A stretch of 39,716 nt of DNA from Roseomonas sp. (GTDB taxonomy: Bacteria > Pseudomonadota > Alphaproteobacteria > Acetobacterales > Acetobacteraceae). Each line of letters begins with the position of its first letter. Within the stretch, counting starts at the first letter, position 1. Positions 1 through 39,716 of the stretch are shown piece after piece. The stretch lies in contig JADCFN010000014.1 of assembly GCA_020249505.1 (NCBI GenBank), positions 1-39,716 of the forward strand, in the 5' to 3' direction. The notes beneath the pieces are model-generated. The model ran no database searches, was not told where the DNA came from, and saw only the letters and a program-made list of their open reading frames with translations. The translations under genes were made by a program, and so were the position numbers.

Positions 1-109
1 ATCCAGGAGTGACGCAGAAGACATGGAGAAACCTCATCAAATCGAGGTAACCCATGAATCACATTACGCCGCAATCAGGAATCCCGACCAATCTCAAGCG
101 ATTGCCCTG
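1..109 (+). repeat. Left copy of 109-base inverted end repeat
   Basis: Bases 1-109 are identical, without a mismatch, to the reverse complement of 39600-39708. The match stops at base 109/39600, where the flanks diverge completely. It begins at the window edge, so the true repeat may extend further left. Inside it a good ribosome site (GAGG at 44-47) precedes an ATG at 54 that opens a 27-codon frame (first residues MNHITPQSG), closed by TGA beyond the repeat. I see no transposase beside it. It could be a dispersed repeat, the 5' part of a multicopy gene, or the repeat at which an assembly contig was broken. Confidence 0.95.
31..48 (+). promoter_or_regulatory. Hairpin covering the ribosome site in the end repeat
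   Basis: ACCTC (31-35) and GAGGT (44-48) are complementary, with an 8-base loop. The right arm is the Shine-Dalgarno sequence of the ATG at 54, so folding would hide it. The same structure is present in the right-hand copy. Only five pairs are involved, so a regulatory role is a guess. Confidence 0.3.
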
Positions 110-167
110 CGGGCTCCCGTTGCAGGTTCGAGCATGAATTATTTTTCGCGAGGGAGGAGTAGTGACC

Positions 168-965
168 ATGGGTTCTCGGATTTCTGTGAATGGAACGAGT
201 TTCAATATTCATGACACACTCCCGCATTGGTTCTGGTCCGATGTGCAGAATGGGCGATGGGAGCCCGAGACATTTCGGCTCTTTGACCGTCCTTTAACGC
301 CGCATTCGCGCTTTGTTGACATTGGTGCTTGGATAGGGCCGACAAGCCTTTATGCTGCCCAGAAATGTGGTTCAGTTGACGCCTATGAATGTGACCCCGT
401 GGCATTGGGGGCCTTGCGACTGAATATAGCGGCCAATCCGGATTTGTTGCACCGATACAGGCTTCATGAGCACGCTGTTGGCGACGAAGACGCGTTCATC
501 AAGATTCATTCTGCCGAATTCGGCAATTCTATGACTTCAATATATCATCGCCAACAACGCGGCACGGCGGTTCTTCAGCATCCGCAATCAATTCAAGTCG
601 GTATGCGCGATGCACGCGCCCTGTTTCGCGAAAAGGGTTACGCTGCCGACGCCAGAACCTTCATTAAGATGGATGTTGAGGGTGCCGAGTTCCGCATCTT
701 GCCACGGATTAGCGATGTGATCGCCAATTCACGGTGCATTTGGTTCATAAGTTTCCATGAATGGAATCTGAACCCGGAAAATCTTCCGGTGGAGCCGTTT
801 CGCGCCGCGCAAATGATCAATGTTCTTTCGGTCTTCGCATCACTCAATTGGTATACCCCGAATTTGGTGAAGCTGGATCCGCAAGATGTATTTGATCGGG
901 TCATGAAGCGAACCTGGCGCGTGCAGATGTCGCTGGTTTTTTCGGCCTCGGCTTTGGAACCATAG
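168..965 (+). CDS. FkbM family SAM-dependent methyltransferase
   Basis: Protein of 265 residues matching the FkbM methyltransferase fold (Methyltransf_21). The SAM-binding motif I is seen as FVDIGAWIGPTS near residue 49, followed by an acidic residue in YECDP. The family signature KMDVEGAEF lies near residue 168. Such enzymes O-methylate sugars or other hydroxyls in surface polysaccharides and secondary metabolites; the substrate cannot be read from the sequence. I chose ATG 168 because GGGAGGAG at 152-159 sits at good spacing; the GTG at 162 is too close to it. The gene is AT-richer than the trp/mo genes beside it and begins just inside the end repeat, which suggests acquired DNA. No glycosyltransferase neighbours are in the window. 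Confidence 0.88.
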   Translation: MGSRISVNGTSFNIHDTLPHWFWSDVQNGRWEPETFRLFDRPLTPHSRFVDIGAWIGPTSLYAAQKCGSVDAYECDPVALGALRLNIAANPDLLHRYRLHEHAVGDEDAFIKIHSAEFGNSMTSIYHRQQRGTAVLQHPQSIQVGMRDARALFREKGYAADARTFIKMDVEGAEFRILPRISDVIANSRCIWFISFHEWNLNPENLPVEPFRAAQMINVLSVFASLNWYTPNLVKLDPQDVFDRVMKRTWRVQMSLVFSASALEP

Positions 966-993
966 AAGGTTGGTAAGCGCAAACATGAAGTAA

Positions 994-1031
994 TCTTGGC
1001 CGTAACAGGAGCGCCGCGCCGGCAGCCAAGA
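994..1031. terminator. Possible hairpin terminator between convergent genes
   Basis: TCTTGGC (994-1000) pairs with GCCAAGA (1025-1031) around a GC-rich loop. It lies between the convergent methyltransferase and moeA. There is no T-run on either side, so this is a weak candidate. Confidence 0.3.
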
Positions 1032-1074
1032 CGATACCAATCTTGCCACAGGTTTCGCGAACGGGAACGGCGCC

Positions 1075-2298
1075 TCAAACCCCCAATTCGCCGAGGATAA
1101 TCGCCTCAACCTCCGCCCCTACCGGTAAGGCGGGCGCGAAGGGCGCGCGCAGCACCAGCGCATCTGCGCGGGCGAGTGTCGCCAGCATCGAACTATCCTG
1201 CACCGCAAAGGGCCGCACCGTGATGTGCCCTTCCGCATCAACCTCAAGGCTCGCGCGCAGAAAATCGGCGCGGCGGTCATTCTCCGCCAAGGGTGCGGTG
1301 CAGATCACGCGCCGGCTTGGCGTGGGCGCACCTGGCAGGCCGGACAGCCGCGCCAAAGCCGGCAGCAGGAAAATAATGGCGCAAACCAGCGCCGAGACCG
1401 GATTGCCCGGCAGGCCAAGCACCGGCACGCGCCCCAACCGCCCCCAGATCAAGGGCTTGCCCGGTCGCATGGCGATTTTCCAGAAGCCGAGTTCAAACCC
1501 CTCGCCACCCAGCGCCTGCTGGATCAGATCATGCTCACCCACGCTGGCGCCGCCGGTGGTCACCAGCATGTCATAGGCCCCCGCCGCGGCGGCAACATCC
1601 GCAATGGCGCTGGCATCATCAGGGGCGATGGGCAGGACGATGGGCTCGCCCCCCCCCGCGCGAATTAGCGCGGCCAAGGCATGCGCATTGGAACTGACAA
1701 TGCCGCCGGGCGGGATGGGGTCTCCGGGCAGCGCGATTTCATCCCCGGTCGCCAGAATGCCGATACGCGGGCGCCGATGCACGGCAAGCCAGGGGTTATT
1801 GCTGGCCGCCGCAAGGCCGATATCGCGCGCCGTGAGGCGCCGCCCAGTGGCAAGCAGCGTTTCGCCCTCAGCGAAATCCAGGCCGCGCTTGCGCACCCAG
1901 CGCCCTGGCGTGACGCCTTCCTTCACCACAACAGCGCCATCGGCGGCTTCGGCATCTTCCTGCAACAGGATCGAATCGGTGCCTTCGGGCAAAAAGCCGC
2001 CGGTGAAAATCCGCACTGCCTGACCCGGCCCGACCGCGCCCGCAAAGGGATGCCCCGCCGGCGCCGCGCCAATCACGGCAAGCCTCGCGCCCAAAACGCC
2101 ATCCGCCGCGCGCAGTGCATAGCCATCCATGGCGGAGACCGCCGCCGGTGGCTGCGTGAGGCGCGCCAGCACCGGCCGCGCCAGCACGCGCCCGGCGGCT
2201 TCGGGCAGAGCAATGGTCTCGGCGGCGGTGGGGCTCAGCGCGGCCAGGATGCGCGCGCGGGCTTCCTCAACCGGCAGCAAGCCGCCCTTCTCAGCCAC
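1075..2298 (-). CDS. moeA: Molybdopterin molybdenumtransferase MoeA
   Basis: MoeA of 407 residues, which inserts molybdate into adenylylated molybdopterin in the last step of molybdenum cofactor synthesis in the cytoplasm. Typical signatures are visible: SAMDGYAL in the N-terminal part, [23 protein letters not shown] (usually GGVSVGDYD) and [22 protein letters not shown]. Length fits the family (about 400). I chose GTG 2298, which overlaps the moaC stop by 8 bases and begins [13 protein letters not shown]; the longer frame to 2352 would run deep into moaC. It is the last gene of the trpGDC-moaC-moeA run. In many alphaproteobacteria lexA follows here; in this window the core operon instead meets accessory DNA. 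Confidence 0.96.
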
Positions 2299-2770
2299 CG
2301 ATGAACTCGCCCGATTTACCGCCGACCTTATGCACCAGGCGAATATCCTCAATCCGCATGCCGCGATCCACTGCCTTCACCATGTCATAGACCGTGAGTG
2401 CGGCGATGCTGACCGCTGTCAGCGCCTCCATCTCCACCCCGGTCTTGCCGGTCAGTGTGACGGTGGCTTCGATGATGATGGCATCATCGCCTTCCGGTTC
2501 CAGATCAACCGCAACCTTGGAAATCATCAGTGGGTGGCAGAGCGGGATCAGATCCGATGTGCGCTTGGCGGCCATGATCCCGGCCAACCGCGCCACCCCA
2601 AGCACATCACCCTTGCCCGCGCGGCCTTCGCGAATAAGCACCAGTGTTTCCGGCGCCATCACAATCCGCCCGCGTGCGGTGGCCGTGCGCGCAGTCTCGG
2701 CCTTGGGCGAGACATCCACCATGGCCGCGCGGCCGGCAGCGTCAAAATGCGTGAGGCGCTGGTCGGTCAG
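2291..2770 (-). CDS. moaC: Cyclic pyranopterin monophosphate synthase MoaC
   Basis: MoaC turns the MoaA product into cyclic pyranopterin monophosphate, the first committed step of molybdenum cofactor synthesis. [10 protein letters not shown], the [10 protein letters not shown] active-site stretch and [13 protein letters not shown] are diagnostic. The first ATG (2722) gives 143 residues and starts at MVDVS. However, the frame upstream encodes [11 protein letters not shown], which resembles the normal MoaC N-terminus (LTHINAAGEAH in E. coli). The only likely initiator giving full length (159 residues) is CTG at 2770. It overlaps the trpC stop as CTGA, with GGTGGA upstream. I therefore give the long form; the short ATG start remains the alternative. 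Confidence 0.93.
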
Positions 2771-3606
2771 GACACGTCCACCAATTCGCGCGCGGCGGCA
2801 GCCACATCCGCCTGGCGCATCAGATGCTCACCCACCAGAATGCAGCGCGCCCCGGCGGCGGCCATGCGGCGCACATCATCAGGGGTGCGTATCCCGCTTT
2901 CGGCCACCGGCAGGCGATCCGCCGGCACCAGCGGGACGAGCGCTTCGCTGGTCGCCAGATCCGTCTGCAAGCTGCGGAGATCACGGTTATTGATGCCGAT
3001 CAGGCGCGTCTCAAGGCCAAGGGCACGGTCCAATTCGCGCCGGTCATGCACTTCGGCCAGCACGGACATATCAAGGGAGCGTGCGATATCTTCCAATTCG
3101 CTTGCCTGCGCATCGGTCAGTGCCGCCATGATCAGCAGAATGCAATCGGCGCCCATGGCGCGGGCTTCGAACACCTGCCAGGGATGGATCATGAAATCCT
3201 TGCGCAGCACCGGCAGCGCACAGGCGGCGCGCGCGGCTTCCAAATGCTCCACCGCGCCTTGGAACCAGGGCGCATCGGTCAGCACGGAAAGACAGGCAGC
3301 GCCGCCCGTCTCGTAAGCGCGGGCAAGCGCCGCGGGTTCAAACGGATCACGGATCAAGCCGCCGGAAGGCGAAGCGCGCTTGATTTCGGCAATCAGCCCG
3401 GTGCGGCCTTCGCCAATGCGCTCGCACAGCGCGCCCACGAAATCGCGCAAAGGCGGCGCTGCCGCCGCGCGGCGTTCGATTTCGGCCTGCGGCGTGATCT
3501 CCATCCGTTCGGCGACTTCGCGCGCCTTATCGGCCAGGATACGGGCCAGGGTGTCAGGGACCGATGCAGTATCGGTCGAGGGCACCGAGATATGGGGTGC
3601 GTTCAT
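2767..3606 (-). CDS. trpC: Indole-3-glycerol phosphate synthase TrpC
   Basis: A TIM-barrel enzyme of 279 residues that cyclises CdRP to indole-3-glycerol phosphate in tryptophan synthesis. IGPS hallmarks are clear: [13 protein letters not shown] (catalytic Glu and Lys), [30 protein letters not shown] and PVAESGI. ATG 3606 overlaps the trpD stop as ATGA, pointing to translational coupling; a longer frame to 3630 would run into trpD. No TrpF domain is fused. The stop overlaps the proposed CTG start of moaC. Confidence 0.97.
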
Positions 3607-4625
3607 CCAGCAGTGTCCTTGGGGGGGCATAACGCCCGAAGGCGCGCCAATACTCCAAAGGCGGCGCCTTCGTCTATGGCCTTGGCGGCCAGCGCCACCC
3701 CGGCCTTGAGGTCCGCCGCCTTGCCGGCGACGATCAGCGACGCCGCGGCATTCAGCAACACAACATCGCGATAGGCGCCATGGGCGCCGCGCAACAAGGC
3801 TTCCAGTGCGGTGGCGTTTTCCGCCGGGTCCCCGCCCTTGAGCGCCGAGGCCGGGGCGCGGGGCAGCCCCGCATCTTCCGGCGTCACGGTAAATTCCCGA
3901 ATGGCGCCATCTTCCAGCGACACCACCTGGCTTTCACCGGATAGGGTGAGTTCATCCAGCCCCTGCCCATGCACCAGCCAGGCGCGTTCAGTCCCAAGGC
4001 GCGCGAGTGTCTCCGCCATCGGGCGCAGCCATTGGGGCGAAAAGGCGCCGGTCATCTGCCGCGTGACGCGGGCGGGATTGGCCAGCGGCCCCAGCAGGTT
4101 GAAAATCGTGCGCGTGCCCAATTCCATGCGCGGCCCGGCGGCGTGGCGCATGGAAGCGTGATGGCGCGGCGCCATCAGAAACACCATCCCCGCTTCGCGC
4201 AGCACTTCGGGCAGCCTTTCCATTGGCACATCCAGCGAAATGCCAAGCGCCGAGATCGCATCCGCCGCACCTGAACGTGATGAGAGCGCCCGATTCCCGT
4301 GCTTCGCGACCGGCACGCCGCAGCCCGCCACCACCATGGCAGTAGTGGTCGAGATGTTCAGCGTGCCCGCCGCATCACCCCCGGTGCCGACGATATCCAT
4401 CGCCCCCGGCGGTGCTTCAATCGCCACCATCCGCGCGCGCATGGCGCGCACCGCGCCGGTCATTTCCTCCACCGTTTCGCCGCGCACGCGCATCGCCATC
4501 AGCATGCCCGCGATCTGCGCCGGTGTGGCTTCGCCGGCCATGATAATGCCGAAGGCTTCCTCGGCCTCGATCTCGGTCAGGCGGGCGCCGTCAGCCAACC
4601 GTGCCAGGATGGGTTTCAGCGACAT
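3603..4625 (-). CDS. trpD: Anthranilate phosphoribosyltransferase TrpD
   Basis: TrpD (340 residues) transfers phosphoribosyl from PRPP to anthranilate. Seen: [17 protein letters not shown], the PRPP-binding glycine loop near residue 80, then [16 protein letters not shown] and a conserved GPLANPA stretch. ATG 4625 starts 4 bases after the trpG stop; the frame extending to 4652 overlaps trpG and is unlikely. Length is normal for the family. It sits between trpG and trpC in one minus-strand operon, without the TrpG fusion found in enterics. Confidence 0.97.
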
Positions 4626-4629
4626 GGGA

Positions 4630-5229
4630 TCAGGCCGGGACGGCAGCGCCATGGCTGGCGCCGGCCAGTTTCAGGAAATTGCGCAAAAGGTCGTGCCCAT
4701 GGGCAGAGGCGATGCTTTCCGGGTGGAATTGCACGCCCCAGACCGGCAATTCCCGATGCGCGAGGCCCATGATCAGCCCATCTTCAGTCCAGGCGGTGGG
4801 GCGGAGGCATTCGGGCAGGGTTTCGCGTTCCACGATCAGGGAATGATAGCGCGTGGCAGCGAAGGGGGAGGGCAGGCCCGCGAAGATATCCGTCCCGCCA
4901 TGATGCACATCCCAGACCTTGCCATGCACGGGTTCCGGCGCGCGGATCACGCGCCCTCCGAAAGCCTGGCCAATCGCCTGATGGCCCAGACACACGCCCA
5001 AAATCGGCAGCTTCACCTCGGCCGCGAGCGATATCAGCGGCAGGCAGATGCCGGCCTCATTCGGCGTGCAGGGGCCGGGGGAGAGCACCACGGCTTCGGG
5101 CTTCATCGCTAGCACCCCTTGCGGGTCTATGGCGTCGTTTCGCCTGACCTCCACCCGCGCGCCAAGATCGCCCAGGAAGTGGAAAAGGTTGAAGGTGAAA
5201 CTGTCATAATTGTCGATCAGCAGGATCAT
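4630..5229 (-). CDS. trpG: Anthranilate synthase glutamine amidotransferase TrpG
   Basis: Class I glutamine amidotransferase of 199 residues that feeds ammonia to TrpE; the same family serves para-aminobenzoate synthase (PabA). The oxyanion and nucleophile region [15 protein letters not shown] supplies the catalytic Cys. [10 protein letters not shown] supplies His and Glu. The N-terminus [15 protein letters not shown] is typical. AAGGA lies upstream of the ATG. It is the first gene of the run; trpE is not upstream, because a divergent sulfatase lies there. TrpE must therefore be encoded elsewhere. The operon context favours TrpG, possibly shared with PABA synthesis. Confidence 0.95.
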
Positions 5230-5334
5230 GGGCGTGATCCTTGGGCCGAAGGGGGGGAAGAATCAAGCGGTGGGCGTGGCGCCCCCGCCAAGGGCAGGTT
5301 AATTTCGCAGTATGGATGGCTGGGAGAGGCAGAA

Positions 5335-6882
5335 ATGACCAATAGAAGGGCGATTCTGGGCGGCGGTCTGGCAGCGGCCTTTGCCGGCGCGGCGCCGGGG
5401 CTGCTGCGCGGCGCCTCTGCCCAGCCTGCCGCGCCGGGTGCCGCTTCCCGGCCCAATATCATCATGATCATGGCCGATGATGTCGGCTACTGGAATGTCG
5501 GCGCCTATAGCCACGGCATGATGGTGCCCACGCCGAACCTCGACCGTCTGGCGCGGGAAGGGATGCTGTTCACCGATCATTACGCGGAACCCACCTGCAC
5601 GCCAGGCCGCGCTGCCTTCATCACAGGGCAAATGCCCATCCGCACGGGGCTCACCACGGTTGGGCTGCCGGGCTCACCTATCGGCATTGACCAGCGCGAC
5701 CCGACGCTTGCGACGGTGCTGCGCGCGCAGGGTTATCGCACGGCGCAGATCGGCAAGAATCACCTGGGCGATTTGAACCGCCATTTGCCGACGGTGCATG
5801 GCTTCGACATGTTTTTCGGCAATCTCTATCACCTCAATTCGGAAGATGAGCCGGAAGACCCCGATTGGCCGACCGATCCCGGCTTCAATGCGCGCTATCG
5901 CCCGCGCGGGGTTTTGGATTGCGTGGCACTGCAAGCGGATAATCCCGCGCCGGTGACGGATGCGCGCTTCGGCCCCTGGGGCGCGCAGCGCTGCACGGAT
6001 ACCGGGCCGCTCACGCGCAAACGCATGGAAACGGTGGATGATGAATTCGTTGATCGTTCGCTGAGCTTTATTGAAGACAGCGTGCGCGCGCGTCAGCCCT
6101 TCTTCCTGTGGCACAACCCGACGCGCATGCATATCTACACGAATCTGCGCCCGGAAAACCGGCTGCTCGCGCGGCCCCATTCATCGGGTGATGACATTTA
6201 TGGCGCCGGCATGATGGAATTGGATGCGCAGGTCGGGCGCATTCTGGACCGCGTCGATCAGCTTGGCATTCGCGACAATACGATCATCGCCTTCACGTCA
6301 GACAATGGCGCCATGGCGGCTTGGTGGCCCGATGGCGGCACCACCCCATTCCGGAGTGAGAAAGCCACCACCTGGGAAGGCGGCGTGCGTGTGCCCATGC
6401 TGATCCGCTGGCCGGCGCGCATCCGCGCGGGGTCCGTTTCCAACGGCATTCAAAGCCACATGGATCTATTCACCACCTTTGCCGCTGCGGCAGGTGTGCC
6501 TGATGTCGCGGCGCGGCTGCGCGCCAGCCATAATGTCCATATTGATGGTGTGAATAACCTCGCGCATTGGACGCAAGGTGCTGAAAGCGCGCGGCAAGTG
6601 CAGATCATGTATAATGAGGCTCGGCTGAGCGCGCTCCGCTTCGGCCCATGGAAGGCGCATTTCCAGACGCGTGATGGTTTCTTTGATGCCTTCAGCGAAA
6701 GCGCCCTGATCTTCAATTTGCGCATGGACCCTTTTGAGCAACGCGATGGGCATCGTTCCAACCTGCTCGCCATGCGTAAGGCGTTTTTGGGTGGGCGGAT
6801 CATCGACATCATGGCGGAGCATCAGGAATCGCTCCGCGCTTTTCCACCGCGTCAGGCGGGGGGCTCGCTGCGCCCGAGATGA
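5335..6882 (+). CDS. Tat-exported arylsulfatase-family hydrolase
   Basis: Type I sulfatase (alkaline phosphatase superfamily), 515 residues. The N-terminus has a twin-arginine signal (NRRAILGG, hydrophobic stretch, cleavage near ASAQP, residue 30). The metal-site pair Asp48-Asp49 lies in IMIMADDVGYWN. The formylglycine motif C-T-P-G-R spans residues 88-92. Further signatures are GKNHLGD, TSDNGA and WEGGVRVPMLIRWP. It should hydrolyse sulfate esters in the periplasm after the Cys is converted to formylglycine. No formylglycine-generating enzyme is in the window, so one must be supplied elsewhere. I chose ATG 5335 because the Tat signal begins there with GAGAGG upstream; the longer frame from 5119 overlaps trpG. 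Confidence 0.9.
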   Translation: MTNRRAILGGGLAAAFAGAAPGLLRGASAQPAAPGAASRPNIIMIMADDVGYWNVGAYSHGMMVPTPNLDRLAREGMLFTDHYAEPTCTPGRAAFITGQMPIRTGLTTVGLPGSPIGIDQRDPTLATVLRAQGYRTAQIGKNHLGDLNRHLPTVHGFDMFFGNLYHLNSEDEPEDPDWPTDPGFNARYRPRGVLDCVALQADNPAPVTDARFGPWGAQRCTDTGPLTRKRMETVDDEFVDRSLSFIEDSVRARQPFFLWHNPTRMHIYTNLRPENRLLARPHSSGDDIYGAGMMELDAQVGRILDRVDQLGIRDNTIIAFTSDNGAMAAWWPDGGTTPFRSEKATTWEGGVRVPMLIRWPARIRAGSVSNGIQSHMDLFTTFAAAAGVPDVAARLRASHNVHIDGVNNLAHWTQGAESARQVQIMYNEARLSALRFGPWKAHFQTRDGFFDAFSESALIFNLRMDPFEQRDGHRSNLLAMRKAFLGGRIIDIMAEHQESLRAFPPRQAGGSLRPR

Positions 6883-6915
6883 CGCCCCCCGCCCTTCGAT
6901 CATGTCGCGCTGGCC

Positions 6916-7887
6916 TTACGCATAGAACCAACCACTTGCCGCATAAAGCAGCGGCATATTGATGAGCAGGTTGAAGGGAAAAGTGATGCCGAGCGAGGCG
7001 GTCAGGTAAATGCCTGGGCTTGCTTCTGGCAGCGCCGCGCGGCAGGCAGCCGGCGCATCAATATAGGATGCGCTGGCGCAAATCGCGGCGAAGACAAAGG
7101 CGCCGCCTTGCGACAGGCCAACCAGCCAGCCCGCCATCAGCCCGGCCAGGCCGAAGCAGATTGGCGCCAGAATGGCAAAGCCCGTCATGAAGCGCCCCAC
7201 CTCAGCAAAGGCCCGAATTTGCCGCGCCGCGGTCATGCCCATTTCAAGCAGGAACAGCATCAGGAAGCCGCGGAACAGATGTTCGTAGAAGGGCGCGATC
7301 CGCCGCCATTCCGCATCGCTCGCCATATAGCCGATGAACATGCCGCCCGTGAGCAGCAGAATGCCCCGGCCCCGGAGCGTATCAAGCAAAAGCTCACCCA
7401 GGCGGAAATTGCCCTTACTGGTCTGATTGCCCCAGCGCCCAATGGCGAGTGAGATGATGACGGCGAATTCCATGAGCGCGACAATCGCAGTCATATAGCC
7501 TTCCGCCGGGGTTTCCATGGCGCGCGCAAAGGCGATGGCGGCGAAGAAGGTAACACTGGAAACCGAGCCATAATGCGCCGCCACCGCCGCTGCATTGGAG
7601 ACATCAAAACCACCCACCCGGCGCAGCACCGCATAGCAGGTGACGGGAATGGCAATGGTCATGGCGGCGGCGGCGGCGATCAGGGTTGAGACATCGCTGA
7701 AGGAAACCTGCGCAAGTTCGCGCCCGCCCGTGAGGCCAATGGAAAACAACAGATAGATCGAAATGAGCTTCAGCACCGCTTCGGGCAATTCAAGCTCGGA
7801 TCGGATGAAGCCCGCCACCGCGCCAAGCGCGAAGGCGAGCACGATGGGCGAGAGCAGATTGGTGACCAATAGGTCCAAGCCGGGCAT
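6916..7887 (-). CDS. SbtA-like sodium-dependent bicarbonate permease
   Basis: Very hydrophobic protein of 323 residues with about ten membrane segments, matching the SbtA/DUF897 family of sodium-dependent bicarbonate transporters. IGLTGGREL, AAAVAAHYGSVSSVTFFAA and the second-half SQGGAFVFAAICASASYI region reflect the two inverted repeats of the fold. Function is taken from the cyanobacterial members; proteobacterial relatives are little studied. ATG 7887 is chosen over a TTG at 7935, which would add 16 residues that do not look like the family. It is divergent from a LysR regulator across an A/T-rich 100-base gap, which suggests control by that regulator. No SbtB-type PII partner or carbonic anhydrase lies nearby. 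Confidence 0.82.
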   Translation of the reverse strand: MPGLDLLVTNLLSPIVLAFALGAVAGFIRSELELPEAVLKLISIYLLFSIGLTGGRELAQVSFSDVSTLIAAAAAMTIAIPVTCYAVLRRVGGFDVSNAAAVAAHYGSVSSVTFFAAIAFARAMETPAEGYMTAIVALMEFAVIISLAIGRWGNQTSKGNFRLGELLLDTLRGRGILLLTGGMFIGYMASDAEWRRIAPFYEHLFRGFLMLFLLEMGMTAARQIRAFAEVGRFMTGFAILAPICFGLAGLMAGWLVGLSQGGAFVFAAICASASYIDAPAACRAALPEASPGIYLTASLGITFPFNLLINMPLLYAASGWFYA

Positions 7888-7929
7888 GGGGATGGTTCCG
7901 TCCAGATGAAGGGACCCGCCCCATAGGCT

Positions 7930-7987
7930 GTGCAAAAAGATAAATAAAATACATTGTATCTATTTTATCGTTCTATAAAATAGAACT
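7930..7987. promoter_or_regulatory. Divergent promoter/operator region for LysR and permease
   Basis: This strikingly A/T-rich stretch holds a perfect inverted repeat, GTTCTAT-AAA-ATAGAAC (7970-7986). A second, looser dyad is ATAC-ATT-GTAT (7950-7960). The TATAAA inside the first palindrome (7974-7979) would serve as a -10 for the LysR gene. Transcription would then begin at or next to its ATG (7988), giving a nearly leaderless message. LysR proteins usually bind T-N11-A dyads in such divergent gaps and repress their own gene, which fits. Confidence 0.6.
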
Positions 7988-8878
7988 ATGAACCGCCTGA
8001 ACCTGCGCCATCTCGGCTATTTCCGCGCTGTCGCGCATGAGGGAAACCTGACGCGCGCGGCAACAAAGCTTGGCCTTTCGCAATCCGCCCTTTCGGTGCA
8101 GATCCGCGATTTGGAAGCGCGGCTGGGGCACCCGCTGTTTGAACGCACGCAGCGCAAGCTGGCGCTGACCGAGGCCGGGCGCATCGCGCTTGACCATGCG
8201 GATGCGATTTTCGCGACGGGCGAAGAATTATTGGCGACGCTGAAGGGCGAAAATGCCGCCCAGGCAACCTTGCGCATTGGCGCGCTGGCGACGCTTTCGC
8301 GCAATTTCCAATTGGCCTTCCTGCAGCCCTTGCTGGAACGGGGCGATCTTCATTTGGTGCTGCGCTCAGGCGGGCCCGCAGAATTGCTCGCTGAATTGCG
8401 CGCGCTCAATCTTGATGTGGTGCTGATGGATCGGCTGCCGGCCGCCGGGCATGGACCTGCCTTGGTCGGGCATCGCGTGGCGCGGCAGCGCGTTGAGCTT
8501 TTCGGCACGCCCAAAAGGCTTCGTCAGGTGGGCAGCCTGCCGGAATTGCTGGCGCGCCATCCGGTGATTGTGCCGGGGCCGGAAAGCGGGCTGCGCGCCG
8601 AATTCGAAGCCCTAGTCAATCGGCTGCGCGTCGCCCCCCGCATCGCGGCCGAAGTTGATGACATGGCGATGATGCGCCTGCTCGCGCGCCAGGATGTCGG
8701 GCTTGCCGTGATGCCCGCCATTGTGGTGCGCGATGAACTCCGCGCCGGGACGCTTATTCGCGCAACGCAGCTTTCGGGCCTGATTGAGACCTTCTACGCC
8801 GTGACCATCGCGCGGTCCTTTCCGAATCCATTGTTGCGGCCCTTGCTCAAGGCGCGCCCGTCGGCGTTGGAAGGCTGA
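7988..8878 (+). CDS. LysR family transcriptional regulator (NhaR-like)
   Basis: LysR-type regulator of 296 residues. The winged helix-turn-helix lies at about residues 3-62 (LRHLGYFRAVAHEGNLTRAA, then LGLSQSALSVQIRDLE). A periplasmic-binding-like effector domain follows from about residue 90. Its arrangement recalls the NhaR subgroup, whose members regulate ion transporters. The divergent SbtA-like permease is the obvious target. There is no Shine-Dalgarno: the ATG directly follows the 17-base palindrome, so a leaderless transcript is likely. The effector is unknown. Confidence 0.9.
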   Translation: MNRLNLRHLGYFRAVAHEGNLTRAATKLGLSQSALSVQIRDLEARLGHPLFERTQRKLALTEAGRIALDHADAIFATGEELLATLKGENAAQATLRIGALATLSRNFQLAFLQPLLERGDLHLVLRSGGPAELLAELRALNLDVVLMDRLPAAGHGPALVGHRVARQRVELFGTPKRLRQVGSLPELLARHPVIVPGPESGLRAEFEALVNRLRVAPRIAAEVDDMAMMRLLARQDVGLAVMPAIVVRDELRAGTLIRATQLSGLIETFYAVTIARSFPNPLLRPLLKARPSALEG

Positions 8879-8889
8879 GGCGCTGAGGC

Positions 8890-9879
8890 CTATTCGGCGC
8901 GGATATTTCCCTCACGGATCACCGGTGTCCACTTTGCATGATCACGCGCGATCAGCGCGGCGAATTCCGCGGGGCTTGAGGCAATAACATCGGCAGCCTG
9001 CACGCGCTGAACGGTTTCCTTCACCTCGGCTGAGGTGATGATGGCGCGGAAGATGCGGTTGGACGCCGCCACCACATCATCCGGCATGCCGGCGGGGCCC
9101 ACAATGCCGTGCCAGGTCATCGCCTCAAATCCCGCAAAGGTCGCGGCCACGGAGGGCACACCCGGCAGCGCCGCAACAGGGGCTGGCGTGCCGATGGCAA
9201 GCGCACGCACGCGGCCTTCGCGAATGAAGGGAAGTGCCGTGGAAACAGAGGGGAAGGAGAATTCCGTCTCACCTTGGATCAGGCTGCGCATCACATCAGC
9301 GCCACTACGGTAATGCACGGCCGTCAGCTTCACGCCAGCGCGGCGGCCCAGAAGCTCGGCGGCCAAATGGCTGACATGGCCAACACCCGGTGAGGCATAT
9401 TGAATGCCATCAGCGCGCGCCCGCGCACGCGCGAGCAAATCTTCCAGCGTCTGCACCGGCAGATTGGCGGGCACGATCACCGCAATCGGCAGATTGACCA
9501 AGTGCGAGACAGGGGTGAAGGCGCGCATCGGGTCGTAATTCAGCGCCGGCTGCAATTCCTTGCCGATGCAATTGGCGCCAAGATCCGCCATCATCAACGT
9601 ATAGCCATCCGGCCGACTTTGCGCGACGAAAGCGCCCGCGATGGCACCGCCAGCGCCGGAACGGTTTTCCACCACCAGCGCCTGACCATTGGCCTGCGCG
9701 GCAAAGCCATTGGCAACCAGGCGAGAAAGCGTATCCACCGCGCCGCCAGCGCCGAAGGGCACGATCAGCCGCACCTGCCGGTCAGGCCAGGCGCCTTGCG
9801 CGGAAACCGCCGAGGGCAAAAGCGAAGTAAGGCCAAGACCGGCAAGGCCACGGCGAGAAATGGAAATGGAAATGGACAT
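8890..9879 (-). CDS. Bug/TctC family periplasmic substrate-binding protein (first)
   Basis: Protein of 329 residues of the tripartite tricarboxylate transporter binding family. Signatures: WPDRQVRLIVPFGAGGAVDT, VVENRSGAGGAIAG, VGHVSHLAAELLG and HYRSGADVMRSLIQGE. It has a twin-arginine-like export signal (SRRGLAGLG) ending near residue 28 (AVSAQ). GGGAGG lies upstream of the ATG. Bug proteins bind carboxylates and pass them to TctAB permeases or to signalling partners; no permease genes are in the window. It is divergent from the DUF1028/dehydrogenase/cyclase operon, which suggests that its ligand is that operon's substrate. Confidence 0.92.
   Translation of the reverse strand: MSISISISRRGLAGLGLTSLLPSAVSAQGAWPDRQVRLIVPFGAGGAVDTLSRLVANGFAAQANGQALVVENRSGAGGAIAGAFVAQSRPDGYTLMMADLGANCIGKELQPALNYDPMRAFTPVSHLVNLPIAVIVPANLPVQTLEDLLARARARADGIQYASPGVGHVSHLAAELLGRRAGVKLTAVHYRSGADVMRSLIQGETEFSFPSVSTALPFIREGRVRALAIGTPAPVAALPGVPSVAATFAGFEAMTWHGIVGPAGMPDDVVAASNRIFRAIITSAEVKETVQRVQAADVIASSPAEFAALIARDHAKWTPVIREGNIRAE
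9858..9875 (-). repeat. Hexanucleotide tandem repeat at the start of a signal peptide
   Basis: Three exact copies of AAATGG on the plus strand, followed by an imperfect fourth. On the coding strand they encode alternating Ser-Ile at residues 2-7 of the Bug protein. Slippage would change the n-region length by two residues per unit without breaking the frame. Confidence 0.75.
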
Positions 9880-9984
9880 GGCAAGAAACCTCCCGTTTTG
9901 CCCTATTTTGGCACGGGCTGGGCTTCCTGCAAGCGCTGCGGCGCGGTTAAGGTTTCGGCTGAAAATTCAAGAAAGGCCAACCCT

Positions 9985-10707
9985 ATGACCTGGTCCATTG
10001 TTGCGCATGATCCTGCCACGGGCGCCTTTGCGGTGGCGGTCACCACCTGCAATATCGCGGTCGGCGCCACCTGCCCTTTCCTGAAATCGGACGTTGGTGC
10101 CGTCAGCACACAATCCATGAGCAACCGCTATTTGGGGCCTGCTGTACTGCAGGGCCTGGAACGCGGCCTCACTCCCGCCCAGGCAATTGAAGCGGCGCTG
10201 GTGGGCGATGAAGGCAAGGGCCTGCGGCAAATCCACGCCGTGGATCGCCATGGCCGCAACGCTGCCTGGACCGGCGATAATTGCGTTGAATGGTGTGGGC
10301 ATCTGAGTGGCGATGGCGTCAGCGTCGCCGGCAATATGCTGGCAGGCGGCGCCGTGGTGCAGGCAAGCTTTGACAGTTTCCGCGCCAACAGCGGCCTTGC
10401 GCTACCGGAACGCCTCATCACGGCGCTGGATGCCGGCCAAGTGGCAGGCGGTGACAAACGCGGTAAGCAATCTGCGGCCCTGGTGCTCACTACGACCGAG
10501 GATTTCCCGGACATCAATCTGCGCGTTGATGATCATCCCGAACCGCTTGCCGAATTGCGTCGGCTGCTTGGCTTGTGGCGCATTCAGGCCGAGCCTGGGC
10601 TTGCTTCCCGGCCCAGCAAGGCTAATCCTTCCGGCGAGACCGATCTTGATGTGATTGAAGCCGCCTGGATTGCGCGCGGCCTGGATTTGCGCCTGAGCCG
10701 CCCGTGA
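9985..10707 (+). CDS. DUF1028 family (Ntn-hydrolase-like) protein
   Basis: Protein of 240 residues of the DUF1028 family. The N-terminal core is recognisable in TWSIVAHDPATGAFAVAV, followed by VGAVSTQSMSN and HLSGDGVSVAGNMLAGGAVV. The fold belongs to the Ntn-hydrolase group; biochemical function is largely unknown, with amide or peptide hydrolysis suspected. GAAAGG lies upstream of ATG 9985. It heads a likely operon with a tartrate-type dehydrogenase (16 bases on) and a cyclase-family hydrolase. Members are often found beside transport and catabolic genes, as here. Confidence 0.88.
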   Translation: MTWSIVAHDPATGAFAVAVTTCNIAVGATCPFLKSDVGAVSTQSMSNRYLGPAVLQGLERGLTPAQAIEAALVGDEGKGLRQIHAVDRHGRNAAWTGDNCVEWCGHLSGDGVSVAGNMLAGGAVVQASFDSFRANSGLALPERLITALDAGQVAGGDKRGKQSAALVLTTTEDFPDINLRVDDHPEPLAELRRLLGLWRIQAEPGLASRPSKANPSGETDLDVIEAAWIARGLDLRLSRP

Positions 10708-10723
10708 AAGGAAAGTTTTGACC

Positions 10724-11800
10724 ATGAAGACTTATCGAATTGCCGCCATGGGTGGCGACGGCATTGGGCCGGATGTCATCAAGGCGGGCTGCCGTGTTTT
10801 GCAGGCTTTGGCTGAAAAGAATGGCAGATTCGCGCTGAGCTTCCAGGATTTCGATTGGGGCAGCGATTACTATCGACGCACCGGGCGCATGATGCCGGAA
10901 GATGGTCTGAAGCAGCTTGAAGGCTTTGACGCGATTTTCTTCGGTGCGGTCGGTGCACCGGATATTCCTGATCATGTCACGTTGTGGGAATTGCGCCTCG
11001 CGATCTGTCAGGGCTTTGATCAATATGCCAATGTCCGCCCGACGCGCCTTCTGCCTGGCATCAAGGGGCCATTGCGCCCTGATCTGGGTGAGCAGATTGA
11101 TTGGGTGATTGTGCGCGAAAACAGCGAAGGCGAATATGCCGGCGTTGGCGGGCGCGCGCATCGCGGCTTGCCGATTGAAGTCGCCATGGATGTTTCCGTC
11201 TTCACCCGCGAAGGGGTGGCACGCATCTGCCGCCATGCCTGTGAAGTGGCCATGGCGCGCCCGCGCAAGCATTTGACGGTGGTGACGAAATCCAACGCGC
11301 AGCGTCACGGCATGGTGATGTGGGATGAGGTGTGCGCGGAAATCACCACGCAATATCCGGCCCTCACGGTCGAGAAAATGCTGGTGGATGCCATGACCGC
11401 GCGCATGGTCATGAAACCTGGCAGCGTTGATACCGTGGTCGCTACCAATCTGCATGCCGATATCCTTTCTGATCTCGCGGCAGCTTTGGCCGGTTCACTC
11501 GGCATTGGCGCCACAGGCAATATTGATCCGTCGCGCAAGCGCCCTTCCATGTTTGAACCCATTCATGGCTCGGCTTTTGATATCACCGGCAAAGGCATTG
11601 CCAATCCGCTTGGCGCTTTCTGGACCGCTTCTATGATGCTGGAACATTTGGGCGAGGCGCCAGCAGCAGCACAGTTGATGCACGCGGTGGAAATGGTGAC
11701 ACGGCGCGGCGATGTGCTGACGCCCGATCTTGGCGGTAAGGCGACGACGGATCAGGTGACAGACGCCATCATCAACGCCATTCGCGGCGTCAATGTTTAG
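10724..11800 (+). CDS. Tartrate/D-malate dehydrogenase family enzyme
   Basis: Protein of 358 residues of the isocitrate/isopropylmalate dehydrogenase family, closest in pattern to tartrate dehydrogenase/decarboxylase and D-malate dehydrogenase. MKTYRIAAMGGDGIGPDVI is typical of TDH. RENSEGEYAGVGG and the VTKSNAQRHGM lysine loop supply substrate contacts. EPIHGSAFDITGKGIANPLG is the NAD-binding signature. It should oxidise and decarboxylate a 2-hydroxyacid with NAD and a divalent metal. A TTG at 10718 (5 bases after AAAGGA) is an alternative start. Its place between DUF1028 and a cyclase, opposite a Bug protein, supports hydroxy-dicarboxylate use. Confidence 0.92.
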   Translation: MKTYRIAAMGGDGIGPDVIKAGCRVLQALAEKNGRFALSFQDFDWGSDYYRRTGRMMPEDGLKQLEGFDAIFFGAVGAPDIPDHVTLWELRLAICQGFDQYANVRPTRLLPGIKGPLRPDLGEQIDWVIVRENSEGEYAGVGGRAHRGLPIEVAMDVSVFTREGVARICRHACEVAMARPRKHLTVVTKSNAQRHGMVMWDEVCAEITTQYPALTVEKMLVDAMTARMVMKPGSVDTVVATNLHADILSDLAAALAGSLGIGATGNIDPSRKRPSMFEPIHGSAFDITGKGIANPLGAFWTASMMLEHLGEAPAAAQLMHAVEMVTRRGDVLTPDLGGKATTDQVTDAIINAIRGVNV

Positions 11801-11826
11801 ACGCATTACAACAAAGGAAAAGATCC

Positions 11827-12516
11827 ATGGAATTCGTTGATCTCAGCCGTGAAATCTTTCACCGCACGCAGACACACCCAAGCCACCCGCCCGTGGTAAT
11901 GACGGTCTGGGGCGATCATTCTGAAAAGAAGGTAGCAGGTAATACGACGTTCACCAGCAAGGCGCTCTATTTTTCCATGTCGGACCATGCCGGCACGCAT
12001 GTGGATGCGCCGGTGCATTTCGATCCGCGCCCGGATGCGCTTTCGGTCGAACAAATGCCGCTTGAGAAATTCTACACCAGCGCGATTTGCCTTGACCTTT
12101 CCCATGTGCCGCTGAAACACGCGATCACGGTTGCGGAAATGGAAGCCGCACTCGCCAAATCAGGCCAGGAAATCCGCAAGGGCGATACGGTGCTGATCTG
12201 GATGGCAACCAATGAAAGGCTGCTCGGCAAGCCTGGCTATTTGCATGACTTCCCAGGCCTTGCGCTAGAATCCGTCCATTGGCTTGCGGATCGCGGCATT
12301 GGCATGTTTGGCGTGGAAGCGATCAGCCCCGCACCCGAAGGTGAGTTGAATTTCCAGGCGCATATGGCCTGCGCGGAACGCGGCATTACGCATATGGAAT
12401 GCCTTGCCAATCTGGATAAGCTCATTGGCCGCGGGCGCTTCACCTTTATCGGCTTTCCACTGAAAATCAGGGGCGGCACGGCAAGCCCCATCCGTGCCGT
12501 TGCCATGTTCCCCTGA
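11827..12516 (+). CDS. Cyclase family (kynurenine formamidase-like) hydrolase
   Basis: Protein of 229 residues of the cyclase superfamily of metal-dependent amide/ester hydrolases. The defining motif HAGTHVDAPVHF is at residues 54-65 (His54, His58, Asp60 and His64 are expected zinc ligands and acid/base). Family members include kynurenine formamidase KynB and isatin hydrolase; the substrate here cannot be assigned. AAAGGAAAAG precedes the ATG. It is the last gene of the DUF1028-dehydrogenase-cyclase operon, and a strong intrinsic terminator follows within 15-45 bases of its stop. Confidence 0.88.
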   Translation: MEFVDLSREIFHRTQTHPSHPPVVMTVWGDHSEKKVAGNTTFTSKALYFSMSDHAGTHVDAPVHFDPRPDALSVEQMPLEKFYTSAICLDLSHVPLKHAITVAEMEAALAKSGQEIRKGDTVLIWMATNERLLGKPGYLHDFPGLALESVHWLADRGIGMFGVEAISPAPEGELNFQAHMACAERGITHMECLANLDKLIGRGRFTFIGFPLKIRGGTASPIRAVAMFP

Positions 12517-12528
12517 TATCCTTTGGGA

Positions 12529-13269
12529 TCAGCGCCCGCGAAAACGTGGCGGGCGCTTTTCCCGGAAGGCGGCCTTGCCTTCGGCGAAATCCTCTGACGC
12601 GCGAATGGCGCCCATGCGCTGGCCATGGATCGCCATTTGTTCCGAAGGACCGCGCGGCAGGATTTCATCGGTCACCATGCGCTTCAATTCCGCAACTACC
12701 ATGGGCGCCATGCCGGTCAGTTCCACAGCCCAGGCCTTGGCAGTTTCCAAAGCCTTGCCGTCTTCCACCACCTCATTCACCAACCCGATGGAAGCAGCAC
12801 GATCCGCATCCACGGTGCGGCAGAGCAGCATGATTTCCATCGCGATCTTATGCGGAATGCGGCTGACGAGGCCGGCGATCATGCCACCCGTCAGGCCAAG
12901 CTTCGCTTCCGGATAATAGAATTTGGCGCTTTTGCCGCAGACCAGCAGATCGGCCATCATCGCCAGTACAATGCCGCCGCCCACACACCAGCCTTCAACC
13001 GCACAAATTACGGGCTTGAGCGGCCGATAGCCGACACTTGGAATGGTGCGCCACAATTCCGGCGGGTCCGAGACATCAGCGCCAAAGGTAAAGGCGCGCG
13101 TGCCGGCGGCGGTAATGATCGCGCAGCGCAAATCATCGCGCGCTTCAAATTCGCGCATCGCGGCCTGCACCGTCTCCCCCATTGGTTTGCTGATGGCATT
13201 GCCCTTGGCGGGGTTGTTCAGCGTAACGATGCGGATCGGGCCTTCATCGGTGACAGTTACATGTTCCAT
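12529..13269 (-). CDS. Enoyl-CoA hydratase/isomerase family protein
   Basis: Crotonase-fold protein of 246 residues. The oxyanion-hole region is seen at AFTFGADVSD and EGWCVGGGIVLAMMADL. Of the two catalytic glutamates of classic enoyl-CoA hydratase, the second is present (Glu121 in YYPEAKLGL). The first (rat Glu144) is replaced by Val101. This argues against a standard hydratase and for an isomerase, dehydratase or CoA-lyase activity. It follows the second Bug gene with a one-base gap (TGACATG) and so shares its operon. The 3' end doubles as the terminator of the opposing operon. Confidence 0.9.
   Translation of the reverse strand: MEHVTVTDEGPIRIVTLNNPAKGNAISKPMGETVQAAMREFEARDDLRCAIITAAGTRAFTFGADVSDPPELWRTIPSVGYRPLKPVICAVEGWCVGGGIVLAMMADLLVCGKSAKFYYPEAKLGLTGGMIAGLVSRIPHKIAMEIMLLCRTVDADRAASIGLVNEVVEDGKALETAKAWAVELTGMAPMVVAELKRMVTDEILPRGPSEQMAIHGQRMGAIRASEDFAEGKAAFREKRPPRFRGR
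12531..12560 (+). terminator. Intrinsic terminator overlapping the end of the convergent crotonase gene
   Basis: AGCGCCCGC (12531-12539) and GCGGGCGCT (12549-12557) form a perfect 9-pair stem with a 9-base loop, running into TTTT (12557-12560). It is oriented to stop the plus-strand operon after the cyclase gene. It lies inside the last codons (RPPRFRGR) of the minus-strand crotonase, so one sequence serves as terminator and as coding DNA. Confidence 0.82.
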
Positions 13270-13270
13270 G

Positions 13271-14224
13271 TCAGTTTACTTTCGCTCCTGTTCTTTCGAT
13301 CACGCCCTGGAAAACGGCGCGATCTTCGCGGATACGCCGGGCGAAGGCATCACCTGTCTCAAAAGCGGGCCGCAGCCCGCCAATTGCCATGCCGGAGGCA
13401 ACCGCCGGCGCGCGCAGCGATTCCTCCAAGCTGGCCGTAATGCGCGCTTGAATATCAGCTGGCGTGCCTGCAGGCGCAGCAATGCCGAACCAGGACATGG
13501 CGCCGCGTTCCGCAAGGCCCAGTTCCAAGAGTGTCGGCACATCCTTGAATTCCTCATGCCGCCGATCGCCAAAACTCGCGAGTGCAATCAGCCGGCCATC
13601 ACGCACACCTGGCAGCGCGGCAGGGTCGCAAATCATCTGAATGCGCCCGGCGAGCAGGTCGATGAAGGATTGCCCGGAACCGCGATAAGGCACGTGTTCA
13701 AGCTTGATGCCGGCAGCCTCGGCAAAGATTTCACACTGCAATTGCGTGATGGTGCCATTGCCGGCGGAACCAAAGCGCAATTCGCCCGGCTTTTGTTTGG
13801 CCAACGCCACCAGATCACGGATATGCCGCGCGGGGACCGAGGGATGGATGATCACAAAAGCATCGGAAGCTGCCACGCGGGCAATCGGCACAAAGGCACG
13901 ATCCACATCATAGGGAAGCTGCATCATATGCGGGCTGATGGTGAAAATCGCCGTCGGGAAAAGCAGCAGCGTATGGCCATCGGGCCGCGCGCGCGCCACC
14001 AGATCAGCGCCAATAGTACCCCCTGCCCCGCCGCGATTTTCAATCACCACGGTTTGGCCCAGCACCTTGCCCCATTCCTGCACCAAGGGACGCGCGACAT
14101 TATCAGTGCTGCCGCCCGGCGGGTAAGGCACAATCAGGCTAATGGGCCGATTGGGCCAGGCTGTTTGAGCAAAAGCGAAAGCTGGCAGCAATAGCCAGGA
14201 AAATAGCGTGACAATCCGCCACAT
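13271..14224 (-). CDS. Bug/TctC family periplasmic substrate-binding protein (second)
   Basis: Protein of 317 residues with a Sec signal (MWRIVTLFSWLLLPAFAFAQ, cleavage about residue 20). Bug signatures: WPNRPISLIVPYPPGGSTDN, VVIENRGGAGGTIGADLVA, FGSAGNGTITQLQCEIFA and HVPYRGSGQSF. It is encoded between an MBL hydrolase (3-base gap upstream) and a crotonase (1-base gap downstream), so the three are co-transcribed. This suggests a ligand that is hydrolysed and then handled as a CoA thioester. No TctA/TctB genes accompany it. It is diverged from the first Bug protein, particularly in the binding lobe. Confidence 0.92.
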   Translation of the reverse strand: MWRIVTLFSWLLLPAFAFAQTAWPNRPISLIVPYPPGGSTDNVARPLVQEWGKVLGQTVVIENRGGAGGTIGADLVARARPDGHTLLLFPTAIFTISPHMMQLPYDVDRAFVPIARVAASDAFVIIHPSVPARHIRDLVALAKQKPGELRFGSAGNGTITQLQCEIFAEAAGIKLEHVPYRGSGQSFIDLLAGRIQMICDPAALPGVRDGRLIALASFGDRRHEEFKDVPTLLELGLAERGAMSWFGIAAPAGTPADIQARITASLEESLRAPAVASGMAIGGLRPAFETGDAFARRIREDRAVFQGVIERTGAKVN

Positions 14225-14227
14225 GGT

Positions 14228-15100
14228 TCAATCCACCGCTTCAGCGCGGAAACCATTGCCCCAACGCTTGATCCGCCCGCGCGATGGTGATGGGAAATGC
14301 CCGAAGCAGAGAATGGTGGAGGTATCACAGGCGCATTCCATCACGCGCCGCCGCGTGGCCGCGGCCTGCACGGGATCACTATCGGCACGCATCGAAATTT
14401 CCGGATAGCGGGTCTGCAAAGGCGAATGGATCAAATCCCCTGTCGCAAGCGCATCAGCACCTTTTTTGCCGAGCCGCACAGCCACGTGATCCGGCGTATG
14501 GCCGGGCGTTGATTCCAACTTCACCAGATCATTCATCTGATAGTCATTAGTCACAAAATCCACGCGCCCCGCTTCCACCACGGGCAAGACGCTATCGGCA
14601 AAAACCGGCGATGGCGCCTTGGCGTGTTCCCTTTCCCAATGGGCATATTCTTCCTTCGCGAAAAGGTAGCGCGCCTTGGGGAAGCTCGGCACCCAGCGGC
14701 CATTCTCAAGCCGCGTATTCCAGCCGACATGATCCACGTGCAAATGCGTACACATGACGAAATCAATATCGCCCACGCCAAGCCCAAGCGCGGCCAGGTT
14801 GCGCATATAGGCTTCGCTCTTCATCTGGTGCCAGAAGGGATGCGTCGGGCGGTTCTTGTCATTGCCGACGCAGGTATCAATCAGGATGTTATGATGCGGC
14901 GTGCGCACGACCCAGGATTGGATGCAAAGCACAAGCTTGCCCGTTGCCGGATCAAGCGCCTGGGGTTCCAGCCATGCGCGATTTTCGGCCAGCAATTCCG
15001 GCGTCAGGTTCGGGAAGAAGGTCAGCGGATCGAAGATAGGTCTTTCTTCCTCAACAACCCGTTGAATCGTGAGCTCGCCAAGCTGAAAACCTTTATCCAT
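14228..15100 (-). CDS. MBL fold metallo-hydrolase
   Basis: Metallo-beta-lactamase-fold hydrolase of 290 residues. The metal site THLHVDHVGWN (HxHxDH) is near residue 120; HTPDHVAVRLG and LATGDLIHSP supply later ligands. The overall pattern recalls lactonases of the AHL/quorum-quenching type (VRTPHHNILIDTCVG, then CTHLHVDHVG). A lactone- or ester-cleaving role would suit its neighbour across the divergent promoter, a Baeyer-Villiger monooxygenase that makes esters and lactones; that link is inference. ATG 15100 has GGGAAAAG upstream; the longer frame to 15217 runs through the divergent promoter region. Confidence 0.88.
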   Translation of the reverse strand: MDKGFQLGELTIQRVVEEERPIFDPLTFFPNLTPELLAENRAWLEPQALDPATGKLVLCIQSWVVRTPHHNILIDTCVGNDKNRPTHPFWHQMKSEAYMRNLAALGLGVGDIDFVMCTHLHVDHVGWNTRLENGRWVPSFPKARYLFAKEEYAHWEREHAKAPSPVFADSVLPVVEAGRVDFVTNDYQMNDLVKLESTPGHTPDHVAVRLGKKGADALATGDLIHSPLQTRYPEISMRADSDPVQAAATRRRVMECACDTSTILCFGHFPSPSRGRIKRWGNGFRAEAVD

Positions 15101-15149
15101 GGACTTTTCCCTTTGCGCAATTCGGGTAGCATAGCGCGGCTGGCGGGCG

Positions 15150-15177
15150 TTGACAGTCCCGGCGGAAGGCTTTCCGC
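15150..15177 (+). promoter_or_regulatory. Candidate promoter/operator for the BVMO operon
   Basis: A consensus-like -35, TTGACA, lies at 15150-15155. Just downstream is a perfect dyad GCGGAA-GGCT-TTCCGC (15162-15177), placed where a repressor would block a promoter. No clear -10 is visible at 17 bases. The gap is divergent, so the dyad could also control the MBL/Bug/crotonase operon. Confidence 0.35.
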
Positions 15178-15210
15178 TGGCCCCTGGAAGACACGCCGAG
15201 GAGGACGAAC

Positions 15211-16836
15211 ATGGCACAGGAACATCATGGCGCTGTCATTGTTGGCGCGGGCTTCGCCGGGCTTTACCTGCTGTATCGCCTGCGCGGGCTTGGCATCCCG
15301 GCCATTTGCCTGGAAGCAGCGGATGATGTGGGCGGCACTTGGTATTGGAATCGCTATCCAGGTGCCCGCTGCGATGTGGAAAGCATGCAATATTCCTTCT
15401 CCTTCTCTGAGGAATTGCAGCAGGAATGGCGCTGGTCTGAACGCTTTGCGGCGCAGCCGGAAATCCTGGCCTATGCGCGCCATGTCGCGGAACGCTATGA
15501 TCTGCGGAGCGACATTCGTTTTGAAACCCGTGTGACGGATGCCGCCTGGGATGATGCGGCCGGGCTTTGGCGCATTGCCACCAATCGCGGGGAGAGGCTG
15601 ACGGCGCGCTATTTCTTCATGGCGACCGGGTGCCTTTCCGCGGCCCGGCTGCCCGATGTTCCGGGCCTTGCCGATTTCAAAGGGCAGCAATTCCATACTG
15701 GCTATTGGCCGCATCACAAGGTTGATTTCACCGGCCGCAGGGTGGCGGTTATCGGCACCGGGTCTTCCGCCATTCAATCCATCCCCGTGATTGCTGAACA
15801 GGCCGCGCAGCTCACGGTGTTTCAGCGCACACCCAATTTCAGCATCCCATCGCGCAATCGCCCGATGGATGATGAATACGAACAAGGCTGGAAGGGCGAT
15901 TACGCCAATCTGCGGCAGAAGGCGCGCATGATGCGCACCGGCATTCTGTATGGCCTGAGCGACACGCCTGCGATGTCCGTCAGCGCCGAAGAACGGAAAG
16001 CGGAATACGAAAAACGCTGGGCTGCCGGCGGCACGGCCTTCATGGGGTCCTTCCGCGATCTGCTGCTGGATCAGGCCGCCAATGAAACGGCAGCGGAATT
16101 TGTACGCAGCAAGATTCGCGAAACCGTGAAAGACACTGCGACAGCCGAAAAACTCTGCCCACGCAATCACCCAATCGGCACCAAGCGCATTTGCGTGGAT
16201 ACGCATTATTATGAGACCTATAACCGCCCCAATGTCACGCTGATTGACATCAACGAAGCGCCGATCACGCGCATTACCGCAACTGGCATTGAAGCGGGCG
16301 GAGTGCAGCATGATTTCGATGACATCGTTTTTGCGACAGGCTTTGATGCCATGACCGGCGCGCTGCTTGGCGTTGATATCAAGGGCCGCGCGGGTGAATC
16401 CCTGAATGCCAAATGGGAAGCGGGGCCGCGCACGCTGCTTGGCATCATGACGGCAGGTTTTCCGAACATGTTCATGATCACGGGGCCGGGCAGCCCCTCC
16501 GTCCTCAGCAATATGATCGTTTCCATCGAACAGCATGTGGATTGGATCATGGATTGCCTGGCGCAAATGCAGGCCAAGGGCCAGACCACCATCGAAGCCG
16601 ATCGTAGCGCGGAAGATAATTGGGTAGAGGAAGTGAACAAGGTCGCGCATCGCACGCTCTACCCACGCGCAGCATCCTGGTACATGGGGGCCAATGTGCC
16701 GGGCAAACCAAGGCTGTTCATGCCTTATGTGGGTGGCGTTGGAAATTATCGCGTGCTTTGTGATGAAATCGCTGCAGATGGCTATCGCGGCTTTCATTTT
16801 GGCGGTGCTGAACGGCCTGCCGCAGCGGCGGAATAG
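15211..16836 (+). CDS. Baeyer-Villiger type flavin monooxygenase
   Basis: Type I BVMO of 541 residues: FAD, NADPH and O2 are used to insert an oxygen next to a ketone carbonyl, giving an ester or lactone. The FAD site GAGFAGLY is at 12-19. The BVMO fingerprint F-x-G-x3-H-x3-W is at 156-166 (FKGQQFHTGYW). The NADPH site GTGSSA is at 182-187. WNRYPGARCDVES is typical of the cyclohexanone monooxygenase class. GAGGAGG sits upstream of the ATG. An HSL-type esterase follows 11 bases downstream, which is the usual pairing for cleaving the ester formed. Confidence 0.93.
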   Translation: MAQEHHGAVIVGAGFAGLYLLYRLRGLGIPAICLEAADDVGGTWYWNRYPGARCDVESMQYSFSFSEELQQEWRWSERFAAQPEILAYARHVAERYDLRSDIRFETRVTDAAWDDAAGLWRIATNRGERLTARYFFMATGCLSAARLPDVPGLADFKGQQFHTGYWPHHKVDFTGRRVAVIGTGSSAIQSIPVIAEQAAQLTVFQRTPNFSIPSRNRPMDDEYEQGWKGDYANLRQKARMMRTGILYGLSDTPAMSVSAEERKAEYEKRWAAGGTAFMGSFRDLLLDQAANETAAEFVRSKIRETVKDTATAEKLCPRNHPIGTKRICVDTHYYETYNRPNVTLIDINEAPITRITATGIEAGGVQHDFDDIVFATGFDAMTGALLGVDIKGRAGESLNAKWEAGPRTLLGIMTAGFPNMFMITGPGSPSVLSNMIVSIEQHVDWIMDCLAQMQAKGQTTIEADRSAEDNWVEEVNKVAHRTLYPRAASWYMGANVPGKPRLFMPYVGGVGNYRVLCDEIAADGYRGFHFGGAERPAAAAE

Positions 16837-16847
16837 GGGGGAGTCTC

Positions 16848-17792
16848 ATGACACTTGATGCAGGCGCACAACATGTTCTCAATCTGATCAAGGAAGCCAA
16901 GCGTCCGGCCTTCAATACACTGACTCCCGCCGAAGCTCGGGAGGTTTCCGCCGCTTCCCGCCGCGTGATGCAGCCAGACCCGCCCGAGGTCGCGCTGGTG
17001 GAAGATTTGAAATGCCCGGGGCCCGCCGGCAAGATACGCTTGCGCCGCTATCGCGGCATCGGCACCGATCCCGAAGCGGCACTCCCCTGCCTTGTCTATA
17101 TGCATGGTGGCGGCTGGGTGATTGGTGATCTGGACAGCCATGATCAGGTCTGCCGGCGCCTTGCCAATCTCAGCCAGGCTTGTGTCATTGCCATTGACTA
17201 CCGCCTTGCGCCGGAACACCGCTACCCGGCCGCGGTCGAAGACTCGGCCGCAGCCTATAGCTATATTTGCCGACAGGCGAAGCGCCTTGGCATAGATCGT
17301 ACCCGCATCGCAGTGGGCGGCGATAGCGCTGGCGGCAACCTTGCTGCCGTGCTGGCGCTTATGGCGCTGCATGGCGAACTCCCCATGCCGGACTATCAGG
17401 TTTTATTTTATCCTGTCACCGATATGGCGGGTAATCCGCCATCCTATGATCGCTTCACCGAAGGCCTAGTTCTGACGCGCGATGTGATGAAGTGGTTCAT
17501 TGCGCATTATCTCGGCCCCAAGGAAAAGGGCATTGACTGGCGCGCGTCACCCTTGCGTGCGCCATCACTAGCTGGCTTGCCGCCGGCTTTCCTGATGACA
17601 GCGGGCGTTGATCCCCTGGTGGATGAAGGCATTGCCTATGCGAAGCGCTTGGATGAGGAAGGCGTGAATGTCACGCATGTTCATGTCGCGGATCAGATCC
17701 ATGCCTGCCTGACCATGGGGCGCTTCATCCCGAAATCCGATCTGGTGCTGCAACACGCCGCCGCCAGTCTGCGGGCGCATTGGGGAAACTAG
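16848..17792 (+). CDS. Alpha/beta hydrolase (HSL-type esterase)
   Basis: Esterase of 314 residues of the hormone-sensitive-lipase family (bacterial family IV). The oxyanion motif HGGGW is at 86-90 and the nucleophile GDSAGGN has Ser160. The acid is probably the Asp in TAGVDPLVDEG; the His is in DQIHACLTM. It lies 11 bases after the BVMO gene and should hydrolyse the ester product in the cytoplasm; no signal peptide is seen. It ends 2 bases before the stop of the convergent DMT transporter. Confidence 0.93.
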   Translation: MTLDAGAQHVLNLIKEAKRPAFNTLTPAEAREVSAASRRVMQPDPPEVALVEDLKCPGPAGKIRLRRYRGIGTDPEAALPCLVYMHGGGWVIGDLDSHDQVCRRLANLSQACVIAIDYRLAPEHRYPAAVEDSAAAYSYICRQAKRLGIDRTRIAVGGDSAGGNLAAVLALMALHGELPMPDYQVLFYPVTDMAGNPPSYDRFTEGLVLTRDVMKWFIAHYLGPKEKGIDWRASPLRAPSLAGLPPAFLMTAGVDPLVDEGIAYAKRLDEEGVNVTHVHVADQIHACLTMGRFIPKSDLVLQHAAASLRAHWGN

Positions 17793-17794
17793 TA

Positions 17795-18712
17795 TCAGCG
17801 CTTCACGCCCAGCTTCATTTCGCGATACCAGATGTAAAGCCCCGCCCCCACCAGCACCAGGATGCCAAGGAAATCCCAGGCATCCGGCATTTCTGCCCAG
17901 ATCAGGGCACCAAGCGCCGTGGTCCAGATGATTGCCGAATATTCAAAGGGGGCAAGCAAGGAAGCCTCTCCTTTACGGTAGGCATCCGTCATCATGATTT
18001 GCGCAATCGCGGAAACCAATCCAATGCCAGCCAGCAGCGCCCATTGCACGGGGCTTGGCCAGACCCAAACAGGGATCATCGCAATCCCGGCCAGCACAGA
18101 CGAGAAAAACGCAAACCAAAACACAATGGCAACGCCGCTTTCGCCGGCCTCACCCATTTTGCGAATGGTGATCATGGCCAAGGCCCAAGCCAGCGCGCCC
18201 AACAGGCAAAGCCCTAGTGCCAGCCATTGCGTATCCGTGGTGCCCTGTTCGGGCCGCACCATCAACAGCACGCCGCAAAACCCGACCAACACCGCAAGCC
18301 AGCGGCGCCAGCCAACCTTTTCACCCAGAATCGGCGTGGCCAATAGAGTCAGGAATAGCGGCATGGTGAAGCCAAGCGCCGTTACCGTCACCAGTGGCAG
18401 ATGGACATAGCCGTAAAAGGACCCGACCATCCCAACCATGCCGAAAATCATGCGCAGCACATGGCTGCCAGGGTTGCGCATGCGCAGCGCCGCCAAGCCT
18501 CCCGCGCTGATGATCACGGGCAAAAGCGGGATCAGCGCGAAGAAATTGCGGAAGAAAATTACCTCGGCGACTGGAATGCCTGTGCCGATGGTCTTGGCGA
18601 AAGCGGCCGAGATGGAAAAGCTTGCCGCAGCCAGAACCACCAGAATGACGCCACGGCGGCGCGCACGCCGGGTCCGGGCGGGATCTTGGGCAGGGGAATC
18701 GTTTTGGTTCAT
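17795..18712 (-). CDS. DMT superfamily (EamA) transporter
   Basis: Integral membrane protein of 305 residues with about ten hydrophobic segments in two EamA repeats (about residues 20-150 and 165-295). Such proteins export metabolites or amino acids across the inner membrane; the substrate is unknown. Signatures include the first-repeat FFRNFFALIPL and the second-repeat LLAPFEYSAIIWTTALGALIW. The N-terminus is Arg-rich and cytoplasmic. It is divergent from the AlaX-sulfurtransferase-MetC operon and convergent with the esterase gene, so it is probably a single-gene unit. Confidence 0.9.
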   Translation of the reverse strand: MNQNDSPAQDPARTRRARRRGVILVVLAAASFSISAAFAKTIGTGIPVAEVIFFRNFFALIPLLPVIISAGGLAALRMRNPGSHVLRMIFGMVGMVGSFYGYVHLPLVTVTALGFTMPLFLTLLATPILGEKVGWRRWLAVLVGFCGVLLMVRPEQGTTDTQWLALGLCLLGALAWALAMITIRKMGEAGESGVAIVFWFAFFSSVLAGIAMIPVWVWPSPVQWALLAGIGLVSAIAQIMMTDAYRKGEASLLAPFEYSAIIWTTALGALIWAEMPDAWDFLGILVLVGAGLYIWYREMKLGVKR

Positions 18713-18818
18713 GCGACTGGCGGAGCAAACCTAACCCGAAACGCGCCTGAGGGGCAGAGGTTTTGTTCCGCCGCTTTCTGGCCTAGCCTATGCAATCAAA
18801 CTGACACTCAGGAAACGC

Positions 18819-19538
18819 ATGACTGATTTGATCTTTCGCAACGATGCCTATGCTGCCGAGATCGGCGCCAAGGTGCTGGCTGCCTCGGCCGAGGCGATCG
18901 TGACGGACCGGACGAATTTCTACGCCCAGGCGGGCGGTCAGCCCGGTGATACCGGTGTGCTGCGCTGGCCGGGCGGCGAGGCGCGCATCGCCAATACCAT
19001 CAAGGGGCCGGAAGATACGGTGCTGCATGTGCCCGAAGCCGGCGCTGCTTTGCCGGAAGTGGGGGCGACAATCACGCTCGCGCTTGATTGGCCGCGACGC
19101 CTACGCCTGATGCGCATGCACACCACGCTGCATTTGCTGTGCAGCCTAATCCCCGGCGCGGGGGTTACGGGCGGGCAGATCGGGCTTGAGAAATCGCGCC
19201 TTGATTTCGACCTGCCGGAACCACCCAGCAAGGAAAGCCTGACCGAAGGGCTGAATGCGCTGATCGCTGTCAATTACCCCATCACGCAGGAATGGATTTC
19301 CGAAGCGGAACTGGATGCGAACCCCGGCTTGGTGCGAACGCTTTCCGTGCAGCCGCCGCGCGGTGCCGGGCGCATTCGCCTCGTGCGTATTGGCAGCGCT
19401 GATGCGCCGATTGACCTGCAACCCTGCGGCGGAACGCATGTGCGCCACACCGGCGAGATCGGGCGTGTGGAGGTCACGAAAATCGAAAACAAGGGCAGGC
19501 AGAATCGCCGCGTTTCCCTGGTGCTGGTGGAGGATTGA
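18819..19538 (+). CDS. Alanyl-tRNA editing protein (AlaX-type)
   Basis: Free-standing editing domain of 239 residues, homologous to the editing part of alanyl-tRNA synthetase. Zinc ligands are present as H-x3-H (His101, His105) and C-x3-H (Cys203, His207 in PCGGTHV). An N-terminal glycine-rich barrel (TNFYAQAGGQPGDTG) matches AlaX-M. It should hydrolyse Ser- or Gly-tRNA(Ala). AGGAAA lies upstream of the ATG. It heads an operon with a mercaptopyruvate sulfurtransferase (3-base gap) and metC (1-base gap), an uncommon union of tRNA proofreading with sulfur amino-acid metabolism. Confidence 0.9.
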   Translation: MTDLIFRNDAYAAEIGAKVLAASAEAIVTDRTNFYAQAGGQPGDTGVLRWPGGEARIANTIKGPEDTVLHVPEAGAALPEVGATITLALDWPRRLRLMRMHTTLHLLCSLIPGAGVTGGQIGLEKSRLDFDLPEPPSKESLTEGLNALIAVNYPITQEWISEAELDANPGLVRTLSVQPPRGAGRIRLVRIGSADAPIDLQPCGGTHVRHTGEIGRVEVTKIENKGRQNRRVSLVLVED

Positions 19539-19541
19539 TCC

Positions 19542-20384
19542 ATGCATGATCTGGTTTCAACCGAATGGCTTGCCGGCGCTCTAGGCGCGCCTGATCTGAT
19601 GGTATTCGACGCCACCAAATGTTTGCCCAATGAACCCTTTGACGGCCTGACCAAATATCGTGAAGCGCATATCCCGGGCGCGCGTTTTTTCGATATTGAT
19701 GTGGTGGCCGATCCCGACACCAATTTACCGCATATGGCGCCAACGGCTGGCCGCTTTGCGCGGCTGATGGGGGAAATGGGCATCAGCAATGCAACGCGCG
19801 TGATCTTCTATGACCAGAAAGGGCTGCAATCCTCGGCGCGCGGCTGGTGGCTGATGAAGTTGTTTGGGCATGAAAAGGCGGCTGTGTTGGATGGCGGTTT
19901 GCCGAAATGGTTGGCCGAAGGCCGTGCGACTGAAACTGGCGATGCGAAATCCGCCGCCCCCAGCAGCTACACGCCGGATTTCCGCGCTGATCTGGTGAAA
20001 GGCATTGGCGATGTTAAGCGCATCATCGCCAGCGGCAGCGCGCTGATCCTGGATGCGCGCGCCAAAGGGCGCTTTGATGGCTCAGCGCCGGAACCGCGCC
20101 CGGGCCTGCCTTCCGGCCATATGCCAGGTGCGAAAAGCGTGCCCTTCAATGAATTGCTCAATGCTGATTTCACCATGAAGGATGCGGCAGCGCTGCGCGC
20201 ACGTTTCGCTGCAGCCGGGGCAGATGGCAGCAAGCCCATCGTCACCAGCTGCGGCACCGGTGTCACCGCGTGCATCCTTGCACTCGGGCTGAGGCAGGCC
20301 GGGCTTGGTGATGCCGCGATCTATGATGGTTCCTGGACCGAATGGGCCGGCAGGCCTGAAACCCAAAAGGAAAAGAGTAGCTGA
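19542..20384 (+). CDS. sseA: 3-mercaptopyruvate sulfurtransferase
   Basis: Two rhodanese domains in 280 residues. The catalytic Cys237 is in CGTGVTAC; the CG[ST]GVT loop marks 3-mercaptopyruvate sulfurtransferases rather than thiosulfate rhodaneses. The N-terminal domain (about 5-130) lacks a catalytic Cys, as usual, and supplies the substrate-binding Arg in SARGWW. It transfers sulfur from mercaptopyruvate to acceptors such as thiols. It sits between alaX and metC with gaps of 3 and 1 bases, consistent with a shared transcript for cysteine-sulfur turnover. Confidence 0.93.
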   Translation: MHDLVSTEWLAGALGAPDLMVFDATKCLPNEPFDGLTKYREAHIPGARFFDIDVVADPDTNLPHMAPTAGRFARLMGEMGISNATRVIFYDQKGLQSSARGWWLMKLFGHEKAAVLDGGLPKWLAEGRATETGDAKSAAPSSYTPDFRADLVKGIGDVKRIIASGSALILDARAKGRFDGSAPEPRPGLPSGHMPGAKSVPFNELLNADFTMKDAAALRARFAAAGADGSKPIVTSCGTGVTACILALGLRQAGLGDAAIYDGSWTEWAGRPETQKEKSS

Positions 20385-20385
20385 T

Positions 20386-21582
20386 ATGGCCGACAACAAC
20401 GCCAAACACGGGCAAGGCTTTGCCACACGCATGTCTCATGCCGGGCGCGCGGGAACGCGAGCGCATGGCTTCGTGAATCCCGCCGTGCATCGCGGGTCCA
20501 CCGTGTTGCACCCGAATTCCGAATCGCGCCGCGCTTTCCAGAAGGATAAGTGGAACCGCGTAATGACCTACGGCACCGCCGGCGGTCCCACGCAGTATGC
20601 TTTGGAAGATGTGGTGGCGGAGATTGAAGGCGGCACGCGCTGCGTGCTGGTGGGTACCGGCCTGGCTGCCGTGACGGTGCCGCTCATGGCCTATCTGAAG
20701 ACCGGCGATCATTGCCTGATGCCAGATTCAGCCTATGGCCCCGCGCGCAATGTTTGCAATGGGCTGCTCAAGGATTGGGGGATCGAGACCACCTATTACG
20801 ACCCGCTGATTGATGAGGCCGGCATTCGCGCACTGATCCGCCCGAATACCAAGGTCGTTTATACCGAAAGCCCGGGCAGCCACACCTCCGAAGTACAAGA
20901 TGTGCCAGCCATTGCGCGTGCGGCGCATGCGGCGGGCTGCGTGGTGATGATGGACAATACCTGGGGCATTCACCACTTCATGCCCTTCCAGCATGGTGTG
21001 GATGTTTCGATCCAGGCGCTGACGAAATATGTCGGCGGGCATTCGGATGTGCTGCTTGGTTCCATCACTGTGAATAGCGAAAAGGATTATGAGATTGTGC
21101 GCGGCGCGGCCTCTCAAATGGGGCATTTCGCCGCACCGGATGATTGCTGGCTGGCGCTGCGTGGTGCGCGCACCATGCCTATTCGCTTGCAGCAGCAGGA
21201 AAAAAGCGGGCTTGAAGTGGCGCGCTGGTTTGAAAACCGGCCAGAGGTGCTGAGCGTGCTGCACCCTGCCCTGCCATCTCATCCGCAGCATGCCTTGTGG
21301 AAACGCGATTTTACTGGTGCCTGCAGCCTATTCGGCGTGGTGTTCAAGCCGCGCTATACGGAAGCGGATATCTTCAACTTCATTGATCATCTCAAGCTTT
21401 TCGGCATTGGTGCTTCCTGGGGCGGGTTTGAAAGCCTGGCACTTCCCACCACCGGCTTCATCACCCGCACCGCGACCAGCCCGGATATGGGCGGCTTCAC
21501 GGTGCGCATTCATATCGGGCTTGAGGATGTGGGCGATCTGATCGCTGATTTGACGCAGGGTTTGGCAACGCTGCCGAAGTAG
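20386..21582 (+). CDS. metC: Cystathionine beta-lyase MetC
   Basis: PLP-dependent Cys/Met metabolism enzyme of 398 residues. The Schiff-base Lys214 lies in IQALTKYVGGHSD, with MMDNTWGIHHF upstream holding the cofactor Asp. The YGTAGGPTQYALE stretch and the ESPGSHTSEVQD loop fit the alphaproteobacterial MetC group more than CGS/CGL. It cleaves cystathionine to homocysteine, ammonia and pyruvate. ATG 20386 follows the sseA stop by one base; the frame extending to 20305 overlaps sseA and is rejected. A GC-rich hairpin follows the stop. Confidence 0.93.
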   Translation: MADNNAKHGQGFATRMSHAGRAGTRAHGFVNPAVHRGSTVLHPNSESRRAFQKDKWNRVMTYGTAGGPTQYALEDVVAEIEGGTRCVLVGTGLAAVTVPLMAYLKTGDHCLMPDSAYGPARNVCNGLLKDWGIETTYYDPLIDEAGIRALIRPNTKVVYTESPGSHTSEVQDVPAIARAAHAAGCVVMMDNTWGIHHFMPFQHGVDVSIQALTKYVGGHSDVLLGSITVNSEKDYEIVRGAASQMGHFAAPDDCWLALRGARTMPIRLQQQEKSGLEVARWFENRPEVLSVLHPALPSHPQHALWKRDFTGACSLFGVVFKPRYTEADIFNFIDHLKLFGIGASWGGFESLALPTTGFITRTATSPDMGGFTVRIHIGLEDVGDLIADLTQGLATLPK

Positions 21583-21595
21583 CGCTGCGCGTAAC

Positions 21596-21621
21596 GGGCC
21601 GCCTGAGCAAAAAGGCGGCCC
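21596..21621. terminator. Bidirectional hairpin terminator
   Basis: GGGCCGCCT (21596-21604) and AGGCGGCCC (21613-21621) form a perfect 9-pair stem with loop GAGCAAAA. It lies between the convergent metC and the lipoprotein gene. No T-run follows, as is common for GC-rich alphaproteobacteria. Confidence 0.7.
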
Positions 21622-21629
21622 GAAGGGCG

Positions 21630-21905
21630 CTAGCGCTGGCTGCGCCCCGTCTCCACACCACGCTGATAGGCGCGCCGTTCATTTTCACGCGATTGGCCAA
21701 CCGCCAAACCACCCGCCGCGCCAACGCCAGCGCCGATCAGCGCGCCCCAGCCGGCATTGCCGGAAAAAGAGCCAATCGCCGCACCACCCAGCGCGCCGGC
21801 CCCCGCACCAATCGCGGTGCTGCGCTGCTTGTCGGTCATATCCGCACAGCCGGTCGCAGCCAGCAGCGCCACGCAAGCAAAACCTGTTTTCCATTTACGA
21901 GCCAT
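21630..21905 (-). CDS. Glycine-zipper lipoprotein
   Basis: Small protein of 91 residues. A lipoprotein-like signal ends at LLAATGC, so Cys20 would be lipidated. A glycine-zipper region follows (TAIGAGAGALGGAAIGS, then ALIGAGVGAAGGLAVG), typical of the YMGG/OsmB-like outer-membrane lipoproteins. The C-terminus is charged and Arg-rich. AGGAGAT lies just upstream of the ATG. The role is probably envelope structure or stress; no enzymatic motif. It follows the Rap1a-like gene with a 38-base gap. Confidence 0.82.
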   Translation of the reverse strand: MARKWKTGFACVALLAATGCADMTDKQRSTAIGAGAGALGGAAIGSFSGNAGWGALIGAGVGAAGGLAVGQSRENERRAYQRGVETGRSQR

Positions 21906-21943
21906 GGGAATCTCCTTGGCGTTTGCCGTATTTCGATCTTGCA

Positions 21944-22369
21944 TCAGCGCCGCGCCGAACGCGCGGCGCAGGGGTATTGCGCGGCGGCAAAGCGCATCAG
22001 CCCATCGGCAGCACGCATGCCTTGGAACTGTGGATTGGCCGCCGACCAGGCAACAAAACTTGCTGCTACCTGATCCAAGGTGGGCGAAGGTGTCGGCAGG
22101 CAAAAGCCGGGGCGTGTGCCTTGGCGCTTATGCATCATATCGCTCGTTTGGCCTGAGCCCACTAGCACGCCATGGCAGAAATGGATCGCCGCCGCGTAAG
22201 CAGGTTCCTGCGCCGTGGCGCCACATAGCCGCGCTAAGGCGCCGCTGGTGCCGGCGCTGAAAGTCTCACCCGAAATGGCGCCACCCTGCGCCGAAGCCGG
22301 CAGCGCGGCGCCCAAAACAAGCGCACATGCCGCGATGGGAAGGAAAGAAGCAAAACCGCGTAACGCCAT
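21944..22369 (-). CDS. Rap1a/Tai family immunity-like secreted protein
   Basis: Protein of 141 residues with a Sec signal (hydrophobic 10-25, cleavage near PASAQ, residue 28). The mature part has paired cysteines (LCGATAQ, HFCHGVL, GFCLPTP, YPCAARS) and a final helix FVAWSAANPQFQG. This pattern matches the Rap1a/Tai domain, whose founders protect against type VI amidase effectors in the periplasm. AGGAGGGC precedes the ATG. No effector or T6SS gene is nearby, so it is either an orphan immunity protein or one of the many family members with another periplasmic role. Confidence 0.72.
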   Translation of the reverse strand: MALRGFASFLPIAACALVLGAALPASAQGGAISGETFSAGTSGALARLCGATAQEPAYAAAIHFCHGVLVGSGQTSDMMHKRQGTRPGFCLPTPSPTLDQVAASFVAWSAANPQFQGMRAADGLMRFAAAQYPCAARSARR

Positions 22370-22433
22370 CACGCCCTCCTGTTCCGAAAGGAGATTTGAG
22401 CTTAGGCGCCGGGCCTTGGGCTTGGCAATCCAA

Positions 22434-22931
22434 TCACGTCTGTATGCTGTGCACAGCGTCCCCGCATTTCCCGCAATAGCCCTCGATCTCCACCGTGCTG
22501 CGCGCCGCGGAAAAACCGGCCTTGGCGGCAGCAGCGCTGATCGCCTCAGCCACGCCGTGATCGGAAATCTCCCGCGTCGCACCACAACCGCGACAGATCA
22601 GGAATTGATGCGGATGGTCATGCGCGTGATCGTGATGGTGCCCATGCCCATCAAGCGCCTCCGCACAACCCATGAAGGCATTCAGCCGTTCCAGACGATG
22701 GATCAACCCCTGTTCCAGCAGAAAATCGAGCGCGCGATATACAGTTGGCGGCGCAGCCTTAGCGCGGCTTGCCTTCAATTGATCAAGCAGCGCATAGGCG
22801 CCAATCGGCGCTTCCGCTTCCAGCACCAGGCGCAGCACCTCTCGCCGCAGCGGTGTCAGCTGCACGCCGCGCGTCTGGCAAAGCGCCTCCGCCCTTTCAA
22901 GCGCCGTCAAATGATGACCCGAATCATGCAT
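22434..22931 (-). CDS. zur: Zinc uptake regulator Zur (Fur family)
   Basis: Fur-family repressor of 165 residues. The winged helix lies at about 10-80 ([32 protein letters not shown]). A His/Asp-rich tract is at 96-108, and structural zinc cysteines are C113-x2-C116 and C153-x2-C156. The divergent target genes (hisI, G3E GTPase) and the His-rich loop point to zinc sensing rather than iron. With zinc bound it should repress uptake and zinc-sparing genes. The palindrome at 22957-22971 lies 26 bases from its start, so it probably regulates itself too. Confidence 0.88.
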
Positions 22932-22956
22932 GACGCTTCCTAACAGAAGTCACGAG

Positions 22957-22971
22957 TGTTATAAAGTAACA
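22957..22971. promoter_or_regulatory. Candidate Zur box
   Basis: TGTTA-TAAAG-TAACA is a 15-base inverted repeat in the divergent gap between zur and hisI, similar in style to the A/T-rich dyads bound by Zur (GTTATA..TAAC type). It abuts the hisI ATG (22972), so a bound repressor would cover the start of the message. No SD is visible for hisI between the box and the ATG. Confidence 0.62.
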
Positions 22972-23391
22972 ATGTCACCAATCGCTATCCCTTTCCCCGC
23001 CCCTGCCCGCGAAGCCTTGCTGGCCGCGCTGACGCCCGATGCCGCGGGGCTGATCCCGGCAATCGCCCAGCAGCATGATACGGGCGAAGTGCTGATGATG
23101 GCCTGGATGAATGCGGAGAGTCTTTCTGAGACCCTGACAACCGGTCGGGTCTGCTACTATTCACGCTCCCGCAAAGCGCTGTGGCGCAAGGGGGAAACAT
23201 CCGGCCAGGTGCAAATGCTGGTGGATCTGCGGCTTGATTGCGATGGCGATACAATTCTGCTGCTGGTGGACCAGCAAGGGGTTGCCTGCCATACCGGGCG
23301 GCGCAATTGCTTCTATCGCGCACCGCGCGGCGATGCGTTGGCCAATATCGCGGAGCCACTGATGGACCCGGAAGCGCTTTACCGCAAATGA
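22972..23391 (+). CDS. hisI: Phosphoribosyl-AMP cyclohydrolase HisI
   Basis: Protein of 139 residues catalysing the third step of histidine synthesis, opening the adenine ring of phosphoribosyl-AMP. Zinc ligands Cys90, Cys106 and Cys113 are intact, as are magnesium-site Asp residues in the same DCDGD motif ([21 protein letters not shown]). It is the stand-alone HisI form, without HisE. Its place between a Zur box and a G3E GTPase marks it as zinc-linked: HisI paralogues are among the genes known to sit with COG0523 GTPases. The sequence does not tell whether this is the only hisI in the genome. ATG 22972 directly follows the palindrome; the ATG of the next gene overlaps its stop (ATGA). Confidence 0.93.
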
Positions 23392-24434
23392 TGCCTATTC
23401 CCATCACGGTGCTGACCGGCTTTCTGGGCGCGGGCAAGACCACGCTGCTCAACCGGCTGCTCAAGCATCCTGACATGGCGGGCAGTGCTGTTCTCATCAA
23501 TGAATTCGGCGAGATTGGGCTGGATCATCTGCTGGTCGAAAAGCTGGATGAAGATACCGTGCTGCTCAATGCCGGCTGCCTTTGCTGCACTATTCGCGGC
23601 GATTTGCAGCGCGCTTTGCGTGATTTGGCGCTGAAGGCCGAAGCCGGGCATGAAATGCGCCGCGTGCTGATTGAAACCACCGGCCTGGCTGACCCCGCCC
23701 CCATTCTGCAAACGCTGATGAGCGACCCGGTGGCGTTGCGGTCCTTCCGATTGGATGGGATCGTGACGGTGGTGGATGCGGTACTTGGTGCGGCCACTTT
23801 GGACGCCCAGATTGAAGCTGTGAAGCAGGCCGCCGTGGCGGATCGGCTGATCCTGAGCAAGACGGATATCGCAAGCGCCGATCAGATCAGCGCGCTTGAG
23901 ACGCGGCTACGCGCGCTCAATCCCGGCGCACCAATCAGGCACGTTGTGGCGGGAGATGTCGCACCGGATTTCCTCTTTGGCGCGGGCGGCTTTGACCCCA
24001 GCGCAAAGATCGCCGAGGTTGCTGCCTGGTTGGCGGCAGAGGCCGCGCATCACCACCATCACCACGACCATCATCATGACCCGAACCGCCATGATGCCCG
24101 CATTCAGGCTTTCGGCCTGACTTTCACTGAGCCCCTTCCCTGGGAAGGTTTGGCGAGTTGGCTTGAAATGCTCGCTATCACGCGCGGCGCCAGCATTCTG
24201 CGGCTAAAAGCGATTCTGAACCTGCAAGGGGAAGATCGCCCGGTGGTGCTGCATGGCGTGCAGCATGTATTTCACCCGCCGGAACGCCTGGCCGCCTGGC
24301 CAGCAGGGCATGATCGGCAATCACGCCTGGTCTTTATCCTGCGGGATCTGGACCGCGCCGTGGTGGAAGAAGGCTTGGCCGCCTTCCTGCAAGCGGCGCG
24401 TAACAAGGCTGCGCTTGCCGCCGGTGCGAAATGA
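23388..24434 (+). CDS. G3E family GTPase, putative zinc metallochaperone (COG0523)
   Basis: CobW/COG0523 protein of 348 residues. Walker [10 protein letters not shown] is at 11-19; the metal motif CLCC (Cys64, Cys66, Cys67) defines the family; switch ETTGLADP is at 96-103; the G4 SKTD is at 157-160. A run of nine His and one Asp at 221-230 separates the GTPase domain from the CobW C-terminal domain and could store zinc. The neighbours zur and hisI and the candidate Zur box favour the zinc branch (ZigA/ZNG1-like) over cobalt or nitrile hydratase activator branches. It may load zinc into HisI. ATGA overlap with hisI implies coupled translation. Confidence 0.9.
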
Positions 24435-24469
24435 TTCCGCCGCGCGGCAATCTCCGCTAATAACCCGCC

Positions 24470-25072
24470 ATGCCCCCTACCCCTTTGACCTTCGAAACCC
24501 TCTCTGGCGCGGCGCTCACTGCGCGGTTGGATGCGCTGGCTGGCCTGCGCATCCGCGTCTTTCGCGAATGGCCGTATCTTTACGATGGCGATGCGGCGCA
24601 TGAGGCGCGCTACCTTACGGCTTACGCCCAAAGCCCCGGCGCCTTGGTGGTGGCGGCCAGCACGGCGCAGGGGGAGGCCGTTGGCATGGCCACCTGCCAG
24701 CCAGGGCATGAAGCCAGCGAAAAGCTCCGCGCTTCCTGGGCCAGTGCTGGGCTGGATGCGGCGACGCTATGTTATTTCGGTGAGAGCGTATTGCTGCCCG
24801 AATATCGCGGCCAGGGTGCGGGCGTGCGCTTCTTTCAGGAACGCGAAGCCCATGCGCGCCGCTTGGGGCTTTCCATCGCTGCCTTCTGTTCCGTAGTGCG
24901 CAATGAAAACGACCCGCGTCGGCCGCGCGATTACACGCCGCTGGATAAGTTTTGGCGTAATCGCGGCTATGAAGCGCGGCCAGATATCTCCACCGTCATG
25001 TCCTGGCGCGAAGTGGGCGATACCCGCGAAACACCGCATGTGCTTTCCTTCTGGATCAAGCGGCTTTCATGA
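24470..25072 (+). CDS. GNAT family N-acetyltransferase
   Basis: Protein of 200 residues with the GNAT acetyl-CoA loop in VLLPEYRGQGAGVRFFQ (R/Q-x-x-G-x-G/A, about residues 108-119). The substrate is unknown. No clear Shine-Dalgarno is seen before ATG 24470. Its TGA overlaps the ATG of the next gene (ATGA at 25069). Together with lpxB this makes a three-gene coupled run, so the acetyltransferase may act on a small molecule made or consumed by the C-N hydrolase. Confidence 0.88.
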   Translation: MPPTPLTFETLSGAALTARLDALAGLRIRVFREWPYLYDGDAAHEARYLTAYAQSPGALVVAASTAQGEAVGMATCQPGHEASEKLRASWASAGLDAATLCYFGESVLLPEYRGQGAGVRFFQEREAHARRLGLSIAAFCSVVRNENDPRRPRDYTPLDKFWRNRGYEARPDISTVMSWREVGDTRETPHVLSFWIKRLS

Positions 25073-25959
25073 CGGAAGCCGCCCCCATCCGCCTTGGCTT
25101 GCTGCAATATCCGGTGGGGCACCCAGCCTCCATCGCGGATTTCGCCAAGGGGCTTGATCGCTGGCTGGAAGAAGGCCGCGCGAGCGCGGATTTGCTGGTG
25201 CTGCCGGAATATGCCGCGGTGGAACTCGGCGCCGGGCTGAATGGTGGCGAGGCGACCGAAGCCGCAGAGCTTGCCGCCATGATCACCGCCGCACCGGACA
25301 TCCTGGCCGTGATGCGCGACGCCGCGCGGCGCCACCGCATTTGGTTACAGCCCGGCACGCTGCCAATGCGCACACCAGATGGCCGCGTGATCAATCGCGC
25401 GCCTTTGATCACGCCAGAAGGCCGCGTCGCCTTTCAGGACAAGCGCGCCATGACGCGGTTTGAAACTGAACGCTGGGGCATCAGCCAAGGCGCTGATCCC
25501 AATGTGTTTGACACGCCCTGGGGCAGGATTGGCATTTCCATCTGCTATGATATCGAATTCCCGAAGCATGCGCGCGTGCAAGTCATGGCCGGCGCCTGGC
25601 TGATCCTTTCGCCAAGCTGCACGGATACGCTCGCTGGTTTCAATCGTGTGCATTTCTCGGCGCGCGCGCGCGCCCTGGAAAACCAATGCTATGTCGCGAT
25701 TACGCCAACAATCGGTGATGCGCCCTGGTCCGCCGCGCTTGACGTCAATCATGGCCGGGCCGGCGTTTTTGGCCCGATGGATCGCGGCTTTCCGGCGGAT
25801 GGCATCATGGCAGAAGGCGAAATGGATACACCAGGCTGGGTATTTTGCACGCTCGATCCCAGCCTGATTGAGACCGTGCGGCGCGATGGCGCGGTGCTCA
25901 ATCACCGCGATTGGCCAAGGGCGCCGTTTGCACCCCCCAAAGCCGCCCTTTTCGCATGA
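25069..25959 (+). CDS. Carbon-nitrogen hydrolase (nitrilase superfamily)
   Basis: Protein of 296 residues with the Glu-Lys-Cys triad: Glu47 in VLPEYAA, Lys125 in FQDKRAMTRFE and Cys159 in SICYDIEFP. It should hydrolyse an amide or nitrile; the ICYDIEFP signature suits amidases of the omega-amidase/carbamoylase type more than true nitrilases. It overlaps the GNAT gene upstream and lpxB downstream by ATGA. A GNAT-amidase pair, with one enzyme acetylating and the other hydrolysing, is seen as a neighbourhood in other bacteria, but the metabolite is not known here. Confidence 0.92.
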   Translation: MTEAAPIRLGLLQYPVGHPASIADFAKGLDRWLEEGRASADLLVLPEYAAVELGAGLNGGEATEAAELAAMITAAPDILAVMRDAARRHRIWLQPGTLPMRTPDGRVINRAPLITPEGRVAFQDKRAMTRFETERWGISQGADPNVFDTPWGRIGISICYDIEFPKHARVQVMAGAWLILSPSCTDTLAGFNRVHFSARARALENQCYVAITPTIGDAPWSAALDVNHGRAGVFGPMDRGFPADGIMAEGEMDTPGWVFCTLDPSLIETVRRDGAVLNHRDWPRAPFAPPKAALFA

Positions 25960-27104
25960 CGCTGATCTACATCATCGCCGGTGAAGCTTCGGGCGATGTG
26001 CTCGGCGCCCGGCTGATCGCGGCCCTGCGCAAGGCACGGCCTGATCTGAGCTTTGCCGGCATTGGCGGCGAACGCATGGCCGAACAGGGCATGCCAAGCC
26101 TTTTCCCCTACCGCGAATTGGCGCTGATGGGCTTGCTGGAAGTGCTGCCGCGCATCCGCCAATTGAATCGCCGTCTGGCAGAGACCGAGGCTGATATCCT
26201 CGCCCGCCAACCCGCCCTGCTGGTCACGATTGATAGCCCCGGCTTTACGCTACGGATTGCAGAGGCCGTGAAGCCGCAGGGCATTCGCGTGTTGCATTAC
26301 GTCGCCCCACAAGTCTGGGCCTGGCGTCCGGGGCGCGTCAAAAAACTGCGGCACAAGATTGATCATTTGCTGTGCCTGCTGCCCTTCGAGCCTGCGTTTT
26401 TCGAAGCGGCAGACATACCAGTAACTTTCGTCGGCCACCCCGTGCTGGAAAGCGGGGTGGATCAGGGCAATGCCGCCCGCTTCCGCGCCCGTCATGGGCT
26501 GGCGGCAACCGACCGCCCGCTGATCATCATGCCAGGCAGCCGACGCATTGAAGCAACGCGTTTGCTGCCGATTTTCGGCGCCACGCTCACAGCGGTGCTG
26601 CCGCAAAACCCAGCGCTGCGCCCTGTGATCGCTGTCTCACCTATTGTTGCATCGCTGGTGCGTGAAGCGTCGGCATCCTGGCCAGCGGCACCCATTCTGG
26701 TCGAAGAAATCGCAGACAAACATGATGCCTTTGCGGCGGCGGCTGAAAATGGCGCGGGGTTGATCAAATCCGGCACATCATCACTGGAAATGGCGATGGC
26801 CGGCGTGCCGCATATCGTTGCCTATCGCGTTAACCCCATCACGGCGGCGATTGCGCGGCGGCTGATCAAGGTGCCGCATGCCTCGCTCGTCAATCTGCTC
26901 TGTGCGCGGGAAGTGGTGCCCGAACGCATTCAGGAAAGTTGCACACCCGAAGCACTTGGCGCCGCGCTGCGGCCCTTATTGCAGGACCAAGCGGTGGTCG
27001 CAGCGCAGCGCCAGGGTTTCGCGGAAACCCTGGCGAAGTTAAGCGCGCCACAAGGCACGCCATCCGAAGCGGCAGCGGCGGCGGTGCTTGCCGCCCTTCC
27101 ATAG
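25956..27104 (+). CDS. lpxB: Lipid-A-disaccharide synthase LpxB
   Basis: Family GT19 glycosyltransferase of 382 residues joining UDP-2,3-diacylglucosamine and lipid X at the inner membrane. Signatures: IYIIAGEASGDVLGA, FAGIGGERMAEQG, YVAPQVWAWRPGRVKKL, PVTFVGHPVLES, MPGSRRIEATRLLP and KSGTSSLEMAMAGVPH. ATG 25956 overlaps the C-N hydrolase stop as ATGA. The usual neighbours lpxD-fabZ-lpxA-lpxI are absent, so the gene has left its common cluster and is translated as part of an amidase operon. A Gfo/Idh dehydrogenase of the aminosugar type lies 2 kb further on. Confidence 0.96.
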   Translation: MTLIYIIAGEASGDVLGARLIAALRKARPDLSFAGIGGERMAEQGMPSLFPYRELALMGLLEVLPRIRQLNRRLAETEADILARQPALLVTIDSPGFTLRIAEAVKPQGIRVLHYVAPQVWAWRPGRVKKLRHKIDHLLCLLPFEPAFFEAADIPVTFVGHPVLESGVDQGNAARFRARHGLAATDRPLIIMPGSRRIEATRLLPIFGATLTAVLPQNPALRPVIAVSPIVASLVREASASWPAAPILVEEIADKHDAFAAAAENGAGLIKSGTSSLEMAMAGVPHIVAYRVNPITAAIARRLIKVPHASLVNLLCAREVVPERIQESCTPEALGAALRPLLQDQAVVAAQRQGFAETLAKLSAPQGTPSEAAAAAVLAALP

Positions 27105-27109
27105 ACTTT

Positions 27110-27883
27110 TCAGGGCTGCATATGCGCCCCGCCACACTGCACCCAATTCTGCCCGGTGATGAAGGAAGCCCCTTCAGACAGCAGGAAGCAGATCAAGGGC
27201 GCCACTTCCGATGGCTGCGCCACGCGCCCCAGCGGGATGCGCGCCAGCGTGCGTTCGCGGAAGCGTTCTGAACGGATAACCTCGGTCATTGGCGTTTCCA
27301 CCGTACCAAAACCAACGCTGTTCACGCGAATGCCATAGCGTGCCCATTCGCCTGCCGCAGTCATGGTGATGCCAAAAAGCCCGGATTTGGCGGCGGCGTA
27401 ATTCACCTGGCCGATGCTGCCCCTTTTGCCGGCGGTCGAGGAGATATTCACAATCGCACCTGGCCGTTCCTCACCGGCGCGCGCACGTTCGATCATGTGC
27501 TTGCCCACCGCCTGCTGCATCAAATGGCAGCCGGTCAGGTTCACATTGATCACTTCCTGCCATTGCCGGAAGGTCATTTTCTCGATCATCGCAGGCCGCG
27601 TGATGCCGGCGCAATTCACCAGGCCATGCACGGCGCCGAAACGCGCCACGACATCCGCCACGCATTGCGGGCCGAATTCTTCTGCTGCGACATCGCCTTC
27701 AATCGCCATGGTGCGATCCCCGGCGAGCGCTTCCGCCACCTGCATCAGCGTTTCGCGGTTGCGTTCCACCATCACCAGATTGCCGCCAAGCCCCAGCACC
27801 AATTCGGAGATGGCGCGGCCAATCCCCTGCCCCGCGCCAGTCACGATGATGGTCTTGCCTGTGAGTGCCATCGGATTCATCAT
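27110..27883 (-). CDS. SDR family oxidoreductase (FabG-like)
   Basis: Short-chain dehydrogenase of 257 residues. The NAD(P)-binding TGAGQGIG is at 15-22, NCAG at 90-93, and the catalytic Ser149, Tyr162 and Lys166 lie in ISSTAGKRG and NYAAAKSG. Family members reduce beta-ketoacyl or other carbonyls; the exact substrate is unclear. AGGAGG lies 9 bases before ATG 27883. It is followed on the same strand by nothing and ends 5 bases from the convergent lpxB. A PanE-like reductase precedes it by 40 bases, so the two are probably co-transcribed. Confidence 0.92.
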   Translation of the reverse strand: MMNPMALTGKTIIVTGAGQGIGRAISELVLGLGGNLVMVERNRETLMQVAEALAGDRTMAIEGDVAAEEFGPQCVADVVARFGAVHGLVNCAGITRPAMIEKMTFRQWQEVINVNLTGCHLMQQAVGKHMIERARAGEERPGAIVNISSTAGKRGSIGQVNYAAAKSGLFGITMTAAGEWARYGIRVNSVGFGTVETPMTEVIRSERFRERTLARIPLGRVAQPSEVAPLICFLLSEGASFITGQNWVQCGGAHMQP

Positions 27884-27923
27884 TGTCGTTTTCCTCCTTA
27901 TCTTGTCTGCAAAAACTACGCTT

Positions 27924-28988
27924 TCAATTCAAACGCAGCCCACGAATCAACTCTGGGCTGGGCTTGGCGTCTCCGCGTTCGACACGCTTGACGATATCTG
28001 TCAGCGCTGCATTGGCCGGCGCATCAATGCCGATTGTTGCACCCTTATCCACGACAAAGCCGTTCAGATATTCAATCTCCGTCCGCCGGCCCTTCACCAT
28101 ATCCTGGCCCATGGAAGGCCGATGCGCGCCGCCACCACCCTTGGATGTTTCAGCCAAACGATGCTCATCATAACTCTGGCGCGCTGCCGCATCGCCCTCA
28201 CCAGCGCGGGCGATGATTTCGGGATCCAGGTGGAAAACCTCCTCCAGATCATAGCCGAGCGCCTGGCCGATGCGTATCGCCTCAGACCCCAAACGCGCGG
28301 CAAAACCGCGAATGGCATCATCGGCCACCATGTCGCGCGTGGTCAGCCCCGTGCAGGCGGAAAGCCCATTGCCCATGACATTGGCCACAAGTTTGGACCA
28401 GCGCTCGCCCCAAAGATTGCTGGTGGTCAAGGCACTATCGGTCAGCCCGACAAGCTTCGTGATGTGTTCCGCGCGCGGTGAAATCCGCCCATGCGGTTCG
28501 CCCACGCGAAACACCATATGCGATGTTCCACTTTTGCCCGCCGCGCGCCGCACATGGCCAGGCTCCGCCAATTCTACCGTGATCAGGCTGGCAATCGCGC
28601 CCAGCACGCGGCCCCAGCCGACAATCCCCGCGATCACTTCCTCATTGATGCAATTTTGCAAGGATACAACGTAACCACCCGGCGAGAGATACTGCGCAAT
28701 CATCGTGGTCGCCCAAGCGGTATCGTAAGACTTCATGCACATGAAGGCGATATCAATCGGCTTTTCTTTAGCCAGAGCCTGCACTTCCGTCAAATGCAGC
28801 GCGCGCGGCTTCACGGTGAATTCCGGCACATCGCGCAAATGGGTGATCTTGAGGCCCGTCTTGCGCATCGCCTCCACATGTTCGGGCCAGGGGTCAATGA
28901 AGGTCACATCCTCACCCGCCTGGACCATATGCGCGCCGGCATAACCGCCAACAGCGCCCGCACCGAAAATCGCTATTCTTGGCTTCAT
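27924..28988 (-). CDS. Ketopantoate reductase family protein (PanE/ApbA-like)
   Basis: Protein of 354 residues. The NADP-binding GAGAVGGYAG is at 9-18; the catalytic-type Lys is in FMCMKSYDT; ERWSKLVANVMGNGLSACTG is the C-terminal domain signature. True PanE proteins are near 300 residues, and this one has extra C-terminal sequence, including a Gly-rich insert (SKGGGGAHRPSMGQDM). Another 2-oxoacid reductase role is therefore likely. Gene context (an SDR downstream) gives no pantothenate link. The Ser/His/Arg insert near residue 290 may contact substrate. Confidence 0.88.
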   Translation of the reverse strand: MKPRIAIFGAGAVGGYAGAHMVQAGEDVTFIDPWPEHVEAMRKTGLKITHLRDVPEFTVKPRALHLTEVQALAKEKPIDIAFMCMKSYDTAWATTMIAQYLSPGGYVVSLQNCINEEVIAGIVGWGRVLGAIASLITVELAEPGHVRRAAGKSGTSHMVFRVGEPHGRISPRAEHITKLVGLTDSALTTSNLWGERWSKLVANVMGNGLSACTGLTTRDMVADDAIRGFAARLGSEAIRIGQALGYDLEEVFHLDPEIIARAGEGDAAARQSYDEHRLAETSKGGGGAHRPSMGQDMVKGRRTEIEYLNGFVVDKGATIGIDAPANAALTDIVKRVERGDAKPSPELIRGLRLN

Positions 28989-29051
28989 CGCGTTTCCCCA
29001 ACTTAAGCTGGCGCGATGCTCCGCCCGGAATCGCCCGGCGGCAAGAGGGGG

Positions 29052-30008
29052 TCAGTGTTGCGCCTTGATCGCTTCTTCAATCGCGAGCGCCCATTTCAAC
29101 GCGCGCCGCCCGGCAGCCCCATCAACCACCACTGGCCCCCGCCCCTGGCAGGCCGCAATGAAGGCCGCCTGTTCGGCTTCCAGACTGTCATGATCCGTCC
29201 AGGTGGCCCGATCCACGCCATGGCCCGGCATGGTCTCGACTGGCTCCGCCCCGCCCCGGCGCAGCACCGCAAGGGACCGCGTCAGGAAATCCACCGCCAT
29301 TTCGCCTTCGGTCCCCAGCACACGAAGCCGCCTTTCCATGGCGAGCGATACCCGCGACGCCGTGATGGACGCCGCCCGCCCGCCCGGAAAGCGCAACCTG
29401 GCCACGGCGAAATCGGGATGGTCGGATGCAATGGCCGCCCCCACCGCCTCCACCGCCTCCGGCTCCCCGCCCGCCAATTCCATGACCAGGTCCAGATCAT
29501 GGATCATCAGGTCCAAAACCACGGAGACATCCAGGCTGCGCGGGCGGAAGGGCGCAGCGCGCATCGCTTCAAAAGACAGCGCCCGCCCACCGGAAGGTGC
29601 GGCCATCACAGTCCGAAACGCCGCCGAAAACCGTTCAATATGCCCCACCTGCAACACGCGCCCCTGGCGCGCGGCCAACGCAATCAGCCGATCCGCCTCA
29701 TCAAGGCTCGCCGCAATGGGCTTTTCGATAAAGACATGCCGCCCGGCTGCCAGCGCCTGTTCCGCCAGCGCGTAATGAAACCGCGTGGGCGCGGCGATGA
29801 TCACCGCCTCCGCCGCCGCGATCACTTCCTCTGGCGCCAGGGCCGGGGCGCCGACCTCCCCAGCGATCTGGGCGGCCCTCTCGGCCGAGGCATCATGCAG
29901 GCCGATCAGGTGGATGGCAGGGTTGGCGGCGGCCTTGAGCGCATGGAATCGGCCAAAATGGCCAACCCCCAAAATGCCAAGGCGAAGCGGGGCGGGGTTC
30001 ACATTCAT
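29052..30008 (-). CDS. Gfo/Idh/MocA family oxidoreductase
   Basis: Protein of 318 residues. Nucleotide-binding GVGHFGRFHA is near residues 14-23 and EKPIAA at 95-100. QVGHIERFSAAF at 120-131 is shared with aminosugar 3-dehydrogenases such as GnnA and WlbA, which oxidise UDP-GlcNAc-type sugars. GnnA prepares the diamino sugar of some lipid A molecules and is often encoded beside lpx genes. Here lpxB is 2 kb away on the other strand and no GnnB-type aminotransferase is in the window, so that assignment is only a hypothesis. It is divergent from secDF. Confidence 0.88.
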   Translation of the reverse strand: MNVNPAPLRLGILGVGHFGRFHALKAAANPAIHLIGLHDASAERAAQIAGEVGAPALAPEEVIAAAEAVIIAAPTRFHYALAEQALAAGRHVFIEKPIAASLDEADRLIALAARQGRVLQVGHIERFSAAFRTVMAAPSGGRALSFEAMRAAPFRPRSLDVSVVLDLMIHDLDLVMELAGGEPEAVEAVGAAIASDHPDFAVARLRFPGGRAASITASRVSLAMERRLRVLGTEGEMAVDFLTRSLAVLRRGGAEPVETMPGHGVDRATWTDHDSLEAEQAAFIAACQGRGPVVVDGAAGRRALKWALAIEEAIKAQH

Positions 30009-30099
30009 GCGCTAAAGCTACACCTAAGCGGGGCGGGCTTGCATCCCCTGAGGTGCCTCGCCATTGTCCGCCCGCTCAACCAGGGGATTCCACCAGCCC

Positions 30100-32670
30100 A
30101 TGCTTCATTTCGCGCGCTGGAAACAGGCTGTCATTCTCGGCGTTTGTCTGCTCGGGGTGCTTTTGTGCCTGCCGAACTTTATGCCGCGTTCGGCCTTTCC
30201 ATCTTGGATGGAACCCCGCCAGATCAGCCTGGGGCTTGATTTGCGCGGCGGGTCCTATCTGCTGCTGGAAGTGGATTTGAACACTGTTGTGCGGGAAAGG
30301 CTGGAATCTGCGGTGGATGGTGTGCGCGGCAAGCTCCGCACCGCCAATATCCGCTATGTGAATTTGGCTGCTGATGGCCCGAACCGCCGCATGGGTTTCC
30401 GTGTGCTGGATCCGGCGCAGGTCAGCGCTGCGGCCGCGGCTTTGCGCGAATTGGCCGAACCCGTGACTCTGCCCACCGGGCAGAATGTCCCAGATATTGA
30501 GGTCACCACCGCACCCGATGGCACCGTCACCGCCACGCTGAGCGAAGCCGGGCTGCGCGCCAAGGCGAGTGCAGCGGTAGAGCAATCCATTGAAATCATC
30601 CGCCGCCGCGTGGATGAAACTGGCGTCGCCGAAGCGCTGATCGCCCGCCAGGGTCAGGCGCGCATTCTAGTGACACTGCCCGGCGTGGAAGACCCCAATC
30701 GCATAAAGGATTTGCTGGGTCGCACCGCGCGCATGACCTTCCATTTGGTGGATGAAAGCGCCAATCTGGCCGGCAGCCCGCCGCCTGGTGTGATGTTCCT
30801 GCCCAGCGAACGTCCCGGCGAACGCGTGGCGGTCCGCCGCAATGTCGCGGTGGATGGCAAGAACCTGACCAATGCCCGCGCCGGGCAGGATTCGCGCACC
30901 GGCGAATGGGTGGTGAATTTCACCTTTGATGGCACCGGCACCCGGCGCTTTGCCGATATCACGCGGGCCAATGTCGGGCGCCCCTTCGCCATTGTGCTGG
31001 ATGACAAGGTGATCAGCGCGCCCGTGATCCGTGAGCCCATTACCGGTGGCCAGGGGCAGATCAGCGGTTCCTTTACCGTGCGCACCGCCAATGACCTTTC
31101 CGTGCTGCTGCGCGCCGGCGCCTTGCCTGCGCCGCTGACCATTGTGGAAGAACGCACCGTCGGGCCGGAATTGGGCGCAGATGCCATTCGCGCGGGCATG
31201 ATCTCGCTCGCGGTCGGGACACTGTTTGTCTTTCTCTATATGGGTTTTGCCTATGGCGTCTTGGGCTGGTTCGCCAATATCGCGCTTGCCATCAATATCA
31301 TCCTGCTGATGGCCGGGCTTTCGGTGCTGGGGGCGACTCTGACCCTGCCGGGCATTGCCGGGATAGTGCTGACGCTTGGCACCGCGCTTGATGCGAATAT
31401 CCTGATCAATGAACGCATACGCGAGGAAGTAAAAAACGGGCGAACGCCGATCAATGCTCTGGAAGCCGGCTATACCAAGGCATCGGGCACCATCCTTGAC
31501 TCGAACCTGACTAACCTGATCGCCATGGCCTGCTTGTATGGCTTTGGCTCTGGTCCGGTGAAGGGTTTTGCCGTCACGGTTGCCATCGGCACCATTGTGC
31601 AGATGTGGACGGCGACCGTGCTGACGCGGCTTTTCGCTTCCTGGTGGTATCGCCGGACGCGGCCCAAGGAATTGCCGGTTTTCCAGCGCCCAGGGCTCTC
31701 CCTGCTGGAAAGGCTGCGCCGCCCACTATTTCGTATTTTCCCCGATGGCACACGCATTCCCTTCATGCGTGGCGCTAAGATGGGGCTGATTATCTCGGCG
31801 CTGCTGTCCAGTATTTCCGTCGCCATTGCCTTTCATCCAGGGCTTGAAAAGGGGATTGATTTCAAGGGCGGGGTGGAGATGGAAATCCGCACACCAGGCC
31901 CTGGCGATATCGGCGTGCTCCGCGGTGCGGTTGCCGGGCTTGGGCTTGGCGATGCGACGCTGCTGCAATTCGGCGATCCGGCCACCTTCGCGCTCCGCCT
32001 GCCTGCGCAGGGCGATGAAGGCGGCGTGCAAAGGGCAGTCACTGCGGTGCGAGAGGCTTTGGAACGCGCCGCCCCCGGCACGCGCATCCTGCGAGTCGAG
32101 GCTGTTGGCAATCGTATTTCGGATGAGCTTTTCCTGGGCGGGCTGATGGCGCTTGGCCTGAGCTTCCTTGCCATGCTGATCTATATCTGGATCAGGTTTG
32201 AATGGCAGTTCGGCATCGCCGCCATCACCACGCTGATCCTGGATGCAACAAAAACCATCGGCTTCATGGTGCTGTTCGGCATTGAATTCAACCTGACCAC
32301 CGTTGCAGCAATCCTGACCATCATTGGCTTTTCGGCGAATGACAAGGTCGTTGTCTTCGACCGCATGCGCGAGAATTTGCGCAAGTTCAAAGCCATGCCG
32401 CTGGAACAATTGGTTGATCTTTCGATCAATGAGACAATGAACCGCTCACTCGGCACTTCCATGACCTTGCTGCTGTCAGCGTTGCCCTTGGCGCTGTTTG
32501 GCGGTGATACGCTTTCGGGCTTCGCCTGGGTGATGGTGGTCGGCATTGTGATTTCGGCGGGGTCTTCGGTGTTTATCGCGGCACCGATTGTGCTGTTCAC
32601 CGGGCGCAACCGGCTGCGCATGCCGGACGCCGCCCCACCAGACAAAGCAGAGGGTGCGGCGGCACGCTAG
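30100..32670 (+). CDS. secDF: Protein translocase SecD-SecF fusion
   Basis: One frame of 856 residues holding both SecD and SecF. The SecD half has the first TM (about 7-25), GLDLRGGSYLLLEVD (45-59), the periplasmic domain and a six-segment RND-type membrane domain. The SecF half begins near residue 560, with GIDFKGGVEME at about 585 and a second membrane block. SecDF uses the proton gradient to pull proteins out of SecYEG on the periplasmic side. Separate secD and secF are the commoner arrangement in proteobacteria. yajC is not upstream. Start ATG 30100 (AGGGGA upstream) is preferred over 30064 because MLHFARWKQ matches SecD N-termini. Confidence 0.95.
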   Translation: MLHFARWKQAVILGVCLLGVLLCLPNFMPRSAFPSWMEPRQISLGLDLRGGSYLLLEVDLNTVVRERLESAVDGVRGKLRTANIRYVNLAADGPNRRMGFRVLDPAQVSAAAAALRELAEPVTLPTGQNVPDIEVTTAPDGTVTATLSEAGLRAKASAAVEQSIEIIRRRVDETGVAEALIARQGQARILVTLPGVEDPNRIKDLLGRTARMTFHLVDESANLAGSPPPGVMFLPSERPGERVAVRRNVAVDGKNLTNARAGQDSRTGEWVVNFTFDGTGTRRFADITRANVGRPFAIVLDDKVISAPVIREPITGGQGQISGSFTVRTANDLSVLLRAGALPAPLTIVEERTVGPELGADAIRAGMISLAVGTLFVFLYMGFAYGVLGWFANIALAINIILLMAGLSVLGATLTLPGIAGIVLTLGTALDANILINERIREEVKNGRTPINALEAGYTKASGTILDSNLTNLIAMACLYGFGSGPVKGFAVTVAIGTIVQMWTATVLTRLFASWWYRRTRPKELPVFQRPGLSLLERLRRPLFRIFPDGTRIPFMRGAKMGLIISALLSSISVAIAFHPGLEKGIDFKGGVEMEIRTPGPGDIGVLRGAVAGLGLGDATLLQFGDPATFALRLPAQGDEGGVQRAVTAVREALERAAPGTRILRVEAVGNRISDELFLGGLMALGLSFLAMLIYIWIRFEWQFGIAAITTLILDATKTIGFMVLFGIEFNLTTVAAILTIIGFSANDKVVVFDRMRENLRKFKAMPLEQLVDLSINETMNRSLGTSMTLLLSALPLALFGGDTLSGFAWVMVVGIVISAGSSVFIAAPIVLFTGRNRLRMPDAAPPDKAEGAAAR

Positions 32671-32693
32671 AACCTGCCCAGGCAGAGCAGGTT
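32671..32693 (+). terminator. Hairpin after secDF
   Basis: AACCTGC (32671-32677) and GCAGGTT (32687-32693) form a 7-pair stem with a 9-base loop, immediately after the secDF stop. No T-run follows beyond TT. It probably separates secDF from the EAL gene. Confidence 0.5.
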
Positions 32694-32758
32694 TCCTCCG
32701 GCCGGAATGCTGTTACAGTTCCGGAAATAGGTTTGCCGACGGCAGGGGATAAGGGCGC

Positions 32759-33616
32759 GTGGCGCAGCGCGGAAAAAGCGGGCTTGGGGGAAAAGGGCAA
32801 AGGCGCAAGCTGCCCCCTCAGACGCGCGCGAAAAACCTGTCCGATCAGGAACAGGAATTGCGCGCTGCCCTTTCCGGGCGCATGCTGCTGCTGCGCTATC
32901 AGCCCATCATCCGCCTGCGCAACGGCCATATCGCGGCTTTGGAGGGGCTGGTGCGCTGGCCGCGCCAGGAAGCGCTACTGCACGCGGGCGCCTTTGTACC
33001 CTTGGCGGAAAAACTTGGGCTTGCGCTCGATCTGACCCACGCCGTGTTGGAACGCGTCGCGCATGATTGGCAGCAGATGCCCTCTCCCAAGGGCGGGCTT
33101 GCCGTAAACATGCCGCTCAGTGTCCTCATGCTGCCGGAAATGCCGGCTCGCCTCGCGGCGACATTGCGCCAGCATGGCAAAAGGCGCGGGCCGCTTTTGC
33201 TGGAACTCACGGAAACCGAGGCCATCCGCGACCCATCGCGCCTGCGCCAAGTGATGATGCGCCTAAAGCGCCTTGGCATTTCAGTACTACTTGATGATGT
33301 GACGCTGGGCGATCATCGCTGGCGGCTTGCGGGCCTGCCCTTTGCCGGGGTCAAGCTCGACCGCAGCCTGATCGAGGCTTTGCCGAACCAGATGCGCGCG
33401 CGGCATTTCCTGCGCCGCATCCTGACCGATTCCCACGCCAAGGGCCGCTATGTGATCGCCGAGGGCGTTGCAAACCCGCTACTCCGCCGCACCACCCGCG
33501 GCCTTGGCGTGGATTTCGCCCAAGGCTTTTTGCTTGGCCAGCCCGAGCCGCCGCAACAGAACCGCGGCGGCCAGACGCGCCTCAGCCCTGCCAGGCGCGG
33601 CGGTAGAGCGCCATAA
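32759..33616 (+). CDS. EAL domain protein (c-di-GMP phosphodiesterase-like)
   Basis: Protein of 285 residues: a basic N-terminal stretch (about 1-35) then an EAL domain. The motifs are mostly kept: EGLVRW (Glu62; EAL reads EGL), Asn117 in AVNMPLS, Glu149 in LELTET, Asp179-Asp180, Lys199 in VKLDRS, Glu235 in IAEGVA and QGFLLGQP. The DDFGTG loop reads DDVTLGD, which may weaken metal binding or dimer control. No sensor, GGDEF or membrane part is present. It may hydrolyse or merely bind c-di-GMP in the cytoplasm. The GTG start is the best I can find but uncertain. The 3' end overlaps the convergent dehydrogenase by 35 bases. Confidence 0.8.
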   Translation: MAQRGKSGLGGKGQRRKLPPQTRAKNLSDQEQELRAALSGRMLLLRYQPIIRLRNGHIAALEGLVRWPRQEALLHAGAFVPLAEKLGLALDLTHAVLERVAHDWQQMPSPKGGLAVNMPLSVLMLPEMPARLAATLRQHGKRRGPLLLELTETEAIRDPSRLRQVMMRLKRLGISVLLDDVTLGDHRWRLAGLPFAGVKLDRSLIEALPNQMRARHFLRRILTDSHAKGRYVIAEGVANPLLRRTTRGLGVDFAQGFLLGQPEPPQQNRGGQTRLSPARRGGRAP

Positions 33617-34751
33617 TCGCCTCTGCATCCGGCACTGCGGGGTTATTGGCCGGGCTGCCGGAAGCCAAGGCCTGCGCTGCCATGGTCGGCAGCAGCCCGT
33701 CCCATTTCGCTGCATCAATGCCGTAAGCCGCCGGGGTAGGCACCGCCAATTCGCGGTTGAGTGCCGAAAGCTCCTCAAGCAGTTTCGCCCCCGCGCTTTG
33801 GTCGCCCTCATCCCGGCCCGCCACGCCAATGGCGCGTGCCGCTTCGGCGTAACGCGGCAGCGCGGCATTGAGCGAATAGGCTGTCACAGCGGGCAGCAGC
33901 ATGGCGTTGGAAAGCCCATGCGGCACATGGAAATGCGCCCCGATCGGGCGCGACATGCCATGCACCAGCGCGACCGAGCTATTGCTGAAGGCAAGCCCCG
34001 CAAGTGTGGCGCCCTTCATCATCGCTTCCCGCGCTGCGGCGTTCGTGGGGTCGTGATAGACAGTCCGCAGATTGGGCCCGATCAGGCGCATGGCGCGCAG
34101 GGCATATTCATCCGATTCCGAATTGGCGCGACGAGACACCAAGGCTTCCAGCGCATGGGTCAGGCTATCAATGCCCGTATCGGCGGTGGTGCGCGGCGGC
34201 ACGCTGAAGGTCAGTTCGTAATCCACAATCGCGGCCAAGGGCAGCGCGCCCAGCCCCGCGATCAGCATCTTCTCATCGGTTTCGGTATCGGTGATCACGG
34301 TGAAGCGCGTCGCCTCACTGCCCGTGCCGGCCGTGGTGGGGATGCAGATCACCGGCAGCGCGGCCTTATTCGCCTGGGCCGGCACCTTGAAGTCGCGCAT
34401 TTTCGCACCCGCTGGTGCGGCGGCCAGGATGGTCATGGCCTTGGCGGTATCCATCGGGCTCCCGCCGCCAAAACCGATCAGGCAATCATAATCGTGCCCC
34501 TGCATGGCAGCGACGCCAGTGGCGATCACGGTATCGGTCGGGTCCGGCACGGTATCGCTGAAAACGCCGTAGCTGATCCCAGCCGCCTTCAAGGGGGCGA
34601 GCAGTTTTTCGACCGTGCCGGAAGACATCATCCAGGGATCGGTCACGACCAGCGGGCGCGACAGCCCCAGCTGCGCCAGCACCGCCGCCGCCTGACCGAT
34701 AGACCCCCCGCCCATCACAAGCAGGCGGGGTGAGACGAAGGAGGTCGTCAC
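33582..34751 (-). CDS. Iron-containing alcohol dehydrogenase
   Basis: Group III alcohol dehydrogenase of 389 residues. NAD-binding GFGGGSPMDTAKA is near 95-107 and PTTAGTGSEAT near 140. Metal ligands are the Asp in TADTGID and His residues in SLTHALEA, ALVHGMSRPIGAHFHVPHG. It oxidises or reduces an alcohol/aldehyde pair with NAD. The GTG start overlaps the upstream dehydrogenase stop as GTGA. It is last in the Bug-RraA-thioesterase-HIBADH-ADH run. A 35-base tail overlap with the EAL gene leaves no room for a separate terminator. Confidence 0.93.
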   Translation of the reverse strand: MTTSFVSPRLLVMGGGSIGQAAAVLAQLGLSRPLVVTDPWMMSSGTVEKLLAPLKAAGISYGVFSDTVPDPTDTVIATGVAAMQGHDYDCLIGFGGGSPMDTAKAMTILAAAPAGAKMRDFKVPAQANKAALPVICIPTTAGTGSEATRFTVITDTETDEKMLIAGLGALPLAAIVDYELTFSVPPRTTADTGIDSLTHALEALVSRRANSESDEYALRAMRLIGPNLRTVYHDPTNAAAREAMMKGATLAGLAFSNSSVALVHGMSRPIGAHFHVPHGLSNAMLLPAVTAYSLNAALPRYAEAARAIGVAGRDEGDQSAGAKLLEELSALNRELAVPTPAAYGIDAAKWDGLLPTMAAQALASGSPANNPAVPDAEAIMALYRRAWQG

Positions 34752-35635
34752 TTAACACCCCCTTCGCGGATCATATTGATGATGCCGGAGAAATCCTTAT
34801 CGCCACCGCCGCGTTCCAGATATTGCCGGAACAGGGACAAGGCATGCGCCCCGATGGGTGACGCCGTGCCGACCTGTTCCACCGCTTCCTGCGCCAGCCC
34901 CAAATCCTTCGCCATCAATGCCGCTGCAAAGCCGGGCTTGTAATCGCGATTGGCAGGGCTGGCGGGCACTGGCCCAGGAACCGGGCAATAGCTGGACAGC
35001 GCCCAGGAATTGCTGGTGGAGGTGGAGCAGACATCGAACAGCGCCTGATGCGAAAGCCCGAGTTTTTCCGCCAGAACAAAGGCTTCCGAGGTGACAATCA
35101 TGGTCGCCGCCAGCATCATGTTATTGCAGAGCTTAACACCCTGCCCCGCGCCAGCGACACCGCAATGAATGACATTGCGCCCCATCTGCTTCAGGATCGG
35201 CTCGGCGCGCGCGAAATGCTCTGGCGTGCCACCCACCATGAAAGTCAGCGTGCCGGCTTCCGCCCCCATGGTTCCGCCGGAGACCGGCGCATCCACAAAG
35301 GCGCGGCCGGATTTCGCGGCAACATCGCGCGCGGTGGCGACATCAATGGTGGAGCAATCAATCAGCAGCGCATCGGGCGCGCTCGCCGCCGCCATGCCAC
35401 CGGCGCCAAGCCAGGCATCACGCACATGCTGGCCCGCAGGCAGCATGGTGATGACATATTCGGCGCCGCGTGCCGCATCGGCGGCATTGGCCGCCGCTTT
35501 CGCGCCATTCGGCGTGACCGAGGCAATGGCGGCAGGCACCAGATCATAGACCGAGACCTCATGCCCGGCCTTGAGCAGGTTGCGCACCATATGCGCGCCC
35601 ATATTGCCAAGACCAACAAAGCCGATACGTGCCAT
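34748..35635 (-). CDS. 3-hydroxyisobutyrate dehydrogenase family protein
   Basis: Beta-hydroxyacid dehydrogenase of 295 residues. The N-terminal Rossmann motif IGFVGLGNMGAHMVRNL carries the family signature. The substrate loop DAPVSGGTMGAEAGTLTFMVGG follows near residue 118, with catalytic Lys in GVKLCNNMM near 168. It matches MmsB closely (valine catabolism), but GarR/Hgd-type enzymes share these motifs. AGGAAAGGA precedes ATG 35635. Downstream is an Fe-ADH with overlapping start and upstream a hotdog thioesterase. Together these suggest a CoA-ester to hydroxyacid to semialdehyde route. Confidence 0.92.
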   Translation of the reverse strand: MARIGFVGLGNMGAHMVRNLLKAGHEVSVYDLVPAAIASVTPNGAKAAANAADAARGAEYVITMLPAGQHVRDAWLGAGGMAAASAPDALLIDCSTIDVATARDVAAKSGRAFVDAPVSGGTMGAEAGTLTFMVGGTPEHFARAEPILKQMGRNVIHCGVAGAGQGVKLCNNMMLAATMIVTSEAFVLAEKLGLSHQALFDVCSTSTSNSWALSSYCPVPGPVPASPANRDYKPGFAAALMAKDLGLAQEAVEQVGTASPIGAHALSLFRQYLERGGGDKDFSGIINMIREGGVK

Positions 35636-35658
35636 GGCTTGCTTCCTTTCCTGCAAAT

Positions 35659-36108
35659 TCAACGGGTTTTTGGTTTGAGCGAGAGCCGCTTGGGCGCTTC
35701 GCCAGATCGGCGCGCCGCCAAGCGCGCCAGGATATCTTGCGGCCAGGGCGCCACGCGCCGCTTGGTCAGGTCAATGCTGAGGTAAAGAACCTCATTTTCC
35801 GCGACCTGCCAGCCTTCTTTGGCATGGAACATGAGATGTCGGCAGAGCAGGCGCTTATCGTCAAAATCCAGGACGATGCTTTCACAGGCGAGCGGCGCGC
35901 CTTCGCGCACTTCGCGGATATAGGCCTGCCAGGATTCAGCGGCGAAAGTGCCCATGCCGCGTGCACGATACTCAGGCCCGAAGCCAAGATCGAGCCACTG
36001 CACATCGCAGGCCATGTCAAAGACCACAAGGTAATAGGCCAGATTCATATGGCCGTAGTGATCCACCCATGCGGGCTTCACCTCGGTCAGGATCGGGCGT
36101 TCTGTCAT
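35659..36108 (-). CDS. Hotdog-fold acyl-CoA thioesterase
   Basis: Protein of 149 residues of the 4HBT hotdog group. The signature WVDHYGHMNLAYYL carries the active-site Asp/His region near 15-28. Such enzymes release free acid from acyl-CoA; the betainyl-CoA thioesterases of carnitine pathways share this motif. No Shine-Dalgarno is clear before ATG 36108, and a strong hairpin lies just upstream, so its expression may be limited by mRNA structure. It is followed after 23 bases by the 3-hydroxyisobutyrate dehydrogenase gene. Confidence 0.88.
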   Translation of the reverse strand: MTERPILTEVKPAWVDHYGHMNLAYYLVVFDMACDVQWLDLGFGPEYRARGMGTFAAESWQAYIREVREGAPLACESIVLDFDDKRLLCRHLMFHAKEGWQVAENEVLYLSIDLTKRRVAPWPQDILARLAARRSGEAPKRLSLKPKTR

Positions 36109-36121
36109 GCGCGGTGAAGAT

Positions 36122-36141
36122 GGGGGCGGTTGCCCGCCCCC
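36122..36141 (-). terminator. Strong GC hairpin inside the RraA operon
   Basis: An 8-pair perfect stem, GGGGGCGG/CCGCCCCC with a four-base loop, lies between the RraA-like stop and the thioesterase start. Without a T-run it is either a partial terminator, lowering expression of the last three genes, or an mRNA 3'-end stabiliser. Confidence 0.55.
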
Positions 36142-36148
36142 GTCCCAA

Positions 36149-36856
36149 TCAGTGGATGTCTTCGGATTTCGCCAGCGCTTCGCGCAGCTTCGCGATATTG
36201 AAGCCAGGGGCGCGCGCCATATCCAGGATCACCGCTTCCTTCCGCGCACCAAGATCAATCGCGGCGGGGATTTTCGTCACCACATCATGCGGGATCACCA
36301 CCGCGCCGTGATGGTCCGCATGGATCACATCATCATGGGATACCTGCATGCCATGGATAGTGACCTCACACTTCAGCGCCACGATATGCACGTATGAATG
36401 CGAGGGATTGACCACCCCGGCAATGCCCTGAAAGCCCGGTGCGAACATCTCAAGGTCACGCACCGAGCCATTCGTGACAACGCCAAGCGCGCCAAGGCCC
36501 TTATGCACGGCGCTATTCACTTCGCCCCAAAAGGCGCCAACGCCGGGGGTGTCATCCAAATCCTGCAAGCAGACAATCGTCGGCAGCGAGGCATCGGCGA
36601 CATATTCATACCAGCCGATCCGCATGGCCTTATCGGCATCCTTGCTGCGGCCAGAGGGATAAGCCGCGCGCTGCGTGCCGGTGCGCGCCAAGCCGCAAAT
36701 CGGGGGGAGTTTCCGATCCACCGCCACAAAGGGGCGCACGGTGAAGCCATAATTGCGCCGATGGGGTGCGACGACTTCCAGCGCATTGCAGATGGTGGGC
36801 GTGTCCCAATTGCGCAGCGCTTCAAGATCGGCGGCGGTAAAGGGGTATTTGCTCAT
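36149..36856 (-). CDS. RraA-like / HMG aldolase family protein
   Basis: Protein of 235 residues of the RraA family, which includes 4-hydroxy-4-methyl-2-oxoglutarate/CHA aldolases and oxaloacetate decarboxylases. The active-site loop is GVVTNGSVRD (125-134): the pyruvate- and metal-binding Arg133-Asp134 pair is present. The usual Asp before the Gly (DG) is Asn129. GGAGGAAA is well placed before the ATG. It follows the third Bug gene and precedes the thioesterase and dehydrogenases, so aldol cleavage of a hydroxy-oxo acid is plausible. RNase E inhibition, known for E. coli RraA, is unlikely for this branch. Confidence 0.87.
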   Translation of the reverse strand: MSKYPFTAADLEALRNWDTPTICNALEVVAPHRRNYGFTVRPFVAVDRKLPPICGLARTGTQRAAYPSGRSKDADKAMRIGWYEYVADASLPTIVCLQDLDDTPGVGAFWGEVNSAVHKGLGALGVVTNGSVRDLEMFAPGFQGIAGVVNPSHSYVHIVALKCEVTIHGMQVSHDDVIHADHHGAVVIPHDVVTKIPAAIDLGARKEAVILDMARAPGFNIAKLREALAKSEDIH

Positions 36857-36893
36857 GTGTCTGTTTCCTCCAGGGGCGCAGCATCGGGCGAGT

Positions 36894-36914
36894 GGGGCTT
36901 TCGGTCAAACCCCC
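36894..36914 (-). terminator. Weak hairpin downstream of the third Bug gene
   Basis: GGGG-c-TTT (36894-36901) can pair with AAA-c-CCCC (36907-36914) with one central mismatch. It lies in the 77-base gap after the Bug stop, before RraA. Bug genes are often expressed more than the enzymes behind them, so a partial terminator would fit. Confidence 0.35.
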
Positions 36915-36933
36915 TTAACGCTGGCAAGCCCCT

Positions 36934-37923
36934 TTAATCCGCCTGCACATTCCCCTGGCGCACTACCTCCAACCAGCGCTGGCGTTCGCGCGTGACGAGC
37001 GCGGCGTAATCGGCGGGCGGGCCGCCGCGCGGGGTGGTGCCACGCGCGGCCAATTGCTGGCGCACCGCCGGGTCATTCAGCGCGGCCTGCGCCACTTCCG
37101 CCATACGCGCCACCACGGCGTCTGATGCCGATTTATGCGCATGCAGGCCGAACCAGGCTTCAGCCTCAAACCCCACCAGGTTGAACTCGGCACCCAGTTC
37201 CGAGACCGCCGGCACATTGGGCAGATCGGGCAGGCGTTCGCGGGACGTCACGGCCAGCGCGACCACATTGCCATTCTGGATTTGCGGCAGCGCAGTCGGC
37301 AGATTGTCAATCAGGCTATCCACCTCGCCGCCGATCACCGCGGTCATGGCCGGGCCGGCACCGCGATAGGGCACATGCTGCACGCGCACGCCGGCCAACT
37401 GGTTGATCAACTCCCCGGTCAGATGCGTCGAGGTACCATTGCCGGCAGAGGCGAAATTGCGTTCACCCGGCTTCGCCTTGGCATCACGCAGAAAGGCGCG
37501 GAGATCACCGCCCGGCACGCGGCGCGGATTGGCGACCCAGACATTCGGCACGGTCACAACCAACGTCACGGCACGGAAATCCGCTTCCGGATCATAGGCA
37601 AGGTTGCGGAACAGCGCCGGGCCAATGGCGTGGGAAGCAATCTGGCTTAGGAACAGCGCATGATCATCCGCTTCGCGCGCAAAGCGCCCGGCGGCCAGCG
37701 TGCTGCCAGCACCCGGCTGGTTTTCCACGACAACATTACGCCCGAGCCTGTCCCGCATGGCGGCTGCGATCAGCCGCGCCACCACATCCGTGGTACCCCC
37801 CGGCGGGAAGGGGCAGACCAGGCGCAAATCCTTATTCGGCCAGGTGGCCTGCGCGCGGAGTGCCGGGGCAGCAAGCAGCCCGGCAGCGGCAGCGATGGTG
37901 GTACGGCGTGTGACACGGTTCAT
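36934..37923 (-). CDS. Bug/TctC family periplasmic substrate-binding protein (third)
   Basis: Protein of 329 residues with a twin-arginine signal (VTRRTTIAAAAGLLAAPA, cleavage near LRAQA, residue 26). Bug signatures: WPNKDLRLVCPFPPGGTTDV, VVENQPGAGSTLAAG, FASAGNGTSTHLTGEL and HVPYRGAGPAMTAVIGGEVD. It heads a minus-strand operon with RraA, thioesterase and two dehydrogenases, which gives the likely fate of its ligand, a branched hydroxy- or oxo-acid. The divergent neighbour is the nitrile hydratase gene; shared control across the 83-base gap is possible. No membrane TctAB components are present. Confidence 0.92.
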   Translation of the reverse strand: MNRVTRRTTIAAAAGLLAAPALRAQATWPNKDLRLVCPFPPGGTTDVVARLIAAAMRDRLGRNVVVENQPGAGSTLAAGRFAREADDHALFLSQIASHAIGPALFRNLAYDPEADFRAVTLVVTVPNVWVANPRRVPGGDLRAFLRDAKAKPGERNFASAGNGTSTHLTGELINQLAGVRVQHVPYRGAGPAMTAVIGGEVDSLIDNLPTALPQIQNGNVVALAVTSRERLPDLPNVPAVSELGAEFNLVGFEAEAWFGLHAHKSASDAVVARMAEVAQAALNDPAVRQQLAARGTTPRGGPPADYAALVTRERQRWLEVVRQGNVQAD

Positions 37924-38006
37924 ATGGTGTAGCCTTCTTCCCGGTTTCCGCGACGCTTTGCCTGAATTGGCGCCCCTGGCAAGATGCGCCGGATGGAGTA
38001 CCCCGC

Positions 38007-39008
38007 ATGACCCAAAAACCCGACAACCTGCCGACCCATGATGTCGCCGGCCGCTTCGCTGCGCCCATTGACCAGACCGCGCATGAACCCGCGCATTGGG
38101 AGAAGGAGGCTGACGCGATCCGCCTGCTGCTGGCGGATAAAGAGCGCCATATCTTCACCACCGATGAAAGCCGGCGCGTGCAGGAAGCGCTCGATGCCGA
38201 AACCTATTGGAAGCTGCCCTATTATGAACGCTGGATTCACGGTTTTTCGAGTCTGCTCAAGGAAAAGGGCGTGCTTCAGGAAGCCGACCTTATCACCGAG
38301 GAAGCGCGGCTGCGCGCCGCTGGGGAAGACAAGGTGGAAGACCCGCCCGGCGGGCATCACCACCACCATCATGATCACGACCACGACCATGACCATGATC
38401 ACCACCCCTATCAGGAAGATGATGATGCGGGGGTTGCCGTGCTATCCCCCCTGCAATTGCGCGGGCGGGCGGTGCGCAATCTGCTGATCGCGCGCGGCAT
38501 TCTGACCGCGGCTGAAATCCGCGCCCAGATTGAGGCGATGGATAGCCGGGGTGAGCATCTCGGCGCGCGGGTTGTGGTGCGCGCCTGGACCGATCCCGGC
38601 TTTGCTGCGCGGCTTGCCGCCGATGCCGGTGCTGCGGTGGAAGAATTGGGCCTGTCGCGTGGGGAGACTGTGCTGACGGCGCTGTTCAATACGCCGGATG
38701 TGCATAATCTGGTCGTTTGCACGCTTTGTTCCTGTTATCCGCGAAGCGTGCTGGGCCGCCCGCCCGCCTGGTACAAAAGCCGCGCCTACCGCGCGCGCGC
38801 AGTGCGCGACCCGCGCGGGGTGCTTGCTGAATTCGGCACGCATTTGCCGGAAGGCACCAGCATTCGCGTGCATGATAGCAATGCGGAGCTACGCTACCTG
38901 GTGGTGCCACGCAGGCCCGCCGGGACGGAAGGCTGGGATGCGGCGAAGCTGGAACAGCTTGTCACGCGCGATGCGATGATTGGGGTGACCGAGGCGCGGG
39001 AGCCTTGA
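38007..39008 (+). CDS. Fused nitrile hydratase: beta-N-like domain, His-rich linker, cobalt-type alpha subunit
   Basis: Protein of 333 residues in three parts. Residues about 25-100 match the beta-subunit N-terminal domain of nitrile hydratase and the equivalent thiocyanate hydrolase subunit (ETYWKLPYYERWIHGFSSLL). Residues 117-133 are almost only His and Asp. Residues 146-333 are a full alpha subunit with the metal site C238-T-L-C241-S-C243; the Thr after the first Cys is the cobalt-type signature. Downstream PPAWYKS, RAVRDPRGVLAEFG and ELRYLVVP are also kept. The enzyme hydrates nitriles to amides. The beta C-terminal half is missing here, and no activator gene lies beside it. The His tract may hold cobalt. 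A eukaryotic fusion with a His-rich joint is known from Monosiga. ATG 38007 is the only sensible start. Confidence 0.9.
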   Translation: MTQKPDNLPTHDVAGRFAAPIDQTAHEPAHWEKEADAIRLLLADKERHIFTTDESRRVQEALDAETYWKLPYYERWIHGFSSLLKEKGVLQEADLITEEARLRAAGEDKVEDPPGGHHHHHHDHDHDHDHDHHPYQEDDDAGVAVLSPLQLRGRAVRNLLIARGILTAAEIRAQIEAMDSRGEHLGARVVVRAWTDPGFAARLAADAGAAVEELGLSRGETVLTALFNTPDVHNLVVCTLCSCYPRSVLGRPPAWYKSRAYRARAVRDPRGVLAEFGTHLPEGTSIRVHDSNAELRYLVVPRRPAGTEGWDAAKLEQLVTRDAMIGVTEAREP

Positions 39009-39599
39009 TTACAGGCCGAGCCTTCCAGCCATTGCGGTCTGATGCCTGTCAAAATCAATAAGTTCAGCTAAGGCTGCCTTAATTGGCTTCTCGGCTTACC
39101 CTCAACTACAGGGCTGAACTGAATCGAAACGCACTTGTTTCACGCGCAAGTCCTGCGCGTTTGGTATGTCTATTGAAAAGCGGATCACCCCCTGCCGACA
39201 GGGACCCGTGGGCTGGGAAAGGCGGAACATGTATCCACGCAAGTCACGTAAACTCGTACGAAACGGCCGCGCACATTCAATAGTGCCGGGCACAGGAACA
39301 AATCTTGGGCAATTGGCATTGGTAAACTCCTGGAAACGCGTGAGTTTTGCCATCGCATCCCCCTCGCCATCCAACTCACTCCCCCACCCCTTACTCCTGA
39401 CGTCATACGTCCCGTACCATACCGGGCTCGCCCATGGTTCCAGTACGAGACAGCCTTTGGGTAATTCTGGCAGGAAGATAATGTTCCATTATTGCAATCG
39501 TACATTTACTGAAATTCATGTAGTCAATTTCTTCTCCGTTTGGAGCTTCAGAACAACGGCCAATCCTTTCCGGGGTAGGTGCAGCGGCAGAACTACCCC
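39009..39599. other. A/T-richer stretch without a confident gene
   Basis: About 590 bases between the nitrile hydratase stop and the right repeat. Base composition is visibly more A/T-rich and codon use in any frame is unlike the neighbours. Open frames exist (plus 39166-39615 of 149 codons; minus 39102-39374) but none resembles a family I know. I see no tRNA, IS ends or nitrile hydratase beta sequence. It looks like decayed or recently acquired DNA. Confidence 0.6.
39102..39353 (-). CDS. Small hypothetical protein, doubtful
   Basis: A frame of 83 codons starting MAKLTRFQEF. Its only support is a strong Shine-Dalgarno (GAGGGGG) at suitable distance before the ATG at 39353. The product has no signal peptide, no membrane segment and no motif I recognise; it ends VRFDSVQPCS. 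Third-position GC is mixed, unlike the clear coding bias elsewhere in the window. It may be a real accessory gene or chance. Confidence 0.3.
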   Translation of the reverse strand: MAKLTRFQEFTNANCPRFVPVPGTIECARPFRTSLRDLRGYMFRLSQPTGPCRQGVIRFSIDIPNAQDLRVKQVRFDSVQPCS

Positions 39600-39708
39600 C
39601 AGGGCAATCGCTTGAGATTGGTCGGGATTCCTGATTGCGGCGTAATGTGATTCATGGGTTACCTCGATTTGATGAGGTTTCTCCATGTCTTCTGCGTCAC
39701 TCCTGGAT
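39600..39708 (-). repeat. Right copy of 109-base inverted end repeat
   Basis: Exact reverse complement of 1-109, followed by only 8 more bases to the window end. Read on the minus strand, it has the same GAGG ribosome site and ATG. The frame ends after 20 codons at a TAG just beyond the repeat (the left copy runs 27 codons), so flanking sequence, not the repeat, decides the reading frame's end. Its inner boundary is sharp. Confidence 0.95.
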
Positions 39709-39716
39709 CATTTTTC

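Follow-up and report, generated by a model that had tools for sequence, protein, structure and literature searches.

Cobalt-type nitrile hydratases with a beta subunit split into two halves have been described as three-subunit enzymes, such as AnhD-AnhE-AnhA of S. canus and the toyocamycin enzyme, which consists of ToyJ and two partners. In the available text of PMC7329996, the S. canus enzyme is described as having no activator gene, and AnhD is reported to serve as a metal chaperone and swapping chaperone; judged by gene order, AnhD is probably the N-terminal half of beta (beta-N). According to the same text, the AnhD-AnhA complex held 0.67 cobalt per protein and showed 0.21% of the AnhDEA activity, and AnhEA showed 4.17% of the activity of complete AnhDEA. 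Alpha alone also took up cobalt (0.57 held), with an activity of 0. When Holo-AnhDA was added to the apo-enzyme (Apo-AnhDEA), activity was raised to 54% (PMC7329996). In nitrile hydratases, the beta arginines R52 and R157 were reported to bridge the oxidised cysteines (parts of PMC7193024).

Beta and alpha can also be combined in one chain. The Monosiga nitrile hydratase is a beta-alpha fusion with a His-rich linker, as described in the accessible parts of PMC2603476 and PMC3323583, and an engineered P. putida enzyme likewise carries beta N-terminally to alpha (Xia 2016, PMC4709657, accessible part). The latter is man-made, contains the whole beta subunit and still needs P14K. Prokaryotic fusions were sought by Marron 2012, and the accessible part of that paper reports no true one (PMC3323583). 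In the open-access literature searched, we found neither a bacterial betaN-alpha fusion nor a paper on nitrile hydratase in Roseomonas, and the words "fusion" and "fused" are absent from the available main text of PMC10098168.

In the window, which is the whole 39,716-nucleotide stretch of Roseomonas sp. DNA analysed here, a betaN-alpha fusion nitrile hydratase is encoded on the plus strand by an ATG-initiated open reading frame of 333 amino acids (38007..39008), as supported by Pfam, homologues and genomes of the genus. The initial annotation had read this single frame as a beta-N domain, a His/Asp tract and a complete cobalt-type alpha subunit, and the frame, the Pfam matches and the CTLCSC motif confirm this. 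It had placed beta-N at residues 25-100; the identity of the domain was correct and its limits were slightly short, since Pfam NHase_beta_N covers residues 11-105 (38037..38321, plus strand; E 8e-18, 65 bits versus a cut-off of 21.5). Within this domain, Arg56 (38172..38174, plus strand) aligns with betaArg52 of P. putida, the P. putida position being counted by hand. The His/Asp tract at residues 117-133 (38355..38405, plus strand) contains 12 His and 5 Asp. It is followed by the alpha domain at residues 150-328 (38454..38990, plus strand; Pfam NHase_alpha, E 1.1e-76, 256.7 bits, far above the cut-off), in which the cobalt-type metal motif CTLCSC occupies residues 238-243 (38718..38735, plus strand) in invariant alignment columns. 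Arg56 and the catalytic columns were invariant in 59 of 59 aligned fusions. Structure prediction for the single chain gave a confident fold (pLDDT 86.6), with residues 113-137, the region of the tract, disordered in the model (pLDDT <50).

On TIGR01323, the NCBIfam alpha equivalog, the fusion reached 244.7 bits, just below the cut-off of 249.85, and the split alpha that this genome also encodes was likewise below it (238.4 bits). On TIGR03888, which models the complete beta chain, the score of 56.3 bits against a cut-off of 152.2 corresponds to the beta-N half only; the score on the accessory model TIGR03889 was 12.5 bits, so the protein scores as beta and not as accessory protein. Like the three-subunit enzymes, the system has a split beta, a cobalt-type alpha and no activator seen among the PF21006 matches of the genome, but here a single chain comprises both beta-N and alpha, and beta-C is encoded elsewhere. 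Thiocyanate hydrolase also has beta in two halves and a cobalt-type, alpha-like gamma, and its chains 2dd4_C and 2dd4_B match fusion residues 121-328 and 10-97, respectively. These are part of a set of three separate chains, however, and the fusion remained below the cut-off of TIGR03887 (thiocyanate hydrolase gamma; 184.2 versus 291.45 bits). With the Monosiga protein the fusion shares a beta part that lies N-terminal to alpha and a His-rich linker, but the whole beta is fused there and only beta-N here; the proposal that this is a different permutation, with no beta-C in the chain, was thus borne out.

The window contains no beta-C, and no other nitrile hydratase gene was found in it near the fusion. 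Neighbouring genes were named only where Pfam assigned them, as a number of fusions and beta-C genes escaped the simple gene caller, which also produced spurious long frames where the DNA is GC-rich. On the minus strand and running away from the fusion, positions 33582-37923 of the window encode a TctC receptor, an RraA-like protein, a 4HBT thioesterase, a protein of the 3-hydroxyisobutyrate-dehydrogenase type and an iron alcohol dehydrogenase (Pfam), perhaps a small-acid catabolic set.

The fusion is a real, conserved architecture within the nitrile hydratases, a further variant of this family. It was present in 16 of the 27 same-genus genomes searched (23, including its own, plus 4 more), two of these fusions (G009 and G048) being cut by a contig end. 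Full-length versions with 93-97% identity were found in six other genomes of the genus and versions with 72-76% identity in five more; the truncated G009 fusion is 95% identical. The 11 genomes lacking the fusion all keep a split alpha and beta-C. Among the best 120 of 8000 scored homologues, 93 contain both Pfam domains, and the same domain order, which the initial annotation had proposed to look for in related genomes, was found in the genus and in other lineages. In their sources, such proteins among the best 120 of 8000 are mostly named "nitrile hydratase" or "nitrile hydratase subunit alpha"; with such naming, searches of gene neighbourhoods for complete enzymes could miss fusions. In one 310-aa protein (P0089), PF01048 is combined with a partial alpha domain of 97% identity, perhaps owing to a chimeric contig.

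A beta-C gene is present elsewhere in the genome from which the window comes (4.06 Mb, 98 contigs, 99.3% complete). A single PF02211 (beta-C) match exceeded the cut-off; it lies on contig C21 in a compact operon (L007, 8064-9245) encoding beta-N (97 aa), beta-C (102 aa) and alpha (193 aa). As three separate chains, these products fall under the definition of a split-beta (three-subunit) nitrile hydratase, and the fusion does not. A second PF02211 match, on contig C68, was below the cut-off and at chance level (12.5 bits, E 0.57). The C21 beta-C keeps a His-x-Arg motif, H32 and R34 aligning with P. putida positions 147 and 149 (hand-counted). Hence the earlier claim that the protein has no beta-C partner is right for the locus and wrong for the genome, where the suggested search for a separate beta-C frame yielded the C21 gene. 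The split alpha of C21 additionally exceeds the cut-off of an NHLP leader-peptide family (62.5 versus 50.9 bits).

Because the contig of the window stops 708 bases after the fusion gene, only part of the region downstream of this copy could be read. A beta-C hidden beside the fusion was considered and rejected for the genus: in 16 of 16 same-genus fusion genomes, beta-C is located beside the split alpha and never beside the fusion. Since beta-C was found in 34 of 35 genomes of the genus, with or without a fusion, co-occurrence within the genus is weak evidence of a link between the two.

A beta-C match over the cut-off was detected in 32 of the 33 fusion genomes tested, comprising the 16 of the genus, G056, G099, G156, G158, G181, G182, G218 and G697, and, as others, G327, G337, G468, G565, G693, G694, G695, G696 and G328 (the genome of L090 was left out). 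The exception, G328 (SAR116, locus L140), has a fusion and no beta-C was found in its 1.7-Mb assembly, the completeness of which is not established. A contig scan, in which at least 593 stretches matched, left 80 loci, nine of them with a fusion. Directly after four of these nine fusions lies a free beta-C gene: L098 (MarineAlpha3_Bin7), L137 and L157 (both Rhodobiaceae) and L166 (Gammaproteobacteria TMED78), all presumed marine. The four corresponding genomes (G693-G696) each have one beta-N, contained in the fusion, and one beta-C, over the cut-off. The position of beta-C directly behind the fusion in four genomes indicates that the fusion and the free beta-C can constitute a two-gene unit. 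In the other 29 of the 33 genomes, no beta-C was seen beside the fusion.

The most informative genome was G182, a natural gene-removal experiment and the single genome on which the case of an orphan beta-C is based. It is a single 3.37-Mb contig from the same family as the organism of the window. Its fusion gene (2,520,022-2,520,993) holds the only alpha and the only beta-N found in the genome, and its sole beta-C (205,159-205,449) lies apart from it. The congeners G218 and G697 each have a fusion and a split operon. In G218, an amidase gene is followed in the operon region by beta-N, beta-C, alpha and the gene of an ABC binding protein, an arrangement syntenic in G697, and the flanks of the G182 beta-C are collinear with those of the G218 operon at approximately 80% DNA identity. 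Remnants of the lost partners are recognizable in G182 as about 95 bases near the start of beta-N and about 100 bases near the end of alpha (best E-values 8e-8 and 3e-13). Between these stubs, beta-C is open over 101 codons, with a GTG start that we infer.

Between G182 and G218, the pN/pS ratio was 0.27 for beta-C, compared to 0.88 over 30 codons of the alpha stub and 0.57 over 20 codons of the beta-N stub. The flanking genes gave 0.18 (binding protein) and 0.26 (amidase). Thus, the G182 beta-C has remained about as constrained as the functional genes that flank it, during the decay of beta-N and alpha in the same operon. Between G218 and G697, the ratios were 0.10 for beta-C, 0.25 for the same stretch of alpha and 0.08 for the binding protein, so the G182 beta-C, at 0.27, may be slightly relaxed. 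Its open frame alone is weak evidence, because about 20% of frames in a simulation of 61 random substitutions were still open. The G182 fusion shares 4 bases with an overlapping amidase gene, and a second amidase gene is found immediately upstream of the orphan beta-C, an arrangement that fits a conversion of nitrile to amide to acid. Together, the C21 gene, the fusion genomes with beta-C, the marine two-gene units and G182 indicate that, as the initial annotation had anticipated, a separate beta-C comes from elsewhere. At the sequence level, a supply of beta-C to the fusion from another gene is well supported.

We consider it likely that the fusion is a covalent cobalt-loading betaN-alpha complex of a three-subunit nitrile hydratase, which is completed by beta-C in trans. 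The beta-N half would be joined covalently to a cobalt-type alpha, with the His-rich extension of alpha as the linker, making the fusion a permanent form of the cobalt-accepting beta-N/alpha complex. Separately made beta-C would then join the fusion to give the active hydratase and would bring the second arginine that holds the oxidised cysteines. Since the fusion keeps Arg56 and the free beta-C keeps R34, the fusion resembles a loading complex that has become permanent and whose active site beta-C would complete from outside. In the genome of the window, beta-C would be drawn from the split betaN-betaC-alpha operon on the other contig, and the product amide would probably be handed to amidases such as those encoded next to the G182 fusion. 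The physical pairing of fusion and beta-C, the activity, the substrate and the route of cobalt loading are what we infer. With the proposed cobalt-loading intermediate in one chain, the role of beta-N in loading and that of beta-C in activity become separately testable. A broader reading, which we offer tentatively, is that beta-C is an independent, shareable subunit, that beta-N and alpha were repeatedly fused as a self-loading unit, and that one beta-C serves a fused and a split enzyme. If true, a cell would obtain two hydratases from one shared beta-C.

Other explanations were weighed against this model. The fusion could work alone, its alpha being catalytic without beta-C like ToyJ, and its beta-N aiding only folding and metal loading. 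The separation of beta-C from most fusions and the G328 genome would agree with this, as would the reported activity of ToyJ, an alpha subunit on its own (Nelp 2014, as told in the available text of PMC7329996). Against it, G182 retains an open and constrained beta-C amid a decayed operon, beta-C is kept directly behind the fusion in the four marine genomes, and the S. canus alpha alone and betaN-alpha complex showed no activity and 0.21%, respectively; we regard a self-sufficient fusion as unlikely. Alternatively, the fusion could mainly be a donor of cobalt-loaded alpha or a maturation factor for the split enzyme, comparable to AnhD2A or alpha(P14K)2. Beta-N does resemble P14K-type proteins (the accessory protein of L083 scores 75.9 bits on TIGR03889 and 38 on TIGR03888), Holo-AnhDA activates Apo-AnhDEA in S. 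canus, and members of the genus carry the fusion alongside a split operon. However, a fused alpha would be unable to swap without its beta-N, the TIGR scores of the fusion point to beta rather than to an accessory protein, no other alpha was found in G182 that it could serve, and the 11 genomes of the genus that lack the fusion still have split alpha and beta-C. This makes a donor function very unlikely. Finally, a gene-model artefact or a decaying pseudogene, in which beta-N and alpha share a frame by chance after loss of beta-C, might be suspected from a window with a fusion, no beta-C and no other nitrile hydratase gene nearby; given full-length frames in six other genomes of the genus at 93-97% identity and in five at 72-76%, catalytic columns that are invariant over 59 proteins and the confident predicted fold, it is hardly credible.

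A further question concerned the His/Asp tract, which had been proposed to act as a built-in cobalt donor in place of an activator. Of 116 distinct fused units, 115 have at least four His within the 45 residues that precede alpha, with a median of 9 His in fused units versus 6 in split-operon alphas, and a search of the genome with PF21006 at E <=1 matched only two beta-N domains, so that no P14K-like gene was seen. These points favour a cobalt-donor role of the tract, but the same tract is common in free alphas: among distinct alpha domains, at least four His were present in 95 of 134 from split operons, 13 of 14 next to a whole beta, 28 of 32 alpha-only cases (a class that includes proteins and loci whose neighbourhood was unseen) and the one betaN-alpha unit without beta-C. 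For free alphas, the 45 residues were obtained by extending the open frame upstream, and some of this stretch may be untranslated. As the loci were found with tract-bearing queries, these shares could be overestimates. The P. putida alpha also bears a His-rich extension. Conversely, six fusions from another lineage (L092, L098, L137, L140, L157 and L166) hold only four His in the whole linker, and the His17 linker of Monosiga was stated to be unnecessary for metal incorporation (PMC7193024, section 10). Since the S. canus enzyme is reported to load cobalt without an activator gene, a missing activator requires no new donor. The proposal that the tract replaces an activator is therefore not supported and is unlikely; the tract is best seen as the ordinary His-rich N-terminal extension of alpha, caught as a linker, and it may contribute to a small extent to holding cobalt.

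The origin of the fusions was addressed with a tree built from beta-N and alpha together, with 262 columns and the 102 rows that were left once near-identical ones had been dropped (quick search, SH-aLRT support only). The 26 fusion rows require seven changes, gains and losses not being told apart, and five of these are forced by starred branches. A single origin was rejected in this tree (AU p 1.2e-33). The fusions are located among split-beta units and the whole-beta units form a separate clade; beta-N and alpha of the C21 operon are distant from the fusion, which counts against the model in which the C21 beta-C serves the fusion. An alpha-only tree, to which the AU test was not applied, forces three changes. 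In it, the split alphas of L001, L023 and L170 (genus or family) fall on a long branch inside the fusion clade, but they are outside this clade in the beta-N plus alpha tree, on which we relied; gene conversion or long-branch pull may explain the conflict. As read from the beta-N plus alpha tree, the fusion architecture arose more than once. An industrial enzyme family thereby gains a repeated gene architecture, with beta-N fused to alpha and beta-C in trans.

Additional arrangements were observed among the loci. In G520 (L198, 1474-2460), beta-N and alpha are adjacent with no beta-C between them and form one frame except for a single TAG, possibly a pre-fusion stage; this genome also has a full split operon on another contig (L256). 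Another permutation of the split enzyme, with the operon order betaC-alpha-betaN, was found at L101, L128, L146 and L160, and at L120 (2224-4039) two tandem beta-N domains precede beta-C and alpha.
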